Source: Caminibacter pacificus
GTDB taxonomy: Bacteria; Campylobacterota; Campylobacteria; Campylobacterales; Nautiliaceae
Direction: 5' to 3'
Assembly: GCF_003752135.1 (NCBI RefSeq)
Contig: NZ_RJVK01000004.1
Location: 1 to 64,000 of the forward strand
DNA: 64,000 nucleotides
Under the pieces are notes generated by a model. The model did not search any database. It was not told the DNA's origin and was given only the letters and a program-made list of their open reading frames with translations. This document shows positions 1 through 64,000 of the stretch, piece after piece. The translations under genes were made by a program, and so were the position numbers. Numbering within the stretch: position 1 is the first letter of the stretch; every line of letters starts with the position of its first letter.

Positions 1-51
1 GCGGTGATGATACTGCATCCTTACGGATGTGGGAAAGTAGCTCCCCGCTAC
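1..51 (+). rRNA. rrf: 5S ribosomal RNA, 3' end only
   Basis: The first about 50 bases match the 3' half of a bacterial 5S rRNA: the GATGATACTGC segment, a short helix, then GTGGGAAAGTAG and a closing C/G-rich strand. The 5' half lies outside the window, so the exact 3' end (about 48-52) was judged from the closing helix alone. This implies that an rRNA operon runs rightward into the window. A weak hairpin (ACACT-TTAC-AGTGT) follows at about 50-63. Confidence 0.8.
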
Positions 52-322
52 ACTTTACAGTGTTAAATAACTTACAACTCCAACGAGTCTGGCACCAAAT
101 AAAACACAACAAACCTAAACATAAAACTCTCATTTAATAATGTCATATTATAAGTGTCTGACGCTGAAAGCTATTATCTTAAACATATTTTATTTTATGT
201 TTACAATTTTTACAATAAAATCATATTGTTATTTTCTTTAAATTTTATGATGAAAGATATTTATGTAGATTAGTTGACTAAGGAGGGGTATGATATAATT
301 TTGTTTTTAGTAAGGAGAAAAA
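52..322. other. Intergenic region after 5S rRNA
   Basis: These 270 bases hold no convincing ORF. After the weak hairpin behind the 5S gene the sequence is AT-rich. The only clear signal is the promoter just before the methyltransferase gene. Confidence 0.6.
274..299 (+). promoter_or_regulatory. Promoter of the methyltransferase gene
   Basis: TATAAT at 294-299 carries an upstream TG (TGATATAAT, extended -10 style). A TTGACT lies at 274-279, but the 14-base spacing is short, so the -35 may not be used. The start codon is at 323 behind AAGGAG. Confidence 0.55.
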
Positions 323-901
323 ATGTCGAATGAATATGTAAAAGAGCCGAGAGCCTTAAAAAATATAGTGGCAGACACGAAAAAAATCGGGTTTGATATG
401 TGTGGTGAAAAGGATGTTGGAGTATTATTAAGAGTGCTTGGGGCAAGTAAAAGCGGGGAATTTTTGGAACTGGGAACCGGTACGGGCTTATCTACAGCGT
501 GGATACTTGATGGGATGGATGAAAATTCGCATTTAATTACCGTCGATAACGATGAAAAATTGCTGAGTATTGCCAAAAAACATTTGGGTCATTATAAAAA
601 CGTTGAGTTTGTATGTGATGACGGGAATGCCTTTTTGGAGAGATTAAAGAAAGAAAATAAAAATTTTGATTTTATTTTTGCCGATACATGGGCAGGGAAA
701 TACGAAATGCTTGAAGATACGCTTGAGATGTTAAATGAAAAGGCTTTTTATATTATCGATGATATGTTGCCGCAGTCGAATTGGCCTGAAGGACATGAGA
801 AAAAAGTAGAAAAGTTGATAGATTATTTGCATAACAGGGAAGATTTGGAAATTGTGAATTTAGGTTGGTCTTCAGGAGTTATTGTTTGTGTGAAAAAATG
901 A
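323..901 (+). CDS. Class I SAM-dependent O-methyltransferase-like protein
   Basis: A 192-residue soluble protein with the Rossmann-fold SAM site of class I methyltransferases. ELGTGTGLSTAW (residues 49-60) is motif I. LITVDND (71-77) supplies the acidic residue that normally contacts the SAM ribose. DFIFADTW (about 115) is the post-II strand. The arrangement resembles the O-methyltransferase_3 (caffeoyl-CoA-type) group, whose bacterial members act on small phenolic or other acceptors; the substrate cannot be told here. The gene stands alone behind its own promoter and strong ribosome site and converges with the MscS gene 8 bases downstream. Confidence 0.75.
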   Translation: MSNEYVKEPRALKNIVADTKKIGFDMCGEKDVGVLLRVLGASKSGEFLELGTGTGLSTAWILDGMDENSHLITVDNDEKLLSIAKKHLGHYKNVEFVCDDGNAFLERLKKENKNFDFIFADTWAGKYEMLEDTLEMLNEKAFYIIDDMLPQSNWPEGHEKKVEKLIDYLHNREDLEIVNLGWSSGVIVCVKK

Positions 902-909
902 AAAGATAA

Positions 910-2616
910 CTATCTTTTGATAGTTATCTCAAAAGGTACGGTATCTTTAATATGAAGGTCTTGTTGAGGGAACGGAATAGTAATTCCCGCTTCATTTAGT
1001 GCGTTATATATCATTTTTAAGAATTTACTTCTTGTACGTCTCGGTCTTCTTGCATATTCGCCTTTTACCCATACGAAAAGTTCGAAATTAAGACTGCTAT
1101 CAGCCATTTCCATAAATACTACAAGAGGTTTAACATCAAGTGACGGGTGTTTTTTTATATAAGGAAGGTTTGATTTTTCAAGGGCTTGGAATATTACTTT
1201 TTCTACTTTGTCTATATCACTACCGTATGCTACTCCAAAAGGTACTCTAAATCTTACGATATCATCGCCTAATGTCCAGTTAATTACGTTATTTTGAATA
1301 AAGCTTTGGTTTGGAATTATTAAGTTAATATTGTCATTTGTTCTGATAATTGTCGAACGCATGGAAATATCTATAACTTCTCCTCTTGTGTCTTGGTCAA
1401 TTTCTATATAATCTCCAACTTTTATAGACCTTTCAAACATTAAGATAATACCGCTTACAAAGTTACTAACTACATTTTGCAAACCAAAACCGATACCAAC
1501 GGATAGAGCACCGGCGATAATTGCAAGCGAGCTTAAATCAAGACCAACGACTTTTAATGCAATTAGAAACGAAAGAGTAATAATCGTATAATATCCCATA
1601 TTGGCAAGAAGTGTGGCAGTTGAGTGAGAAATTTTATATTTATGTCTTATTTTGTAGATTAGATGTTTATAATATTTACCTACAAACCATCCGATAATAA
1701 GAACGATAACGAATATTGCAAAGTTTAGAGGTGTAATTGTTCTATTTCCTACGGTGAATAGAGGGTAATTTATAAAATGCAAGACTTTTTGCCATAAAAG
1801 TTCCGCTTCTTTTTTAGCTCCGTAAACTAATACTTTTGCTCCGAATGTTAATTGTTCGAAGTCGGTTACTAACTGGTTTATAGCCGTATAAAAATTATTG
1901 TCGATTTCTTTTGCGTATTTTAGGATATCGTCATCCGTGTTAAAGGCATGTTTGTTTTTATGTTGTAAATCGTTAAACCATAAAATTAACTGATTATTTA
2001 AGAGGTTTTTATATATCTCTTTTTGGCTGTTTAAGGTTTTTTCTATTAAATCTTGAGTTTTATTAATTGATTTTTGGTCGTTTAATAAGATGAATTTTTG
2101 AAGGTCTATTTTTAATTTTTCAAGTTGTTTTAAGTTGTCTTGTAATTTTTTTTGCCATTTATTTATCTCTTTTTTTGCATTTTGAATATCAAATTGGATG
2201 TCGTTTAATTTTGCGTGTAATTTTTTTTCAAAACCTGAAAAATTGTTGTTTAGAAAATTTAAAGTTTGGTTGTCTATTTTTAAAAGTTTTTCATAATATA
2301 AAAGTTGCAGTTGAGAAATGGGGTCTTTTTGGTTTTGTAATACGGAAATTTTATCTTCTATATCATTAATTTTTTCAGGTAAAGAGTTTTGTAGTATCAA
2401 CATATCGTTTAATTGGTAAAAAGATTGAAGATATTCTTTTTGGTTTGTAGGATTTAGGTTTATTTTAGGAGGTTGGTAATTTAAGGTTTTTATTTTTTGA
2501 GCTAATATTGTTGCAAGTGAATAATTCGGTGAATTTTTTGGAATCGATTTTATTATATCGTCGATGTTCGAGGCATATAAGAGTATTGAAAAAATAGCTA
2601 AAATTAAAAATCTCAT
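910..2616 (-). CDS. MscS-family mechanosensitive channel with long periplasmic coiled-coil N-terminus
   Basis: 568 residues. A signal peptide (about 1-16) is followed by some 250 residues of charged, coiled-coil-rich sequence. A membrane block lies at about 290-400. It includes the pore-lining helix region with LAIIAGALSVGIGFGLQNVV, the hallmark of MscS TM3 with its small residues, followed by the beta domain (VGDYIEID) and a C-terminal cytoplasmic cage. Such channels open under membrane tension and release solutes during hypo-osmotic shock. The size matches the larger MscS relatives (YbdG/MscM-like or YkuT-like) rather than the 286-residue MscS. Its start overlaps the ClC gene end (ATGA type), so marC, clcA and this gene probably form one leftward operon of membrane proteins. 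Confidence 0.85.
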   Translation of the reverse strand: MRFLILAIFSILLYASNIDDIIKSIPKNSPNYSLATILAQKIKTLNYQPPKINLNPTNQKEYLQSFYQLNDMLILQNSLPEKINDIEDKISVLQNQKDPISQLQLLYYEKLLKIDNQTLNFLNNNFSGFEKKLHAKLNDIQFDIQNAKKEINKWQKKLQDNLKQLEKLKIDLQKFILLNDQKSINKTQDLIEKTLNSQKEIYKNLLNNQLILWFNDLQHKNKHAFNTDDDILKYAKEIDNNFYTAINQLVTDFEQLTFGAKVLVYGAKKEAELLWQKVLHFINYPLFTVGNRTITPLNFAIFVIVLIIGWFVGKYYKHLIYKIRHKYKISHSTATLLANMGYYTIITLSFLIALKVVGLDLSSLAIIAGALSVGIGFGLQNVVSNFVSGIILMFERSIKVGDYIEIDQDTRGEVIDISMRSTIIRTNDNINLIIPNQSFIQNNVINWTLGDDIVRFRVPFGVAYGSDIDKVEKVIFQALEKSNLPYIKKHPSLDVKPLVVFMEMADSSLNFELFVWVKGEYARRPRRTRSKFLKMIYNALNEAGITIPFPQQDLHIKDTVPFEITIKR

Positions 2617-3869
2617 GTTTTCTCCTTGTGATGTATGAGTGTCGAAAGTTTTCTTATATCAAATTTTAAGGTTGAAAGATACGTTACGATTACTACGCTT
2701 ATTCCTATAGGTATGATTACATTATAATCGTAAGTGACTTCCAAAGCCAAAACCACTGCCGTTAAAGGAAGTCTCATATTTACTCCCATAAATACTCCGG
2801 CACCTATAGCTGCAAAATAAAACGGTTCGATTGGAAAATCAACATATACCATAACTTCACCAAAACCGTAACCCACAAGGGCACCGATGCTCATAAGAGC
2901 AATAAAAACTCCTCCAACCGCATTAGCATAAAGTGAAACGCTTGTAGCTACTATTCTTAGAATTATCAAGATAAAAATCATATACAAAGGAAAATGATTT
3001 GAATCATTGATTAGAATTTTTACCACTTCGTGTCCGCTAAACGCAGCATAAGGTGATATTATTAGAATTGTTCCGATTATAAAACTTCCAATAGCCGCTA
3101 AAACGAAATTTTTTGAAGGCAGATGGATTTTTTCTTTTAAAAATTTTAATACTATTTCTTTCAGAGAAAGATAAAAATAGATAAAAAACGTAATTACCGG
3201 AATAAACAAAATCGTTGCGAAAATATATCTGTATTCTATAAATTTTCCTGTAGAATAATTAAAAATAAGCGGTTCTAAAAAATGCCACGCTATACTAAAA
3301 GCAATTACACTTGCTAATATTAAATATCCGGCAAAGTCCCTTACGAATTCGTATGCTATATTTTCTATAGCAAACATTATCCCTGTAATGGGAGATACGA
3401 AAATCGCGGCGATTCCGCTGCTTGCTCCTATACTTAAAGAAACTTTTAGTAGTTTTTTTGGAAGGTTGAAAATATTATGAAACTTTTGGGCTATCATTGC
3501 TCCTATAGCAGCCGAAGGACCTTCGTTTCCTACTGCAAATCCGCTTGCAAGTGAAAGAGATGAAGCGAAAATTTTTAAAAAGAGGTCTTTTATGCTGAAT
3601 GTCATTTTGTTTTCGTCTATTGCTTTGGCAATTTCGGCCACACCGTATTCTTTTACTTTTTCGTTTTTTGAGATGAGATAATTGACTATCAAAATTGACA
3701 AAAACGGTACTAAATAAATATACCAAACGGGAAGTTTGTCGATAGTTTCAAAAGGGTCTCCTAAAAAAAGTAAAAAAGAGAGGTATTTGGTGGCCAAGGC
3801 GTATATAACGATAAAAATTCCCGTAATAATTCCTATTATTATCGAAGAAAAAATCAATTTTGCATTCAT
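2613..3869 (-). CDS. ClC-family chloride channel or H+/Cl- exchanger
   Basis: A polytopic protein of about 418 residues. GNEGPSAAIGA is the conserved ClC selectivity-filter motif GxEGP, whose Glu is the gating or exchange glutamate in characterised members. Further family stretches are VSPITGIMFAIE and the C-terminal MRLPLTAVVLALEVTYDY. There is no cytoplasmic CBS pair. I prefer the ATG at 3869, because GGGAGG sits five bases upstream and the ATG overlaps the marC stop as ATGA. The alternative ATG at 3881 would place that ribosome site inside the gene. Whether it is a channel or an exchanger cannot be settled from these motifs alone. Confidence 0.88.
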   Translation of the reverse strand: MNAKLIFSSIIIGIITGIFIVIYALATKYLSFLLFLGDPFETIDKLPVWYIYLVPFLSILIVNYLISKNEKVKEYGVAEIAKAIDENKMTFSIKDLFLKIFASSLSLASGFAVGNEGPSAAIGAMIAQKFHNIFNLPKKLLKVSLSIGASSGIAAIFVSPITGIMFAIENIAYEFVRDFAGYLILASVIAFSIAWHFLEPLIFNYSTGKFIEYRYIFATILFIPVITFFIYFYLSLKEIVLKFLKEKIHLPSKNFVLAAIGSFIIGTILIISPYAAFSGHEVVKILINDSNHFPLYMIFILIILRIVATSVSLYANAVGGVFIALMSIGALVGYGFGEVMVYVDFPIEPFYFAAIGAGVFMGVNMRLPLTAVVLALEVTYDYNVIIPIGISVVIVTYLSTLKFDIRKLSTLIHHKEKT

Positions 3870-4480
3870 AATACCTCCCATAAAGTTTTTATTCCTCCCA
3901 CTAAAAACAAAAATGCGACAGCTCCTATGATAAGTCCCATAATACGAGATGCGATTTTTATACCGTTAACGCCTAAAAATTTTGAAATTTTATTGGCGTT
4001 TAATAAAGTTAGGTATGTTATTAGTGATGATACGAAAATAGCTAAAATCAATAATGCTTTTTCTTGCAAAGTTACGGCTTTATGGCTTAAAACTATAATT
4101 GTGGTAATAACTCCCGGTCCAAATAAAATAGGAATGGCAAGAGGAATAATAGCAATATCTTCTTTTTCTTGCGCGGCGTCATGTTCTTCCTTTGTAGAAT
4201 TGGCCGATGTGATTTCTTTACCTTGAATCATATGAATTGCAATTAATAACAAAACCACCCCTCCTATAGCTTTAATAGAGGGAATGTTAATACCGAATAA
4301 TTTTAAAATCTCTCCTCCCAAAAACATAGTTGCGATACTTGCTATAAAAACCGTTAACGAACTTTTTTTAGCAACTTCCGGAATATCTGAAAATTTAACA
4401 AGCGAGAGCATAATAGCCGCTCCCGCTATCGGATTTAAAATTGTTATTAAAGAAATCGTATAAAACATCAATTCTTTCAT
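3866..4480 (-). CDS. MarC-family integral membrane protein
   Basis: 204 residues with about six hydrophobic segments. The N-terminus MFYTISLITILNPIAGA and the later LAIPILFGPGVITTIIV are family hallmarks of MarC/UPF0056 proteins. Despite the name, the family has no proven role in multiple antibiotic resistance, and its transport substrate is unknown. It is the first gene of a leftward run with clcA (ATGA overlap) and the MscS-like channel. Confidence 0.85.
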   Translation of the reverse strand: MKELMFYTISLITILNPIAGAAIMLSLVKFSDIPEVAKKSSLTVFIASIATMFLGGEILKLFGINIPSIKAIGGVVLLLIAIHMIQGKEITSANSTKEEHDAAQEKEDIAIIPLAIPILFGPGVITTIIVLSHKAVTLQEKALLILAIFVSSLITYLTLLNANKISKFLGVNGIKIASRIMGLIIGAVAFLFLVGGIKTLWEVL

Positions 4481-4488
4481 TTAAAGCC

Positions 4489-5640
4489 TTAAAAGTAGAG
4501 TTTTGCCACCACTCTTCTGTTTTTTTCTCTACCTTCAGGTGTATTGTTAGGTGCTATAGGGTTTGCCGGTCCGTATCCTGCCCAACTTAGTCTGTCTTTT
4601 GAAATTCCAAGTTTGATAAGTGCGTCGTAAACCGCTTTTGCTCTTTTTTGTGACAATACTATATTATATGTTTTAGAACCGGTATTATCTGTATATCCTT
4701 GAATTTCGGCTTTATATGCCGGATTTTCTTTTAAGAATTCTGCAAATTCTTTAATTTTTTCCATATATTGAGGTTTTATTTTTGCACTGCAGCAATCAAA
4801 TGTAATATCGAAATTAAAACTTACGGGACATCCGTTTTTATTTACGGTGATTCCTTTTGGAGTATTAGGACATCTGTCGAGATAATCAGGTACACCGTCG
4901 TGGTCGCTGTCAATTGGACATCCGAATTTATCTACTTTTACTCCTGCCGGAGTATTAGGGCATTTGTCAAGATAATCAGGTACACCGTCGTGGTCACTGT
5001 CAATAGGACATCCGTATTTATTTACTTTTACACCATGTGGGGTATTAGGACATTTATCGAGATTATCAGGTACTCCGTCCAAATCCGAATCTTTATATAC
5101 GATTTTATGTACTATAGGTTGAGGTAGAGGTTGTTTTACTTGAGGTTTTTCACTTCCGAAACTATATTCGAATCCTCCTAAAAATCCTATATGATTGTCG
5201 TTATTATGGAAATCTCTAAGTCCTCTTGCCTCTACGAACATATCGAAATTTTTTGTAAATCCTATTTTCGCACCCATACCTGCATCTGCAATGGCAGCAT
5301 TGTCATATGGTCCTTTTACCCATTGATATCCGGCACCTAAGAAAATATACGGTGTTAATTTGCTGTTTTGAATAGGAAAATCTTTTTCTACGTTTGCTAA
5401 AACTCTTGTTAAAGATGTATCGTTATCGATTCCCGGAATTTTAATTGCCGTGCTTTTTTCAAGTTCGAATCTTAAAAAGCGATTTTGTGGCAACTCTTTT
5501 GTAACTCTAATATTTAAAAAGTCGTAATTTTTCATCGGTGAATGAGTTACGCCGCTTCTTCCTCCTCCGATTCCAAGATTTAGATTCGTCGTTGCAAATA
5601 ATGATATTGCAACAACCGACAGTCCTACAAATTTCTTCAT
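4489..5640 (-). CDS. OmpA-family outer membrane protein with three TSP3 repeats
   Basis: 383 residues in three parts. A signal peptide (about 1-17) leads a beta-barrel-like region to about 165. Three near-identical 30-residue thrombospondin type-3 units follow (184-273), each built as DSDxDGVPDxLDxCPNTP and closing GCP. A C-terminal OmpA peptidoglycan-binding domain (about 278-383) has IQGYTDNTGS and NRRV. TSP3 units bind calcium and make a stiff linker between the barrel and the wall. The protein ends in Phe, as outer membrane barrels often do, although here the barrel is N-terminal. A CC pair (DCCSAK) near the OmpA domain start is unusual. It is a single gene, 8 bases behind marC and oriented the same way. 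Confidence 0.9.
   Translation of the reverse strand: MKKFVGLSVVAISLFATTNLNLGIGGGRSGVTHSPMKNYDFLNIRVTKELPQNRFLRFELEKSTAIKIPGIDNDTSLTRVLANVEKDFPIQNSKLTPYIFLGAGYQWVKGPYDNAAIADAGMGAKIGFTKNFDMFVEARGLRDFHNNDNHIGFLGGFEYSFGSEKPQVKQPLPQPIVHKIVYKDSDLDGVPDNLDKCPNTPHGVKVNKYGCPIDSDHDGVPDYLDKCPNTPAGVKVDKFGCPIDSDHDGVPDYLDRCPNTPKGITVNKNGCPVSFNFDITFDCCSAKIKPQYMEKIKEFAEFLKENPAYKAEIQGYTDNTGSKTYNIVLSQKRAKAVYDALIKLGISKDRLSWAGYGPANPIAPNNTPEGREKNRRVVAKLYF
4822..5091 (-). repeat. Three 90-bp tandem repeats encoding TSP3 units
   Basis: Three head-to-tail 90-bp units inside the OmpA-like gene encode the calcium-binding DSDxDGVPD motifs. The second and third copies are the closest to each other in DNA. Such repeats can change copy number by recombination and so alter linker length. 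Confidence 0.85.
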
Positions 5641-5709
5641 AGTAAACTCCTTTTATTGAATTTTTAATTTAGGAATGGAATTATGAATCTTTTGAAAAAA
5701 AAAGGTTTT

Positions 5710-5725
5710 AAAAAAAATTTTTTTT
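5710..5725. other. A8T8 tract upstream of the OmpA-like gene
   Basis: Eight A followed by eight T (5710-5725) lie among other A- and T-runs between 5690 and 5740, about 70-85 bases upstream of the OmpA-like start. A-tracts of this kind bend DNA and can act as UP elements for a strongly expressed porin gene. That role is inference. Confidence 0.4.
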
Positions 5726-5796
5726 GAAGAAAAAATTTACAAAATGCCTAAAATTTGGGGAATTTTAACATTTGATAGTATCTACGTTTTTTTTGA

Positions 5797-5823
5797 TATA
5801 ATATAATTATTTGTATATACAAA
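5797..5823 (+). promoter_or_regulatory. Promoter and palindromic operator of RHH/PIN operon
   Basis: Two overlapping TATAAT hexamers (5797-5802 and 5802-5807) are followed directly by the 14-bp perfect palindrome TTTGTATATACAAA (5810-5823), just before the ribosome site. A palindrome lying over the transcription start fits autorepression by the antitoxin, as is usual for type II TA operons. The core TTGTATATACAA recurs before the second TA pair at 24806-24817. Confidence 0.65.
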
Positions 5824-5833
5824 AGGATGAGGT

Positions 5834-6043
5834 TTGAAAAAATTAGTAAGTTTTAGAATAGAAGAAGAAACTCTTTTATTGCTTGAAATGCTTGCAAAAG
5901 AGTATGATACCACGAAAGTACATATTTTAGAAAATGCAATAAAAACGTATGCAAACATTAAAAAATTTAAAAAGAAAGATTTGATGAAATTTTGTGGAAA
6001 ACTTTCTAAAGAAGATGTAAAAGCATTTAGGAATATAAAATGA
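5834..6043 (+). CDS. RHH-type antitoxin (VapB-like)
   Basis: A 69-residue basic protein. The N-terminal strand KKLVSFRIEEETLLLLEML followed by a helical segment is a typical ribbon-helix-helix DNA-binding domain; the C-terminal tail would bind and neutralise the toxin. The only in-frame start fitting the length is TTG at 5834, behind AAGGATGAGG. The gene overlaps the toxin gene as ATGA, and a palindromic operator lies just upstream, so autoregulation is likely. Confidence 0.75.
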   Translation: MKKLVSFRIEEETLLLLEMLAKEYDTTKVHILENAIKTYANIKKFKKKDLMKFCGKLSKEDVKAFRNIK

Positions 6044-6420
6044 ATGGAGTTATGATTGACTATGAAATTGCCGTTTTATTTTTGAGCGGTAGTGAAAAAA
6101 TTGGTAAAATACTTTTAAATTATGATGAATTGTATATTTCCGTTTTTGATTATTCTTTTTTATTGGCAGGTGCGGAATCAAGTAAAAACGTCTCTCATAA
6201 TTTGTATTTGATAAAAGAGTTTATAAACGAAAATGTTGAGATAATCGATTTTACTAAAAAAGAAGCGAATGCTTTTGCAAGGATTAAAACAAAATACGAA
6301 TTGGATAATATGGTTTTGTTAAACGCTTCTTTAGCTTTGTCTCGCAAACTGAAAATCTTAACCGCAGATGAATCGTATACGAAAATTAAAGAGTTGAAAT
6401 CGGAAATAATAAAGGCGTAA
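6040..6420 (+). CDS. PIN-domain toxin (VapC-like ribonuclease)
   Basis: 126 residues with PIN-domain spacing of acidic residues: Asp in MIDYEIAVLF at the N-terminus, Glu in LAGAES, then Asp in LDNMVLLNASLAL and Asp in LTADESY. These are the usual four metal ligands of VapC-type endoribonucleases, which cut tRNA or rRNA when freed from the antitoxin. The N-terminal LDTN signature is changed to MIDYE, so it is a divergent member. It is translationally coupled to the RHH gene by ATGA, and the HerA-like ATPase gene begins two bases after its stop codon. Confidence 0.72.
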   Translation: MNGVMIDYEIAVLFLSGSEKIGKILLNYDELYISVFDYSFLLAGAESSKNVSHNLYLIKEFINENVEIIDFTKKEANAFARIKTKYELDNMVLLNASLALSRKLKILTADESYTKIKELKSEIIKA

Positions 6421-6421
6421 A

Positions 6422-8731
6422 ATGAAAGAAATTTATGAAAAAATGGGGCTTTTTTATTTGGGGAAAGATGCCGAGGATGATTCGCTTACTCTTAACAAAT
6501 CAAAACATTTAACAACTCATGCGATTATAATCGGTATGACGGGTTCGGGGAAGACCGGGCTCGGGATTGATTTGATAGAAGAGGCGGCGATTGATAACAT
6601 TCCGGTGCTGGTAATCGACCCTAAAGGCGATATGGGAAATCTATGTCTTGCGTTTCCAGAGATGAAGCCGGAGGATTTTAAGCCTTGGATTGATGAAAGT
6701 ACGGCTCAGGCTAAGGGAATGAGTGTAGATGAGCTTGCGGAAAAAACGGCTAAAATGTGGAAAGAGGGGATTGAGAGTTTTCATCAAGACCTTGATAGGG
6801 TAAAAAGATACGCCGAGGTTGACAAGACGATATATACTCCCGGAAGTACCGCAGGGGTTAGTGTCAATATTCTTGGTAGTTTCGAAGCTCCGGGCGAAGA
6901 GGTGGTGGACGATGTCGATTTATTCGCTTCGCTTATTAATTCGAGCGTTTCTTCGATTTTGTCGCTTATCGGAATCGATGCGGACCCGGTAAGTTCAAAA
7001 GAACATCTGCTTATTAGCAATATTTTTTATTATTTTTGGTCTAAGGGACAATCTTTAAGCTTGGAAGAGCTGATAGGCTATATTACCAATCCTCCTTTTG
7101 AAAAAATAGGAGTTATGCCTCTAAAAACCTTTTATCCTCAAAAAGAGCGTTTAGAACTTGCTATGAAATTCAATAACGTACTTTCATCCGTAGGATTTTC
7201 GACTTGGATAAGCGGCGAGCCTCTTGATATCGGAAAAATGCTTTACGACAAAAACGGCAAAGCTAAAATCGCAATATTTTCTATAGCACATCTGAGCGAT
7301 AACGAAAGAATGTTTTTCGTAACGCTTTTACTTAACCGTTTCATAAGCTGGATGAGAAGACAAAGGGGAAGTTCTTCACTTAAAGCCATGCTTTATATGG
7401 ATGAGATTTTCGGGTATTTTCCTCCGAGTAAAAATCCTCCGAGTAAAGAACCGATGCTGCTTCTTTTGAAACAAGCAAGAGCCTTTGGTATCGGAGTGGT
7501 GCTATCTACTCAAAACCCTGTGGATATCGACTATAAGGGGCTTTCAAACATCGGTACTTGGTTTGTCGGTAAGCTTCAGACGAAACAAGATATCGAAAAA
7601 GTTGTGGATTCTTTGAGTGATGGAGAAGATAAAAAAGAGGTTGCTGAAAAAATAGCGAATCTAAAAGGCAGACATTTTTATCTTAAAAACGTGCATGAAG
7701 ATGACGTAAGGGAATTTTATACGAGGTGGGTACTTTCATACCTAAAAGGTCCTATGACAAAAGACGATATCAGAAGACTTATGAAAGATAAAAAAACTGA
7801 AGTTCAAGAGACTCCCGCTGTTACTAAAACGAGTGATAGCGATGGTGGAATGAAACCGATTGTGAGTAAGAAAATAAAAGAGTACTTCAACGATACGAAC
7901 ATAAATTCCGACGATCCTTTTTATCCGTATATTTATGCAAATGCGAAAGTAAGGTTTTATAATCAAAAAAGAGGTATAGATTTTGAAGAGGAGTTTGATT
8001 ACAAGCTTGAACTTTATGAGGGTATGAATACGATTGATTGGGAAGAGGCGGTTGAGGAGAGACCTACCAATTTATCAAGAAAATATAAAAGCTCGGCAAA
8101 ATTTGCAAAACTGCCTGAGATTGTGGAAAACGCTACGTCTTTAAAAGAATTTGAGAGAAAACTAAAAGATTATCTTTATCATAATAAAAAAATAGAATTG
8201 TTTGCGTGTAAAAAACTCAAAATGGAGTCAAAACTCGGTGAGAGCGAAGAGGATTTCAGAGCAAAAGTGGATGGGGTTTTGAAAGATAAAAAAGAAGCGG
8301 AAATTGAAAAAATAGAGAAAAAATACAAAACCAAATTCGAAAGGCTTCAAGATAAACTTCAAAGGCTTGAGATAAAACTTGAAAAGGAAAAAAGCGACGT
8401 CAGCTCAAAAACGACCGATACTCTGCTTGATATCGGAATGGGGATTTTGGGTGCATTGTTCGGCAGAAAAAGCTCCGCCGTTACAAAGGGTGCGAGTGCG
8501 CTTAAAAAGGGAGGAAGAATCGTCAAAGAGAAAAGAGACGTCGAAGCGGTTGAGATGCAAATAGAAGAAGTAAAAGAGGATATTAAAAACTTAAAAGAAG
8601 AACTTGAAGCTGAGATTGAAAAAATAGAAGAAAAATATGACCCAAGTAATTATGAAATCGAATCTGTTAGCATTAAACCGAGAAGAAGCGACGTAAGTGT
8701 CGAGGATATCGCTCTTTTATGGGAGAAGTAG
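6422..8731 (+). CDS. HerA/TraG-like P-loop ATPase with C-terminal coiled coil
   Basis: 769 residues. Walker A is GMTGSGKT (38-45); VLVIDPKGDMGNL follows a short way downstream. LYMDEIFGYFPP is the Walker B strand, and VVLSTQNPVDIDY with GTWFVGKLQTK are the sensor and arginine-finger region of FtsK/HerA/VirD4-type hexameric pumps. About 300 C-terminal residues are charged and coiled-coil rich, with a glycine-rich GMGILGALFGRKS hydrophobic stretch. Members of this HerA-like group translocate DNA or peptides; what this one moves is unknown. It starts two bases after the PIN toxin stop, so it probably shares that operon's transcript. No NurA-type nuclease is adjacent. Confidence 0.75.
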   Translation: MKEIYEKMGLFYLGKDAEDDSLTLNKSKHLTTHAIIIGMTGSGKTGLGIDLIEEAAIDNIPVLVIDPKGDMGNLCLAFPEMKPEDFKPWIDESTAQAKGMSVDELAEKTAKMWKEGIESFHQDLDRVKRYAEVDKTIYTPGSTAGVSVNILGSFEAPGEEVVDDVDLFASLINSSVSSILSLIGIDADPVSSKEHLLISNIFYYFWSKGQSLSLEELIGYITNPPFEKIGVMPLKTFYPQKERLELAMKFNNVLSSVGFSTWISGEPLDIGKMLYDKNGKAKIAIFSIAHLSDNERMFFVTLLLNRFISWMRRQRGSSSLKAMLYMDEIFGYFPPSKNPPSKEPMLLLLKQARAFGIGVVLSTQNPVDIDYKGLSNIGTWFVGKLQTKQDIEKVVDSLSDGEDKKEVAEKIANLKGRHFYLKNVHEDDVREFYTRWVLSYLKGPMTKDDIRRLMKDKKTEVQETPAVTKTSDSDGGMKPIVSKKIKEYFNDTNINSDDPFYPYIYANAKVRFYNQKRGIDFEEEFDYKLELYEGMNTIDWEEAVEERPTNLSRKYKSSAKFAKLPEIVENATSLKEFERKLKDYLYHNKKIELFACKKLKMESKLGESEEDFRAKVDGVLKDKKEAEIEKIEKKYKTKFERLQDKLQRLEIKLEKEKSDVSSKTTDTLLDIGMGILGALFGRKSSAVTKGASALKKGGRIVKEKRDVEAVEMQIEEVKEDIKNLKEELEAEIEKIEEKYDPSNYEIESVSIKPRRSDVSVEDIALLWEK

Positions 8732-9415
8732 TTATTTTATTTCGCAAACAATCTCTTTTATTCCTTTTTTTTCTTGTATTTCCATAATTTCGATACCAGG
8801 GAATTCTATTTTTAGCACTTCTTCTATCGTTTTTGGTCTGTGAAGAGCGATGTGGCGAGTGAGTGTGCCTCTATATGCTTTTGCGAAATGACTGACTACT
8901 TTGCCGTTTTTTATGAATTTGAAGGTTACGGCGTTTTTGGGTTTATAGATTTTTTCGTAAAATTTGGCTCTTAGGTCTATGAAATCTTCGTTTAGGCTAT
9001 CGAGAATTTCAGTAACTTTTTCTTTGTAAAATTTGTATATGTCAAAGCCGGGTTTGCTTCCTTGTTTTAGTGTGTAATAAGGTATCAAATCCGTAGGCTT
9101 TAGTATCCCAAAAAGGTTTGAGAAGATTATAAGGTTTTCGTTTAGGTATTCTTTTGCTTCGTTTGGAAGAGTAGGGTAGTCTAAATATTCAAAAGCAACT
9201 CCCGTATATCTTAAAATCGCTTCTTTGGCGGGTCGTTCTTTTATAGGGGTTTTGATGTCTCCGAAGTTTTTTATATCATCCGTTTTTTGAATGAATTCGT
9301 CATATTTTTTTATTGCTTCTTCTCTTAGAGGGTTTAGTTCCTTAAAAGAAGAAATATTAAAACTTTTGTCGCCTCCAAGGCTTTTTCTTTCACTCGGCGC
9401 TAATAAAATCTTCAT
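8732..9415 (-). CDS. yaaA: YaaA/DUF328 peroxide-stress protein
   Basis: 227 residues, slightly shorter than E. coli YaaA (258). It shows the family start MKILLAPSERK, the middle YTGVAFEYLD, and the C-terminal DLRAKFYEKIY with SHFAKAYRGTLTRHI. In E. coli the protein binds DNA and lowers intracellular iron and Fenton damage during peroxide stress. AAAGGAG precedes the ATG at 9415, which lies inside the end of the agmatine deiminase gene (26-base overlap), so the two are probably one transcript. Confidence 0.85.
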   Translation of the reverse strand: MKILLAPSERKSLGGDKSFNISSFKELNPLREEAIKKYDEFIQKTDDIKNFGDIKTPIKERPAKEAILRYTGVAFEYLDYPTLPNEAKEYLNENLIIFSNLFGILKPTDLIPYYTLKQGSKPGFDIYKFYKEKVTEILDSLNEDFIDLRAKFYEKIYKPKNAVTFKFIKNGKVVSHFAKAYRGTLTRHIALHRPKTIEEVLKIEFPGIEIMEIQEKKGIKEIVCEIK

Positions 9416-10358
9416 TGAAATACTCCTTTGTTATGCAATGTATCGAACCGTGTTGTTTGATGAGGGTGTTTGCATTTATAGGTATGATTTCTCTATCTGG
9501 AAAGAGTGAATTAAAAAGGTCGTATACGTATTTGTCTTTTACGTCGTCATATACGGGCAGTAAAACGGCGTTATTTATGATTAAAAAGTTTGCGTATGTT
9601 GCTGGGAGGCGATGATTATTCCAATATTTAGGGCTTGGAAGTGGCAGAGGTATTATATTGAAAGAAGTTTTTTTCAGCTCTTCTTCCATTTTTGCGAGTT
9701 CTTTATAATGTATATCGCTTGAATCGGAGCACTTGCAATAGACGATAGTGTTTTCATCGACAAATCTTGCTAAGGTATCGATATGAGAATCGGTATCGTC
9801 TCCTTCTAAGAAGCCGTGATTTAGCCAGATTATTTCATCTACGAAAAGCTCGTTTTTTAAAAACTCTTCTATTTCATCTTTTGATAACGGATAGTTTCTG
9901 TTGGGCTCCAAAAGACACTGGGATGTTGTAAGGAGTGTTTTTCCGTTGGTGTCTATACTTCCGCCTTCAAGTACGAAATTGTAGCTTTTATGGATATTGA
10001 AAAGTTGTCTTGAGATGAGGTTGTCGTAATTTGCGGGGAATTTAAGTCCCCAGCCGTTGAATTTGAAATCTAAAAGTTTTATTTGAGTATCTTTTTTTAC
10101 GCTTATCGCTCCGAAGTCTCTTGCCCAAGTGTCGTTGTTTTTGACTTTACGGAAAATAAAATTTTTGTGTTTAAGGTGAGAGATTGTATTTTCGTCTTGG
10201 TAGCAGATGAGGACTTTTTGGTATTGAGCTATAGCATAAGCTATTTCTGTAAATGTTTTGATAGCTTCTTCCAAACAGCAAGACCAATCTGTTTCTTTGT
10301 GAGGAAATACGAGTTGAACGAAACTTTGTTTTTCCCACTCGGGAATTAGATAATTCAT
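9390..10358 (-). CDS. aguA: Agmatine deiminase / peptidyl-arginine-deiminase family
   Basis: About 322 residues. The guanidine-modifying fold is shown by NDTWARDFGAIS (substrate Asp), LEGGSIDTNG, the catalytic HIDTLARF and the C-terminal GSIHCIT, which holds the nucleophilic Cys. The enzyme converts agmatine to N-carbamoylputrescine and ammonia on the route to putrescine. I chose the ATG at 10358, with AAAGGAG nine bases upstream, over an ATG 48 bases further out that lacks a ribosome site. The next enzyme of the pathway (aguB) is not nearby. A perfect FNR-type box lies in the divergent promoter region. Confidence 0.87.
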   Translation of the reverse strand: MNYLIPEWEKQSFVQLVFPHKETDWSCCLEEAIKTFTEIAYAIAQYQKVLICYQDENTISHLKHKNFIFRKVKNNDTWARDFGAISVKKDTQIKLLDFKFNGWGLKFPANYDNLISRQLFNIHKSYNFVLEGGSIDTNGKTLLTTSQCLLEPNRNYPLSKDEIEEFLKNELFVDEIIWLNHGFLEGDDTDSHIDTLARFVDENTIVYCKCSDSSDIHYKELAKMEEELKKTSFNIIPLPLPSPKYWNNHRLPATYANFLIINNAVLLPVYDDVKDKYVYDLFNSLFPDREIIPINANTLIKQHGSIHCITKEYFNEDFISAE

Positions 10359-10370
10359 TTTACTCCTTTG

Positions 10371-10412
10371 TTGATTGAAATCAATGGTTATTTTCTTTTT
10401 TGTCAATATAAT
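10371..10412 (+). promoter_or_regulatory. Promoter with perfect FNR/CRP-type box
   Basis: TTGATTGAAATCAA (10371-10384) matches the FNR consensus TTGAT-N4-ATCAA exactly. TATAAT lies at 10407-10412. Taking transcription to start about 7 bases after the -10 box, the FNR-type site is centred near -41, the usual class II activator position for the rhodanese gene. The box is also 13 bases upstream of the aguA start codon on the other strand, so it could influence aguA as well. Confidence 0.6.
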
Positions 10413-10430
10413 ACAAAAAAAGGAGAAAAA

Positions 10431-10904
10431 ATGAAAAAGCTTTTATTAACGGGACTTTTAACCGCAGGATTTTTGTTTGCTTATAATCCGCTTGATGGTG
10501 TAAAAGCACAAAAACAAGCGGCGCTTAAAATCGTGGGAGATAGTTTTATAAACATAAAACAGCTCAAAAATTGGATAAAAAACAATAAAAATTTCCAAAT
10601 CGTAGATGTTAGAGAACCTATGGAGTGGAATGCCGGCCAAATCGATTATCTTGAGACGATAAATTTGCCAAGAGGCGTATTATACGGAGGAGTTAAATCG
10701 GGAGCGTTAAAGCCTAATAAAACGTATGTAATCGTATGTAGAACGGGACATAGGGCGCTTTTGGCTGCGGCAACTCTTAAGAAATGGTATAACTTTAAGC
10801 ATGTTTATGTATTAAAAGGCGGTATTAAAGCCTGGATTCAAAGCGGAGGGGTTGTGGTAAATTCGCTTCATTTAGGGCCTGTTAAAATTCAGCTCGTTAA
10901 ATAA
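10431..10904 (+). CDS. Exported rhodanese-like sulfurtransferase (larger)
   Basis: 157 residues. A signal peptide (about 1-17, MKKLLLTGLLTAGFLFA) leads a single rhodanese domain. VDVREPMEWNAGQID is the substrate-side loop, and VCRTGHRA holds the catalytic Cys (residue 103) in the six-residue active loop. Rhodaneses carry persulfide sulfur; a periplasmic form would suit a sulfur- or polysulfide-respiring cell. AAAAAGGAG precedes the ATG at 10431; the longer frame from 10368 would bury the promoter and is rejected. A second exported rhodanese lies at 31706. Confidence 0.83.
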   Translation: MKKLLLTGLLTAGFLFAYNPLDGVKAQKQAALKIVGDSFINIKQLKNWIKNNKNFQIVDVREPMEWNAGQIDYLETINLPRGVLYGGVKSGALKPNKTYVIVCRTGHRALLAAATLKKWYNFKHVYVLKGGIKAWIQSGGVVVNSLHLGPVKIQLVK

Positions 10905-10987
10905 AACGGGCTTCCCTTTTTATAGCATTTAGAGTCTGTCACTGGTTATAAGAAGTTTAATAATAAATGATTGAAGAAAAAGAGAGA

Positions 10988-12265
10988 TTAGATATCTCTC
11001 GGATCGGCGATTTTTCCGGCGATTGCACTTGCCGCGGCAACTGCCGAGTTGCTAAGGTATACTTCTGAGTTTCTGCTTCCCATTCTACCTCTGAAGTTTC
11101 TATTCGTAGTGGCTACACATCTTTCACCATCACCCAAAATACCCATATATCCTCCAAGACATGCACCGCAAGTAGGATTTGCTACAACTGCACCTGCATC
11201 GATAAGAGTATCGATAATACCTTCGTGCTCCGCTTGTTTGTAGATTCTTTGAGTTGCCGGTGTTACTATTAGTCTTACTTTTTTATGTACTCTTTTTCCT
11301 TTTAGAATTTCCGCTGCGATTCTAAGGTCGCTAAGAGTTCCGTTCGTACAGCTTCCGATATATACTTGGTGGATTTCGATATCGTCTTTTACGGCTTGGC
11401 TGATAGGTTTTCCGTTACTTGGCAAATATGGATATGCTACTAAAGGTTCGAGTTCGCTAACGTTTATTTCGATAGTTTGGGCGTATTTTGCATCAGGGTC
11501 CGAATAGTGAATTTTAGGCTCTGCGCGTAAAGGATTGTATTTTTTAACTTCGTTTAGGAATTCTTCGGTGATTTTGTCATATGCGATAATTCCGTTTTTA
11601 GCTCCGGCTTCTATAGCCATATTACAAAGGCTCATTCTATCGTCCATAGGAAGATTTTCGATTACTTCTCCCGTGAATTCAAGGGCTTTGTAAAGCGCTC
11701 CGTCAACTCCTATTCTTCTGATTAATTCAAGAATCAAATCTTTTCCGTAAACGTGCTCTCCTCTTTCGCCTTTGAAAATTACTTTGATACTTTCAGGAAC
11801 TTTAAACCAGCTTTTACCCGTAATCATACAAAACGCGATATCAGTACTTCCCATACCTGTAGAAAACGCTCCTAAAGCTCCGTGAGTACATGTATGGCTG
11901 TCCGCTCCGATAATAACGTCTCCGGGGATTACAAGTCCTTTTTCAGGTAAAAGTCTATGCTCGATTCCCATATCTTTTTCGTCAAAAAAGTTTTTAAGGT
12001 CGTGTTTGTATGCGAAGTCTCTGTTTATTTTTGCTTGGTTTGCGCTTGCTATGTCTTTTGGCGGGATGAAGTGGTCTAATACAATTGCGAAATTATCAGG
12101 TTTTGCAAGTTTTTTTGCGCCGCTCTCTTCAAAAGCTCTGATTGAAATAGGAGTGGTAATATCGTTTCCGATAGTCATATCCACATCACACATAATAATT
12201 TCGCCCGGCTTTACTTCACGCCCTATATGTTCGGCAAAAATCTTTTCCGTAATAGTCATAGGCAT
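10988..12265 (-). CDS. leuC: 3-isopropylmalate dehydratase large subunit
   Basis: 425 residues, the length of the archaeal/thermophile-type LeuC (about 420) rather than the 466-residue enterobacterial form. The three cysteines that hold the 4Fe-4S cluster are in IGSCTNG and NPTCGACLGG; IGADSHTCTHGALGAF is another aconitase-family signature. With LeuD it isomerises 2- to 3-isopropylmalate in leucine synthesis. No leuD, leuA or leuB is next to it. A -10 box lies on the minus strand at 12286-12291, about 20 bases before the ATG. Confidence 0.92.
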   Translation of the reverse strand: MPMTITEKIFAEHIGREVKPGEIIMCDVDMTIGNDITTPISIRAFEESGAKKLAKPDNFAIVLDHFIPPKDIASANQAKINRDFAYKHDLKNFFDEKDMGIEHRLLPEKGLVIPGDVIIGADSHTCTHGALGAFSTGMGSTDIAFCMITGKSWFKVPESIKVIFKGERGEHVYGKDLILELIRRIGVDGALYKALEFTGEVIENLPMDDRMSLCNMAIEAGAKNGIIAYDKITEEFLNEVKKYNPLRAEPKIHYSDPDAKYAQTIEINVSELEPLVAYPYLPSNGKPISQAVKDDIEIHQVYIGSCTNGTLSDLRIAAEILKGKRVHKKVRLIVTPATQRIYKQAEHEGIIDTLIDAGAVVANPTCGACLGGYMGILGDGERCVATTNRNFRGRMGSRNSEVYLSNSAVAAASAIAGKIADPRDI

Positions 12266-12285
12266 AGTAATCCTTTTTTATTGGA

Positions 12286-12291
12286 ATTATA
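12286..12291 (-). promoter_or_regulatory. -10 box for leuC
   Basis: TATAAT on the minus strand, about 20 bases upstream of the leuC start, with AAAAAAGGA as the ribosome site. A plus-strand TATAAT at 12302-12307 lies back to back with it and may serve the DUF2905 gene, about 145 bases further on. Confidence 0.5.
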
Positions 12292-12451
12292 GCTAATTTG
12301 ATATAATTAATGAAAATATGGCGAAATCGTGAAATAGTGAGTTTGTGATATTGAAAAAAGATGAGAAATTGGTGAAATCGTGAAATTGAAAAGAGGGGAA
12401 ATAGCAAGCACAAAAGTCGAAGAATTTGAAATATTTAAAAAAGGGAGGTAA

Positions 12452-12661
12452 ATGGCGAAAATTTTTATATTTATAGGTGTGATTTTTATAATTATCGGGT
12501 TACTTCTTTATTTTTTCAAAGATTTTCCTCTGTTTCATTTGCCCGGAGATATCGTTATTAAAAAAGAGAATTTCGTATTTTATTTTCCTATTACGTCATC
12601 AATTTTAATAAGTGTCGTTTTGAGCGCGATATTTTATATCATTTCAAAGATTATGCAATGA
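12452..12661 (+). CDS. DUF2905 small membrane protein
   Basis: 69 residues with two hydrophobic helices separated by LPGDIVIKKENFVFYFP, the conserved core of the DUF2905 family. Its function is unknown. AAGGGAGG lies just before the ATG. The gene overlaps the next one (thpR) by four bases as ATGA, so they are co-translated. About 190 bases of non-coding leader separate it from leuC. Confidence 0.8.
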   Translation: MAKIFIFIGVIFIIIGLLLYFFKDFPLFHLPGDIVIKKENFVFYFPITSSILISVVLSAIFYIISKIMQ

Positions 12662-13125
12662 GACTTTTTATAGCGACACCCGTTACTTTGCCGATATACG
12701 GGGCTATTAAACAATCTCTTTCGAAATACGTAGAGGGCAAGTGGGTTGAGGGGTGGAATTTGCATCTAACTCATAAATTTATAGGAGAAGACGAACCTGA
12801 AAAGTACCTAAAGAATCTGGATATTAAAAAAGATAGCTTTAAAATAAACGGCATCGGGACGTTTGGGGATAGGATTTTGTATCTTAAAGCCGATATCGAC
12901 GACGATATAAACAGACAGATAAACGAAAAATTTTCGTTAAAAAACGATAAGCCTTTTAAACCTCATATCACTCTTTGTAGAATCAAAAACATAAAAGACG
13001 AAAAGTTTTGGGATGAGCTGAAAAAATGGGAAAATATCAAGCTCGAAGTGCCTCTTGAAGTCTATCTTTACAAATCGACTCTGACGAAAAAAGGTCCTAT
13101 TTATGAAAAAATCCACAAATATTAA
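12658..13125 (+). CDS. thpR: RNA 2',3'-cyclic phosphodiesterase (2'-5' RNA ligase family)
   Basis: 155 residues with the two catalytic HxT motifs of the 2H phosphoesterase superfamily: HLTHKFIG near residue 40 and PHITLCRI near 102. The enzymes open 2',3'-cyclic phosphate RNA ends to 2'-phosphates and in vitro can run in reverse as a 2'-5' ligase. The length is slightly below the E. coli enzyme (176). Its 3' end overlaps the FlhB-like gene by 23 bases. Confidence 0.85.
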   Translation: MRLFIATPVTLPIYGAIKQSLSKYVEGKWVEGWNLHLTHKFIGEDEPEKYLKNLDIKKDSFKINGIGTFGDRILYLKADIDDDINRQINEKFSLKNDKPFKPHITLCRIKNIKDEKFWDELKKWENIKLEVPLEVYLYKSTLTKKGPIYEKIHKY

Positions 13126-13384
13126 AGCAGTAGCGTTAAAATATAAGGCCTATGAAGACAATGCCCCTAAAGTCGTTGCAAAAGGAAAAGGGGTTTTGGC
13201 TCAAAAAATTATTCAAAAAGCAAAAGAGTACGACGTTCCTCTTTTTCAAAACGAAGCTCTTGCGGATATGCTTTTGAGTGTTGAGGTGGGTGAAGAGATT
13301 CCTCCGAAAATGTACGAAGCGGTGGTCGAGGTGTTTGTGTGGCTATATAATTTGGAAGAAAAAGCTCAGCTTAGTAAAGGTTAG
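13103..13384 (+). CDS. FlhB C-terminal-domain homologue (type III export switch fragment family)
   Basis: 93 residues matching only the cytoplasmic C-terminal part of FlhB: AVALKYKAYEDNAPKVVAKGKG through LLSVEVGEEIPPKMYEAVVEVFVWLY. The membrane half is absent, and so is the NPTH self-cleavage site that lies immediately before this segment in full FlhB. Such stand-alone FlhB-tail proteins (FhlB/YlqH type) occur beside full FlhB in many flagellated bacteria, and in Campylobacterota one can substitute for the cleaved tail. It is therefore a genuine family rather than a truncation. It is translated from within the end of thpR. Confidence 0.82.
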   Translation: MKKSTNIKAVALKYKAYEDNAPKVVAKGKGVLAQKIIQKAKEYDVPLFQNEALADMLLSVEVGEEIPPKMYEAVVEVFVWLYNLEEKAQLSKG

Positions 13385-13412
13385 TTTAGTTTACAAGACT
13401 AAAGTTTTGTGA

Positions 13413-13418
13413 TATAAT
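13413..13418 (+). promoter_or_regulatory. -10 box of AMMECR1 gene
   Basis: TATAAT (13413-13418) follows TTTACAAGACTAAAG and precedes the strong ribosome site AAGGAGGGG and the ATG at 13445. Confidence 0.5.
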
Positions 13419-13444
13419 AAATAAAAGCTGTTAAGGAGGGGAAA

Positions 13445-14014
13445 ATGGAAAAATACGAAATATTGCCTAAACTTGCAAGGCTTTCTATTGCGGAGGAATT
13501 TGAGGGGAAAAAACTTATAGATAAAAACGAATGGCTTGAAAAGTATCCTTGGTTGGCGGAAGAGAGAGCGACTTTTGTCACTTTAAAAATGAAAGATAAA
13601 CCCAGAGGAAGCAATCTTAGAGGATGTATAGGTTCTATTTTGCCGTATCGTCCTTTGATTGACGATGTTATTGCAAACGCAAAGGCTGCGGCGTTTGAAG
13701 ATCCGAGATTTCCACCTTTAACTCCTGAAGAATTTGATAGAGTGAAAATAGAAGTTAGCGTGCTTACGATTCCTGAAAAAGTGGAATACGAAGATATCGC
13801 CGATTTAAGAAGCAAAATCAGACCGGGGGTTGATGGTGTGATACTTCAGCTTGCAAATCATCAAGCAACGTTTTTACCGGCAGTCTGGGAAGAATTGCCG
13901 GTATTTGACCTGTTTTTCGCACATCTTTGCGTAAAAGCCGGGCTTCCGGGAGATTGTTTGAGATATCATCCGACAATTTACAGATATCAGGCTATAGAAG
14001 TAGAAGAGGAGTAG
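13445..14014 (+). CDS. AMMECR1-domain protein (AmmeMemoRadiSam system protein A)
   Basis: 189 residues covering the whole AMMECR1 domain: LRGCIGSILPYRPL is the family signature, followed by FEDPRFPPLTPEEF, RPGVDGVILQ and TFLPAVWEE. The biochemical role is unknown. In many prokaryotes it is encoded with a MEMO1-like protein and a radical SAM protein, but neither is adjacent here. It has its own promoter and converges with the lipoprotein gene directly after its stop. Confidence 0.85.
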   Translation: MEKYEILPKLARLSIAEEFEGKKLIDKNEWLEKYPWLAEERATFVTLKMKDKPRGSNLRGCIGSILPYRPLIDDVIANAKAAAFEDPRFPPLTPEEFDRVKIEVSVLTIPEKVEYEDIADLRSKIRPGVDGVILQLANHQATFLPAVWEELPVFDLFFAHLCVKAGLPGDCLRYHPTIYRYQAIEVEEE

Positions 14015-15268
14015 TTATTTAATTTCGGCTTTGAATTTCAAATCTCCGTATAAAGCCGTATCCTCTTCGTCTTTTGCCGAAGTTTCTATCAATCCCAAAT
14101 GGTATTCGTTTTTGTTAAAGAACTGCCAGCCGTTTATATCGTGCTGAGGGTCGTCTATTAACGCCATAGGAATATAGGCGATAAGACCTTTTTTATAAAG
14201 AGTGTAGCGATTTTGATACATTTGGTTGTAGAAATTGTAGATTTTGTTATCCCAGCCGTCTTTGTTGAATTCTCCGTCGTCAATTTGTCCGTTTGAATTT
14301 TTGTCATCCCATGTACCGCTTGCAATTGCTACGTAAGCCAAAAGTACCGGTTTTTTGTAGGTGTCGTGTAAAAAGGCGCTCAGGTTTTCTACTCTTTTTG
14401 CTAAATAATCAATACCGATTTGAGAATCAGTATAGTGTATAAGATTCGGGTCGTCTTGGGTGCCGGGATTGTCCGGGTCTCTTGAAAATTGAGATACCAT
14501 TTCTTGAAACGATATGAAATCTATTTTATCAAGAAGATATTTATAAACCGAGTAGCTTTTTATCCATTCGGATTTGTCTCCAAGAGCGCAGTTTGCATAT
14601 CCGCACTCCGGATACGTTTCGTTTGCGTTTCTTTTGCCCGTGTCCATCATACAAAGAGAAAATTTTGCGTCTTTTATTTTTGATTTGATGATATCTATCG
14701 CGTTTGAGAAGATACCTGCCATTGTTTTTGAGTTGTTTTCGTCGTTTACGATAAAATTTTTATTAAATTCGGGCTCGATTATTATAATTTTTTCGCCTTT
14801 TAATTTTGAGATGTAATTTGCAAACGTATCGGCGGCTTGGTAGTAGTCGTCTATTTCGTCTTGGGTTGGCATTTGGGTTAGTGAATCTCCAAAATAGTAA
14901 AAAATAAATACCGGAATCTTGCCTTCGTCCATTGCTTTTTGGATATCGCTCCATTCATACCAATCGCTCGGAGCTCCGTTATCAAACCACTCTTTTACAA
15001 ACCACATGGAGAAATATTTTTTTGAAGAGGCGAATTCGATAGCTTTTTTGAATCCTTCATAGGAAAATTTCGCCGTTTCGTTGTATTCATTCGGTGAAGT
15101 CGTTTTAAAAAGAAATTTTGCTCCGTCAAACCATTTTATTTTGCCGTTTTGCAGATAAAACGGATATCCGTTTCGTATCGGAGTGCCTAATTCGGCGCTA
15201 TCGGAGTCATTTGTGCCGTTTTGACATCCCAAAAACAATAGTGCGATTATTAAAAACAAAATTCTCAT
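14015..15268 (-). CDS. Lipoprotein, possible glycoside-hydrolase-like TIM barrel
   Basis: 417 residues. The N-terminus MRILFLIIALLFLGC is a type II signal peptide with a clear lipobox (Cys15). The body is aromatic-rich, with alternating strand-like and helix-like blocks: WFVKEWFDNG, IPVFIFYYFGDS, IIIIEPEFNKN, DFISFQEMVSQFS, PVLLAYVAIASG. The Glu residues at strand ends (EPEF, FQEM) are placed as in retaining TIM-barrel glycoside hydrolases. A DDKNSNGQIDDGEF segment looks like a calcium-binding EF-hand or dockerin-like loop. I do not recognise a named family; surface polysaccharide processing is a guess. It has no clear operon partner. Confidence 0.6.
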   Translation of the reverse strand: MRILFLIIALLFLGCQNGTNDSDSAELGTPIRNGYPFYLQNGKIKWFDGAKFLFKTTSPNEYNETAKFSYEGFKKAIEFASSKKYFSMWFVKEWFDNGAPSDWYEWSDIQKAMDEGKIPVFIFYYFGDSLTQMPTQDEIDDYYQAADTFANYISKLKGEKIIIIEPEFNKNFIVNDENNSKTMAGIFSNAIDIIKSKIKDAKFSLCMMDTGKRNANETYPECGYANCALGDKSEWIKSYSVYKYLLDKIDFISFQEMVSQFSRDPDNPGTQDDPNLIHYTDSQIGIDYLAKRVENLSAFLHDTYKKPVLLAYVAIASGTWDDKNSNGQIDDGEFNKDGWDNKIYNFYNQMYQNRYTLYKKGLIAYIPMALIDDPQHDINGWQFFNKNEYHLGLIETSAKDEEDTALYGDLKFKAEIK

Positions 15269-15310
15269 AAAATTCCTTTTTTTGTCGATTTAAAAATAAA
15301 AGGCTATAAA

Positions 15311-15805
15311 ATGCTTATCGACACTTCTTCGATTAATTCAACCTCGTTTTCGTTTCATTTTACCACAAGTAGCGGAGATAGGATAGATTTGGAAATGAGT
15401 GACAGCTTAAAAGCTACGAGTAGTTACAAAAAAAGTTCGGATACTACGGTAAAAGAGATTAGTTTGGAACATGCTTTTGAATATAAATTTCATTATAAAG
15501 GGAACGGATTAAGCGAGCAAGATAAAAAAGAGATAAAAGAAGCATTTAAGAAGATAAAACCTATGTTGGAGAAATTCTTAAAACAAAAAGATACTAATGA
15601 AAAAACGATGACGAATTTTTCGCAGATGTTGAAATCATCACTTCCTTTGCCAAAAAACGATAATCACCTAAATGCAATTAAAAACGAGGGTGTAAAAACT
15701 TTTGATGATGTTTTAAATGAAATAAAAGCTTCTTTTGATGAGCTAAAAAAAGCAAAAGAGCTTTTTGATAAGTTGTTTTCTAAAAATTTTGAGTTTTATG
15801 TTTGA
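15311..15805 (+). CDS. Hypothetical protein, helical C-terminus
   Basis: 164 residues, not recognised. The N-terminal 60 residues are Ser/Thr-rich with alternating polar and hydrophobic positions (TSFSFHFTTSSGDRIDLEM). They are followed by FEYKFHYKGNGLSEQDKKEI and a long charged helical segment. There is no signal peptide or membrane helix. The composition recalls cytoplasmic or flagellum-associated coiled-coil proteins, but no motif supports a function. Its 3' end overlaps the convergent membrane protein gene by 26 bases. Confidence 0.55.
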   Translation: MLIDTSSINSTSFSFHFTTSSGDRIDLEMSDSLKATSSYKKSSDTTVKEISLEHAFEYKFHYKGNGLSEQDKKEIKEAFKKIKPMLEKFLKQKDTNEKTMTNFSQMLKSSLPLPKNDNHLNAIKNEGVKTFDDVLNEIKASFDELKKAKELFDKLFSKNFEFYV

Positions 15806-16640
15806 ACGGATAAAATTTAACGACCAAATAAGAAAAGATAACGGCTAAAATCACCCTGATAGAAACCAAAAGCCAAAAGTTAGCTCCGAAAAGTACGAAT
15901 AAAAGAGGGTCTTCTATTAGAGAGTGGGCTATCATAAGAAACGTACCCACAAAAAGCAGCTCTTTTTTACTAAGACGATTTTTTTCAGCTATCAAAATCC
16001 CCGCTCCGTAAGTAATTCCCAAAATTATGCCCGTAATTATCGAAAAGGGAGCGCTTAGGTTTTTGTTTTTGAATAGTTTTTCTTTGATAAAATGCATAAC
16101 GATGATGATTATTGTTATTAAAATGATGATTTTTACAGCCAAAACGGAGGCGTTATATAAAGAATTTCCAAGCATATCCCAAAAAGAGTCGTAATGAGGT
16201 AGCGATATCTCTTTTTGGAGTGTTTTACCTTCTATATGAATAGGAAGCGCTCTAAAAACAATAACGGCAACTATTCCTACACCTATTCGAAGAAGTGTGG
16301 AGTACCAATGAGGCATACCGAGTTTTTTCATGATAGAATTTTCAACGGGCAGTGCGTGAGCGATACCCAAAAAAAGCCCTAAAATTGTCCATTCGTAAGG
16401 CGTTAGCCCAAGAGGAGCGGCAAATGCTATTGCGGCGTAGAGATTAAAAAGCACTCCGGCGGCAATTGAAAGAGAAACCTCGGGACTTAATCCCATAATG
16501 GAAGTAATAGGTTCGAAAATAAAAGATATTTTTTGCAAAATTCCGAAATAGATTAAAATATCCGCTAAAAGATAAAAAGGAATTACAAGTTTTATGATTA
16601 AAAGAGCAGTTTTCAATGATTGGTTTATTAGTTGTTTCAC
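15780..16640 (-). CDS. Nucleoside-recognition (Gate) domain membrane protein
   Basis: 286 residues with about eight hydrophobic segments in two similar halves. PITSIMGLSPEVSLSIAAG and IAHALPVENSIMKKLG in the first half and GIILGITYGAGILIAEKNR with MIAHSLIEDPLLFVLFG in the second fit the Gate (nucleoside recognition) fold of SpmA/YjiH/FeoB-type proteins. The paired HALPVE and HSLIED motifs are typical. The substrate is unknown. It is a single leftward gene, converging with the hypothetical gene at 15311. Confidence 0.72.
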   Translation of the reverse strand: MKQLINQSLKTALLIIKLVIPFYLLADILIYFGILQKISFIFEPITSIMGLSPEVSLSIAAGVLFNLYAAIAFAAPLGLTPYEWTILGLFLGIAHALPVENSIMKKLGMPHWYSTLLRIGVGIVAVIVFRALPIHIEGKTLQKEISLPHYDSFWDMLGNSLYNASVLAVKIIILITIIIIVMHFIKEKLFKNKNLSAPFSIITGIILGITYGAGILIAEKNRLSKKELLFVGTFLMIAHSLIEDPLLFVLFGANFWLLVSIRVILAVIFSYLVVKFYPFKHKTQNF

Positions 16641-16753
16641 TCTTACTCGCTTTTTAAAGGCATTGTAACAAATTGTAATTATTATTTAATATTCCCTTAT
16701 TCGATTGTTTATAAAACGGCGATATCGGAGTTTTTTCGTAACATTTTGTTACA

Positions 16754-18340
16754 CTATATTTCGACTCTGTTTTTTCCGTTTTGTTTTGCTTTGTAGAGGT
16801 TGATATCGGCTCTTTTTATTGCATCAAAAAGAGTTTTATCAAAAGAATTAAGCTCGCTAATTCCGACGCTTATTGTGAATTTCAGGTTTTTATTTCCTAT
16901 TTTTACTTCTAAATTTTCAATAGCTTTTCTGATTTTTTCAGCTACTTTATACGTATCTTGAAGAGAAGAGTTCGGCAGGATTAATAAAAACTCCTCACCT
17001 CCGTATCTGATTAAAAAGTCCTCTTTTCTGATGATAGATTTTATCGTATCGGCAAGTTTCGTTATTATCAAATCACCAATATCGTGACCGAAATTGTCGT
17101 TTATTTGTTTAAAATTATCTATATCGAGCATCACAATACCGACTTTTGTTTTTTTCAAAGAGTATTTGGTAAATAGTTGGTTGGCTTTTTCTTCTAAAAA
17201 TCGTCTGTTAAGAGCTTCGGTTAGGCCGTCTTTGTAGGCTTTGTCACTATACTCTTCAACTTTTTCGCTTAAGATATTAAGATATGTTTTGATTTTTTGA
17301 GCCACTTCTATTAGATTGTTTTTATAAATATCAAGTTCGTCTTTAGGGGTGGTTTTTTGAGGAATTTGAGAAAATTTTTGTTCTTTTATGAGAGTTAAAA
17401 TTTTATTTATATCTTCCATTTTTGTAAAAATCCACCTAAATAGTATAAAAACTATCCCGAAAGCCACTAAAAATCCTAAAAGTTCGATAATCGTTTTTTC
17501 GATAAGGATTCTTTTTATAGTCGCAATCGATTGTTTTATGTCGTCTTTTATTACCAAATATGCCATAGGATGTCCGAAAAAATCTGAAATTTTGATTTTT
17601 GTGAAAACATAATTGTTTTTTACTTCAAATCCGGGTTTTAAATCGATGTTTTTAAATACTTTTCCTAAAACCTTGTAGTTTTCATAAGTCGGTAGTTTGG
17701 CGTATTCTTTGTATTTTTGAGGTAAAAGCATTTTTTTTAGAATATCGTTATTTAGATAAATGCTTACGCTTTGAGCTCCCAACTTTTCAAACAGCTTTTT
17801 AAAAATTTTAATGTTTAACCCAAAAGATAGGCTTCCAAGGATTTTACCGTTATAAATTATCGGATATGTTGCTCTAAGACCAGGATATAATCTACAGACA
17901 TAATAATGGGTAGAAGGTTGAAAAGACGTATCCACCCACAAAATATCGGCTCTGCTTTTTGAGACGTTGATGTTGTATTGTTTTAGATTTGCAAAATTGA
18001 CGAAACTTATTGCAGGAGCTTTGAAAAAATGAATCTCTTCGATTATATTTGAATTATGCAGATTTTTATAGAGAGGTTTTATATAACTGATTAATTTTGT
18101 TCTGTTGTTTTCAAGATAAGATTCTATGATTATAGGAGAAGAAGTTAAAAATTTAGCAAATGCGTCTAAGAATGTTTTTTTACTGTCGTATAAAACGTTA
18201 TATTCTTTTAATCGGTTTTCATATGTTTCTTTTGCTTTTTGAGTGACTAGTTTTGTAAGGCTTTGTTGATTGTAAAAAAAAGAAATGATTATTATGATTA
18301 TAGTTAAAGTCGCTAGTATGAAATATATTCTTTTTTTCAC
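16754..18340 (-). CDS. Membrane diguanylate cyclase with periplasmic Cache-like sensor
   Basis: 528 residues: an N-terminal membrane helix (about 5-24), a periplasmic region of some 250 residues with YPGLRATYPIIYNGKILGSLSFG typical of Cache-type ligand sensors, a second helix (about 285-305), a linker, and a GGDEF domain. The active site is RYGGEEF, and RKED five residues upstream fits the RxxD inhibitory site, so c-di-GMP feedback is expected. It sits 23 bases downstream of a second cyclase with an almost identical C-terminus (LYKAKQNGKNRVE), which suggests a local duplication. Confidence 0.87.
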   Translation of the reverse strand: MKKRIYFILATLTIIIIIISFFYNQQSLTKLVTQKAKETYENRLKEYNVLYDSKKTFLDAFAKFLTSSPIIIESYLENNRTKLISYIKPLYKNLHNSNIIEEIHFFKAPAISFVNFANLKQYNINVSKSRADILWVDTSFQPSTHYYVCRLYPGLRATYPIIYNGKILGSLSFGLNIKIFKKLFEKLGAQSVSIYLNNDILKKMLLPQKYKEYAKLPTYENYKVLGKVFKNIDLKPGFEVKNNYVFTKIKISDFFGHPMAYLVIKDDIKQSIATIKRILIEKTIIELLGFLVAFGIVFILFRWIFTKMEDINKILTLIKEQKFSQIPQKTTPKDELDIYKNNLIEVAQKIKTYLNILSEKVEEYSDKAYKDGLTEALNRRFLEEKANQLFTKYSLKKTKVGIVMLDIDNFKQINDNFGHDIGDLIITKLADTIKSIIRKEDFLIRYGGEEFLLILPNSSLQDTYKVAEKIRKAIENLEVKIGNKNLKFTISVGISELNSFDKTLFDAIKRADINLYKAKQNGKNRVEI

Positions 18341-18363
18341 TTAAAGCCTTTATGTCTTAAATA

Positions 18364-19452
18364 TCATAGTTCAACTCTGTTTTTTCCGTTTTGTTTTGCT
18401 TTGTAAAGGTTACTATCGGCTCTTTTAATGGAATCATAAATATTTTGATCGTTATATTCTATTTTTGAAATACCTGCGCTAATTGTGATTTTCATATTAT
18501 CCAAGGAATTCGACTCCACGGCTTTTATGAGTTTTTTAGTTATTCCTAAAGCGGTGTGAAGTTCCGTTTCGCTTAGTAAAATCAAAAATTCTTCGCCTCC
18601 GTATCTAATTAGAATGTCTTCTTTTCTGAGGTTTTCTTTTAAGATTTTAGCTACGTATTCTAAAACTTCATCTCCTTTTTTATGTCCGTATGTGTCGTTT
18701 ATTTTTTTAAAATCGTCGATATCTATCATAATAACGGAAGTAGGAAAAGATGAAACTTTTGCTTTTAGGAAAATTTTGGTTTCTATTTCTTTGAAAAAAT
18801 TTCTATTGAAGGTTTGGGTAAGTTCGTCAATATAGGCTTTTTTCTTGTAATCTTCGACTTTTAGAGATAGAAGTTTTATGTACGTTTCTATCTCTCGGCC
18901 TAATTTTACTATTTCGTTTCTAAATTCGTCACAAATGTTTTTTTCCGGTGTTAGGGGAGGCAGTTTTTCAAATTCTCTTTGTTTAATATTGGCGATTATA
19001 CTTCTTACTATTTTAAATCTTTTTAGTAAAAATTCGATAAAACAAAACATTAAAGTAAAAAACATTAGAGAAATAACGGTAATGACTATTAAATTTATTG
19101 TCGCTAATTGTAATAGAGGAGATATTTCTTGTTTAATACTGTCTTTGATAATTATAGTTTTATCTTTAATTCTAAAAATTGAAATAACCGTATTATCTAT
19201 GATTTTATAACCTGGATTTTCTTTTGTGGAGATAATTTCGGCATTTTTAAAATTTTTAAGAAAGTTTTGTAAATTTTTTTCATGAGTTAAAAGTTCGTTT
19301 TTTCTTAGAATGTAGATTTTTTTTGCAAGATTTTCTTTTAGGGAATTAATAGTTTTTTTATTTACTTCGTAGCTTAAAAAAATGGCAAAAAAAGTTACTA
19401 AAATTAATATCGAAAAAATAGTAATACGTATCTTATAATGTTTTAAATTCAT
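18364..19452 (-). CDS. Membrane diguanylate cyclase with short periplasmic region
   Basis: 362 residues: one N-terminal helix, about 90 periplasmic residues, a second helix near 130-150, then a GGDEF domain with RYGGEEF and an RKED inhibitory site. The periplasmic part is far shorter than in the downstream paralogue, so the two cyclases should sense different things. It begins 28 bases after ilvD ends and is probably co-transcribed. A small GC hairpin (TGCCC...GGGCA) in that gap is too weak to call a terminator. Confidence 0.85.
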   Translation of the reverse strand: MNLKHYKIRITIFSILILVTFFAIFLSYEVNKKTINSLKENLAKKIYILRKNELLTHEKNLQNFLKNFKNAEIISTKENPGYKIIDNTVISIFRIKDKTIIIKDSIKQEISPLLQLATINLIVITVISLMFFTLMFCFIEFLLKRFKIVRSIIANIKQREFEKLPPLTPEKNICDEFRNEIVKLGREIETYIKLLSLKVEDYKKKAYIDELTQTFNRNFFKEIETKIFLKAKVSSFPTSVIMIDIDDFKKINDTYGHKKGDEVLEYVAKILKENLRKEDILIRYGGEEFLILLSETELHTALGITKKLIKAVESNSLDNMKITISAGISKIEYNDQNIYDSIKRADSNLYKAKQNGKNRVEL

Positions 19453-19480
19453 AAAGTGCCCTTTAAAGCGGGCAAAAGGC

Positions 19481-21169
19481 TTATTCAGCCTTTAAAACAG
19501 CTCCGTTACTCGCGTTTGTTACTAACATTCGGTATTGTTTTAGCCATTTGCCCGGTACTTCTTTTTTAATCGGTTTGAATTCTTTTTTTCTTTTTTCGAT
19601 TTCTTCTTGTGGTAAATCGACATTTATAGAGAAATTATCAACATCTATTTCGATAATATCTCCGTCTTTTAGAAGTCCTATCATTCCGCCCTCAGCCGCT
19701 TCAGGAGATACGTGACCGATACTTAGCCCCCTTGTAGCACCAGAAAATCTTCCGTCCGTGATAAGAGCGACTTTGTCTCCAAGCCCCATACCCATAATTA
19801 AGCTTGTAGGAGCAAGCATCTCTTGCATTCCGGGACCTCCTTTAGGCCCTTCGTATCTGATTACTACGACGTCTCCTTCTTTTACTTTTCCGCTTGTAAT
19901 ACCCTCAATCGCTTCTTGCTGAGAATCAAAACATACGGCTTTTCCTCTGAATTTTCTGCTTCCTGTGATTCCAGCCGTTTTGATTACGCATCCTTCTTCG
20001 GCTAAATTACCGAAAAGTATCGCAAGTCCTCCCACTTCACTATAAGGATTTTCAATAGGATGAATTACGCTCGGGTCTTTAACTTCGGCGTCTTTGATTC
20101 TGTCTGCTACTGTTCCGCCTTCGATTACAGGGTTGTCAAGGTAAAGGATAGTGTCGCTTCTTCTGCTGATTTCTTTCATAACGGCACTCATACCGCCTGC
20201 TCTGTGGATATCTTCCATATGTACCGTTTGAAGTGACGGCGAAATTTTTGCGATGTGTGAAGTGTGTCTTGCGATTTCGTTTAGTTTGTGAAGGTCAAAA
20301 TCAACATCCGCTTCTTTTGCGATAGCCATCATATGAAGTACGGTATTTGAGCTACCTCCCATAGCCATATCCACTACGAATGCGTTGTGGATTGCCTTTT
20401 CGTTGATTATGTTTTTGATTTTGTATTCTTGTGTGAGCTTCTCGTCTTTAGCGATTTCGCATATTCTTCTTGCCGCTTTTCTTAATAGCTCTTCTCTTTC
20501 AGGCGTAAGCGCTAAAATCGTTCCGTTACCTTTAAGCGCAATACCCATAGCTTCGATTAAAGTATTCATAGAGTTTGCCGTAAACATACCAGAACAGCTT
20601 CCTCCACCCGGACACGCAAGACATTCAAGCTGATAAAGTTTTTCTTCGTCGATTTCGCCTTTTTCGAATTTACCCACTCCCTCAAATACCGTCGCAAGGT
20701 CGATAGGAGTTCCGTCAGGTAAATGGCCGGCTCTCATAGGACCGCCTGTTACAAAGATAGTAGGTACGTTTACTCTAAGCGCTCCCATAACCATACCAGG
20801 AGTAATCTTATCGCAGTTCGGGATACAGATAAGAGCGTCGAGTTTGTGGGCGTTCATAACCGTTTCGATAGAATTTGCGATAATTTCTCTACTTGGTAAG
20901 CTATAAAGCATTCCGTCATGCCCCATAGCGATTCCGTCATCCACACCGATTGTGTTAAATTCAAACGGAACGCACCCGTTTTTTCTAATTTCGTCTTTAA
21001 CGATTTCAGCGTATTTGTTTAAGAAAAAATGTCCCGGAATAATTTCGATAAAGCTGTTGGCAACTCCGATAAAAGGTTTGTCAAAGTCCTCGTCTTTAAG
21101 CCCTGTGGCTCTTAATAAACTTCTGTGAGGGGCTCTATGCCAGCCTTTTTTTACTTCATCACTTCTCAT
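19481..21169 (-). CDS. ilvD: Dihydroxy-acid dehydratase
   Basis: 562 residues, full length. [12 protein letters not shown] and [16 protein letters not shown] contain the cluster cysteines; [20 protein letters not shown] is the C-terminal family signature. It makes the 2-oxo acid precursors of valine, leucine and isoleucine. The start at 21169 lies behind AAAAGGAAG, with a minus-strand -10 box at 21213-21218. The two diguanylate cyclase genes follow it closely, an unusual pairing. Confidence 0.94.
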
Positions 21170-21212
21170 ATTCTTCCTTTTGTTAGTTTTTTGCTTATTT
21201 TATCACAAAAAT

Positions 21213-21218
21213 ATTATA
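21213..21218 (-). promoter_or_regulatory. -10 box of ilvD
   Basis: TATAAT on the minus strand, about 45 bases upstream of the ilvD start codon. No leader peptide or branched-chain attenuator is visible between them. Confidence 0.45.
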
Positions 21219-21292
21219 AAATTCTTGAAACTTGAAATGTTAAAACTAAATAAGCGAAACAATTGCGAATTTTAATGGAAAAAAAGCGTTAA

Positions 21293-21330
21293 AAAAAGCA
21301 CACTAAAAGCGTGAGCGGTCTGTGCTTTTT
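21293..21330. other. Perfect hairpin between ilvD and oxoprolinase gene
   Basis: AAAAAGCACA (21293-21302) and TGTGCTTTTT (21321-21330) form a perfect 10-bp inverted repeat with an 18-base loop, followed by AGCTTTTTT. It has the look of a terminator but stands upstream of both neighbouring genes. It may insulate them, end a read-through transcript, or be a leader structure for the oxoprolinase gene. Confidence 0.5.
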
Positions 21331-21438
21331 AGCTTTTTTGCAATGGCTAAAATTTGCTCTTTTGTTGAGCTATTTAGTTTTATAATGTTTAAGAAGTCGT
21401 ATGAGAAGTATGAAAATAATCATTTTAAAAGGGCGCGT

Positions 21439-24400
21439 ATGCTGAAAATCGCAATAGACAGAGGCGGGACTTTTACGGATATTTATGCGGTGTATAAAAA
21501 CAGGGTGATTGTAAAAAAGATATTGAGCGAATCGCCTTTTTATGAGGATTCGAATACTCAGGCGATAAAAGAGGTTTTTGATGAACTCGGCGAGGAGTTT
21601 GATTTAAGCAAAATAGAGTGGATAAGGCTTGGGACGACTGTGGGGACGAACGCTTTGCTTGAGGGCAAGGGGGCCGATGTTACGTTTGTAGTGACAAAAG
21701 GTTTTGGAGATTTGCTTGAAATTCGAGACCAAAGAAGAGAGGATTTGTTTGCTTTGAATATCAAAAAACCGAAACCTCTTTATAAAAAAGTAATTGAAAT
21801 AGATGAACGCGTAATGCCGGGAGGCAGGGTGGAAAAAGAGCTTGAAAAAGAAATAGAATTTGACGAAAACGTAGCGGTTTTGTTTTTACACTCATACGAA
21901 TATCCGGAGCATGAAAAGAAAATAAAAGCAAAATCAATTTCAAGAAGTCATGAAGTCTATCCTATCATAAACGCCGTATATAGAGGCGACACGACGGTGA
22001 TTGATGCGTATCTCACACCCGTGATTAAAGAATACGTCGCTAAAATCAAAAAGAATCTCGGTGAAAATATCTATTTTATGAAAAGTGACGGCGGGCTTTG
22101 CGGTGCGGATGAATTCAGAGGTGCCAATTCCATATTAAGCGGTCCGGCAGGCGGAGTCGTGGCGTTAAAGACCATATACAAAGATAAAGCGCTAATCGGA
22201 TTTGATATGGGCGGAACGAGTACGGATGTCAGCAGGTTTGACGGAGAGATTGAGCTTAAGTATTTCGATAAAATCGCCGGGCATTACATAAGCTATCCTA
22301 TGGTGGATATTCACACCGTCGCAGCCGGCGGGGGAAGCAGGCTTTTTTATAAAGACGGGATGTTTTTGGTAGGGCCTGAAAGCAGCGGCTCTAACCCCGG
22401 ACCACTTTGCTACGGAAGAGACGGGTATCTTAGCATTACCGACGCAAATGCCGTCACCGGAAGAATAGATGTCGAAAACTTCCCGAAAATTTTTGGAAAA
22501 AGCGGAAAAGAGCCATTGGATATTGAGGCGAGCAAAAGAGAATTTGAAGAAATTGCAAAAAAAGTCGGCAAAAGCATAGAAGAAGTGGCAGAAGCGTTTT
22601 TGGACGTGGCAAACGAAAATATGGCAAACGCAATAAAAGAAATCACTGTCAAAAAAGGATTTAACCCGAGTGAGCACGTGCTTTGTAGCTTCGGAGGAGC
22701 CGGGGCTCAGCATGCAGTAGGGGTGGCGAGGAAACTCGGAATAAAAGAGATTTTTATACACGCTCAAAGCGGTATTCTCTCAGCCTACGGCATAGCAAAT
22801 GCGGATATTACAAAAAGCGAAACGATTGTGGTGGAAAAAGAGATAGAAGAAGTTGATTTTGAGAAGCTTTTTGAGGGTGCGGATGAGAGAAAAGTGTTTT
22901 TAAAATACAAAAACACCAATACCGCGATTGAGGTTGAGTATAAAAAAGACTTTTTGGAAGAATTTAAGGCTAAATACAAAAGAATGTTCGGATTTTTGCT
23001 CGATAGCGAAATAATCGTGGAAAGCATTAAAAAAGTGTATGTCAAAAAAAGCGAAAGTATAAAAAGAGCAAGAATTAAGTCAGCAAAAATGAAGCCTTTT
23101 AAACAAAAAGAGATTTTTCTAAACGGAAAATGGCAAAAAGCGGACGTTTATAAGGATATTTTTGCCGGTAACGTAATAAAAGGACCGGCTTTGATACTTC
23201 AAAACACTTCCACTATTTTACTGGATGAGGGAAGTATTGCGGAGATAAACGAATACGGAGATATTACGATTAAACTAAAAGACATCAAAGAAACGGCGCT
23301 TTTAAAAGAAGCCAAATTAAGCTTATACGCAAACAGACTCAAATTCATAGCCACAAAAATGGGGGATATTCTTAAAAAGACGGCAATGAGTGCGAATATC
23401 AAAGAAAGAGAGGATTTTTCGTGCGCTATTTTTGATAAAGAGGGCAACCTTATCACAAACGCGCCTCATATTCCGGTGCATCTTGGAAGTATGAGCGCAG
23501 TTGTTAAATCGATTATCAAAAAACACGAAATAAAAGAGGCTACTTACATCTCAAACGCTCCTTACGAAGGAGGCTCTCATCTGCCGGATATCACGGTTGT
23601 GACGCCTTATTTTAAAGACGGAGAACTTATTTTTTGGGTGGCAAGCAGAGGTCATCACGCCGATATCGGTGGGGTGGTGCCCGGAAGTATGCCGCCTTTT
23701 TCGAAGACTTTGCAAGAAGAGGGGGCTGTGATTGAGAGTTTTGAGATTGTGGAAGATGGCGAATTTAAAGAAGAAAAAATAAGAGATATTTTAAAAAGTG
23801 CCGGTGCAAGGAAAATAGAAGAAAACATAAGCGATATAAAAGCCCAGATTGCTGCGAATATGGCGGGGATTGAGGAGCTAAAGAGGCTTGATATCAAAGA
23901 AATGCTTTGGTTTTTTGAAGAAATCAAAAAAATCAGCGCTGGGAAAGTTGAGAAGTTTTTTGAAAATTTAAAAGAAGTGAGCGCTACCGAGTATCTTGAT
24001 AACGGAGCGATTATTAAATTTAGAGCTTACAGGGATGAAAAAATAGTTTTTGATTTTAGAGGCAGCTCACCGGAGCTTTTTGGCAATCAAAACCTGCCTT
24101 TTTCGGTGCTTAGAAGCGCCGTGATGTATTCTATAAGGGTAATGCTAAATGAGGATATCCCGCTAAATGAGGGAATATTGGAAAATATCGAAATAAAAGT
24201 CGATGAAAATTCGATTTTAAATCCTTCAAAAGAAGCGGCGGTAGTGGGCGGAAACGTGACTACCAGCCAAAGAATAGTTGACGTGATATTTAAAGCTTTT
24301 GAAGTGGTGGCGGCGAGTCAGGGGTGTATGAATAATGTAATTTTTGGAAATGAAAATTTCGGATATTATGAAACCATAGGCGGTGGTGCGGGAGCCGGGG

Positions 24401-24795
24401 ACGGGTTTGATGGAGCCGGCGGAGTGCATACCCATATGACGAATACGAAAATCACCGACGTTGAAGTTATTGAGAGAAGATATCCCGTGATGATAAAGGA
24501 ATTCAGTATCCGAAAAAACAGCGGTGGAGACGGAAAATACAGAGGTGGAGACGGGCTGAAAAGAGTTTATAAATTCCTTGAAGACGTTGAGGTGAATCTC
24601 TTAACGGAAAGACGAGTATTCGCTCCATACGGACTAAAAGGCGGTAGTGAGGGCAAAAAAGGTGAAAATTTGCTTTTAAGAAATGGAAAAATCTATAACC
24701 TAACCGGCAAAAACAGCTTTAAAGCCCAAAAAGGCGACGAGCTTATAATCAAAACACCGGGAGGGGGAGGGTATTTGACAAAAAATTCTAAATAA
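21439..24795 (+). CDS. Fused hydantoinase A/B (5-oxoprolinase-type) enzyme
   Basis: About 1118 residues from the ATG at 21439. The HyuA half (about 1-600) starts KIAIDRGGTFTDIYA and carries GTTVGTNALLEGKGA, FDMGGTSTDVSRF and GPESSGSNPGPLCYGRDG of the actin-like ATPase fold. The HyuB half carries APYEGGSHLPDITVV, SRGHHADIGGVVPGSMPP and NVTTSQRIVDVI. Both halves in one chain is the eukaryotic/bacterial 5-oxoprolinase form (OPLAH), which hydrolyses 5-oxoproline to glutamate with ATP; hydantoin or acetone carboxylase relatives remain possible. A GTG 117 bases upstream is inside a hairpin and is not used here. It is a single gene between ilvD and a TA pair. Confidence 0.85.
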   Translation: MLKIAIDRGGTFTDIYAVYKNRVIVKKILSESPFYEDSNTQAIKEVFDELGEEFDLSKIEWIRLGTTVGTNALLEGKGADVTFVVTKGFGDLLEIRDQRREDLFALNIKKPKPLYKKVIEIDERVMPGGRVEKELEKEIEFDENVAVLFLHSYEYPEHEKKIKAKSISRSHEVYPIINAVYRGDTTVIDAYLTPVIKEYVAKIKKNLGENIYFMKSDGGLCGADEFRGANSILSGPAGGVVALKTIYKDKALIGFDMGGTSTDVSRFDGEIELKYFDKIAGHYISYPMVDIHTVAAGGGSRLFYKDGMFLVGPESSGSNPGPLCYGRDGYLSITDANAVTGRIDVENFPKIFGKSGKEPLDIEASKREFEEIAKKVGKSIEEVAEAFLDVANENMANAIKEITVKKGFNPSEHVLCSFGGAGAQHAVGVARKLGIKEIFIHAQSGILSAYGIANADITKSETIVVEKEIEEVDFEKLFEGADERKVFLKYKNTNTAIEVEYKKDFLEEFKAKYKRMFGFLLDSEIIVESIKKVYVKKSESIKRARIKSAKMKPFKQKEIFLNGKWQKADVYKDIFAGNVIKGPALILQNTSTILLDEGSIAEINEYGDITIKLKDIKETALLKEAKLSLYANRLKFIATKMGDILKKTAMSANIKEREDFSCAIFDKEGNLITNAPHIPVHLGSMSAVVKSIIKKHEIKEATYISNAPYEGGSHLPDITVVTPYFKDGELIFWVASRGHHADIGGVVPGSMPPFSKTLQEEGAVIESFEIVEDGEFKEEKIRDILKSAGARKIEENISDIKAQIAANMAGIEELKRLDIKEMLWFFEEIKKISAGKVEKFFENLKEVSATEYLDNGAIIKFRAYRDEKIVFDFRGSSPELFGNQNLPFSVLRSAVMYSIRVMLNEDIPLNEGILENIEIKVDENSILNPSKEAAVVGGNVTTSQRIVDVIFKAFEVVAASQGCMNNVIFGNENFGYYETIGGGAGAGDGFDGAGGVHTHMTNTKITDVEVIERRYPVMIKEFSIRKNSGGDGKYRGGDGLKRVYKFLEDVEVNLLTERRVFAPYGLKGGSEGKKGENLLLRNGKIYNLTGKNSFKAQKGDELIIKTPGGGGYLTKNSK

Positions 24796-24817
24796 TATAT
24801 ACTTTTTGTATATACAA
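24796..24817 (+). promoter_or_regulatory. Inverted-repeat operator of vapBC
   Basis: TATATAC-TTTTT-GTATATA (24796-24814) is a perfect 7-bp inverted repeat. It overlaps TTGTATATACAA (24806-24817), a 12-bp palindrome also present before the RHH/PIN operon at 5811-5822. It lies directly before the vapB ribosome site AAGGAG, where the antitoxin complex would repress. Confidence 0.6.
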
Positions 24818-24827
24818 GGAGATAAAA

Positions 24828-25064
24828 ATGATTACGAAAGTTTTTAAAAACGGAAATTCAAAGGCCATTAGGATTCCTAAAAATTTTATTGACGATAATG
24901 TAGAATTGGTCGAAATTAAAAAAGAAGGGGATAAAATAGTAATTGTTCCCAAAAAAAACTCTTTAGACGAGTTGTTTGAACTTATAGAAAAAAACAAAGA
25001 GATAACAAAAGATTTTTTAGATGAGAGAAATCAGCCTTTAACTCCGTCAAAAGAGATTTTTTAA
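24828..25064 (+). CDS. vapB: VapB antitoxin, SpoVT/AbrB type
   Basis: 78 residues. The N-terminal 45 residues (MITKVFKNGNSKAIRIPKNF, then VEIKKEGDKIVIVPKK) form the swapped-hairpin AbrB DNA-binding domain of VapB/MazE antitoxins. The remaining tail, DELFELIEKNKEITKDFLDE, would bind the toxin. The stop TAA overlaps the vapC ATG by one base. The promoter carries a palindrome that probably serves autoregulation. Confidence 0.85.
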   Translation: MITKVFKNGNSKAIRIPKNFIDDNVELVEIKKEGDKIVIVPKKNSLDELFELIEKNKEITKDFLDERNQPLTPSKEIF

Positions 25065-25450
25065 TGTTTTATATGCTGGATACGAATATTTGCTCGTATA
25101 TTATTAAAGGGTTTATTCCGAAATCGAAACTTGAAAACAAAAACATTATAATATCTTCTATCGTCGCGAGTGAGTTATTGTATGGCGCAAAAAAGAAAAA
25201 CTCTAAAAAGCTTATCAAAATCGTTGATTTGTTTTTAAATAACTTTGAAATCGTTGATTTTAATATAAAAGCTGCAAAAGAGTATTCGAAAATAAGAGTG
25301 GAACTAGAAAAACAAGGACTAATTATAGGGGCGTATGATTTACAAATTGCGGCTCATGCAAAGAGTTTGAATGCCGTTTTGGTTACGAATAACACAAAAG
25401 AGTTCGGAAGAATTAAAGGTTTAAAGCTTCAAAATTGGTTGGAGGATTAA
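25064..25450 (+). CDS. vapC: VapC toxin, PIN-domain ribonuclease
   Basis: 128 residues, the standard VapC length. MLDTNICSYI has the first catalytic Asp, IVASELLYGAKK the Glu, IGAYDLQIAAHA the third acidic residue and VTNNTKEFGRI the last motif, where the usual TxDxxF is changed to TNNTKEF. VapC enzymes typically cut initiator tRNA or other tRNAs and rRNA. It converges with the mla lipoprotein gene (four-base overlap of 3' ends). Confidence 0.87.
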   Translation: MFYMLDTNICSYIIKGFIPKSKLENKNIIISSIVASELLYGAKKKNSKKLIKIVDLFLNNFEIVDFNIKAAKEYSKIRVELEKQGLIIGAYDLQIAAHAKSLNAVLVTNNTKEFGRIKGLKLQNWLED

Positions 25451-25965
25451 AAACCTCCTAACCACTCTACCAAATCCTTCTCAAATTTTTCCACCGCTTT
25501 GTTAAATGCCGCAACGGCGCTTTTTGCGTTAGGGGAGCATGGGATTTTGTAGTGGAAATCTTTTGTTTTGTCGTTTGCGTATGCTTTGATATCAAGCACT
25601 ACGTAAGATGAGTTTTTGGTAACGACGTGGGTTGCGTTTGTGACGAAGAGTTTTAGGTTTATGTCGGCTTTTTTATCGAAATAGACCGCTTTGTAGGCGT
25701 TAAAGAGTGCGTTATATACGCTTTTTTTTATGAGGTTGTCAAAGTCATCTATCCATTGAGAGTAGAGGTACGGGTTTTTCTCAAAGCCTTTTTGCCAATA
25801 TATTTTTCTTGTTTGTAAGATAGGGGTCGTTTGGATTTGCAGGTTTATCGTTTTATCGGATTTTTGCGTGATTTGGACGTTCGGATTTATCGTGTAGTTC
25901 GTTACTACGTTTTTGCTGCTGCACGCAAGAAAAAAAAGAGGTGTTATCAGAAGTAGTTTTTTCAT
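25447..25965 (-). CDS. Lipoprotein component of MCE/Mla-type transporter
   Basis: 172 residues. MKKLLLITPLFFLACSSK is a lipoprotein signal with Cys15. The body has strand-rich sequence and WLGGF at the end, like the ABC-type transport auxiliary lipoproteins (PqiC/DUF330-like) found with MCE proteins. It overlaps the MCE gene by four bases and is last in the leftward order permease, ATPase, MCE protein, lipoprotein. In this group it probably sits in the outer membrane and receives or hands over phospholipid. Confidence 0.75.
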   Translation of the reverse strand: MKKLLLITPLFFLACSSKNVVTNYTINPNVQITQKSDKTINLQIQTTPILQTRKIYWQKGFEKNPYLYSQWIDDFDNLIKKSVYNALFNAYKAVYFDKKADINLKLFVTNATHVVTKNSSYVVLDIKAYANDKTKDFHYKIPCSPNAKSAVAAFNKAVEKFEKDLVEWLGGF

Positions 25966-26930
25966 TCTCCAGGTCCTTTTGGTGGATTTGCTTTTTTGAA
26001 AATAATATCGCTTGGTGAATTTTGGAGTTCGTTTAATAGGTTTTCGAGTTTTATTGTGGCTTTTTTAATTTCGTTGCTTGTGGTGTCTATCGGCTTGAAA
26101 CTCTCAAGCAGTGCGTCTTTTAGGTCGAACTGTCCCTCTTTTGTTTTTTTTGTAAGCTCGGAAATTAAAATATTGCTGTTTTTTACGAAAGAAGAGACGT
26201 TTGAGTTTAGCTGATTGAAGTTTTGAGTAAATGCTTTTTCAGTTTTAATCGTATGAGTTGTGAGGTTGTGAATGTCTTTTCGTAAGGCGGTGATAGTTTT
26301 GTTTAGGTTGTTTTGTAATTGATTGAAGTTTTGGATAGTGTCTTTTAGCATATATTTGTTTTTGTCTAAATATGCGCTGATTTTTTCGAGATGTATAAGC
26401 ATATTTTGTAAATGAGAAGCTTTTTTAGGGTCTAATATCGTATTTAGATTATCGAGTAATGTGTTTAGTTTGTCCGTAGTACTCGATAACGCTTCGAAAA
26501 GTTTTGCATTGAATGACGGGATTGTTTTGATTGTTGCGGGGTGGTGTTTTGACGTTTTGAGAATAGGGGAATTTTTGCTTCCTCCTTCGATTTCTATATA
26601 TTTTAATCCCGTAATTCCTTCAAGCTCGAGTACTGCGTACGAGTCTTTTCTAAGAGGGATATTTTTATCTACCGTAAAAGTTACGATTACGGAGTTCGGC
26701 TCGTTCGGGTTGATAGTGATTTTTTTTACGCTTCCGATATTCACACCCATATATTTTACGGGTGAGGCGATATTAAGTCCTGAGACGGATTCGTGAAAAA
26801 TCGCTTGGTAGTAGTTTTTGGGTTTTTTGTTTGCGTTAAACTTACCGAGCCAATATATGAAATATACCGCACCTGCCGTTAAAAGCAGGGTAAAAACCGC
26901 GAGGATTATGTAGTTTACTCTTCTATTCAT
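25962..26930 (-). CDS. mlaD: MCE-domain substrate-binding protein MlaD
   Basis: About 322 residues. One N-terminal membrane helix (about 5-27) is followed by a single MCE domain (FHESVSGLNIASPVKYMGVNIGSVKKI ... LEGITGLKYIEIEGGS) and a long helical C-terminal region with repeated coiled-coil stretches. MCE rings hold lipid in the periplasm. The ATG at 26930 overlaps the mlaF stop as ATGA and follows GGAG; the longer frame starting at 27041 is rejected. The C-terminal extension exceeds E. coli MlaD (183 residues), as is common in Campylobacterota and chloroplast TGD2-like members. Confidence 0.87.
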   Translation of the reverse strand: MNRRVNYIILAVFTLLLTAGAVYFIYWLGKFNANKKPKNYYQAIFHESVSGLNIASPVKYMGVNIGSVKKITINPNEPNSVIVTFTVDKNIPLRKDSYAVLELEGITGLKYIEIEGGSKNSPILKTSKHHPATIKTIPSFNAKLFEALSSTTDKLNTLLDNLNTILDPKKASHLQNMLIHLEKISAYLDKNKYMLKDTIQNFNQLQNNLNKTITALRKDIHNLTTHTIKTEKAFTQNFNQLNSNVSSFVKNSNILISELTKKTKEGQFDLKDALLESFKPIDTTSNEIKKATIKLENLLNELQNSPSDIIFKKANPPKGPGE

Positions 26931-27676
26931 TCTATCTCCATTAATATTGGTTTTAAAAATTTTTGGACTTTTTTGTCTGTGGATTTTACTGCTTCGTCGA
27001 ATGTCCCTTCGAATACCACTTTTTTGTCTATTAATATACAAAATCTATCTAAAACGTTTGCGATTGTTTGAGGGTCGTGTGTCACCATAACGACCGTCGG
27101 TTTGAAAAGCGAGTGTAGCTCTTTAATCAGCGAATCGAAAGCCCTTGCGCTTACCGGGTCAAGGCCGCTTGTGGGTTCGTCTAAAAAGAGGAGTTTGGGA
27201 TCAAGCGCCAAGGCTCTTGCGAGTGCCGCTCTTTTTACCATACCTCCGCTTAAGTTTTTCGGCATTTGGTAGGCGACTTCTTCTTTTAAGCCGGTGAGTT
27301 TTAGTTTTGATATGGCTGTTTTGATTATGAACTCTTCCGGTAAATCGGTATATTCTTCAAGGACTACGCTTATATTTTCAAGTACGTTTAAAGAGCTGAA
27401 AAGTGCCCCGAATTGAAACAAAACACCCCAATTTTTTTTGAGCTCTATCTCTTCTTTTAAGCTTAGTTTCGTGATGTCTTTTCCCATTATTTCAATAAGC
27501 CCTTTAAAGCTGTGTTCTAATAGTATCATCTCTCTTAAAAGAGTACTTTTTCCGCTTCCGCTGGCTCCTAAAATGCCGTAAATTTCGCCTTCGTAAATCG
27601 TAATGCTGATGTTGTCGTGGACTACTTTTTGTCCGAACTTAGTCGTTAGGTTTCTTACTTTTATTATTTCTTTCAT
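26927..27676 (-). CDS. mlaF: Mla-type ABC transporter ATPase
   Basis: 249 residues with all ABC motifs: Walker A GASGSGKST (37-45), a Q-loop in LFQFGALF, the signature LSGGM, Walker B LLFLDEPTSGLD and the switch His in VTHDP. The LSGGM (not LSGGQ) signature and the FGALFSSLNV segment are typical of MlaF/Ttg2A. It powers phospholipid movement between the inner and outer membranes. It overlaps both neighbours by four bases. Confidence 0.9.
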   Translation of the reverse strand: MKEIIKVRNLTTKFGQKVVHDNISITIYEGEIYGILGASGSGKSTLLREMILLEHSFKGLIEIMGKDITKLSLKEEIELKKNWGVLFQFGALFSSLNVLENISVVLEEYTDLPEEFIIKTAISKLKLTGLKEEVAYQMPKNLSGGMVKRAALARALALDPKLLFLDEPTSGLDPVSARAFDSLIKELHSLFKPTVVMVTHDPQTIANVLDRFCILIDKKVVFEGTFDEAVKSTDKKVQKFLKPILMEIE

Positions 27677-28743
27677 ATTCCGAACTTTGCAAAGATAATT
27701 GAAAATATGGCATCAAGCGCAATAACCCAAAATATAGCGTTTACGACACTTTTTGTGGTGTATTTTCCTATATCTTGAGTAGAATTTCGCACCTGAAAAC
27801 CTCTATACGTTCCGATAAGCGCTATGACTATTCCGAAAAACGGAGCTTTTCCAAGCCCTATGAAAACTTGCGTTAAAGATAAAACGTCTCGGGTTCTGTT
27901 TAGGAACATATCAAATCCGATGTTTAAACTAAGAGCCGAGATTATCATACCTCCCAAAATCCCTATCATATCGGCGAAAAACACGATTAGAGGCATTGCG
28001 ATAATCATCGCTATTACTCTTGGAATTACCAAAAACCAAAAAGGCTCGAATCCCAATGTTTTCATAGCGTCAATTTCTTCCGTGAGTTTCATTACTCCTA
28101 TTTCGGCACTAAAAGCGGATGCGCTTCTACCGGCTACGACTATAGCTGCTATTAGAGGGGCTATTTCTCTAAAAATAGAGATATCAAGCATATCTACGAT
28201 AAAGATATTGGCTCCGAATTTGCTAAGCTGCATAGCGCCCTGATATGCCATAACAACACCCACCAAAAAAGAAGTAAGCCCCACAATCGGCAACGCCCCG
28301 GCTCCTGCTTTTACGATAATGGCCGCCGTTTCTTTAAATCTGAATTTCCAAGGATGTGTGATTAAAAATATCAAAAAATAGATAAATTCGCCGAAAAAAA
28401 GGAGGAAGTTTATAGTGTTTTCTTTTATTGCGAAAAAGATGTCGTTTAGGTAGTTTGATGCGTGAAATAAAAAGTTTGTTTTTTGCTCCGGAATTTTTAA
28501 ATCTTTTGCATTTTGAGCTACGAAATTAAAAAGTTCTTTTAAATGAGGAGGCAGATTGATGATTTTGTGGTTTTTTGAGAGCTCCACCAAAAACAAAGCA
28601 CCCTCGTAATCCATACTTTTTAGCTCTTTTAGGTCTATTGTCATATTTTTTTCTTTTTTTAGGTAATAGGCTTTTTGAATCGTGTTTTTATCCAATGAGC
28701 CTACTAAAGAAATTAAATGGTGGTTTGTTATTATTTTTAGCAT
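27673..28743 (-). CDS. mlaE: Mla-type ABC permease with N-terminal STAS-like domain
   Basis: 356 residues. The first about 100 residues are soluble and STAS-like (MTIDLKELKSMDYEGALFLVELSKN). The rest is the MlaE permease fold with AGALPIVGLTSFLVGVVMAYQG, VAGRSASAFSAEIGVMKLTEEIDAM (the EIG/EIDA coupling region) and five membrane helices. In E. coli the STAS partner MlaB is a separate protein, so this is a natural fusion. It is the first gene of the operon, and its start codon follows AGGAGAAT. Confidence 0.88.
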   Translation of the reverse strand: MLKIITNHHLISLVGSLDKNTIQKAYYLKKEKNMTIDLKELKSMDYEGALFLVELSKNHKIINLPPHLKELFNFVAQNAKDLKIPEQKTNFLFHASNYLNDIFFAIKENTINFLLFFGEFIYFLIFLITHPWKFRFKETAAIIVKAGAGALPIVGLTSFLVGVVMAYQGAMQLSKFGANIFIVDMLDISIFREIAPLIAAIVVAGRSASAFSAEIGVMKLTEEIDAMKTLGFEPFWFLVIPRVIAMIIAMPLIVFFADMIGILGGMIISALSLNIGFDMFLNRTRDVLSLTQVFIGLGKAPFFGIVIALIGTYRGFQVRNSTQDIGKYTTKSVVNAIFWVIALDAIFSIIFAKFGI

Positions 28744-28881
28744 TATTCTCCTAAAGTCAATTTTTATGTGCGTATTGTACTAAAAAAACTTGATATTTAA
28801 ATGACAATCTGAAATATTATTCATCCTTTGAAAGGTATTTTAACATATTCGAAAAAACGACGATTAAAAACCATAATTTGA

Positions 28882-28887
28882 TATAAT
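28882..28887 (+). promoter_or_regulatory. -10 box of RNA ligase gene
   Basis: TATAAT at 28882-28887 in the 174-base gap between the divergent mlaE and RNA ligase genes. AAAGG follows at 28904-28908. Confidence 0.5.
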
Positions 28888-28917
28888 TACACTAAAAAAT
28901 TTTAAAGGTTGCGGTTT

Positions 28918-30000
28918 ATGTTTTATTTACCGAGTAAAGAAGAGTGTGATTATATCGTTGAGAATTCCAAGCAGTTTTTTAGAAAAGATTTCGAATTTTT
29001 GGGAAAAGAAGTAGCGGTGTATCATTATAAACAAGGGGATTTTGAAGAGTTTAAGAAATATAATGCATGGGAGCTTAGGGCTCTTACTTTTATTAAAAAC
29101 GACGGAAAATGGGAGAGATTTTTAGGGATTCATAAGTTTTTCGAGCTAAACCAAGCGCCCGGTTGGATGGTGGAGGATTTGATAGATAAAAAAATTATAA
29201 AAGTCCAAGAAAAAATAGACGGAACGCTTATGCAGCCTATATTGATAGACGGAAAAATTTACTTTAAAAGCAAACTAAGATTCGATTCTTATCAGGCGTT
29301 GCGTTCTAATGAAATCTTGAAAAAATCTCCTAATTTAAAAGAGTTTATTTTGAAATGTTTTGATGAGGGGAAAATTCCTCTTTTTGAGTATGTTTCTGAA
29401 AAAAGTCAGGTGGTAATGGATTATGGAAAAGAAGCTTTGATTTTAATTCAGGTGAGGGACTTAAAAACCGGGGAGTATGATTTGGAATTTGAAAAAAAGG
29501 CGCAAAAATATAATGTCGAGTGTGCGCCGGTGTGTGAGCCGAAACCTTTGAGAGATTATTTGGAAGAAAAAGAGGTTTGTGTTAGTAAAGAGGGGTGGGT
29601 TTTGATATTTGAAGATATGAAATTCGTAAAACTCAAAACCGACGAATATCTAAAAAGACATAAAATTTTAGGGGATATAAAAGAGAACAATATCATCCAA
29701 ATGGCGCTTGATAGGAATATTGATGATTTGTATGGGATTTTGAATCCAAAAAGCGAAAAATACGAATATGTAAAAGAGATTCACGAATTATTTAACAAAA
29801 AATATCACAACCTAAAAAGAGATATCAAAAAAGCTCTTAAACTTCCAAAAAGCGAAATGAAAAAACGCTTTGCAAACCACCCTCAGTATGAAGTTATAGC
29901 GCTGTGTCATAAAAGAAAAGATTTAAGCGAGCTTGACGAGTGGCTCAAAAAACAGACAAAAAAACTAAAAGGCGCTAAGAAGTTTTTGGAGAGAGAGTAA
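28918..30000 (+). CDS. T4 Rnl1-family ATP-dependent RNA ligase
   Basis: About 360 residues. The nucleotidyl-transferase motifs appear in order: motif I EKIDG with the AMP-accepting Lys at residue 99 (T4 Rnl1 also uses Lys99), motif Ia region FKSKLRFDSYQAL, motif III LFEYVS, IIIa LIQVRDLKTGEYD, IV EGWVL and V VKLKTDEYLKRH. The match to T4 Rnl1 extends through IIIa and into the C-terminal helical domain (ALCHKRKD), so it is not simply a generic Rnl2 or DNA ligase. These enzymes seal 5'-phosphate to 3'-OH RNA ends, classically in tRNA repair. The ATG at 28918 is preferred over the TTG at 28909. No anticodon nuclease or kinase is adjacent. Confidence 0.82.
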   Translation: MFYLPSKEECDYIVENSKQFFRKDFEFLGKEVAVYHYKQGDFEEFKKYNAWELRALTFIKNDGKWERFLGIHKFFELNQAPGWMVEDLIDKKIIKVQEKIDGTLMQPILIDGKIYFKSKLRFDSYQALRSNEILKKSPNLKEFILKCFDEGKIPLFEYVSEKSQVVMDYGKEALILIQVRDLKTGEYDLEFEKKAQKYNVECAPVCEPKPLRDYLEEKEVCVSKEGWVLIFEDMKFVKLKTDEYLKRHKILGDIKENNIIQMALDRNIDDLYGILNPKSEKYEYVKEIHELFNKKYHNLKRDIKKALKLPKSEMKKRFANHPQYEVIALCHKRKDLSELDEWLKKQTKKLKGAKKFLERE

Positions 30001-31684
30001 CGATTTTTTTGTCTTTTACCATCAAAATCTCTTCGGCTTTTGAGATTGTCTCGGCTCTGTGCGCGATGATGATAGAGGTTCTGGATTTTAGGAAAGGTTC
30101 TATGTTTTTGAATACTTTATCTTCCGTTTCGATATCAAGGGCAGAGGTGGATTCGTCTAAAATTACTATTTTGGGCTTATGAAGCAGGGCTCTTGCAATT
30201 GCTACGCGCTGTTTTTGCCCGCCGCTGAGTTTTACTCCGTTTTTACCGACATACGTATCGAGTTTTTCAGGCCACTTTTCGACCGTATCTTTTAGCTCAG
30301 CAAGTCTCAGAGCTTCCCATATTTCTTGTTCGTCAAAATTTTTGCCGAGTGTAAGGTTAAAACGCAAAGTGTCGTTAAAGAGTCTTGTTTCTTGCAAAAT
30401 CAATGCGACGTTTTGGCGGATTTTGTCCAGGCCTATTTCTTTAAAACTTGCGCCGTTATATAAAATATCGCCGTCATTCGGTACGAAAAATCCCGAAATC
30501 AGCTTTGCAAACGTGGTTTTTCCGCCACCGCTGGCGCCAATTAGTGCGGTAATTGTGTTTGGTTTTATGGTAGCGTTTGCGTTTTTTAGTATCCAATCGC
30601 TCTCTTTATATTTGAAGCTTAAGTTTTTGACTTCTATTGTGACGTTTTGAGAAAAAGGGTCTTTTTTATGCGGAAAAATAGGTTCTTTTTGAAGCTCCAG
30701 CACTTCGTTTATTCGCTCAAGAGCCGCTTTTGCGCCGAAATATGCGTATTGGATATTGATAATCTCTTGCATAGGGCTCATCATAAACCAAAGATACCCA
30801 AATACTGCCAGCATCAGTCCGATACTCAAAGTATCGTATGCAACCGCCAAAATTCCGGCGGCTCTAAATACCTCGAATCCTATCAAAAATATCAAAAAAC
30901 TCGCCCTACTAAACGCCTCGCTTTTGTAGCTGAATTCAAAAGACTTTTGTTTGAGCTCTTTTGATAAACCTATAAGTTTTTTGAAAAAGAAGTTTTCTTT
31001 GTTGTATGCTTTTATCTGCTCGAAAAGCTCAAGCGTTTCTATCAGTGCTTCTTGGAAGATACTTATTGCCTTGTTTTGTTCGCGTTTATATTTTTTGACT
31101 TTTCTGGCGATTTTACCAGACAGCACAACGACAAAAGGATTTAAAAGCAATATAAAAAGTCCGAGTTTCCAATTGATAAGAAGAAGTACAACCGCCACTC
31201 CTATTAACGTAAGTGCTGAAATTACGAATTTTGAGACCGATTTTATTAAAAATTCTTCTACAGTATTTACGTCGCTAATCAGACGACTTGCGATATCCCC
31301 CGTTTTTAGGTTTTCGTATTCGTTTAGGGAAAGTCTTTTCAGGTGTTCTAAGACGCGGATTCTAATTTTGTAAGTGATGTCTTTGGTTATTTTTTCAAAA
31401 AAGTATGTTTGTGCGACGTTTAGGGCTATAAAGGCGCTTCTTAAAAAGACCACCACAAAAAGAGTGACTAATACGTAACAAAACGCAGAGCAGTTTCCGA
31501 AAACCGCACTTATGGTCTTGGTCCATAAGCCGGGCTTATGTAAAAGTACTTCATCTATAAGTAAAGGCATTAAAAGGGGTATCGGTATTGATATTATAGT
31601 GGCTATTAATGCTATAATCTGAGCGAGAATAAATTCGCGTTTGTATTTTTTTATTTCGTTTAGTAGTTTTTTGAAACTATACAA
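29975..31684 (-). CDS. ABC exporter, fused permease-ATPase (MsbA/MDR type)
   Basis: 569 residues: six membrane helices (about 15-300) followed by a nucleotide-binding domain with GASGGGKT, LSGGQKQRVAIARALL, IVILDESTSALD and the switch His in IIAHRAETI. It is a half-transporter that works as a homodimer. The family includes lipid A flippases and drug or peptide exporters, and no accessory gene here narrows the substrate. Its 3' end overlaps the RNA ligase gene by 26 bases in convergent orientation. Confidence 0.85.
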   Translation of the reverse strand: MYSFKKLLNEIKKYKREFILAQIIALIATIISIPIPLLMPLLIDEVLLHKPGLWTKTISAVFGNCSAFCYVLVTLFVVVFLRSAFIALNVAQTYFFEKITKDITYKIRIRVLEHLKRLSLNEYENLKTGDIASRLISDVNTVEEFLIKSVSKFVISALTLIGVAVVLLLINWKLGLFILLLNPFVVVLSGKIARKVKKYKREQNKAISIFQEALIETLELFEQIKAYNKENFFFKKLIGLSKELKQKSFEFSYKSEAFSRASFLIFLIGFEVFRAAGILAVAYDTLSIGLMLAVFGYLWFMMSPMQEIINIQYAYFGAKAALERINEVLELQKEPIFPHKKDPFSQNVTIEVKNLSFKYKESDWILKNANATIKPNTITALIGASGGGKTTFAKLISGFFVPNDGDILYNGASFKEIGLDKIRQNVALILQETRLFNDTLRFNLTLGKNFDEQEIWEALRLAELKDTVEKWPEKLDTYVGKNGVKLSGGQKQRVAIARALLHKPKIVILDESTSALDIETEDKVFKNIEPFLKSRTSIIIAHRAETISKAEEILMVKDKKIVTLSPKTS

Positions 31685-31705
31685 TTTCAGCCTTTAGGAG
31701 TTTTT

Positions 31706-32083
31706 ATGAAAAAAATTATACTATTATTTTTTGCGATAGCCGCTTTTGGTTTTACTTCTGTGGACGCTACGGTTGAGAATATAAAAAAACTCCGTAATCA
31801 AAACATTACGATTGTAGATATAAGAACGCCTCCGGAGTGGGAAGCTACGGGTGTGATACCGGGAGCCTTAAGAGATACGTTTTTTCTGCGTGACGGGTCG
31901 ATAAATAGGGATTTTTTGCAAACTCTTAAAAAAAACGGAGTGAAAAAATTCGCAATTATATGTCGTACGGGACATAGGAGCGCTGTAGCTGCCGAAATTT
32001 TGGAAAAAAACGGAATAGAGGTGATTAATCTAAAAGGTGGTATGTTTAGGTTGATGAAGGATATGTTGAAAAGAGAGTTTTAA
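31706..32083 (+). CDS. Exported rhodanese-like sulfurtransferase (smaller)
   Basis: 125 residues. A signal peptide (about 1-18) leads one rhodanese domain with VDIRTPPEWEATGVIPGA and ICRTGHRSA (catalytic Cys86). The active-site loop CRTGHR is the same as in the larger exported rhodanese at 10431, so the two may share a sulfur-carrier role in the periplasm. The ATG at 31706 follows AGGAG. It diverges from the ABC exporter, 21 bases apart. Confidence 0.83.
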   Translation: MKKIILLFFAIAAFGFTSVDATVENIKKLRNQNITIVDIRTPPEWEATGVIPGALRDTFFLRDGSINRDFLQTLKKNGVKKFAIICRTGHRSAVAAEILEKNGIEVINLKGGMFRLMKDMLKREF

Positions 32084-32131
32084 TTTGTAAAAAAAATATG
32101 CCGATGTTGTTTTAAAGTATCGGAGGAGCGT

Positions 32132-32593
32132 ATGAAAATAGAAGATTATCTCAAACTTTTTGAAGAAAACCCTTATGTTTCTGTTATTTTGTATAGAGAA
32201 AAGATAATTTATGCAAATAAGACTTTTTGTGATTTGATAGGAATGAGCAAAGAGGAGATAATTAAAATCGCTCCGGAGGATGTGTTTCCCGATGAAAATT
32301 TAAGAAAAAAAATAAGAGAGACAATAAACAGACGCTTAAAAGGAGAGGTCTTTCACACTCCTTATCCTCCTCTTGAAATAGTCACTAAAAATAAAAAAAG
32401 AACTTATATAAAGTTTTTGTCTCAAACAGTCGAATACGAAGGAAAATATGCCGGTTTGGCTATTGCTTTGAATGTTAGCGAGGATGTGAAAAAAAACTTT
32501 TTAATCGATATTTTGAAAGATATCAACCAGACGATAATTACAAAAGAGAGCGAAAAAGAGATTTTTGAAAACATAGCCGAAAATATTCTATAA
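32132..32593 (+). CDS. Fragment 1: PAS sensor domain
   Basis: 153 residues starting at an ATG behind GGAGGAG. It carries one PAS domain (VILYREKIIYANKTFCDLIGMSKEEI ... VEYEGKYAGLAIALNVSED) and the start of the next linker, where it stops at TAA (32591-32593). The following domain continues in another frame, so by itself it would be a PAS-only protein. Confidence 0.5.
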   Translation: MKIEDYLKLFEENPYVSVILYREKIIYANKTFCDLIGMSKEEIIKIAPEDVFPDENLRKKIRETINRRLKGEVFHTPYPPLEIVTKNKKRTYIKFLSQTVEYEGKYAGLAIALNVSEDVKKNFLIDILKDINQTIITKESEKEIFENIAENIL

Positions 32594-32612
32594 AAAAGGC
32601 GCTTTTGAGTGC

Positions 32613-33860
32613 GTGTGTATTTCTATTCGTAATGAAGAAACTAATATGATGGAGCCTAAGTATTGCCGGGGGAATTTTGATGAAAAGTTGTCTTTAAAAA
32701 TAAGAGAAAATCTAAAAGCAGATGAAAAATACAAAAATCGATGTAGTGCTGTAAAATATCTGCTTGATGATGAATTTTTGGTGATAAATTCTATTGAAGA
32801 GTTTAACTTTGTCAATGAGGATATTAAAAAAGATTTGTTAAGCAAAAACTACAACTCAATACTCTTTTTCCCTATTAACAAAGAGGGGAAAATATACGCT
32901 TCAATCGGTGTTTGTTCCAAATATGTCGATGATTTCGATAGTAAAACGCTTGCGATTTTCGAAGAAGCCAAGCAAGATATAGAGTTTGCTCTCAAAAAGA
33001 GCGAAAATATGACCTATCTGAAACTTTTACAAGAAGCTCTTGATAAAGCTTATTCGTGGGTTTTGATAACGGATGAAGACGGAAAAATTTTATATGCGAA
33101 CAAAAGCGTTGAGGAGGTGAGCGGTTATAGTTTTTCTGAGATTTTCGGAAAAACTCCGAGTGTTTTTAAATCCGAATATCACAACGAAGAGTTTTATCAA
33201 AAGCTTTGGAATAAAATATCAAACGGCGAAATTGTAGAAACTACTCTCATAAATAAAGACAAATACGGTAAATCTTTTTATCTAAAAACCAAAATAATTC
33301 CGCTTTTGGCTCCGAACGGGAAAAAATATTTTATTTTTTTGGCGCTTGATATAACTCACGAAAAGAAACTCCAAAACAAACTCAAAAAAGACCTGATTAC
33401 CGGACTTTTAAATAGAAGCGAGTTCGTAAAACTCCTAAAACAAAAACTAAACGATAATAAATACGCACTGATAATTGTGGATTTGAGAGACTTTAAAATA
33501 TTCAATCAATTAAACGGAAACGCGCAAGGTGACGCGCTTTTAAAAGATATGGCAAAACTCCTCAAAGAGACCTTTTCAAACGCATTTATTTCGAGAATAG
33601 GAGGTGATGAGTTTGCCGTTTTGACCGAATATTCGAGTAAAAACGAAATTACTGCTTCAATAAATAGGCTGATGCACAAAATAAAACATCTAAGAAACTT
33701 TCATAATAAAATCTCCGCAAACGTTGGAATAGCATTGTATCCAGAGCATTCGAAAGATATTGTAAAACTGATAGAAAAAGCGTATCTTGCGCTGGAGATT
33801 GCAAAACAAAAAGGAGATTTCGCGAGCGAATTTTTTAGCGAAGATATCAGAAAAAAATAG
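32613..33860 (+). CDS. Fragment 2: GAF-PAS-GGDEF
   Basis: 415 residues from a GTG with no clear ribosome site, so the frame is probably a continuation rather than an independent gene. The order is a GAF-like domain (VINSIEEFNF ... ILFFPINKEGKIYASIGV), PAS (WVLITDEDGKILYANKSVEEVSG) and GGDEF with the active-site SRIGGDEFAVL. The canonical GGDEF suggests the cyclase was functional. It ends at TAG immediately after AAAAAAA. Confidence 0.5.
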   Translation: MCISIRNEETNMMEPKYCRGNFDEKLSLKIRENLKADEKYKNRCSAVKYLLDDEFLVINSIEEFNFVNEDIKKDLLSKNYNSILFFPINKEGKIYASIGVCSKYVDDFDSKTLAIFEEAKQDIEFALKKSENMTYLKLLQEALDKAYSWVLITDEDGKILYANKSVEEVSGYSFSEIFGKTPSVFKSEYHNEEFYQKLWNKISNGEIVETTLINKDKYGKSFYLKTKIIPLLAPNGKKYFIFLALDITHEKKLQNKLKKDLITGLLNRSEFVKLLKQKLNDNKYALIIVDLRDFKIFNQLNGNAQGDALLKDMAKLLKETFSNAFISRIGGDEFAVLTEYSSKNEITASINRLMHKIKHLRNFHNKISANVGIALYPEHSKDIVKLIEKAYLALEIAKQKGDFASEFFSEDIRKK

Positions 33861-33883
33861 AAGAATACTCGGACGTAAAAGAG

Positions 33884-34615
33884 TTGATAATAAAAGCTAT
33901 TAAGAAAAACGCTTTTGTGTATCATTTTCAGCCTTATGTAGATGCAAAAAGTTTTGAGATAGTGGGGGCTGAAATACTTTTGAGGATTGATTTGAACGGC
34001 AAACTGATTTATCCGGACGTTTTTATAGATTTTGCCGAAAATAGCGGCTATATTAAGGAGATTGAAAAAATAATGTTTCCTAAATATATCGAATATCTAA
34101 AAAAACTCGATATATCTCTTTCTTTTAATATCTCCGGAAAATCTCTTAGTGATGAAAAACATATCAAAACTCTTTTTAGAGAATACGAAAATTTGCCGGT
34201 TATTATAGAATTGACAGAGCGCGAAATAGCCGGAAATATCGAATATACGAAAGAAATTTTCAGTTTTTTTAAACAAAAAGGCTTTAAACTCTCAATCGAT
34301 GACTTCGGTACCGGGTATTCGTCACTTACATATCTCAAAGATTTACCGGCTGATTTTATAAAAATTGATATGTCATTTATTAAAAATATAGAAAATTCTA
34401 CAAAAGATTTGGCTATTGTAGAAACGATAATAAACTTCGCTCATAAATTCGGGTTAAAAACGGTTGTTGAGGGAGTAGAAACAAAAACGCAAGTGGAAAT
34501 ACTACAAAAACTTAATGCAGATTGTCTTCAGGGATACTATTTTGCAAAACCAATGCCGTTTGAAGAGTTAAAGGATTTTTTGAACAAGTGGAGACAACGG
34601 GACTCGAACCCGTGA
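33884..34615 (+). CDS. Fragment 3: EAL phosphodiesterase domain
   Basis: 243 residues from a TTG, the EAL domain alone. The signature is GAEILLRID (EIL in place of EAL, metal-binding Glu kept), with IDDFGTGYSSLTYL, IKIDMSF and EGVET all conserved, so c-di-GMP hydrolysis is plausible. The last nine codons (ending RQRDSNP) are the antisense of the tRNA-Ala 3' end and are not native EAL sequence. Confidence 0.5.
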   Translation: MIIKAIKKNAFVYHFQPYVDAKSFEIVGAEILLRIDLNGKLIYPDVFIDFAENSGYIKEIEKIMFPKYIEYLKKLDISLSFNISGKSLSDEKHIKTLFREYENLPVIIELTEREIAGNIEYTKEIFSFFKQKGFKLSIDDFGTGYSSLTYLKDLPADFIKIDMSFIKNIENSTKDLAIVETIINFAHKFGLKTVVEGVETKTQVEILQKLNADCLQGYYFAKPMPFEELKDFLNKWRQRDSNP

Positions 34616-34661
34616 CCCCCACGCTGCCAGCGTGGTGCTCTACCAGCTGAGCTATGTCCCC
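34589..34661 (-). tRNA. tRNA-Ala(GGC)
   Basis: A 73-base minus-strand cloverleaf. Acceptor GGGGACA pairs with TGTCTCC, the D-arm is AGCTCAGCTGGTAGAGC, the anticodon arm CCACG-CTGGCAG-CGTGG has anticodon GGC, and the T-arm contains GGTTCGAGTCC. CCA is not encoded (A is followed by CTT), unlike the five tRNAs to the right. Its 3' end overlaps the tail of the EAL fragment. Confidence 0.93.
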
Positions 34662-34753
34662 GTTTGTGATAGATATTTTACTAAAAATTGAATAAAATGC
34701 AAAGGTTTTATTAGGAAAATTATAATGTCAGACACTAAACAAAGTGATTTTTA

Positions 34754-34789
34754 AAATGGTGCGGGAGAGAGGACTCGAACCTCCACGCC
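34754..34789. repeat. Left attachment site (truncated tRNA-Leu copy)
   Basis: A 36-bp sequence identical to 42981-43016, the 3' end of the intact tRNA-Leu gene plus three flanking bases. Only the T-arm and acceptor part of the tRNA is present here, followed by unrelated sequence, so it is the displaced core site at the integrase-proximal end of the element. Confidence 0.9.
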
Positions 34790-34949
34790 GTATTTTTCAT
34801 TGATTTTCTTTCGTTTGATTTTACCCCGTATTTTAGGGCTTTTTGGAAATTATTTTTTGATATGATATACTTTGATTTGATATGAAATAGCTAAAAAACG
34901 GACACCCAAGAGGACACCCGGCGGGGTGGAGGCAGAATGGAGGCAAGCA
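34790..34949. other. Left end of element: integrase leader and arm-type repeats
   Basis: Non-coding. It contains TTGATATGATATAC and TTGATTTGATATGAAAT as direct partial repeats (about 34856-34888) that could hold the int promoter. The motif ACGGACACC then GAGGACACC (34894-34918) nearly repeats one at the right end (42911-42935). The int ribosome site is TGGAGG at 34938-34943. Confidence 0.5.
34894..34918. repeat. Left copy of paired GGACACC motif
   Basis: Two GGACACC heptamers 12 bases apart, embedded in a 25-base segment that matches 42911-42935 at 22 positions in the same orientation. Its position just inside the attachment core, and its absence from the middle of the element, suggest integrase arm-type or excisionase binding sites. 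Confidence 0.6.
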
Positions 34950-36041
34950 ATGGCTATCAATTCAAAAGAGTTTAAAAGTATAGGTTTAGCAAATATCAAA
35001 CAGCATAAAAAAGATAAGCTGAAATTTTTATTTGATTTTAGAGTCAATGGTAAAAGATACAGAAAGGTAGTGACTTTACAAGAACGTCCGAATTGGAGTT
35101 TGAGAGAGTATAAAAAAGAGCTGGTTAGTATGCTTAATCAATATAGGGAAGATATTTTAAGCGGATATAAACTCAATGAGACGTTAAGCGTTGATGACGT
35201 GTTTGAACTATATGTGAAAAATAATCCCGTATCTGAGAATTGGGATAACAAAAGACGCAGGATATATAACTTATACCTCAAAAACGAAATAGGCAGAAAG
35301 AAAATAGGCAAGGTAAAAGAGATTGACTTATTACAAATTCTTACGGCTCTTAAAGATAAAGGCTTGAAAAGCACTACAAGAAAAAGAGTGCTTGATGTTA
35401 TTAAGCCCGTGTTTAAATTCGCTCACCGCAATAAAATTATCAAAGAAAATCCGGCAGAGAATATCAACGTAAAAGTAAAAGATACTAAAAAAATGGTAAC
35501 GAATGCCGGAGAAAAGCTAAAAAAAGTATATACCGGCATAATGGAAGTATTTGCCGACGACCCGTTTTACAGGGCTTTATTTTTATTCGCTCTTACAGGC
35601 AGAAGAAAAAGTGAAATACTCAATTTAAAATGGGAACATATTGATTTTGAGAATAATTACTATTGGATAGCTGATACTAAGCCGAATGAAAATCAGCGTT
35701 ATGACCTGCCGCCTATTATTAAGCTGGCTCTGCTTGAGTTAGGTCCAAAAGCAAGCGGCTATGTGTTTGAAAGTCCGGTAAAAAAAGGTAAGCCTATAAA
35801 TAAAATCGATAGACAGGTGGATAAATTAAAAGAGCATATCAAAATGCCTGAATTTCATATGCACTACTGCCGTAATATTTTAACGTCCGCCCTGCTTGAA
35901 AAAGGCGTTTCCACATCTATTTTATCCGGCGTATTAGGGCATAAGAACGCAACGACTATCAATAAGTATGTGAGTATCAATTATCACGCCTCTACCCAAA
36001 AAGCAAATCAGGAAATGCTTGAAATAATAGAGCCGAAATAA
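34950..36041 (+). CDS. int: Tyrosine recombinase integrase of the tRNA-Leu element
   Basis: About 363 residues. The N-terminal part has an arm-binding-like strand region (LKFLFDFRVNGKRYRKVV), then a SAM-like core-binding domain (VDDVFELYVKNNP...) and the C-terminal catalytic domain. The catalytic residues are Arg in LTGRRKSEILNLKWEHID, His-x-x-Arg in MHYCRNILTSALLE, His in LSGVLGHKN and Tyr in INKYVSI. I chose the ATG at 34950 (TGGAGG six bases upstream) over a GTG at 34926. It lies 160 bases from the left attachment core and points into the element, the usual position for tRNA-targeting integrases. Confidence 0.92.
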   Translation: MAINSKEFKSIGLANIKQHKKDKLKFLFDFRVNGKRYRKVVTLQERPNWSLREYKKELVSMLNQYREDILSGYKLNETLSVDDVFELYVKNNPVSENWDNKRRRIYNLYLKNEIGRKKIGKVKEIDLLQILTALKDKGLKSTTRKRVLDVIKPVFKFAHRNKIIKENPAENINVKVKDTKKMVTNAGEKLKKVYTGIMEVFADDPFYRALFLFALTGRRKSEILNLKWEHIDFENNYYWIADTKPNENQRYDLPPIIKLALLELGPKASGYVFESPVKKGKPINKIDRQVDKLKEHIKMPEFHMHYCRNILTSALLEKGVSTSILSGVLGHKNATTINKYVSINYHASTQKANQEMLEIIEPK

Positions 36042-36218
36042 GCCTCTTTTTCTTTTGGGCTATATACATACCTACTGAGGTAGTTTTTTGATTGTAGGCT
36101 ATTTTAGGTCGAATTATAAAGATATTTTGTGGGATAATGAGCTACAAAAATTATTTCCACCTGCTCTTGCTCCTATATATTATAGCAAACGAAATCAACC
36201 TCATCGCTTATTATATGA

Positions 36219-36224
36219 TATAAT
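36219..36224 (+). promoter_or_regulatory. -10 box of element TA operon
   Basis: TATAAT at 36219-36224 lies 21 bases upstream of the antitoxin ATG, followed by AAAAAAGG. The TTGTATATACAA palindrome of the two other TA operons in the window is absent here. Confidence 0.5.
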
Positions 36225-36244
36225 GATAATAAAAAAGGTATATT

Positions 36245-36451
36245 ATGAAAACGGCTCAAGTTTATTTTGAAGACAATATATTTGAGCAACTACAAAAAGA
36301 AGCTCAAAAGAGAAATATTACTATATCTGAACTTATACAGGAATTAGTGCAAACGAGCATTAAGAAAAAACCCGCTTTTGATAAAATGGTTGGAATTTGG
36401 AAAGATAAAAATATTGATATTGAAGAAATTAGAAAAAAAGCGTGGAGATGA
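36245..36451 (+). CDS. RHH-type antitoxin of the element
   Basis: 68 residues: KTAQVYFEDNIFEQLQKEAQKRNITISELIQELV is a ribbon-helix-helix domain, followed by a tail (FDKMVGIWKDKNIDIEEIRKKAWR) of the sort that wraps VapC toxins. It overlaps the toxin gene. A TA pair directly after int would stabilise the element in the host. Confidence 0.78.
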   Translation: MKTAQVYFEDNIFEQLQKEAQKRNITISELIQELVQTSIKKKPAFDKMVGIWKDKNIDIEEIRKKAWR

Positions 36452-36819
36452 TTTTATTAGATACAAATATATTAATTGAGATATTTAAAGGAAATGAAAG
36501 CATTGCTACAAAATTAAGCTCTTTAGATGAGGACTTTGCAATTTCATCTATTACGCAAATGGAACTTTATTATGGAGCTTTTAACAAGAGGGAAATTCAT
36601 CAGCTTGATAAATTTTTATCAGACTTTTATATTTATCACTTAACCCCGGCTATTTCTATAAAAGCAGTGGAGCTTATCAAAACATACTCTAAAAGCCATA
36701 ATTTGAACCTGCCTGATGCTCTTATAGCTGCTACAGCTATTATAAAACAAACGCCTCTTATTACTCTTAATTTGAAAGATTTTAAATATATTGATGAATT
36801 AGAAATAATAACTATATAA
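36448..36819 (+). CDS. PIN-domain VapC toxin of the element
   Basis: About 123 residues with all PIN acidic motifs: ILLDTNILIEIF, ITQMELYYGAFN, LNLPDALIAATAI and TLNLKDFKYI. The ATG at 36448 overlaps the antitoxin stop as ATGA; a GTG two codons earlier (36442) is the alternative. The sequence is close to classical VapC, more so than the toxin at 6040. Expected activity is site-specific tRNA or rRNA cleavage. Confidence 0.83.
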   Translation: MILLDTNILIEIFKGNESIATKLSSLDEDFAISSITQMELYYGAFNKREIHQLDKFLSDFYIYHLTPAISIKAVELIKTYSKSHNLNLPDALIAATAIIKQTPLITLNLKDFKYIDELEIITI

Positions 36820-36835
36820 TTTTTGATGAGGTGTA

Positions 36836-37777
36836 TTAAATATCTTCCACCTCATCCTTGAACTTGAGTAACTTCTCTATTATCTTATCTTTAAACGCAG
36901 GCGGGGCGTATTTTAGCAGTTCGCATATCTGTTTGTCTTTTGGGTCGGTTGGGGCTGGGATACTTTGGGATTTTTCAAATTTTCCAATTTTAAATTGATA
37001 ATGTTTTATATTTTCTTTTGTTAAGGTAATACCTTGTTGAAGTAATGTATTAAAATTTATTAGTATTTGTGCTTTTATATCGTGTATTTCTTTTATAGTT
37101 ATACCTATATTCCCTAAATCAGTAGCAACGATTAAATTTAAGTTTTTTATAAAATCAAATAAATTGAGATTATCAAAATTTTTTAATATATATTCAATAA
37201 CATTTTTTTCAAAAAAATCTTTAGGATTAAAAGTATTGATAGCGACAACCGCTATTATTTGAGATATAAGACATTGTTTATATTTGTCTTCTTTCAAATT
37301 TTTTAAAATTATTTCTTCTTCTTTATCAGAATTTATAAAATCTATCTCTATGTCTTTATAGCAATTAATTAAATTATTAAAAGATAATGGTGACGAGTTT
37401 GAATTTACGATAAAATTAGTGTTTTTATTAAAATAATTAAATACTAATTCTGATAAAAATATTTGATAGTCTTTTTTAGTAATATCAAAATTTAAGAAAT
37501 AAAGTAATAGTCTAAAATTTTTGCTAAATTTAGTTAATAAATGCTGTTTCACATATTTTTCACTTATATCTATATCTATGTCTACATTAAAAATAGAACT
37601 ATCTATTCCATACAGAGCAGAGATGCCTTGGATATACTTTATTCTTTCATTGAAATCCAATTTGCCTTTCTCATATCTTTCAATTGTGGTTGGGGAAACT
37701 TCCAAATATTCAGCAATTTTTTTTCTGCTATATCCTAAATCTTTTCTTAATCTTTCTAAAAGCTCATTTTTTTTCAT
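36836..37777 (-). CDS. XRE-family repressor of the element
   Basis: About 313 residues. The first 65 hold a Cro/C1-type helix-turn-helix: LLERLRKDLGYSRKKIAEYLEVSPTTIERYEKGK. The long remainder is helical, with no LexA-like Ser-Lys protease motif. Derepression by self-cleavage is therefore not indicated, and an antirepressor or a helper phage protein would be needed. The ATG at 37777 follows AAAGGAG; the 32-residue extension upstream is rejected. It is divergent from the excisionase-like gene across an operator region, the classic genetic-switch layout. Confidence 0.8.
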   Translation of the reverse strand: MKKNELLERLRKDLGYSRKKIAEYLEVSPTTIERYEKGKLDFNERIKYIQGISALYGIDSSIFNVDIDIDISEKYVKQHLLTKFSKNFRLLLYFLNFDITKKDYQIFLSELVFNYFNKNTNFIVNSNSSPLSFNNLINCYKDIEIDFINSDKEEEIILKNLKEDKYKQCLISQIIAVVAINTFNPKDFFEKNVIEYILKNFDNLNLFDFIKNLNLIVATDLGNIGITIKEIHDIKAQILINFNTLLQQGITLTKENIKHYQFKIGKFEKSQSIPAPTDPKDKQICELLKYAPPAFKDKIIEKLLKFKDEVEDI

Positions 37778-37792
37778 ATTTCTCCTTTTATA

Positions 37793-37833
37793 ATACAAGG
37801 ATAATTTTGTATCATACAAAAAATATGATACAA
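37793..37833. promoter_or_regulatory. Operator region of the element switch
   Basis: TTGTATCATA (37807-37816) and TATGATACAA (37824-37833) are a perfect 10-bp inverted repeat with a seven-base spacer. A further half-site ATACAA is at 37793-37798. They lie between the divergent repressor and excisionase-like genes and should be the repressor's binding sites. Confidence 0.7.
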
Positions 37834-37885
37834 TACTTTTGTAATCATATAATACCAAAAAACACACCACCACAAAGGAGTGAAA

Positions 37886-38149
37886 ATGAATAGAGCGGAA
37901 CTGCTAAGTCAGCTTGGAGTAGATGAGGTGCAAAGACTTATGGCTGAGGCAATTAAAGGTATGGTGAAAAAAGAGTGGTTAACGCCTGAGGAACTGCAAG
38001 AGGAATACGGCATAAGCATTCACGCACAAAACAGAATGAGAATGGAAAGACGCATTCCATACAGCAAAGTCGGGAAATTCATCAGATACAAAAGGAGCGA
38101 GATTGAAAAATGGCTTGAAGACCACAAAATCGAAATGGTAGGCGGGTAA
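37886..38149 (+). CDS. Excisionase/AlpA-like helix-turn-helix protein
   Basis: 87 residues. The C-terminal two-thirds is a MerR/HTH_17-type winged helix: WLTPEELQEEYGISIHAQNRMRMERRIPYSKVGKFIRYKRSEIEKWLEDH, the pattern of excisionases and AlpA regulators. In satellites and phages these proteins drive excision or activate int. The ATG at 37886 follows AAAGGAG and is the first rightward gene after the operator. Its stop overlaps the next ATG by one base (TAATG). Confidence 0.78.
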   Translation: MNRAELLSQLGVDEVQRLMAEAIKGMVKKEWLTPEELQEEYGISIHAQNRMRMERRIPYSKVGKFIRYKRSEIEKWLEDHKIEMVGG

Positions 38150-38457
38150 TGAAATCTATCAATTGGAGAACGCTTAACAGCCGACGTGTAATTGAGTGTA
38201 TAGATAAGCTGTTAGCTGGAGAAGAGCTAAATAGAGTCGTAAATAACTGCTCTTTTACGCATTTATCAAAAATAATCGTGGAGATAAGAAAGTATATCGG
38301 CAAAAGCGGCATAGTGAATATTCCAAGCGGTATAGGAAAAATCACAAGTTATAAATTAGCAAACGATGATGAGGTAAAGCAAAGGTTATTAGAGTTAAAA
38401 GATGAAATCATAGACAGAATAGAGGCAAAAGCCTCTAAGGGTATCAAATCAAAATAG
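38149..38457 (+). CDS. Hypothetical protein of the element
   Basis: 102 residues, basic, mostly helical, not recognised. It is coupled to the excisionase-like gene by a TAATG overlap, so it belongs to the early operon. There is no membrane segment or cysteine cluster. Size and place suit a small regulator or a replication accessory, but nothing in the sequence proves this. Confidence 0.6.
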   Translation: MKSINWRTLNSRRVIECIDKLLAGEELNRVVNNCSFTHLSKIIVEIRKYIGKSGIVNIPSGIGKITSYKLANDDEVKQRLLELKDEIIDRIEAKASKGIKSK

Positions 38458-38486
38458 CAAAAAATTATAACATAAAGGGGTATCAA

Positions 38487-38867
38487 ATGAAAATAGCAAG
38501 AATAATTCCGGTAGAAGATGAAAAAGCGATAGCAATAACGCCAAGAGGTGAGAGTAAGTTAGTCAGTTTAAAAGATGAAATGGCTCATTTTTGGAATAAA
38601 CATCCTTTAATAGAACTATCAAGAGATGACATAATCAGCAATTTAAGCGATGCGGATGTCGAGCTGGATAACGTTTTGGCTTTTATAAGTGCCCTTGATA
38701 GTTTTATAGCCGATAAATTTATTCAAGATGACGATTTGGACGAATACACCAAAGACAATGCGAGAAACGCTCTACGGCTCTTAGACAAAATCACTGAAAG
38801 TCTTGATACTATCCAAAGAAGAATAGGAACTTCCACATATGCGATTATGCAAAAGGATATTAAATGA
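38487..38867 (+). CDS. Hypothetical protein of the element
   Basis: 126 residues, acidic, not recognised. It opens with a short basic strand (KIARIIPVEDEKAIAITPRG) and continues as helices ending KDIK. AAAGGGG precedes the ATG. The stop overlaps the next gene's ATG as ATGA, which marks the two as a co-translated pair. Confidence 0.6.
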   Translation: MKIARIIPVEDEKAIAITPRGESKLVSLKDEMAHFWNKHPLIELSRDDIISNLSDADVELDNVLAFISALDSFIADKFIQDDDLDEYTKDNARNALRLLDKITESLDTIQRRIGTSTYAIMQKDIK

Positions 38868-39106
38868 ATGAAACTATCTGTCATATTGATAGAACGGCTA
38901 AAAATATTGATATTGCCCTTAGGTTTTTGGGTGAAAAAACGGACAGGCTGAGTGAATTATTAAAGATATTTGATGAAAAATGTGAGATGAAAGATGAGGT
39001 TATAGCATTCGATGAGGTTGTGAATGATATTAACGAGCTTTATGAACTGCTTAACAATCTAAGTGAAGAATTGAAAGAGCAAATATTATCATTGGAGGGG
39101 AAATAA
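38864..39106 (+). CDS. Small acidic coiled-coil protein of the element
   Basis: 80 residues, strongly acidic and helical (LSELLKIFDEKCEMKDEVIAFDEVVNDINELYELLNNLSEELKEQ), predicted coiled coil, not recognised. It overlaps the upstream gene by ATGA and the antirepressor gene by one base, and contains the ribosome site GGAGGGG for it. Confidence 0.6.
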   Translation: MNETICHIDRTAKNIDIALRFLGEKTDRLSELLKIFDEKCEMKDEVIAFDEVVNDINELYELLNNLSEELKEQILSLEGK

Positions 39107-39885
39107 TGGAAATCAAAGTATTCAATAATCACCAATTCGGAGCGGTAAGAGTTTTAAAAGATGAGGCAGGTGAACCTTGGTTTGTAGCAAAAGACGTCGC
39201 AACTATACTTGGATACAAAAGACCGGCAGACGCTATTAGACAATTAGTGGATAAAGAAGACAAAGGGGTCGGTAAAATACCGACACCCGGTGGAATGCAA
39301 GAGATGACTATTATTAACGAAAGCGGTTTTTATGCGTTGGTTTTCAATAGTAAACTCCCACAAGCCAAAAAATTCAAACGCTGGGTAACAAATGAAGTAT
39401 TACCGGCAATTAGAAAACACGGCTTATACGCCACAGATGAAGTAATAGAAAAGACTTTAAATAATCCTGACTTTATGATTGAGATTTTACAAAAATTCAA
39501 AGAGGAAAAGCAAAAGAGGATAGAACTTCAACAAGAGCTCCAGCAAAACCTGCCTTATATAGTTTTTGCTAAGCAGGTAGAAACTTCCAAAACTTCAATC
39601 AAAATAAGAGAATGGGCGAAAATCATAAGCAAGAGAGGCTATACAATAGGTCAAAACCGGCTTTTTAAATGGCTAAGGGATAACGGCTATCTTATGATAA
39701 ATAATGAGCCGTATCAGGCGTATATAGACAGGGGATATTTTGAAGTTAAAACCAAGGCAATTCATACGCCTACCGGGGAAAAACAGGTTAAGACAACCTA
39801 TGTAACTTCAAAGGGTCAGGTGGCGTTGACTGAAAAAATTATCGAATATTTAAAAGCAAAAAAAGCGGCTTTACAAGCTGGATGA
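39106..39885 (+). CDS. Phage antirepressor (BRO-N plus KilAC)
   Basis: 259 residues in two domains. The BRO-N domain (about 1-110) has VFNNHQFGAVRVLKDEAGEPWFVAKDVATILGY, INESGFYALVFNSKLPQAKKFKRWVTNEVLPAIRKHG. The KilAC/ANT domain (about 160-259) has REWAKIISKRGYTIGQNRLFKWLRDNGYL and KTTYVTSKGQVALTEKI. Such proteins bind DNA or phage repressors and turn on lytic programmes. In an element lacking virion genes, the likely targets are its own XRE repressor or that of a helper phage. Confidence 0.88.
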   Translation: MEIKVFNNHQFGAVRVLKDEAGEPWFVAKDVATILGYKRPADAIRQLVDKEDKGVGKIPTPGGMQEMTIINESGFYALVFNSKLPQAKKFKRWVTNEVLPAIRKHGLYATDEVIEKTLNNPDFMIEILQKFKEEKQKRIELQQELQQNLPYIVFAKQVETSKTSIKIREWAKIISKRGYTIGQNRLFKWLRDNGYLMINNEPYQAYIDRGYFEVKTKAIHTPTGEKQVKTTYVTSKGQVALTEKIIEYLKAKKAALQAG

Positions 39886-39898
39886 GTAAGGATTATCA

Positions 39899-40066
39899 AT
39901 GAAAAACGCTGAGGTAAAAATATATAAATTAGACAACGGCTTATATCAGATAGAGGCAGGTAAAAAAGCTATCGTATTACCGGCTAAAAGCAAGTCTGAG
40001 GCATTAAAAAAGGCTTGCCGCTACCTGCCTATTGATTGTAACAAAATCGCCTTACAGGAAAAATAA
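39899..40066 (+). CDS. Small protein (55 residues) of the element
   Basis: A 55-residue ORF, from ATG at 39899 to TAA at 40064-40066, with AAGGA nine bases upstream. The sequence begins MKNAEVKIYKLDNGLYQIEA and ends IALQEK. It alternates strand and helix and contains KSKSEALKKACRYLP. It fills the gap between the antirepressor and the initiator-like gene at operon spacing, so it is probably real. No function is recognised. Confidence 0.6.
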   Translation: MKNAEVKIYKLDNGLYQIEAGKKAIVLPAKSKSEALKKACRYLPIDCNKIALQEK

Positions 40067-40090
40067 CAACCTCATCAAAAAGGGAAATTA

Positions 40091-41332
40091 ATGAGAGAGT
40101 TTATAACGATAAGGCAAAAAGCCTTTTATGAGTTTCTAAGTGATTATAACAAAGATAAGCCAAAAGAGCAACAGATATGGCTGGATTTAAAAGATATAGC
40201 TATATTTGAATATATAGCTCAGTTATGCACCACAGAACACAAAAAGATTAAACAAAGCAGAATAATCATCAACGATACGGAATATACTCATATAGCTTAC
40301 AAAAAGATTATTGAGGATAATCCGCTTTTGAATATTTCCACTAAAAGACAGATGTTAAGGATAATTGAAAAACTGCAAAAATTAGGCTTAATTAGAAAAT
40401 ATTTTGCATTAGAAAAAGGCAGTAAAACATACTTCACCTTAGGACATACAGGTCTTACCCTTACGACATCAATGTCCGAGGTGGTAGGACATCAAAGTCC
40501 GACCCCTTTCGACACGAATGTCTTACCCCCTAAGACATCAATGTCTGACAATAGTAAGTATAATATAGATAGTTATAATAGTAAGAATAAAATAGAAAGA
40601 ATTAAATATATATACGCAAATCTTTCTTTTTTTGAAAAAAAACTTTTTATTCTCTTAGGAAACTTACAAAAACATTTTGAAACTTATAATCTAAAAGTTA
40701 ACACCTATAAGAAACATTTAGAAGTATTTAGGGGATTATCATCTAAGTATGAAGAAGTAGAACTCATAACGGCTATATATGCAAGAGCTATTAAGGCAAT
40801 AAGAGAGACAAGCGGTAGTCAGTTAAAGACAATAGCAAATCCAAACTTCCTAAAAGCAAGTATGGAAGACTTACTATTAGAGGCTAAAGAGTTTATGGAA
40901 TATGAGGATTTAGGTGAGGATAGTATTGAAACTGAGTTTTATTTTATGGCTGATACGGGAACATATTTGAACTTTTATAGTGAGATAGACAGATACTCAG
41001 GAGAATTTATAGACAAATCTGGTAATGCGATAAATATTTCAACGTTAGAGGAAGACATATTCTTAATGAGAGAGTATTTAAAGCAGTTTGGTATTGAGCT
41101 TATAAGTGAAATAAAATCTGATACTTTAGACGATGCAATTAAAAATATTCCTTATGAAATAATGGTCGGTAGATATTTTCACTCTCTTTTAGATGAGGAA
41201 CTTTTAAAACATTGGTATGGTATTAAAACCCTTGATGATTTTGTGAATTTTTATAATGAATATTTAAAAACAAAAAAAGTAAATTACAAAGACTTAAAAC
41301 TTCAATTAATGGAAAAAGTCTCAATCAAATAA
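40091..41332 (+). CDS. Replication-initiator-like protein with internal origin
   Basis: 413 residues. The N-terminal 120 residues read as a winged-helix DNA-binding domain (NISTKRQMLRIIEKLQKLGLIRKYFALEKGSKTYFTLG). A low-complexity linker (about 118-165) follows. The C-terminal 240 residues are helical and could recruit a helicase or loader. The linker DNA holds five palindromic 12-mers spaced 22-23 bases apart and then an AT-rich stretch, as in lambda O, where the origin lies inside the initiator gene. No catalytic Rep, primase or ATPase motif is seen, so O-like initiation by host helicase recruitment is the inferred mode. Confidence 0.65.
   Translation: MREFITIRQKAFYEFLSDYNKDKPKEQQIWLDLKDIAIFEYIAQLCTTEHKKIKQSRIIINDTEYTHIAYKKIIEDNPLLNISTKRQMLRIIEKLQKLGLIRKYFALEKGSKTYFTLGHTGLTLTTSMSEVVGHQSPTPFDTNVLPPKTSMSDNSKYNIDSYNSKNKIERIKYIYANLSFFEKKLFILLGNLQKHFETYNLKVNTYKKHLEVFRGLSSKYEEVELITAIYARAIKAIRETSGSQLKTIANPNFLKASMEDLLLEAKEFMEYEDLGEDSIETEFYFMADTGTYLNFYSEIDRYSGEFIDKSGNAINISTLEEDIFLMREYLKQFGIELISEIKSDTLDDAIKNIPYEIMVGRYFHSLLDEELLKHWYGIKTLDDFVNFYNEYLKTKKVNYKDLKLQLMEKVSIK
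40443..40545. repeat. Five iterons inside the initiator-like gene
   Basis: The repeats are GACATACAGGTC (40443), GACATCAATGTC (40465), GACATCAAAGTC (40488), GACACGAATGTC (40511) and GACATCAATGTC (40534). Starts are 22, 23, 23 and 23 bases apart, about two helical turns. Each is an imperfect palindrome of GACAT-N2-ATGTC type. A 23-base period is not a multiple of three, so the repetition is at DNA level and not a protein repeat. Confidence 0.85.
40546..40660. other. AT-rich unwinding element next to iterons
   Basis: From 40546 the sequence is almost only A and T for about 70 bases (TAAGTATAATATAGATAG, then AATTAAATATATATAC), followed by T- and A-runs. It adjoins the last iteron, matching the order iterons, then DNA unwinding element, of the lambda and plasmid origins. 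Confidence 0.6.
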
Positions 41333-41397
41333 AACACTCTCAAATTGCCCTATATTAGCCTCTACAATCAACGAAAATGATTTTCAAGTATGTAGGT

Positions 41398-41434
41398 AGC
41401 CGATGAGGTTTAAAAACGCTCATACCGGCTTTTT
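41398..41434 (+). terminator. Rho-independent terminator after initiator-like gene
   Basis: AGCCG-ATGAG (41398-41407) pairs with CTCAT-AC-CGGCT (41419-41430) around an 11-base loop, with a two-base bulge. It is followed by TTTT. It lies 65 bases after the initiator-like stop and before the next promoter. Confidence 0.65.
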
Positions 41435-41443
41435 CAATTATGA

Positions 41444-41449
41444 TATAAT
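41444..41449 (+). promoter_or_regulatory. -10 box of small membrane protein gene
   Basis: TATAAT with upstream TG (TGATATAATG), between the terminator and the ATG at 41480. The gene therefore has its own transcript. Confidence 0.5.
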
Positions 41450-41479
41450 GAAGTAATGATTAAGTGTAAGGCTGGATAA

Positions 41480-41671
41480 ATGAAAGATATTATTTTAATG
41501 TGGAAAATAGCAAGGTTTGTTATTGCTTTAACAATAGCGGTCGTAAGCTGGGTGATATTGAGTATTGTTTTAACTATTTTCATCAAAAACGATATTGCGG
41601 CTTTAATAATCTCAACTTCTTTTATTTTGCTTACGCTTTATCTTTACACTAAGGAACTTATAAGAGAATAA
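41480..41671 (+). CDS. Small two-helix membrane protein of the element
   Basis: 63 residues with two hydrophobic helices (about 10-31 and 36-55) joined by KNDIA and short charged ends. Size and layout recall holin-like or superinfection-exclusion proteins of phages and small toxins, but no family motif is visible. It is expressed separately from the replication operon, at the boundary of the non-coding tail. Confidence 0.55.
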   Translation: MKDIILMWKIARFVIALTIAVVSWVILSIVLTIFIKNDIAALIISTSFILLTLYLYTKELIRE

Positions 41672-41882
41672 GCGGGTCCTGCTTAGCGAAAGTTTTGGCT
41701 GCGGGGCTTGCGACTCCCAAAATTCACTCACACAATACAATTTTTTTAGGTTTAAATATTTCAATAATCATTTTTGAAACTTCTTTTTAAAAGCAAGGAA
41801 TATCGGTAGTTTTTAAGCAGTTTTTCAAAAATTATTGTTTAACATTATTGAAACTTTTAGGTTTACTTCAAGGAATGATTTT

Positions 41883-41910
41883 AAATCGCTTACATTATAT
41901 AGCGATTTTT
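41883..41910. other. Hairpin in element tail
   Basis: AAATCGCT (41883-41890) and AGCGATTT (41901-41908) form a perfect 8-bp stem with a ten-base AT loop, followed by TT. It could terminate transcription of the small membrane protein gene. Confidence 0.5.
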
Positions 41911-41997
41911 CATTGTTTGAATATTTGAAGTAAAAATTTTCGTTATGAGTGTATGAAATTTGGAGTCGCGAGTGCCCGCAAATGAAATTCAAGCAAA

Positions 41998-42038
41998 AAA
42001 GGACCCAACAAGGACCTTAAAAAGCAAGCGGGTCCTTT
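41998..42038. other. Hairpin AAAGGACCC / GGGTCCTTT
   Basis: AAAGGACCC (41998-42006) and GGGTCCTTT (42030-42038) form a perfect 9-bp stem around a 23-base loop that contains a second AAGGACC. The word AGCGGGTCCT also occurs at 41671-41680. Confidence 0.5.
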
Positions 42039-42112
42039 GAGGTGAAAATCGCCTGCGGTGGTCGCCAACCCCAGCTTTTACACACACAAAACTGAAAAAA
42101 AAGTGGTTAACA

Positions 42113-42446
42113 TTCTTGACAAAATGCTTAATATTCCCGAAATATAGGAGTTTTTAAAGAGTTAACCGATGTCAAGTAGTTAACTATCGGTTGACAAATT
42201 TAGTTAATTTTTTTCTTTAAATATACCGAAATTTAGGGCTTCTAAGAGAGTTAACCAAAAAGTTAACCACTTGACAAAAAATGTCAACCAGTTGACATAA
42301 TACTTGACAAAAATTTATCTGTTTAAAAGTAGGAAAATTGTCGAAAATTAGGAGATGTTACGGCTTTTTATAATGTCAACTGATTTGTCAACCAAAATGT
42401 CAACCGCTTGACAAAAAGTTAACCAAGGAGTTAACCAGTTAACTTT
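42113..42446. repeat. Cluster of GTTAAC / GTCAAC / TTGAC words
   Basis: Within about 330 bases the sequence repeats GTTAAC or GTCAAC roughly a dozen times and TTGACA or GTTGAC on both strands several times, for example GTTAACC twice at about 42250-42270 and again at about 42417-42435. Spacing is irregular. The words alternate orientation, unlike a CRISPR. Confidence 0.65.
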
Positions 42447-42910
42447 TGAGAGGGGGTGGGTTAAAGATTATTTACCCTGCATATTAGCAATCGGACGCTT
42501 AGCCTTGCAAAAACAAAAACCGCTTTTAAGGGGGTGGGGTATCCTGCTTACCGACCCCTTGCTAAGCCCCTGTCTAAGCTCAGCAATACAACACTGCAAC
42601 TGCTTATGAACTCCTTTTTTATCGGCATAATCCCAGCTAAAAGTGAAAAAAAGCACCATAAATTCCCAGCTTTTGCCTATAAAGGTGAACTGGTTATCAG
42701 AAAAAGTTAACAGAAGTTTACGGGCAAATTGAAAAGTCAACAAAAGGCAACAAGATTTTTGACAAGGAAACAAAAGGAAACACAGCTTTTGAAAGTTTCC
42801 ATAAAACTAAACAAATATTTTGAAAATTTTAGTAAGTGTGAAGTTTTGAAACATTGTTTTTGATGAATAGATTATGAATTAAATGAAGTTGAAATTTGAG
42901 AAAATTGATT

Positions 42911-42935
42911 AAAAACGGACACCTTTGAGGACACC
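42911..42935. repeat. Right copy of paired GGACACC motif
   Basis: A 25-base segment with two GGACACC words, matching 34894-34918 at 22 of 25 positions in the same orientation. It ends 45 bases from the right attachment core. Confidence 0.6.
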
Positions 42936-42980
42936 TCATCAGTTTAAAAGTTATCAAAACATCGTATTTATGGGGGTTTC

Positions 42981-43016
42981 AAATGGTGCGGGAGAGAGGA
43001 CTCGAACCTCCACGCC
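42981..43016. repeat. Right attachment site (in tRNA-Leu)
   Basis: A 36-bp perfect match to 34754-34789. It covers the tRNA-Leu 3' acceptor strand, CCA, T-arm and edge of the variable arm, plus three downstream bases. Integration therefore rebuilt an intact tRNA. Confidence 0.9.
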
Positions 43017-43068
43017 TTGCGGCACCAGATCCTAAGTCTGGCGCGTCTGCCAGTTCCGCCACTCCCGC
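42984..43068 (-). tRNA. tRNA-Leu(UAG), integration target
   Basis: An 85-base class II tRNA on the minus strand with a long variable arm (TGCCGCAAGGCGT). The acceptor GCGGGAG pairs with CTCCCGC; the anticodon arm is CCAGA-CTTAGGA-TCTGG (anticodon TAG). CCA is encoded. Its 3' 33 bases are shared with the left attachment site. Confidence 0.95.
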
Positions 43069-43094
43069 TTATTAGGAGAAATTTATGATAAAAG

Positions 43095-43171
43095 TGGTAC
43101 GCCCTGCAGGACTCGAACCTGCGACCTACGGCTTAGAAGGCCGTTGCTCTATCCAGCTGAGCTAAGGGCGC
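43095..43171 (-). tRNA. tRNA-Arg(UCU)
   Basis: A minus-strand cloverleaf. Acceptor GCGCCCT pairs with AGGGCGT, the anticodon arm is ACGGC-CTTCTAA-GCCGT (TCT), and CCA is encoded. Confidence 0.95.
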
Positions 43172-43196
43172 TTATTTTTTAAAGCTTTTTAGGTTT

Positions 43197-43273
43197 TGGC
43201 GCGTCCGGTAGGACTCGAACCTACAACCTACGGATCCGAAGTCCGTTGCTCTATCCAGTTGAGCTACGGACGC
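43197..43273 (-). tRNA. tRNA-Arg(UCG)
   Basis: A minus-strand cloverleaf. Acceptor GCGTCCG pairs with CGGACGC, the anticodon arm is ACGGA-CTTCGGA-TCCGT (TCG), and CCA is encoded. It shares most of its D-arm with the neighbouring tRNA-Arg(UCU). Confidence 0.95.
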
Positions 43274-43290
43274 TGAACTGGATAGAGCAA

Positions 43291-43368
43291 TGGGGTGGAT
43301 GACCGGACTTGAACCGGCGACCTCCAGGGCCACAACCTGGCGCTCTAACCACCTGAGCTACACCCACC
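43291..43368 (-). tRNA. tRNA-His(GUG)
   Basis: A minus-strand cloverleaf. The anticodon arm is CCAGG-TTGTGGC-CCTGG (GTG). A genomically encoded G at position -1 (43368) faces C73, the histidine identity pair. CCA is encoded. Confidence 0.95.
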
Positions 43369-43413
43369 ACAAGTGAGAAGCTCAGGTAAGCTTTCACTTA
43401 TAGTGGGTTTAAA

Positions 43414-43491
43414 TGGTCGGAGTGGAGGGACTCGAACCCCCGACCCCCTGGTCCCAAACCAGGTGCGCTAACCAAACTGCGCTACACTCCG
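43414..43491 (-). tRNA. tRNA-Pro(UGG)
   Basis: A minus-strand cloverleaf. Acceptor CGGAGTG pairs with CACTCCG, the anticodon arm is CCTGG-TTTGGGA-CCAGG (TGG), and CCA is encoded. It is the first gene of the leftward tRNA cluster. Confidence 0.95.
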
Positions 43492-43535
43492 TTTCGCTTG
43501 TCTTTGTGGATTGAAATTATAAGTAAAAAAATTTT

Positions 43536-46184
43536 TTATGTCAAGATTTTTTGGGAAGATTTTTTAAAAAGATTTTGTAATTTATTTAGAGGTAGAGGTT
43601 TTGAGTATAAAAATCCTTGAATCAGGTCGCAATTTAGTTCTTTTAAGGTTTTTTCTTGTGCTTTTGTCTCTACTCCTTCGGAAATGGTTTGCATATTGAA
43701 TTTATTTGCGAAATCGAGGATTATTTCGAAGATTTTTTTATCGTTTTCGGATGAATTGATATTTTGTACGAAATCTTTATCTATTTTTAGGATATCTGCA
43801 TAAAGGTTTTTTAGGTATTTAAAAGATGCGTAACCGCTGCCGAAATCGTCAATTGCTATTTTAAAACCTTTTTCTTTTAGTTTTTTAAAAATTTCGAAAC
43901 TTCCGTCAACAAGTAATCTCTCGGTAACCTCTATAGTTATATTTTCTTCTATACCTTTAAAAAAAGAGATAATATTTTCAACGTGTTTTTTGTCTTTTAG
44001 TGAGGTTGATGAGAGATTAAAAGATATTGGTATTTTTATTTTTCTTGCGGTATCGGCTAATTTTTTTAGCATTTTTTGTTCTATTTGTTTGATTATTCCG
44101 CTTGTTTCGGCGTAAAGTATGAAGCTTTCGGTACTCATTTGGGTGTTTTTTATCCTCAAAAGCGCTTCCGCACCTATGAATTTTTTTTGTTTAAGAGAGT
44201 AATAAGGTTGGAAATAGTATTCGAAATCGTCGTTTTTTAGAGCTTTGTTTATGGCGCTTTTCGTTTTTATATATACGGTTAGGCTATGCGAGAGGCTCGG
44301 GTTGTATATTTCAAAGCTGTTTTCGTTTTGTTTTGCTATGTGAAGTGCGATTGAGGAGCATTCAAGCAGTCTTTTCGGGGTGTAGGCGTGTGAGAAATAA
44401 TAAGCGATTCCGATATTTACGGAAGGGTTGTACTCCGGAAAAGTCAGGTTTTTAATTTTTTCTATTATTTGCTGGGCGTGGATAATTATTTCGCTTTCGT
44501 TGTTAAAAGGTATAAAAAGTGCGAATTCGTCGTTTCCTATTCTTGAGGGTAGATAGTTGGCAAAATTTTCTTTTAATATGTTTGCGATGTTTTTTAGGAC
44601 GATGTCTCCGAATTTCGAGCCTTTTATTTTATTAATGATTTTGAAGTCTTTTATGTCTATAAGTAAAAGGGCGTATTTTTGGTTCGGATATTCTTCTATG
44701 ATTTTTTTCGATTTTGTCAAAAATCCGTCTCTATTCAAAAGAGCCGTTAAAGAATCGAGGTATTGTAAATCGCTTATTTTCGCTTCGAGTTCTTTTTCTT
44801 TTGTAATGTTCATACCAAGGGAGACGAAGAAGTAGTTGTCGTTTACTTTTACGGGAACTATTCTGTCTTTTAGATAAAAAAGTGTACCGTCTTTGCGTTT
44901 GTTTATTATTTCCGTTTCGAAAACTTCACCTTTTGTGACCGTATTCCATAATTTTTTGTAAAACTCTTTATTATGTAGTCCCGATTTGAATATATTTGCG
45001 TTTTTGCCTATAAGTTCGTCTTTTGAGTAGCCGCTTAACTTAAATACTACGTCGTTTGCATAAAGGATGTTTCCTTGTTTGTCCGTTATTACTACCCATT
45101 GAAAACTTTTTTCAACCGCTTCTTTTAGGATAAATAAAATATTAGTAATAGTGATGTTTTCTATAGCTTTTTGGATATTCGTACTGATTTCGGTAAGAAT
45201 TTCCGTTGTCGATGAATCGAAGTCGTTTTTGTATTTTGAGAAAATATCGATAGTGGCAATGAGCTTTTTGTTTATGACAATAGGCAAAGATATCAACGAT
45301 TCGTAATCTTGAGGCGGTTTTTGAGGGTTGTTTATGAGATTCAAAGTCGCATCGATAAAAAGCTTTGATTTTTTAATAGTTTGAACGCACTTTTGCAAAA
45401 GTGTCAGTTCATTTTTTTCTTCAAGCAAAATTTTATTTATATCCGAAATCAATTTAAGAAGCATTTGGTGTTTAATCTCTTTGGTTTTATCTATTGCGAG
45501 TAAAAACCCGGCGTAATCGTGGTCGTAAAGGATTGTTTGGGAGAAAAACTTAAGATGTCTGCGGCTGTTGTTTAGGCTTTTCGTTTCTACTTCTACGAAA
45601 TTAAAAAACTCTTCCCCTCTTAATCTTTTTTCGACGACTTTGTTTATTTTTTCTTTGAATTTATCAGGAAGAATATCGGTAGGGTTTAGGGTACATATGG
45701 TTTTTTGGTCGGTTTCTAATATGTCGCAAATAGTTTTGTTGGCGTAAATGAATTTGTTTTTGTATATCAAAACCCCGATATGAGGGGAGTTTTGGAGCGT
45801 GTTGTATATTTGAACGAGCTCTTCTTCTTTGCTGATATCTATACCTATTCCGAGAATCGTGTAGATGTTGTCGGTTTTGTCTATTACTTTTAGGATGTCT
45901 TTGAAAAAATGATATTTGCCGTTTTTGTCTTTGAATTTATATTTTAATACGAAAGTTTCTTGTTTTACTAATTTGGGTAGATTTTTTATAAGAGACTCTT
46001 TGTCTTCTGGGCTTAGGTTTTGAAGACATAGGTCTTTATTGAACTCTTCTGCGGAATATTGGGTGTAGTTTCCGGATTTTAGGAGTTTGAACTCCAATAG
46101 TTCCGCTTTTTCGTTTTCAATTTTTACACGTGTGATGTATGTTGTGGTGGGTAAGAGTTTGGAAATTTCGTTTTGTAAATCCAT
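43536..46184 (-). CDS. PAS-PAS-GAF-PAS-GGDEF-EAL regulator
   Basis: 882 residues, no membrane helix. Domains in order: PAS (about 1-130), PAS (about 135-255), GAF (about 260-350), PAS (about 355-475), GGDEF (about 480-635), EAL (about 645-882). The cyclase signature is SRIGNDEFALF (GNDEF, second Gly lost), which may weaken cyclase activity. The EAL site keeps EALLR, IDDFGSGYASFKYL, LKIDKDF and EGVET, so phosphodiesterase activity is likely. It is an intact paralogue of the broken gene at 32132-34615. It follows fliI by 11 bases and is probably in the same transcript, which suits control of motility by c-di-GMP. Confidence 0.87.
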   Translation of the reverse strand: MDLQNEISKLLPTTTYITRVKIENEKAELLEFKLLKSGNYTQYSAEEFNKDLCLQNLSPEDKESLIKNLPKLVKQETFVLKYKFKDKNGKYHFFKDILKVIDKTDNIYTILGIGIDISKEEELVQIYNTLQNSPHIGVLIYKNKFIYANKTICDILETDQKTICTLNPTDILPDKFKEKINKVVEKRLRGEEFFNFVEVETKSLNNSRRHLKFFSQTILYDHDYAGFLLAIDKTKEIKHQMLLKLISDINKILLEEKNELTLLQKCVQTIKKSKLFIDATLNLINNPQKPPQDYESLISLPIVINKKLIATIDIFSKYKNDFDSSTTEILTEISTNIQKAIENITITNILFILKEAVEKSFQWVVITDKQGNILYANDVVFKLSGYSKDELIGKNANIFKSGLHNKEFYKKLWNTVTKGEVFETEIINKRKDGTLFYLKDRIVPVKVNDNYFFVSLGMNITKEKELEAKISDLQYLDSLTALLNRDGFLTKSKKIIEEYPNQKYALLLIDIKDFKIINKIKGSKFGDIVLKNIANILKENFANYLPSRIGNDEFALFIPFNNESEIIIHAQQIIEKIKNLTFPEYNPSVNIGIAYYFSHAYTPKRLLECSSIALHIAKQNENSFEIYNPSLSHSLTVYIKTKSAINKALKNDDFEYYFQPYYSLKQKKFIGAEALLRIKNTQMSTESFILYAETSGIIKQIEQKMLKKLADTARKIKIPISFNLSSTSLKDKKHVENIISFFKGIEENITIEVTERLLVDGSFEIFKKLKEKGFKIAIDDFGSGYASFKYLKNLYADILKIDKDFVQNINSSENDKKIFEIILDFANKFNMQTISEGVETKAQEKTLKELNCDLIQGFLYSKPLPLNKLQNLFKKSSQKILT

Positions 46185-46195
46185 GGCTCGCTTTT

Positions 46196-47494
46196 TTAAA
46201 CAAGATTATATAACATTTGGCGTATTTCATCAAAAGAAAAGAGCTCTTTTGGCGATTGTTTGAGGAAATTTTCCATCGCTTCTTTTTTGTTTATAGCTTC
46301 ATCAAGCTCAGGGTCGACGCCTTTTTGATAAGCGCCTATTCGAATAAGCACTTCGTTTTCTTTCAAAAGAGCATATAAACGTTTGAATTTTTGAGCTTTT
46401 TGAAGATGCGTGTCATCTACGACGTTGCTCATAACCCTGCTTGCCGATTTTAGGATGTTTATAGGAGGGTATATACCGTAATCCGTTAGTTCTCTATCAA
46501 GAATAATATGTCCGTCAAGAATACTTCTCGCTTGGTCGGCTATCGGGTCTGCGGAGGTGTCGTCTCCTTCTACCAGCACGGTAAAAAATGCGGTAATAGC
46601 GCCTTTTCCTTTCTCTTTTCCGGCTCTTTCCATGAGTTGAGGCAAAAGCATAATGGAGCTTGGCGGGTAACCTTTTGAAGTAGGGGGCTCGCCCATGGCA
46701 AGACCTATTTCTCTTTGAGCCATCGCAAAACGCGTAACGCTATCCATCAAAAACAAAACGTCTTTGTTTTTGTCTTTGAAATATTCCGCTACCGCCATGG
46801 CGCTAAAAGCTCCGTATTTTCTCATTAGTGCGCTATCGTCGCTGGTTGCTACGATTATGACGGTGTTTGTTAAATCTCCACCCAAGTTATGCTCTATAAA
46901 TTCCGGAATTTCTCTACCCCTCTCGCCGATAAGCGCTATGACTTTAATATCGGCTTTGCTGCCTTTTACTATCATACTCATAAGCGTCGATTTCCCAACG
47001 CCGCTTCCTGCAAAAATTCCGAGTTTTTGGCCGACTCCGCAGGTCAAAAGTCCGTCTATCGCTTTGACTCCCGTCGGGAAGGGAGTATCTATTACTCCTC
47101 TTTGAAGAGGGGATATCGGTTTTTTCATAATCGGATATTTAGTCTCGAATTTTATCTCCCCAAGACCGTCCACCGGTCTCATAAAAGGATCGACCACCCG
47201 TCCTAAAAGAGCCTCACCCACCGGAATTTGCATTCCTTCTTCGTCGATATAGACTTTGTCTCCGATTTTCAGGCCTTCAAGAAAACTAAAAGGAGTGACT
47301 ACGAACTCTTTTTCTCTAAGAGCGGTAACCATTCCTAAAACTTCGTGGTTTTGAGAAACTATTTTTACGATATCTCCCACACTCGGGTTTAAGCCGTGGG
47401 CTATTAAGTTTGTTGCGTTTATGTTTTTTATATAACCGAAAGGTTTGCTTAGAGGCTTTTGTTTTAGTTTCTCTTTTATTGATTTTAGGCTCAT
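46196..47494 (-). CDS. fliI: Flagellar export ATPase FliI
   Basis: 432 residues. The Walker A is GSGVGKST (163-170), with ALIGERGREIPEFIE and FLMDSVTRFAMAQREIGLA, matching the F1-beta-like FliI family rather than AtpD (there is no VFAGVGERTREG). It powers substrate unfolding at the flagellar type III export gate. No fliH or fliJ is adjacent. The PAS/GGDEF/EAL gene lies just downstream. The ATG at 47494 follows AAGGAAT. Confidence 0.92.
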   Translation of the reverse strand: MSLKSIKEKLKQKPLSKPFGYIKNINATNLIAHGLNPSVGDIVKIVSQNHEVLGMVTALREKEFVVTPFSFLEGLKIGDKVYIDEEGMQIPVGEALLGRVVDPFMRPVDGLGEIKFETKYPIMKKPISPLQRGVIDTPFPTGVKAIDGLLTCGVGQKLGIFAGSGVGKSTLMSMIVKGSKADIKVIALIGERGREIPEFIEHNLGGDLTNTVIIVATSDDSALMRKYGAFSAMAVAEYFKDKNKDVLFLMDSVTRFAMAQREIGLAMGEPPTSKGYPPSSIMLLPQLMERAGKEKGKGAITAFFTVLVEGDDTSADPIADQARSILDGHIILDRELTDYGIYPPINILKSASRVMSNVVDDTHLQKAQKFKRLYALLKENEVLIRIGAYQKGVDPELDEAINKKEAMENFLKQSPKELFSFDEIRQMLYNLV

Positions 47495-47527
47495 ATTCCT
47501 TCTTTTGAGTTTTATTTACTTTTATGG

Positions 47528-47533
47528 TATTAT
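47528..47533 (+). promoter_or_regulatory. -10 box of tig operon
   Basis: TATTAT with upstream TGG, 24 bases before the trigger factor ATG. It lies in the 62-base gap between the divergent fliI and tig genes. Confidence 0.4.
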
Positions 47534-47556
47534 ACCCATTAAAAAAAGGGATTTTA

Positions 47557-48843
47557 ATGGTTGAAGCAAAAAAAATTGACTCTGCAAACGCGATAGTTAC
47601 AGGAAAGATCGACAACGAAACTCTTGAAGCTAAAAAAGACAAAATCGCAAAAGAGATTGCTAAAAAAGCGAAAATTCAAGGATTCAGACCCGGAAAAGTT
47701 CCGGTAAAAGTAGTCAAAAAAATGTATGCTGCCGATATCGAGCAAGAAGCTATTTCAGAAGCGGTAAAAGAACTTCTTGATGAAGGTATCAAACAATTAG
47801 GAACTGCGGAAATTATCGGTGAGCCTGAAGTTACTAAATTCGATAGAAAAGAAGACGGAATCGAAATTGAGATTAAAGTATACACTAAGCCTGAATTAAA
47901 TATCGGTGATGAGTATAAAGAGTGCGTACCGGAAGTGGAATTACCGGAAGTTAGTGATGAAGAAGTTGAAGAAGAGCTTAAAAAAATAGCGGAATCTATG
48001 GCTGAGAATAAAGTTTCTCAAAAAGATACTCTTGAAGAAGGTGATATTGCGGTAATCGACTTCAAAGGTTACATTGACGGAAAACCTATGGAAAACGGAA
48101 GTGCTGAAAACTATCCTCTTGAAATCGGAAGCAAAAGCTTTATCGAAGGGTTCGAAGAGCAACTTGTGGGAATGAAAGTAGGAGAAACAAGAAAAATCAA
48201 AGTAAAATTCCCTGAAAACTACGGAGCGAAAGAAATCGCAGGAAAAGAAGCGGAATTTGAAGTAACTCTTCAAGAAATTCAAGAAAAAGTTCCGGCAGAA
48301 ATCAACGACGAACTTGCAAAAAAATATATGAACGACGAAAATGCAAACTTAGAAACTCTTAAAAAATTCATTAAAGATTCTATCCTACAAAGAAAAAAAG
48401 CGGAAGTTTTCCAACCTCTAAAAGAGAAAATAGTTGAGTGTTTAGTAGAAAAATACGATATCGATTTACCTGAATCTATTGTTGAGAGAGAAATCGACGT
48501 TATCGTAAATAACGAAGCTCAAAAATTAAGCCCGGCAGAGCTTAAAGAACTTCAAGAAAACCCTGAAAAACTAAAAGAATTCAGAGAAAAATTCAAAGAA
48601 GAAGCAAAAGAGAGAGTAAAACTTACATTCCTAATCGACGCAATCGCTCAAAAAGAAAACGTAAGCGTTAGTGACGACGAGCTAATGCAAGTGGTTTATT
48701 ATGAAGCGTTAATGCAAGGACAAAACCCTCAAGATATGGTAAAATATTTACAAGAAAACAACCTTATTCCTGTTATGAAAATGAATATGGTTGAAGAAAA
48801 ACTTCTAAATAAACTTTTAGAGGATAAAATTAAGGGAGAATAA
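47557..48843 (+). CDS. tig: Trigger factor chaperone
   Basis: About 428 residues. The ribosome-docking loop GFRPGKVP is at 42-49. The FKBP-type prolyl isomerase domain (about 150-245) has [16 protein letters not shown] and [17 protein letters not shown] helical C-terminal cradle makes up the rest. It binds nascent chains at the ribosome exit. I chose the ATG at 47557 behind AAAGGG; the frame is open 11 codons further up but without support. Its stop overlaps the clpP ATG by one base. Confidence 0.95.
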
Positions 48844-49433
48844 TGAGTTTATTAATACCTACCGTTATAGAAAAAACGGGAAGAGGCGAGAGAGCTTATG
48901 ATATCTACTCTCGTCTTTTAAAAGACAGAATCGTAATGCTCCAAGGCGAAATCAACGACCACACGGCGAGTTTGATTGTGGCTCAGCTTTTGTTTTTGGA
49001 AGCAGAAAATCCGGAAAAAGATATCTATCTTTATATTAATTCACCGGGAGGTGTCGTAACAAGCGGTTTTGCTATTTACGATACTATGAACTACATTAAA
49101 CCCGACGTTGTGACGATATGTATGGGTCAAGCGGCGAGTATGGGAGCGTTTTTGCTAAGTAGCGGAGCTAAAGGCAAAAGATTTGCGCTTCCTCACGCAA
49201 GAATTATGATTCATCAGCCTCTTGGAGGAGCTCAAGGTCAGGCGACGGATATCGAGATTCATGCAAAAGAGATTTTGAGAATGAAAAAAGAACTAAACAA
49301 AATCTTAGCCGAAAATACAGGCCAAAGTGTCAGAAAAATAGAAAAAGACACCGAAAGAGACTTCTTTATGAGTGCTGAAGAAGCTATGAAATACGGACTA
49401 ATCGATAAGGTTCTTAAAAAAAGAGAAGGTTAA
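48843..49433 (+). CDS. clpP: ATP-dependent Clp protease proteolytic subunit
   Basis: 196 residues. The catalytic triad is Ser99 (GQAASMG), His124 (IMIHQPLGG) and Asp173 (ERDFF). The [11 protein letters not shown] oxyanion-region loop is present. It degrades proteins delivered by ClpX or ClpA. It is coupled to tig and to the next gene by one-base overlaps (TAATG). Tig followed by clpP is a widespread bacterial arrangement. Confidence 0.95.
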
Positions 49434-50440
49434 TGACAGAGAAAGATAGTAAATTTTCATCCATTGAAGCAAGAGACTTAAACGAGGCCGTCTCTCCTCT
49501 TGAGAAATTTGCTAAAAAAGTCTTCGATAAACTAATCGAGGAGGGTGTGCCTCCGCTTCCTTATTATTACAGAATCTATTTTTTTAATATGCTTGATGAT
49601 GAAGACATTAATTTCAGAAAGCATATTTATGAAATGATAGCGGTAGAAGAGAGTAACGAAAACGAAAAAGATTTCGAACTCGAAAGAAAACTCAAACTCT
49701 CTTTTAAATACTCAAAAGAGCTATTACAACGCACCGCTATGATATACAAAAATGCAAATACGATAAAAGAGCTTTTAAACAAATATGCCGATGAAATCTC
49801 TTTTATCGCTTCTCCAAAAGCTCTTGAAAAAACTCTAAAACAATTCGAAGCTAAGCTTGAGGCGATAAATAAAAAGCTTGATTTGGAACTTAACGAAGTC
49901 AAAAAGTTATATTCCAAAAACATCGAAGTTTTAAAAGAGATAGAGAGCAATTCGATGTTCGATCAAAGATACGGAGTTTATAACAAAAAATATTTCTTAA
50001 AAATAGTCCAAAAAGAGATTAAACTTATCGATAAATTCTCACATGTAAGCTCTGTCGTGACTATTAAGATTAAAGACGAAATATTAAGACAACTAAAAAA
50101 TGAGAAAAATATAATCCTTGCTAATAGAAGCGTTTCGAAGATTATTTTGAAAACTTCAAGAAGAACGGATACGGTGGCTCATTTAGGCGAGGGTATTTTT
50201 GCTATGCTTTTGAAAAATACCGATAGAATCGGAGCTTCAAAAACAATTGAGAGATTATCTGATATGATTTCTACGGCTTCAGTGTTTTTTGAAGGAGAAG
50301 AAGTAGAGATTCAAATCGTCGGGGGGGTTGTTGAGATAAAAGACAAAAAAGACGCGAAAGAGTACGTCGAAAATGCGATAAATGTAATGAGAGAGGCTGA
50401 AGAAGAGGGAATGCTATATAAAGTTTATGAAGGAGAATAA
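49433..50440 (+). CDS. Degenerate GGDEF-domain protein
   Basis: 335 residues. The N-terminal 130 residues are helical, and a coiled coil (about 140-180) follows. The C-terminal 160 residues have the GGDEF fold, with NSMFDQRYGVYNKKYFLKIV and the active-site position AHLGEGIFAMLLKNTD. The signature GGEEF is replaced by GEGIF, so cyclase activity is unlikely; it could be a c-di-GMP or protein sensor. An RRTD five residues before the motif is consistent with a retained RxxD inhibitory-type site. It sits in frame-coupled order between clpP and def, one-base overlap at each side. Confidence 0.72.
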   Translation: MTEKDSKFSSIEARDLNEAVSPLEKFAKKVFDKLIEEGVPPLPYYYRIYFFNMLDDEDINFRKHIYEMIAVEESNENEKDFELERKLKLSFKYSKELLQRTAMIYKNANTIKELLNKYADEISFIASPKALEKTLKQFEAKLEAINKKLDLELNEVKKLYSKNIEVLKEIESNSMFDQRYGVYNKKYFLKIVQKEIKLIDKFSHVSSVVTIKIKDEILRQLKNEKNIILANRSVSKIILKTSRRTDTVAHLGEGIFAMLLKNTDRIGASKTIERLSDMISTASVFFEGEEVEIQIVGGVVEIKDKKDAKEYVENAINVMREAEEEGMLYKVYEGE

Positions 50441-50970
50441 TGGCTGTTTTAGATATCGTAACCTATCCGAATAAAATATTAAAAGAGGTTTCAAAACCGG
50501 TAGAAAGATTTGATGAAGAACTTCATAAACTTCTTGACGATATGTATGAAACGATGTTAAAAGAAGGCGGTGTAGGGCTTGCCGCTATTCAAGTGGCGGT
50601 ACCAAGAAGAGCTTTGATAATCGACCTTGGAGATGAAGAGGGAAAACAGAGCAAAGATACGTTAATCGAGGTGATTAATCCGGAATTTTTGGAGTGGGAA
50701 GGCACTCAAAAAGATACCGAAGGGTGCTTGAGCGTACCTGAGTATTATGACGAGGTGGAAAGATACAAAAAAGTTAAAGTCAAATTTTTCGATAGATACG
50801 GAAAAGAGCATATTATGGACGCCGAGGGGCTTTTGAGTGTGGCATTTCAACATGAAACGGATCATCTTGACGGGCATTTGTTTATCGAGAGGCTCGATTA
50901 TATCAGACGTAAAAAATTTGAAAAAGAGTGGAAAAAGCTATTAAAACAGAAACAAAAACGAAAAAAATAA
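50440..50970 (+). CDS. def: Peptide deformylase
   Basis: 176 residues with the three family motifs: GVGLAAIQ (44-51), EGCLSVP (94-100, metal ligand Cys96) and QHETDHLDG (137-145, ligands His138 and His142, catalytic Glu139). It removes the formyl group from nascent proteins at the ribosome, which fits its place beside trigger factor. The basic lysine-rich tail (EKEWKKLLKQKQKRKK) is ribosome-binding-like. The comM frame begins inside its end. Confidence 0.94.
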   Translation: MAVLDIVTYPNKILKEVSKPVERFDEELHKLLDDMYETMLKEGGVGLAAIQVAVPRRALIIDLGDEEGKQSKDTLIEVINPEFLEWEGTQKDTEGCLSVPEYYDEVERYKKVKVKFFDRYGKEHIMDAEGLLSVAFQHETDHLDGHLFIERLDYIRRKKFEKEWKKLLKQKQKRKK

Positions 50971-52412
50971 ACTCTGCCACACTTGACGGATTTATTGCTA
51001 AGAAAGTAGAAGTCGAGAGCTCTTTTATAAGAGCTTTGCCCGGATTTTCTATTGTAGGGCTTGGAAGCCAGTCGATTCAAGAAGCGAAAGAGAGGGTAAA
51101 ATCCGCACTTTTAAATAACGATTTTGAATTTCCCCCTTTAAAAATCACTATTTCTCTAAGTCCGAGCGACCTAAGGAAAGAAGGTAGCCATTTCGATTTA
51201 CCCATAGCGTTAAGCATTTTGTATCATAATAAAGAGTTTGATTTTGAGGACTTTTTGGTACTCGGAGAGCTCGGGCTTGACGGGAGGCTTAAAGATACGA
51301 CTTCTATTTTTCCTCTTATTCTTTCTCTCAGACCCAAAAAAGTTATTATTCCTCTTGAAAGTGCGAAAAAGGTAAGTAAAATACCGGGAGTTGAGATATT
51401 CGCTTTTTCTCATTTAAGCGAATTTGAAAAATTCGAGCCTCAAAAAATAGAAAAATCTTCTTTGAGTTATTCTTATCTTAAAATAGACGGCGAAAAATAC
51501 TATTACGACGATAGTTTCAGGCTTGATTTCAGTGATGTTTTAGGACAAGAAAAAGCAAAAGAAGCGGCTTTATATTCCGCGGCCGGATTTCATAATATTT
51601 TGTTCGAAGGGTCTCCCGGGGTTGGAAAATCGATGATTATTAGCAGACTTAGGTATATTATGCCTCCTATGAGTCTTGATGAGATACTTGAAGTTGAGAA
51701 AATAAATGCGATAGAGGGTAATGATGTCGAATTCAAACCTCACAGGCCTTTTAGAAATCCGCACTACTCATCTACAAGAGCCGCGATTTTCGGTGGCGGA
51801 AGTAGGGGTGCTAAGGTCGGGGAGATTGCTTTTGCGAATAAAGGGATTTTGTTTTTTGACGAGCTTCCTCATTTTCAAAAAGACGTACTTGAAAACTTAA
51901 GACTTCCGCTTCAAGATAAAAAAGTTTTAATCAGCCGTGTAAATTCGAAAGTGGAATACGAAACCGATATTTTATTTGCGGCGGCTATGAATCCTTGTCC
52001 TTGCGGGAATCTATTGAGTTTGCATAAAGAGTGCAGGTGCAACGAGCTTGAGATTAGGCGCTATAAAAACAGAATTTCCGAGCCTCTATATGATAGGATA
52101 GAAATTTATCATCAAATGATTGAAGACGATAGCGAAGAGACAATTTCGAGTAAAGATATGTTCGAGAAGATTTTGATAGCTTTTGAGATGCAAAAAGGTA
52201 AATTTAACGCGAATCTTGAAGAGAATCATAAGTTTGAAATGGAAAACGAGGCATATGATATAATACAAAAAGCGATAAAAAACTTTTCTCTTAGCAAAAG
52301 AAGCGAATTTAACACCCTAAAACTTGCAAAAACTATCGCAAATACCCGAAAAAGAGATAAAATTATAAAAGAAGATATTTTTAAGGCTCTGAGTTTTAGG
52401 AGGAGAGTATGA
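50928..52412 (+). CDS. comM: ComM/YifB-type AAA+ Mg-chelatase-like protein
   Basis: 494 residues. The N-terminal domain ATLDGFIAKKVEVESSF through LPGFSIVGLGSQSIQEAKERVKSAL leads a Mg-chelatase AAA+ core with Walker A EGSPGVGKS, Walker B GILFFDELPHF and AMNPCPCGNL. In naturally competent bacteria ComM is a branch-migration helicase that helps integrate incoming DNA. The only open start is GTG at 50928 inside def (43-base overlap); ATT at 50940 is a weaker option. The nnr gene overlaps its stop by ATGA. Confidence 0.88.
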   Translation: MEKAIKTETKTKKINSATLDGFIAKKVEVESSFIRALPGFSIVGLGSQSIQEAKERVKSALLNNDFEFPPLKITISLSPSDLRKEGSHFDLPIALSILYHNKEFDFEDFLVLGELGLDGRLKDTTSIFPLILSLRPKKVIIPLESAKKVSKIPGVEIFAFSHLSEFEKFEPQKIEKSSLSYSYLKIDGEKYYYDDSFRLDFSDVLGQEKAKEAALYSAAGFHNILFEGSPGVGKSMIISRLRYIMPPMSLDEILEVEKINAIEGNDVEFKPHRPFRNPHYSSTRAAIFGGGSRGAKVGEIAFANKGILFFDELPHFQKDVLENLRLPLQDKKVLISRVNSKVEYETDILFAAAMNPCPCGNLLSLHKECRCNELEIRRYKNRISEPLYDRIEIYHQMIEDDSEETISSKDMFEKILIAFEMQKGKFNANLEENHKFEMENEAYDIIQKAIKNFSLSKRSEFNTLKLAKTIANTRKRDKIIKEDIFKALSFRRRV

Positions 52413-53794
52413 ATCCGGTTTTTAAAGAGGTCTATTCTCTTGATAAAAAATGTTACGAGAAGTTTAATTTGACCGAAGATATTTTAATGGAACACGCCGC
52501 ATATTCAATGGCGCTTGAAATTTATAAAAGATTTCCGAAATTCAGCAAAATAAATATTGTCGCAGGTCCGGGAAACAACGGAGCTGACGGAGTTACGCTT
52601 GCAAGAATTTTGCATGGGGATTATATCGTTAATCTCTATTTGCCGCTTGGGGCTAAATCTCAGATGTGTAAATTGCAGCTTGAGAGATTTGAAGCGGTGG
52701 GAGGAAAAGTAAAAGAGAATTGCGAAAGCGGCGATGTTATCGTGGATGCTTTGTTCGGCAGCGGGCTAAAAAGAGATTTGAGCGATGAGATAGCAGGTCT
52801 CATTCGCAAAATGAATAAAGCAAAAGCGTTTAAAATTGCATGCGACATTCCTACCGGAATAGACGATAACGGAAATTTAAGACCCGTAGCTTTTAAAGCC
52901 GACATTACGGTAACTATGGGAGCTGAGAAGCTAAGCTTGTATAGTGACGCGGCAAAAGATTACGTAGGAGAAATAATAAGAGCCGATTTGGGAGTTAGTT
53001 TTAATAAATACAAAGGTCCTACTCATTATCACGTTTGGGAAAAAGAAGATTTGATACTTCCTCTAAGAGATAAACAAAACGCTCACAAAAGAACTTACGG
53101 ACATTTGGGTGTGCTTGTAGGCGAAAAGCCGGGTGCCGGGATTATGGCGGCTATGGCGGCTTTTAATTTCGGAGCGGGGCTTGTTAGTGTCGTAAGTCAT
53201 GACGATAAAATCAATATCCCTTATGAAATTATGCACTCTCATCATATTCAAGGTTTTAGCGCTTTGGCGTTTGGTATGGGGCTTGATAATCATTTTGACG
53301 ATGAAATGGAAGAGATTTTAAAACTTGACATTCCTATGGTTATTGATGCGGATATGTTTTATAGAAGCGAAATAAGAGATTTTTTAAGTAAGGAAAATAT
53401 AGTCTTAACTCCTCACCCTAAAGAATTTGCGGCGCTTTTGAAGGTAGTGGGGATGGGTGAATATTCTCCAAGCGACGTACAAAAAAACAGATTTTACTTG
53501 GCTGAAGAATTTAGTAAAAAATATCCTAAAATAGTTTTGCTTTTAAAAGGAGCGAATAAGATAATCGCTTACAAAGGAAATCTTCATATCGATCCTAACG
53601 GCAGTGTAGCGCTTGCAAAAGGCGGAAGCGGAGATGTGCTCTCAGGGATGATAGGTTCTTTGTTGGCGCAAGGGTGGCATCCTTTAAAAGCTACGATTCA
53701 CGCAAGCCTTGCGCACTCTATCGCCGGTAACTATGAGCCTAATTACGCTCTTACGCCTCTAAAACTAATAAAAAGGTTAGAAAATCTTGCGTGA
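52409..53794 (+). CDS. nnr: Bifunctional NAD(P)H-hydrate epimerase/dehydratase
   Basis: 461 residues. The N-terminal YjeF/NnrE half has AGPGNNGADGVTLARIL and ACDIPTGIDDNGN. The C-terminal NnrD (ribokinase-like) half has VLTPHPKEFAALL and LAKGGSGDVLSGMIGSLLAQG. It repairs hydrated NADH and NADPH. It overlaps comM by ATGA and the phosphatase gene by eight bases. Confidence 0.92.
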   Translation: MNPVFKEVYSLDKKCYEKFNLTEDILMEHAAYSMALEIYKRFPKFSKINIVAGPGNNGADGVTLARILHGDYIVNLYLPLGAKSQMCKLQLERFEAVGGKVKENCESGDVIVDALFGSGLKRDLSDEIAGLIRKMNKAKAFKIACDIPTGIDDNGNLRPVAFKADITVTMGAEKLSLYSDAAKDYVGEIIRADLGVSFNKYKGPTHYHVWEKEDLILPLRDKQNAHKRTYGHLGVLVGEKPGAGIMAAMAAFNFGAGLVSVVSHDDKINIPYEIMHSHHIQGFSALAFGMGLDNHFDDEMEEILKLDIPMVIDADMFYRSEIRDFLSKENIVLTPHPKEFAALLKVVGMGEYSPSDVQKNRFYLAEEFSKKYPKIVLLLKGANKIIAYKGNLHIDPNGSVALAKGGSGDVLSGMIGSLLAQGWHPLKATIHASLAHSIAGNYEPNYALTPLKLIKRLENLA

Positions 53795-54398
53795 GTTTTT
53801 GAAAGTAATAACCGAAGAGCACAATATTTTAAATCTTTTTTGGTTTAATTTTCACGAGGTGGACGAGGGAGTTTATAGAAGCGCGCAACTCACTCCTTGG
53901 AGACTCAAAAAAATAATAAAAAAATACGGCATAAAAACTATCATAAACCTAAGAGGTAACAACAAAAACTATCTTTATAAAAGAGAAAAAGAGATTTGTG
54001 AGGAGATGGGGGTTGAGTATTATACGGTGGCACTTCTTTCCCGCTCTCCCGAGAGAATCAAAAAACATGAACTTGAAAAGTTGATTCATATCCTAAAAAC
54101 AGCAAAAAAACCTATTCTTTTTCATTGTAAAGCGGGAGCGGATAGGACTGGATTCGTAGCGGTTTTGTGGCATATTTTAAACGGGCGCGATAAAAAATGG
54201 GCTATTGATAAGGAGCTTAGACTGAAATATTTGTATTTGCCATGGAGCAAAGCGGGGAAGATAAAAAGGGTTTTTGAGCTTTATGACGGGAAAAGCGATT
54301 TTGTAGAGTGGTTTGATAAGAATAGAGAAAAATTTAAAGAGTTTAAATCAAGCAAATTAGGCGATTTTATAAGCGATAAGGTGTTAAGAAAGGAATAA
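53787..54398 (+). CDS. Dual-specificity/tyrosine phosphatase-like protein
   Basis: 203 residues. The CX5R active-site loop is FHCKAGADRTGFVAV, with a general-acid region in YYTVALLSRSPERI. The N-terminal VDEGVYRSAQLTPWRLKKIIKKYGIKTIINLRG is typical of Siw14/DUF442-like cysteine phosphatases, which act on phosphotyrosine or inositol pyrophosphates. It starts at TTG 53787 within the nnr end. It converges with dgkA (15-base overlap of 3' ends). Confidence 0.8.
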   Translation: MREFLKVITEEHNILNLFWFNFHEVDEGVYRSAQLTPWRLKKIIKKYGIKTIINLRGNNKNYLYKREKEICEEMGVEYYTVALLSRSPERIKKHELEKLIHILKTAKKPILFHCKAGADRTGFVAVLWHILNGRDKKWAIDKELRLKYLYLPWSKAGKIKRVFELYDGKSDFVEWFDKNREKFKEFKSSKLGDFISDKVLRKE

Positions 54399-54731
54399 GT
54401 TTATTCCCCATATTACAGCAGCCTGAACGAGGCTGAAAAAGACAGCCGCGCTTGCCGTGTCTTTTGCCCTTTTAGCAAATTCATGCCACTCATCAGTTAC
54501 CAAATCTACGGTATATTCTACTGCGGTATTTAGAGCCTCCGTAATTAAAATAAAAATCAAACTCGCTGCCATTATCGATTTTTGTAGAGCGCTTAAATCA
54601 AGAAAAAAAAGAAGCGCCAAAAGAGGAATAATAAACAAAAGCTCAAGCTGAAAGGCTCTTTCTTTAAGAAGTGTCAAGATTCCTTGTAATGCGTAACTTG
54701 CGTTTTTAAAAAGATTATATTTTTTTTTCAA
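54384..54731 (-). CDS. dgkA: Diacylglycerol kinase
   Basis: About 115 residues with three membrane helices. The family signature is ILITEALNTAVEYTVDLVTDEWHEFAKRAKDTASAAV, with the catalytic Glu and Asp/Asn positions kept. I prefer TTG at 54731, which overlaps the transferase stop as TTGA and lies eight bases behind AAAAGG; an ATG at 54761 would overlap by 34 bases. It phosphorylates diacylglycerol to phosphatidic acid. Behind two phosphoethanolamine transferases, which release diacylglycerol from phosphatidylethanolamine, its job is probably to recycle that product. Confidence 0.88.
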   Translation of the reverse strand: MKKKYNLFKNASYALQGILTLLKERAFQLELLFIIPLLALLFFLDLSALQKSIMAASLIFILITEALNTAVEYTVDLVTDEWHEFAKRAKDTASAAVFFSLVQAAVIWGINLFLS

Positions 54732-56296
54732 TATCTGACCTTTTTGATTAATTTTACACAATTTTCAGGATTTTTTAGTGGGTTTTGGCAATTTTTGAAT
54801 TTATAGTGCATCCAGCCGGCACTTCCGTCTATTTGTACCCCGTTTACGTAATATGTGCCGTCTTCATTAGGATTGATAATCTCATATCCCAAATCTTTTG
54901 TTAGCATTTTTGAAATTTCATAGTGGTTGTAAAATTTTTTGTTTAGGTTTTTGTGGTATTTGTCGCTGTAGTACAAAAACGGCACGAACGTATCTCCCCA
55001 AACGAGTTGAGAGTGTCCGTATTTGCCGTGTTCGTCAGGAAATCCTAACATTTCTCCATGGTCTGAGGTGAAGTAGATTACGAAATTTTTATGATGAGTT
55101 TTCATATAGTTTATTACGCTTGAAATTACATAGTCGTTGTAAAGGACGCCGTTGTAATAATCACCTCTTCTTCCGCTGAATTTGTAAAATTTAGAAGGGA
55201 CGTATTTGTTATAAGGAGAGTGGACGGCTTTTAGGTGCAATACTACGAAAGTTTTTTTATCAAACGGGATTTTTTCAAGTGCTTTTACCAAGGAGTCGTC
55301 GTATTTTCTTTTAAATTGCCATTCGAATTTTTTATGTTTTGCGAAATTCATCACTTTTGACATCAAACTAACGTCGCTTTGCATGCTAAGCCAATATGTG
55401 TCGTATCCGTTTTCGTCTGCAAGTTTCATAATGTTGGTTTTGTTATTTAGGAGAAGTTTCATATTGTCGGGTTCTCTTTTATTGTAAAAAAACGTCGTAA
55501 CCGAACAAATCGTTCTCACCGAGCAGCTGATAGCCGGTTTGAATTCGAAATTTTTATCCGTTTTTGCGAGTTTGTCGAGATTCGGCGTGTCGTTTACGTC
55601 CCAGCCGTAGAGGTGCATACGTCTAAAATTGAGACTCTCACCCATAATCATTATAACTATCGGTTTTCCGCCGTCAACTTTTTTTACGACATAAGGTTTG
55701 TAATTGTGATGAGGTTTTTTTCTAAAGGTATCCAAAAAGGCTAAATAAAGGGTGTTTAGGGTGTTGAAATAAGAAAAATGAGTAAAATTAGCAAGATAAA
55801 TATTCGGTTTTTTGTGAATAAAATAAGGATAAACTATTAATAAAAGTATGAAAAATGCGGTTGAGGGTTTTGGGAATTTCAGAGGTTTTAGTTTTTTATC
55901 CAAATAGTAAATAAAAAAGCTAAGCCCTCCCCATAAAATCAATAAAAATATCGTTAAAGGCAAAATATCCGAAATAGAATAAATTACATCTTTTAAATCG
56001 TCGCTATTGCCTAAAATTCCGATTTCATAAGGCATTAGATATGTGTGAAAATATGCGAAATGAGCGATACTTATAAACGCAAAAAGTACAAAAAGCGATA
56101 AAACGCTTGTTAAAAACCATCTCGGAGTAAAGCTTAAAATAAAAGTAATCCCAAGAGTTGCGAAAAATTCACGGCTGAATCTGTACCACGTAAAATCATA
56201 ATACCCGTGAAAAAACAGATTCGTTATAAAATCCGGAGCTATTAAAATAGCGGTCGTTATTAGCATAAAGATTATATTCGGTAGTAATTTTTTCAA
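54728..56296 (-). CDS. Phosphoethanolamine transferase (EptA/EptC-like), copy 2
   Basis: 522 residues: five N-terminal membrane helices (about 5-175) and a periplasmic sulfatase-fold domain. IMGESLNF holds the metal-binding Glu, CSVRTICSVTTFF the nucleophile-region Thr, TSDHGEM the Asp-His pair and HGKYGHSQ the further His. It moves phosphoethanolamine from phosphatidylethanolamine to an acceptor such as lipid A or, as shown for Campylobacter EptC, the flagellar rod protein and glycans. It is a paralogue of the upstream gene, overlapping it by ATGA. Paired Cys in its Thr loop (SCSVRTICS) differ from copy 1. Confidence 0.88.
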   Translation of the reverse strand: MKKLLPNIIFMLITTAILIAPDFITNLFFHGYYDFTWYRFSREFFATLGITFILSFTPRWFLTSVLSLFVLFAFISIAHFAYFHTYLMPYEIGILGNSDDLKDVIYSISDILPLTIFLLILWGGLSFFIYYLDKKLKPLKFPKPSTAFFILLLIVYPYFIHKKPNIYLANFTHFSYFNTLNTLYLAFLDTFRKKPHHNYKPYVVKKVDGGKPIVIMIMGESLNFRRMHLYGWDVNDTPNLDKLAKTDKNFEFKPAISCSVRTICSVTTFFYNKREPDNMKLLLNNKTNIMKLADENGYDTYWLSMQSDVSLMSKVMNFAKHKKFEWQFKRKYDDSLVKALEKIPFDKKTFVVLHLKAVHSPYNKYVPSKFYKFSGRRGDYYNGVLYNDYVISSVINYMKTHHKNFVIYFTSDHGEMLGFPDEHGKYGHSQLVWGDTFVPFLYYSDKYHKNLNKKFYNHYEISKMLTKDLGYEIINPNEDGTYYVNGVQIDGSAGWMHYKFKNCQNPLKNPENCVKLIKKVRY

Positions 56297-57846
56297 TCCT
56301 TGTCCTTGAGTTTAATTATTTTTTGGTTTTTAAATTTATAATGTAAAAATCCTGCGCTTCCGTCTATTTTTACACCGTTTACAAAATAAGTTCCGTTATC
56401 GTTGGGATTGGTGATTTCGTATCCCAAATCTTTTGCAAGCATTTTAGAAATTAAATAGTGATTATAATATTTTTTACTTAATTTTTTGTGAAAGGCGTCG
56501 CTGTAATATATAAAAGGTACATAGGTATCTCCAAAAACGAGTTGAGAGTGTCCGTATTTGCCGTGTTCGTCAGGAAATCCTAACATTTCCGCGTGGTCGG
56601 AAGTGAAGTAGATTATGAAATTTTTATGATGAGCTTTCATATAATTAATTATGCTTGAGATGATATAATCCACGTACAAAACGCTGTCGTAGTAACTGTA
56701 TATTTTGTATTTATGATAGTTTTCATAATTAAAGGGCCATTTATAAAAAGATTTAGGGGTATATTCTTCGTATGGGGAGTGGTCGGCTCTTAGGTGTAGT
56801 ACTATGAAAGTTTTGTTGTTAAAAGGTATTTTTTTTAACTCTTTTATCAGCGCGTCGTCATATTTTTCTTTGAAATCTTTTCTTGTTTTTTTAATATCCG
56901 CATAATTCAAAAGAGAAGAAATCGATGTGCCTTCTTCTTGCATACTTAGCCAATAAGTTTTATAACCGTTTTGTTTGGCAAGTTTTAAAAGGTTTGTTTT
57001 TTGAGATAGTAAAAGGCCGATATTTTGAGGCTCTCTTTTTACGTTAAAAAACGTAACGACGCTTACAGGCGTATTAATTCCCCCGCTGATTGCTTTTGCA
57101 AATTCAAAATTTTTATCCGTTTTTGCGAGTTTGTCGAAGTTCGGCGTGTCGTTTACGTCCCAGCCGTAGAAGTGCATTCTTTTAAAATTAAGACTCTCTC
57201 CCATTATCATAATTACAATCGGTTTTCCTCCGTTTATTTTTTTTACTGTATAAGGTTTGAATTTATGGGTTTTTTGAGGTGAGAGATTATCTATTATCCA
57301 TAAATCAATTGCAAAAAGTGTGTTTAAATAGCTAAAATGCGTAGCGTTTGGCATATATACGGCTTTTTTCTTTGCCATAATAAATGGAAAAATTATCAAA
57401 AGAGTTATTAAAATCAATGAAGTGTATTTATGAGTTTTGGGTTTTGTTTTATGATGAAAAAAATTCAATATAAACAATATGCCTATAAGCGCGAAGATAA
57501 GAAAAATTACTAAAAAAACAATTGATTTTAACGAATCGATGATGTCTTTATATTCGCTAAAAAGCAAATCAAGTTGGTATGGAGGCATATAAGTTCTGAA
57601 ATATCCGTAATAGCCTATTTGAACGAAACTAAGAGCAATAAAAAAAAGTCCCCAAAAAATCTTTTGTTTTTTTGGTAAAAAAGAGATGATAAAAGCTATA
57701 ACAAATGTAATTATTATTTCTTTGATAGTGTTTTTTGAAGTAAAAATATAATAATTTTTCCACCAAAAATTTGCAATGAAATCCGGCAGAAGTAAAAAGA
57801 GAGTAAACAAAACAGCAAATATAAAATTGCCTTTGGTTTTACTCAC
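56293..57846 (-). CDS. Phosphoethanolamine transferase (EptA/EptC-like), copy 1
   Basis: 517 residues, the same architecture as copy 2: membrane helices to about 170, then IMGESLNFKRMHFYGWDV, SGGINTPVSVVTFF, TSDHAEM and HGKYGHSQ. The loop around the probable nucleophile (GGINTP) lacks the cysteines of copy 2, so the acceptors may differ. It overlaps pseI by eight bases, which ties phosphoethanolamine addition to the pseudaminic acid operon. Long stretches of DNA identity with copy 2, for example in the GESLNF region, show a tandem duplication. Confidence 0.88.
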   Translation of the reverse strand: MSKTKGNFIFAVLFTLFLLLPDFIANFWWKNYYIFTSKNTIKEIIITFVIAFIISFLPKKQKIFWGLFFIALSFVQIGYYGYFRTYMPPYQLDLLFSEYKDIIDSLKSIVFLVIFLIFALIGILFILNFFHHKTKPKTHKYTSLILITLLIIFPFIMAKKKAVYMPNATHFSYLNTLFAIDLWIIDNLSPQKTHKFKPYTVKKINGGKPIVIMIMGESLNFKRMHFYGWDVNDTPNFDKLAKTDKNFEFAKAISGGINTPVSVVTFFNVKREPQNIGLLLSQKTNLLKLAKQNGYKTYWLSMQEEGTSISSLLNYADIKKTRKDFKEKYDDALIKELKKIPFNNKTFIVLHLRADHSPYEEYTPKSFYKWPFNYENYHKYKIYSYYDSVLYVDYIISSIINYMKAHHKNFIIYFTSDHAEMLGFPDEHGKYGHSQLVFGDTYVPFIYYSDAFHKKLSKKYYNHYLISKMLAKDLGYEITNPNDNGTYFVNGVKIDGSAGFLHYKFKNQKIIKLKDKD

Positions 57847-58861
57847 CTATGTCCTCCCATCTAAGTCTATCGCCTTTTTCCAAATCGCGGCACGCTTTTT
57901 TGCCGAGAATCTCTGGCAAGTATTTCGGATGAAGTCCGAATCCCGGGCGTATCGCTTTTACGTTTTCACGTGTAAAAGGTTCTCCTTTTTTGATGTCTTT
58001 TACCACATACAAGCTTCTTGCAAACTGCCTTCCACTTTTTGGTTTGAAGTTAATCTCACCTATCATCTCTTCCGTTTCTCTAACTGCTTTTACCATTTCT
58101 TTGAATTCCTCAGGTGTTAGGCTGAAATCTTTATCCGGGCTATCTATCGATTTGTCCAAAATAAAATGTTTTTCAATTATTCTCGCTCCCATAGCCACAG
58201 CCGCTACCGGCGCTGAAATACCTAAAGTATGGTCTGAAAATCCTACTTCTGTTTTAAATATCTCTTTTAATGCCGGGATAGTTTTTAAATTTACTTCGCT
58301 TCTCGGTGCCGGATATGCCGATGTACATTTAAGAAGGGCCGTTTCAACGCCTCTTTTTTTGCATATATCTACGACGTCTTGAATTTCTTGTAAAGTGGCT
58401 ATTCCTGTAGAAATAATTACAGGTTTTCCTTTGCTTGCCGTATAATCTATAAGTTCGTAATCCGTTATTTCAAAAGAAGCGATTTTATATGCCGGAGGGT
58501 TGAATTTTTCAAGAAAATCGACTGCTTCTTTGCTAAATGGAGAGCTGAAAATTTCAAGTCCGAGGTTTCTTGCATATTCAAAAAGCTCTTCGTGCCATTC
58601 AAGCGGCATAGCGGCATTTTTATATAGCTCATACAGGCTACTTCCGTCCCAAAGCGTTCCACCTTTAATGATAAAATCCTCTTTTTTACACTCAATCGTC
58701 ATCCAATCCGCCGTGTAAGTTTGAAGCTTAATAGCGTCCGCTCCCGCCTCTTTTGCGGCGGAAATAGTATCTTTTGCTACTTGAATATCGCCGCTATGGT
58801 TTGCGGATAATTCGGCTATTATGAATACTTTTTTTTGAGTGTCATGGTTTCCTATTTTCAT
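57839..58861 (-). CDS. pseI: Pseudaminic acid synthase
   Basis: 340 residues. The NeuB-type TIM barrel (about 1-275) has IIAELSANHSGDIQVAKDTI, DAIKLQTYTADWMT, the metal-binding EKHFILDKSIDSPDKDFSL and SFEITDYELI. A C-terminal SAF (antifreeze-like) domain (about 285-340) has RSLYVVKDIKKGEPFTRENVKAIRPGFGL. The SPDKDFS and ANHSG forms are typical of PseI rather than NeuB or LegI. It condenses the hexose product of PseG with phosphoenolpyruvate to give pseudaminic acid. It overlaps pseH by 20 bases. Confidence 0.92.
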   Translation of the reverse strand: MKIGNHDTQKKVFIIAELSANHSGDIQVAKDTISAAKEAGADAIKLQTYTADWMTIECKKEDFIIKGGTLWDGSSLYELYKNAAMPLEWHEELFEYARNLGLEIFSSPFSKEAVDFLEKFNPPAYKIASFEITDYELIDYTASKGKPVIISTGIATLQEIQDVVDICKKRGVETALLKCTSAYPAPRSEVNLKTIPALKEIFKTEVGFSDHTLGISAPVAAVAMGARIIEKHFILDKSIDSPDKDFSLTPEEFKEMVKAVRETEEMIGEINFKPKSGRQFARSLYVVKDIKKGEPFTRENVKAIRPGFGLHPKYLPEILGKKACRDLEKGDRLRWEDIGE

Positions 58862-59291
58862 TTTTCAGCTCCATTTTGATGAGGTCGTCTTTTTTATCCG
58901 TTTGGATAAATCCGAATTTTTTATAAAGGTTTATAGCTTTAACGTTATCTTCAAAGACGTAAAGAATTATTTTTTTTGCTTTTAACTCGTTAAAAGCGTA
59001 ATTTATCGCAAATTCCATTAATCTTTTGCCGACTTTTTGTTTATTCGGATTTTTATGTATTCCGATATCGACGTAATCTTTGAAAAGCTCAAAATTTACA
59101 ACCCCCAAGTCATCTACTTTCAAGTAGATTTTGTTAGGTTTATTTTTTAAGCTTTCTATAAACTTCAAATGGTTTTCAAGTGGAATTTCTTCTTTATTAT
59201 ACATCCATTTTCTAATTTCCGGATGATTTCTCCAGCTTAAAACCTCTTTTTTTTCTTCTAAAGATAAATCTTGGAATTTTTTATATTTCAT
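58842..59291 (-). CDS. pseH: PseH-type GNAT N-acetyltransferase
   Basis: About 149 residues with GNAT motifs: WRNHPEIRKWMYNKEEI at the start, IGIHKNPNKQKVGKRLMEFAI for the acetyl-CoA pyrophosphate loop (a divergent Q/RxxGxG/A) and LYVFEDNVKAINLYKKFGF at the end. PseH acetylates the C4 amine made by PseC. I use the ATG at 59291 behind GGAAAG; the longer frame to 59330 lies inside the helicase gene. It overlaps the helicase stop by 11 bases. Confidence 0.88.
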   Translation of the reverse strand: MKYKKFQDLSLEEKKEVLSWRNHPEIRKWMYNKEEIPLENHLKFIESLKNKPNKIYLKVDDLGVVNFELFKDYVDIGIHKNPNKQKVGKRLMEFAINYAFNELKAKKIILYVFEDNVKAINLYKKFGFIQTDKKDDLIKMELKNENRKP

Positions 59292-62200
59292 TTGCACTTT
59301 CCGTATATTTACATTTCGGGAAATTTTCACATCCGTAAAATTTTCCGAATCTGCCCGTTTTTAATATCAATTTTCCTCCGCATTTAGGGCATGTTTTTGT
59401 TTTTTCTTTTATAAAATATTTTTCGTTTTTATCAAAATAAAAATTTTTCCCGTTTATTTCGATTTCTTCCGTTAAAAGTTTCAAAAGTGTTTCTTTATCG
59501 ATTTTTGAAGCGGTGGTTTTGTTTTCTTTCCATATAATAAACCTGCAACCTTGCGTTTGTTTTGTTTTTGGACTCCAGTGATAGTTTTCGCATTTGAAAC
59601 ATTTTTCATCTTCGATAATACATCCCCCGCACAAAGGACACTGAGCTATTTCACAGCTAAAGTTTTTTTCTATGTATTCCACAAGGGTTTTCGTATAAAT
59701 TCCGGCGTTTTTCATTCCGTTTTTGTTTCCGAAAACCCAAAATGCGCTTTTGGCTCTTGATACCGCCACGTTCATCATATTTCCGTCGTCTTGGTTGGTG
59801 AAATGCTCTCCAGTAAAATTTTTATCGATCGCCGGAGAAAAGAGTATTATTTCCCTCTCGCTTCCCTGAAAAGCGTGCACCGTTCCGACGAGAATTTTTT
59901 GAAGATTGTATCTGCCGGCGTCTTTTAGGTATTTTTTGATAGTTCTTTTTTGATTGTTAAAAGGCGTTACAATTCCGATATGTCTGTAAAACTGGTCGGG
60001 AGTTAAATTTTCGTTTTTGTATTCGTTGTAAAGTTTTGTCAGTTTTTCAATATTTTGAGTTAAAAACGAAACAATGGCTTCGGCTTCTTTTTTTGAGGAG
60101 TTGTTTTTAACTTCCGAATCTACGTTGATTATTTTCATTGAAGGATATTTTCCGTCTAAATAAAGTTTCGGGTTAAATGACCTAACTTTTGGTATTAAAA
60201 TGCCTTTGTAAACGATTTCGTTGCAATATTCAATAATTTCGTCTTTACATCTGAAATGTTCTTTTAGCCATAACGCGTTTTTTTCGTAAGGTTTAATATC
60301 AAAACTCTCAAACCATACCGACCTGTTTGCGAGTTTTAAAAAATTGGTAGCAATAGCGCTGTGATTTTTTTTGAATTCGTCGTAGTCAATATTTTCGAGT
60401 CTGTTTTTGATTATGGATTTATCCACTATTTCATCAAAAGGATATACCGGCTCTATCTGTTTTTCGTCTCCTACTATCACCATTTTCTTTGCGCTAAAGA
60501 GTGCGGGAAGAGCTACGGGTGCCAATATCATTCCGGATTCGTCGGATAATACCAAATCGAAAAACGATTCGTTTAATACATAGCCGTTTTCTTTTTTTTC
60601 TTTAAACGCTCCGTATAAAGAGTGCATGGTTACCGTTAGCATCGGAAATAAAGGAGTGATTACGAAAAGCCTTTGTATATTTGATAATTGCGGTTTTTCC
60701 ACTATTTCAAAAAATTTTCCGTTTTTTTTGAGTCCGTATGTAGTTTCGTTTTGTTTTAGTGTCTCGTTTAATAAATCAGTCAAATCTTCGATTGTTGAAA
60801 CTTTAATTTTGTTATTTTTTTTAATTGTAAAATCGCATTTACTGCATTTAAAATATTTTTCTTCGTTTATGATGTTTCCTCCGCAAATAGGGCAGTTTGA
60901 AATTTTTGGTCTATTGATTTTTTTGAGGTTTTGAATAAAAAACGCTTCCAAAAGGTGCAAAGAATAAAAAAAGGTTTCAAATCTTACGCTTGTATCTAAC
61001 TTTTCGTAAGTTTTTATTAAATTTTCTGAATTTTCTATCGTTCGGTTTATAACCGAGATGTTTTGAATTATTTTTTGAGATAAAAACTCTATAATTTCGT
61101 TTAATTCATATGATTTTTCAAAACTTTTTTCGAAAAACTCTACAAAATCCTCTTCCAATTCTTCGGGATTGATATTTTCTAAATATTCGAAAATATTATC
61201 AATTCCCGTGAATAACACCCCGTTTTCGTATTTGTTTTCGCTGTTTCTTATTTGAGGGACTACGCAATAATTGTTAATTAAATCTATTTTTTTATCCGCG
61301 TCGTATTGAGGGAGTTTTAGCCATCTTTTAAAAAGAGGGTTATCGAGTTTGTCGGCTTCTTCGAAACCTCCAGAGATTCCTTCTATAATGTTGTTTATCG
61401 CCTGTCGAACGCTGGAAGTGCCTAAAATAGGCATACCGGTGTCGATTAAGGAATAAGGGTCGTTTTTTACTTTATCGTATGAAATTTTGGCTTTTAATGC
61501 GTTTTTGACTATATAATCGGCAAAAATACCTCTTAAAAGAGCCGTTTTACCGGTCCCTGGAGGTCCGTTTACGGGAATAATGTCAAGTGCTGAGAGGTAT
61601 GCCGAAAGTGCGAGCCGTTGCGAGAGAGTTAAAGCGAATTTAGAGCTGAAAGAGCCGAAATGCGATTTTTGAAGGTCTTTTAATTTTTCTTCGGTGATGT
61701 TTAGAGTGTTTTTCGGGCTTGTTTCAATATCAACTTTTTCAAAATATCTTTTCGGATGAAAATATAAGATTCTGTTTAATTTGTCGTTTGGTGAAATGTT
61801 TTCGAAATAAGGAATAATAGAAGATTTATAAGCGTTTATCAATCCTAAGGTTATTAAATCGCTTTGGATTAGAGCTTCCGTGTTTACGACGGCTATTAAA
61901 GAAAAAACTTCGTTTTGAATTAAAGTATTTAAGTTTTCGTTTTTATTAATTTTACTTGCCAATGCTTCGTTAAAATTTTTAATAAATTGATATAACGAAT
62001 CGCTTTTTTTTACGTATAGATTTGAGCTTTCGGCATATTTTTTTAGGACGCTGAAAAAAAATTCTTTGTCTTTTTTGGGATATCTTTTTTCGAATTCCTC
62101 GTCGTTTAACTCTTTTTTTAAATTATCTAAATCTTCATGGTTTATAGCGAATATTTTACTTGAAGCGTAGTAATTATTAAAAAACAACTCCGCATTATCA

Positions 62201-62604
62201 AACAACGAATCGAAAATCTTGGATTTAAAATTTATGGAAAAATTTTTTAAATCGAATAGTAATTTTTGAAATTTTTTGTCGATATCGAAAGAAAAGTAAA
62301 TGGGAGCGGAGTAAATTTTATCTTCTCTTGTTTTTGAAACTTCAATAAATTCGTTTACAAACGGAAAAAAAACGATTTTGTATTTATCTTTCTTTTCAAG
62401 TTTTTCGAGATGATTTATTAAAATACAGAGGTTGTCTTTAAATGTTTTTTTGTCTTTTTCTCCGTAATTAATTAAAAAGTAATTTATGTCGTTTAGGGAG
62501 TTTTTATCTATATGTCCTTGGTTTTTTTGAAATTTAATCGATGTTAGAGACGATTGAATTAAAAAATCGAGATAATAGGTTATTATTTTTCTGTTTTCAA
62601 GCAC
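59281..62604 (-). CDS. SF1B (Upf1/DNA2-like) helicase with zinc fingers
   Basis: 1107 residues. An N-terminal region of about 330 residues has no known motif. Helicase motif I is NGPPGTGKTALL (about 345-355). Motif II is VLSDESGMILAP, where the usual DEAD/DEAA reads DESG, and motif III is VIVGDEKQIEP. Motifs IV-VI are ITGIVTPFNNQKRT-like, VGTVHAFQGSEREIILFSPA and NVAVSRAKSAFWVFG. CPICGG...CSKC interrupts the core, CPLCGG...CENY and a C-terminal topoisomerase-type C4 finger (CPKCGGKLILK...CENFPKC) follow it. It starts at GTG directly after the pseG stop, with AAAAAAGG upstream, so it is translated inside the pse operon. Substrate unknown. Confidence 0.8.
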   Translation of the reverse strand: MLENRKIITYYLDFLIQSSLTSIKFQKNQGHIDKNSLNDINYFLINYGEKDKKTFKDNLCILINHLEKLEKKDKYKIVFFPFVNEFIEVSKTREDKIYSAPIYFSFDIDKKFQKLLFDLKNFSINFKSKIFDSLFDNAELFFNNYYASSKIFAINHEDLDNLKKELNDEEFEKRYPKKDKEFFFSVLKKYAESSNLYVKKSDSLYQFIKNFNEALASKINKNENLNTLIQNEVFSLIAVVNTEALIQSDLITLGLINAYKSSIIPYFENISPNDKLNRILYFHPKRYFEKVDIETSPKNTLNITEEKLKDLQKSHFGSFSSKFALTLSQRLALSAYLSALDIIPVNGPPGTGKTALLRGIFADYIVKNALKAKISYDKVKNDPYSLIDTGMPILGTSSVRQAINNIIEGISGGFEEADKLDNPLFKRWLKLPQYDADKKIDLINNYCVVPQIRNSENKYENGVLFTGIDNIFEYLENINPEELEEDFVEFFEKSFEKSYELNEIIEFLSQKIIQNISVINRTIENSENLIKTYEKLDTSVRFETFFYSLHLLEAFFIQNLKKINRPKISNCPICGGNIINEEKYFKCSKCDFTIKKNNKIKVSTIEDLTDLLNETLKQNETTYGLKKNGKFFEIVEKPQLSNIQRLFVITPLFPMLTVTMHSLYGAFKEKKENGYVLNESFFDLVLSDESGMILAPVALPALFSAKKMVIVGDEKQIEPVYPFDEIVDKSIIKNRLENIDYDEFKKNHSAIATNFLKLANRSVWFESFDIKPYEKNALWLKEHFRCKDEIIEYCNEIVYKGILIPKVRSFNPKLYLDGKYPSMKIINVDSEVKNNSSKKEAEAIVSFLTQNIEKLTKLYNEYKNENLTPDQFYRHIGIVTPFNNQKRTIKKYLKDAGRYNLQKILVGTVHAFQGSEREIILFSPAIDKNFTGEHFTNQDDGNMMNVAVSRAKSAFWVFGNKNGMKNAGIYTKTLVEYIEKNFSCEIAQCPLCGGCIIEDEKCFKCENYHWSPKTKQTQGCRFIIWKENKTTASKIDKETLLKLLTEEIEINGKNFYFDKNEKYFIKEKTKTCPKCGGKLILKTGRFGKFYGCENFPKCKYTESANEI

Positions 62605-63456
62605 TCAATAGCCTTTTTTGCGAATTATATCAAACACTTTTTTGATTTCTCTTTCACTTAAAACCTTTATGCGTTTTTGTTTTAGGTATTTTGCTATTTC
62701 TTTTTGATTGTCGGCTATTTGTACGGCAATAAAAGGCAGTTTCATATACATAGCTTCAAGGGCTATAGTGCTTGGTGTAATTATGCCAAATTCATTTTTT
62801 GCCATTGCGAGTGCCACGTCTTCGTTAATATGAAGATGACACCATCTGTTTAAAAAGCAAAATTTTTTTATTTTTTTTAGGTTTTTATTTGCGCTTGTGG
62901 TGTAGAGGTGGATAGGTGTTTTGAGTTTATGTTTTTTTAGGATGTTTAGCACTTTCAAGCTCATCTCTTTTGCATCCGTACCTCCGAAACTTATAAAAAT
63001 GCCTTTTCTTTTAAAATGTCTTTTTTTAGCTTTTTTAAAATTTTCACCTACAAGAGGCTTTTTTAGGATTGTTACTTTTACGTTTTTAGGGTATTTTTCT
63101 CTTTTTGCGGCCGGGTTTACGTTGATTATTTCATCGCAGCAGTGTTTTTTATACGTATCGTCAAAACAGATAAGCTTGATATCAGGGAAAAGGTTTTTGA
63201 ATTTTTTTTCTTCTTCGTAAGTGAAGTCGTAATTATCTATGATTACTTTGTCGGGGTGTAGTTTTTTAACTATTTCAAAAAATTCGTTTTCGTCTTTGAT
63301 TTGGATAATAGGCAAATCGGTCTGTTTTTGTTCGCACTCTTTACAAATAATAACAATCTTTTCATTTTTTAATTTTAACTTTTCACTAAAAAGGGTAGCT
63401 CTTTTTAAGTGCCCAAGCCCTATATCGCTTGAAAAATCAACTCTTATCAGAGTCAT
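62605..63456 (-). CDS. pseG: UDP-2,4-diacetamido-2,4,6-trideoxy-altropyranose hydrolase
   Basis: 283 residues of GT-B-like fold. The N-terminal VDFSSDIGLGHLKRATLFSE holds the catalytic His of the GxGHxxR motif. FISFGGTDAKEMSLKVL and IITPSTIALEAMYMKLPFIAVQIADNQ are the nucleotide-binding C-terminal signatures. It removes UDP from the pseudaminic acid precursor before PseI acts. It overlaps pseF by 20 bases. Confidence 0.9.
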   Translation of the reverse strand: MTLIRVDFSSDIGLGHLKRATLFSEKLKLKNEKIVIICKECEQKQTDLPIIQIKDENEFFEIVKKLHPDKVIIDNYDFTYEEEKKFKNLFPDIKLICFDDTYKKHCCDEIINVNPAAKREKYPKNVKVTILKKPLVGENFKKAKKRHFKRKGIFISFGGTDAKEMSLKVLNILKKHKLKTPIHLYTTSANKNLKKIKKFCFLNRWCHLHINEDVALAMAKNEFGIITPSTIALEAMYMKLPFIAVQIADNQKEIAKYLKQKRIKVLSEREIKKVFDIIRKKGY

Positions 63457-64000
63457 TCAGCGCCTTAAAAATAAGCTCGGCTCTTATAAAATCTTCAATC
63501 GTGTCGATGTCTTGGACCAAGTATCTCGGAATAAGTATCGGGATATTTCCGTCAAAAGTGAATTTTTCTTGGCAACTTAGTTTTTTCCAATAAAACTGAG
63601 CGGCGTCGTGATAGACTTCTTTTAAATCTTGACTTCTTGTGTTGAGGTATTGGGGCCATAGCATTTTTGCCTTTTGATTTTCAATCTCAAATCCTCTCCA
63701 AATAGGAAAGTCATACGTCGTAGCGCTAAACGAAAAGCAAGAATCGGAATTTTTTAGTTTTTCAAGTCCGGTTTTGAGGTATTTAATATCAAGAAGCGGG
63801 GCAGTGGCATATATCATACAGGCGTATTTGTATTCGCCGTTTTTGTTAAGTTCTTTTATTGCGTGTTCGAAAACCTCCATACTCGTAGAAAAATCATCGG
63901 CAAGCTTTTTTGGTCTGTAGAGTACTTCGGCCCCGTATTTTTTAGCTACATCCGCTATTTCTTCGCTATCAGTCGAGACTACAATTTTTTCAAAAAGTTT
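63437..64000 (-). CDS. pseF: Pseudaminic acid cytidylyltransferase, N-terminus cut by window end
   Basis: The frame is open from the window edge (64000), so the internal Met at 63880 is not the true start. The 40 upstream codons read KLFEKIVVSTDSEEIADVAK and continue YGAEVLYRPKKLADDFSTSM, the middle of a NeuA-type CMP-sugar transferase. The rest has YACMIYATAPLLDIKYLKTGLEKL and QDIDTIEDFIRAELIF. The N-terminal CTP loop is outside the window. PseF activates pseudaminic acid with CTP for transfer to flagellin. Confidence 0.88.
   Translation of the reverse strand, partial: KLFEKIVVSTDSEEIADVAKKYGAEVLYRPKKLADDFSTSMEVFEHAIKELNKNGEYKYACMIYATAPLLDIKYLKTGLEKLKNSDSCFSFSATTYDFPIWRGFEIENQKAKMLWPQYLNTRSQDLKEVYHDAAQFYWKKLSCQEKFTFDGNIPILIPRYLVQDIDTIEDFIRAELIFKALNDSDKS

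Follow-up and report, generated by a model that had tools for sequence, protein, structure and literature searches.

The replication origin of the small element integrated at a tRNA-Leu gene in the window analysed here (the whole 64,000-nucleotide stretch of DNA from Caminibacter pacificus, a hydrothermal-vent member of the Nautiliaceae) is very probably of the O type and lies inside the element's own initiator gene, 40091-41332. In the mechanism that we propose, the N-terminal winged helix of the initiator would bind, probably with one dimer per palindrome, five iterons spaced by 22-23 bp and encoded by the protein's own linker; the array of bound protein would strain the adjoining AT-rich DNA (40546-40620) and lead to its opening, and the helical C-terminus would bring in the replicative helicase or primase, either from the host or from a helper phage. 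Excision at the att repeats in tRNA-Leu would be under the control of the integrase, the HTH_17 protein, the repressor and the antirepressor, which would also switch the replicon on once the element is out. The array, the AT-rich stretch, the predicted domain layout, the att repeats, the joint exchange and the recurrence of such arrays in phage initiator genes are seen in the sequences; binding, melting, recruitment of a helicase, excision, induction and a possible need for a helper phage are inferred. In-gene iteron origins as such are already known, from phage lambda (O) and from some staphylococcal plasmids (RepA_N initiators); what is unusual here is the small exchanged cassette, the host group and the fact that no loader gene was recognised, and such origins would be extended to small integrated elements of deep-sea Campylobacterota.

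The integrated element

The element, of 8,263 bp, is integrated at tRNA-Leu between 36-bp direct repeats and carries the following features:

34754..34789, no strand assigned: attL, a 36-bp direct repeat that copies the 3' end of tRNA-Leu and recurs exactly at 42981-43016
34926..36041, + strand: tyrosine integrase (PF00589, E 6e-17; PHROG_1, E 6e-40)
36245-36819: pair of RHH and PIN-domain genes, VapBC-like toxin-antitoxin
36836..37873, - strand: XRE-family (HTH_3) regulator, probable repressor, divergently transcribed (HTH_3, E 1e-6; PHROG repressor families)
37880..38149, + strand: small HTH_17 protein, AlpA/excisionase-like (PF12728, E 4e-10; phrog_66, excisionase and regulator, E 5e-7)
39106..39885, + strand: BRO-N/KilAC antirepressor (PF02498, E 1e-29; PF03374, E 5e-25; phrog_130, E 1e-88)
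40091..41332, + strand: putative replication initiator gene, 413 aa (AlphaFold model, structural matches, PHROG replication-initiation families of its relatives)
42981..43016, no strand assigned: attR, the other copy of the 36-bp repeat, located where tRNA-Leu(tag) (42984-43068, - strand) has its 3' end

The element further encodes small ORFs; on the + strand, between 41332 and attR, the only ORF of at least 60 aa encodes 63 aa and has no family match. Neither structural phage genes nor a lambda-P-like helicase loader gene were recognised in the element, though a loader that escapes recognition is conceivable, and no convincing defence genes were found by PADLOC. Phage satellites in the broad sense are described as elements of 7-20 kb with att repeats, an integrase, genes for regulation and replication, and no structural genes (PMC13376191); the element combines its 8,263 bp with att repeats, an integrase and regulation and replication genes, without structural genes, and by its gene content it is a putative satellite.

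In two more genomes of this family, related elements are found at a tRNA-Met; the element of G002, a genome of the same genus, is bounded by a 29-bp repeat, and at the position of the RHH/PIN pair the G002 element has other small gene pairs. Operator-like repeats of the TGTATCATACA / TATGATACA type lie at 37787-37850, between the divergent repressor and HTH_17 genes. Matching AAAAACGGACACC repeats occur near the two ends of the element (34894-34906 and 42911-42923), together with GGACACC doublets, and are likely integrase arm sites; a similar end repeat is present at both ends of the G002 element. The element and the tRNA cluster are flanked by PAS/GGDEF/EAL-type genes of similar sequence (32132-34615 and 43536-46184). 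The same tRNA-Leu cluster is found in a related genome (L037, G001:C1:152000-168000), where small patches resemble the right end of the element and a weak integrase match lies about 10 kb away; probably another element occupies the same tRNA-Leu site in G001. No clean empty att site was obtained, the tRNA-Leu of G001 being seemingly occupied.

Iterons and AT-rich DNA inside the putative initiator gene

The five 12-mers reported by an earlier sequence-only reading start exactly where it had placed them (40443, 40465, 40488, 40511 and 40534), and their measured spacings of 22, 23, 23 and 23 agree with the period of 22-23 bases that it had claimed. They are of the type GACAY-N2-RTGTC and, as a set, imperfect palindromes, two of the five being perfect and three carrying one mismatched pair; the tract that follows them is given in the last line:

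40443..40454, no strand assigned: iteron 1, GACATACAGGTC
40465..40476, no strand assigned: iteron 2, GACATCAATGTC, perfect
40488..40499, no strand assigned: iteron 3, GACATCAAAGTC
40511..40522, no strand assigned: iteron 4, GACACGAATGTC
40534..40545, no strand assigned: iteron 5, GACATCAATGTC, perfect
40546..40620, no strand assigned: candidate DNA unwinding element, of low stability, kept in G002 though the iterons differ

With at most one mismatch, GACATN2ATGTC occurs at seven sites in the 64-kb window, five of which are the iterons; the shuffled window contains on average 1.1 such sites, and none of 100 shuffles reaches seven. No more copies of the iteron palindrome were found elsewhere in the element, which has a single, in-gene set; three successive degenerate sites occur at this locus only among 397 Campylobacterota genomes, and the search in Campylobacterota turned up no homologue that shares these iterons.

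That the repeats arose by chance, or are a purely coding feature of the low-complexity linker, is hardly credible. The linker would tolerate repeats because it is predicted to be disordered; this explanation is, however, already contradicted by the shuffle, frame, core/spacer and recurrence comparisons. When the gene was shuffled 1000 times by synonymous codons and 1000 times by codon order, five copies within 130 bp were never obtained; the iteron cores are 82% identical to each other and the spacers 38%, and arrays recur in other linkers (see below). The copies occupy three reading frames and therefore encode no protein repeat, as had been argued before, although TSMS is encoded by copy 2 and again, 69 bp on, by copy 5.

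The AT-rich stretch was said to follow the array directly, and indeed the GC content, 30% in the gene as a whole and 48% in the iterons, falls to 16% over 40552-40621. Of all 70-bp windows in the element, 40545-40614, directly beside the last iteron, is the least stable, with runner-up windows, inside or next to the repressor gene, that come close (-66.9 vs -67.0 kcal/mol). The range originally proposed, 40443-40660, is slightly long and resolves into the iterons at 40443-40545 and an unwinding candidate at about 40546-40620. Both iterons and adjoining AT-rich tract lie within the putative initiator's own gene, the iterons encoding residues 118-152, just past the wing into the linker, and the AT-rich DNA residues 153-177.

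The putative initiator protein, its relatives and known replicons

The expected layout of winged helix, linker and helical C-terminus agrees with an AlphaFold model of modest confidence (mean pLDDT 64, to be taken as a guide only), in which a winged helix at about residues 9-126 (pLDDT mostly 70-90) is followed by a disordered linker (127-178) and by a helical C-terminus of lower confidence. When the winged-helix model was compared with known structures by VIA-align, the top four matches were 4pql (Z 9.6), 4pt7 (9.4), 4ro3 (8.9) and 5kbj (8.7); RepA_N entries scored 9.6, 9.4, 8.9, 8.7 and 8.0 and MarR-type winged helices 8.0-8.4, a lead of about one Z unit that amounts to a near-tie. This RepA_N-first ranking, obtained with a predicted model, is suggestive and no proof of family. 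Among these entries, 4ro3 is the RepA of PLE, a satellite initiator that is structurally a RepA_N protein (PMC7145576).

In sequence searches, the initiator matched neither Pfam Phage_rep_O nor Pfam RepA_N (PF06970) at E up to 1; its only PHROG match was a weak one (phrog_270, E 0.03), tblastn of phage and plasmid collections gave no match and a direct sequence search of the PDB nothing useful. A profile search returned generic winged-helix regulators only and was set aside. The C-terminal domain alone, a model of moderate confidence, had no convincing match in the PDB, a result that says nothing about its fold, and the helicase-recruiting step is for this reason unsupported.

More was gained from distant relatives. 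As a simple period test missed unevenly spaced arrays, a palindrome-copy test was used instead. By this test three relatives from Campylobacterota or viral contigs (L011, L013 and L015) have significant palindromic arrays of their own in the same linker, the palindromes being TCGGA-A/T-TCCGA in L011 and L013 and CGGAWATAAATCCG in L015; in L008 and L009 repeated palindromes are visible and fall below significance, and in L001 and L010 the array is not significant. L009, L010, L011, L013 and L015 match the PHROG annotations 'replication initiation O-like', 'replication initiation protein' or 'DnaD-like helicase loader', L009 matching the O-like phrog_345 at E 2e-5. L001 comes from a viral contig that is also present in an assembly from this genus of Nautiliaceae, and has a DnaB_C-type ATPase two genes downstream and an ERF gene upstream. 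L012 was dropped, its sole match being an unrelated long helicase-like protein, and L014, with no usable gene, was left out. At L020 (G012:C63), a short stretch that matches residues 165-233 of the initiator and is interrupted by two in-frame stops is apparently a decayed copy.

The same association appears when the DNA pattern is searched blind. Three copies of GACAYNNANGTC, separated by gaps of 9-13 bp, were sought in 2.9 million viral contigs, on DNA only and with no protein information, and 35 stretches were found, several of them near-duplicates; most arrays lie in the middle of an ORF just past a winged-helix region, and in about one third no ORF of 100 aa covers the array. Ten representatives, distinct, with clear ORFs and picked by eye, all match replication-initiation PHROGs. 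Control scans with a non-palindromic pattern (8 matches) and with another palindrome (15) retrieved exclusively in-frame protein repeats or 12-bp tandem arrays, and none of these matches lies in a winged-helix phage initiator gene. As the representatives all match initiator families and the control matches include no such gene, the GACAY-type site is recurrent in phage initiators; the array pattern alone, searched blind in viral DNA, recovers replication-initiator genes, and such a search could aid the annotation of unknown phage replicons. The GACAY-type arrays of the viral contigs L045, L055, L060, L064, L065, L070 and L072, which no ORF of 100 aa covers, are possibly noncoding origins or other sites.

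It appears improbable that the gene encodes a transcription factor and that the palindromes are operators, for its product or for the element's repressor, with no function as an origin. MarR-type winged helices do score nearly as high structurally and the element encodes other DNA-binding regulators; yet the relatives and the genes of the blind scan match replication-initiation families, no 12-mer array is present near the divergent promoter at 37.8 kb, and five sites deep in a coding linker, with the element's minimum of duplex stability right after them, are better accounted for by an origin. The role of initiator that had been assigned to the gene is supported by the PHROG families of its relatives, by the structural leads to the Rep proteins of pSK41 and pTZ2162 and to PLE RepA, and by the joint exchange described below. 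The label 'lambda-O-like' holds for the mechanism; as a statement of family it is unproven, the N-terminal structure pointing equally to RepA_N.

In lambda the origin lies in the middle of gene O, where several inverted-repeat iterons are followed by an AT-rich tract and the DNA is bound by the N-terminal part of the protein (PMC7466680, PMC6022878). The element resembles lambda O and its lambdoid relatives in having iterons and an AT-rich tract inside the initiator gene, and differs from them in its five 12-bp palindromes (four of 18-19 bp in lambda), in the lack of a Pfam Phage_rep_O match and of a recognised P-like loader gene following the initiator, and in a longer C-terminus with no recognised fold. 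In pSK41 Rep, a RepA_N protein, the origin is central within rep and the linker is dispensable, and in pPR9, a natural chimera, the DNA-binding domain has been exchanged in one block with the origin (PMC5703833). Within the near-tie noted above, the N-terminal domain scores highest against the RepA_N initiators of pSK41 and pTZ2162 (Z 8.0-9.6); unlike them, the present protein is unmatched by PF06970 and belongs to an integrated Campylobacterota element rather than to a Firmicutes plasmid, and for its C-terminus, modelled at low confidence, no match to the DnaD-like C-terminal domain of Rep was found.

PLE, a phage satellite of Vibrio cholerae, has a RepA_N-type initiator, RepA, which acts with iterons and contains no primase or helicase (PMC7145576); it too is a small integrated element, with an N-terminal fold matching ours (4ro3, Z 8.9), but its origin is noncoding (NCR3) where the one proposed here is in-gene, and it has a large serine recombinase in place of a tyrosine integrase. 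PICIs and PICMIs are likewise small and integrated, with an integrase, an AlpA/HTH_17-like gene, a replication gene and no structural genes (PMC6092414, PMC10803314), a set also found here, with no recognised structural genes; theirs, however, include a primase-type gene, and none was seen in the element. The PICI origin is located 3' of the rep gene and has two iteron sets flanking an AT-rich region (PMC6092414), in contrast to the single in-gene set described here, and the origin is therefore not of the PICI type.

Exchange of a putative specificity cassette

Alignment of the initiator genes of the window and of G002 delimits a segment in which both DNA and protein identity drop:

40335..40545, + strand: putative exchangeable specificity cassette, comprising the predicted recognition helix, the wing and the iterons (drop in DNA and protein identity vs G002)

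The DNA is 97% identical over 40091-40334, 62% over 40335-40436, 51% over 40437-40545 and again 97% over 40546-40620, so that the cassette, at 50-62% overall, stands between sequences of about 96-97% identity on either side. The proteins are 96% identical before the predicted recognition helix, 51% over helix and wing, 23% over the iteron-encoded linker, 96% over the linker encoded by the AT-rich DNA and 90% over the first part of the C-terminus; beyond the cassette they are mostly 90-96% identical. Within it, G002 shares more residues with the distant G015 (59% and 34%) than it does with the window (51% and 23%), in comparisons that are small (39 and 35 columns). G002 and G015 have in common iterons of the TATCAYT type with a period of 23-24 bp, as opposed to the GACAY array of the window. 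Since iteron types and residue identities agree, the putative reader module and the sites it would read moved together and the candidate melting region stayed; as judged from these sequences, the predicted DNA-reading part is exchanged along with its putative DNA sites.

The same comparison bears on the proposal that another protein (a host factor, the repressor or the antirepressor) binds the 12-mers to regulate replication while the initiator binds elsewhere. Such a role for one of the several DNA-binding proteins encoded by the element is conceivable and seems to us very improbable, as the iterons change with the initiator's predicted recognition helix and wing, against a background of 97% identity both at the start of the gene and in the AT-rich DNA. 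An O-type origin read by its own initiator is the preferred reading, and the two genes constitute a natural experiment, in which two close initiators differ in their predicted DNA-reading elements and in the matching DNA sites; given this paired difference, origin specificity is directly testable by a 210-bp exchange.

A broader proposal, which we regard as possible rather than probable, is that vent Campylobacterota harbour a lineage of minimal integrated elements in which about 210 bp holding recognition helix, wing and iterons recombine as a unit, changing replication specificity in one event while the melting region and the remainder of the winged helix are untouched, and in which the C-terminus recruits a helicase with no loader gene. 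Two other differences from G002 were observed. A second diverged block, at 41081-41290 in the C-terminal part of the initiator, has 57% DNA identity between flanks of 88-93% and is possibly a partner-interaction module; the antirepressor (39106-39885) differs mainly in its N-terminal BRO half, its C-terminal half being nearly identical, in an apparent further module exchange.
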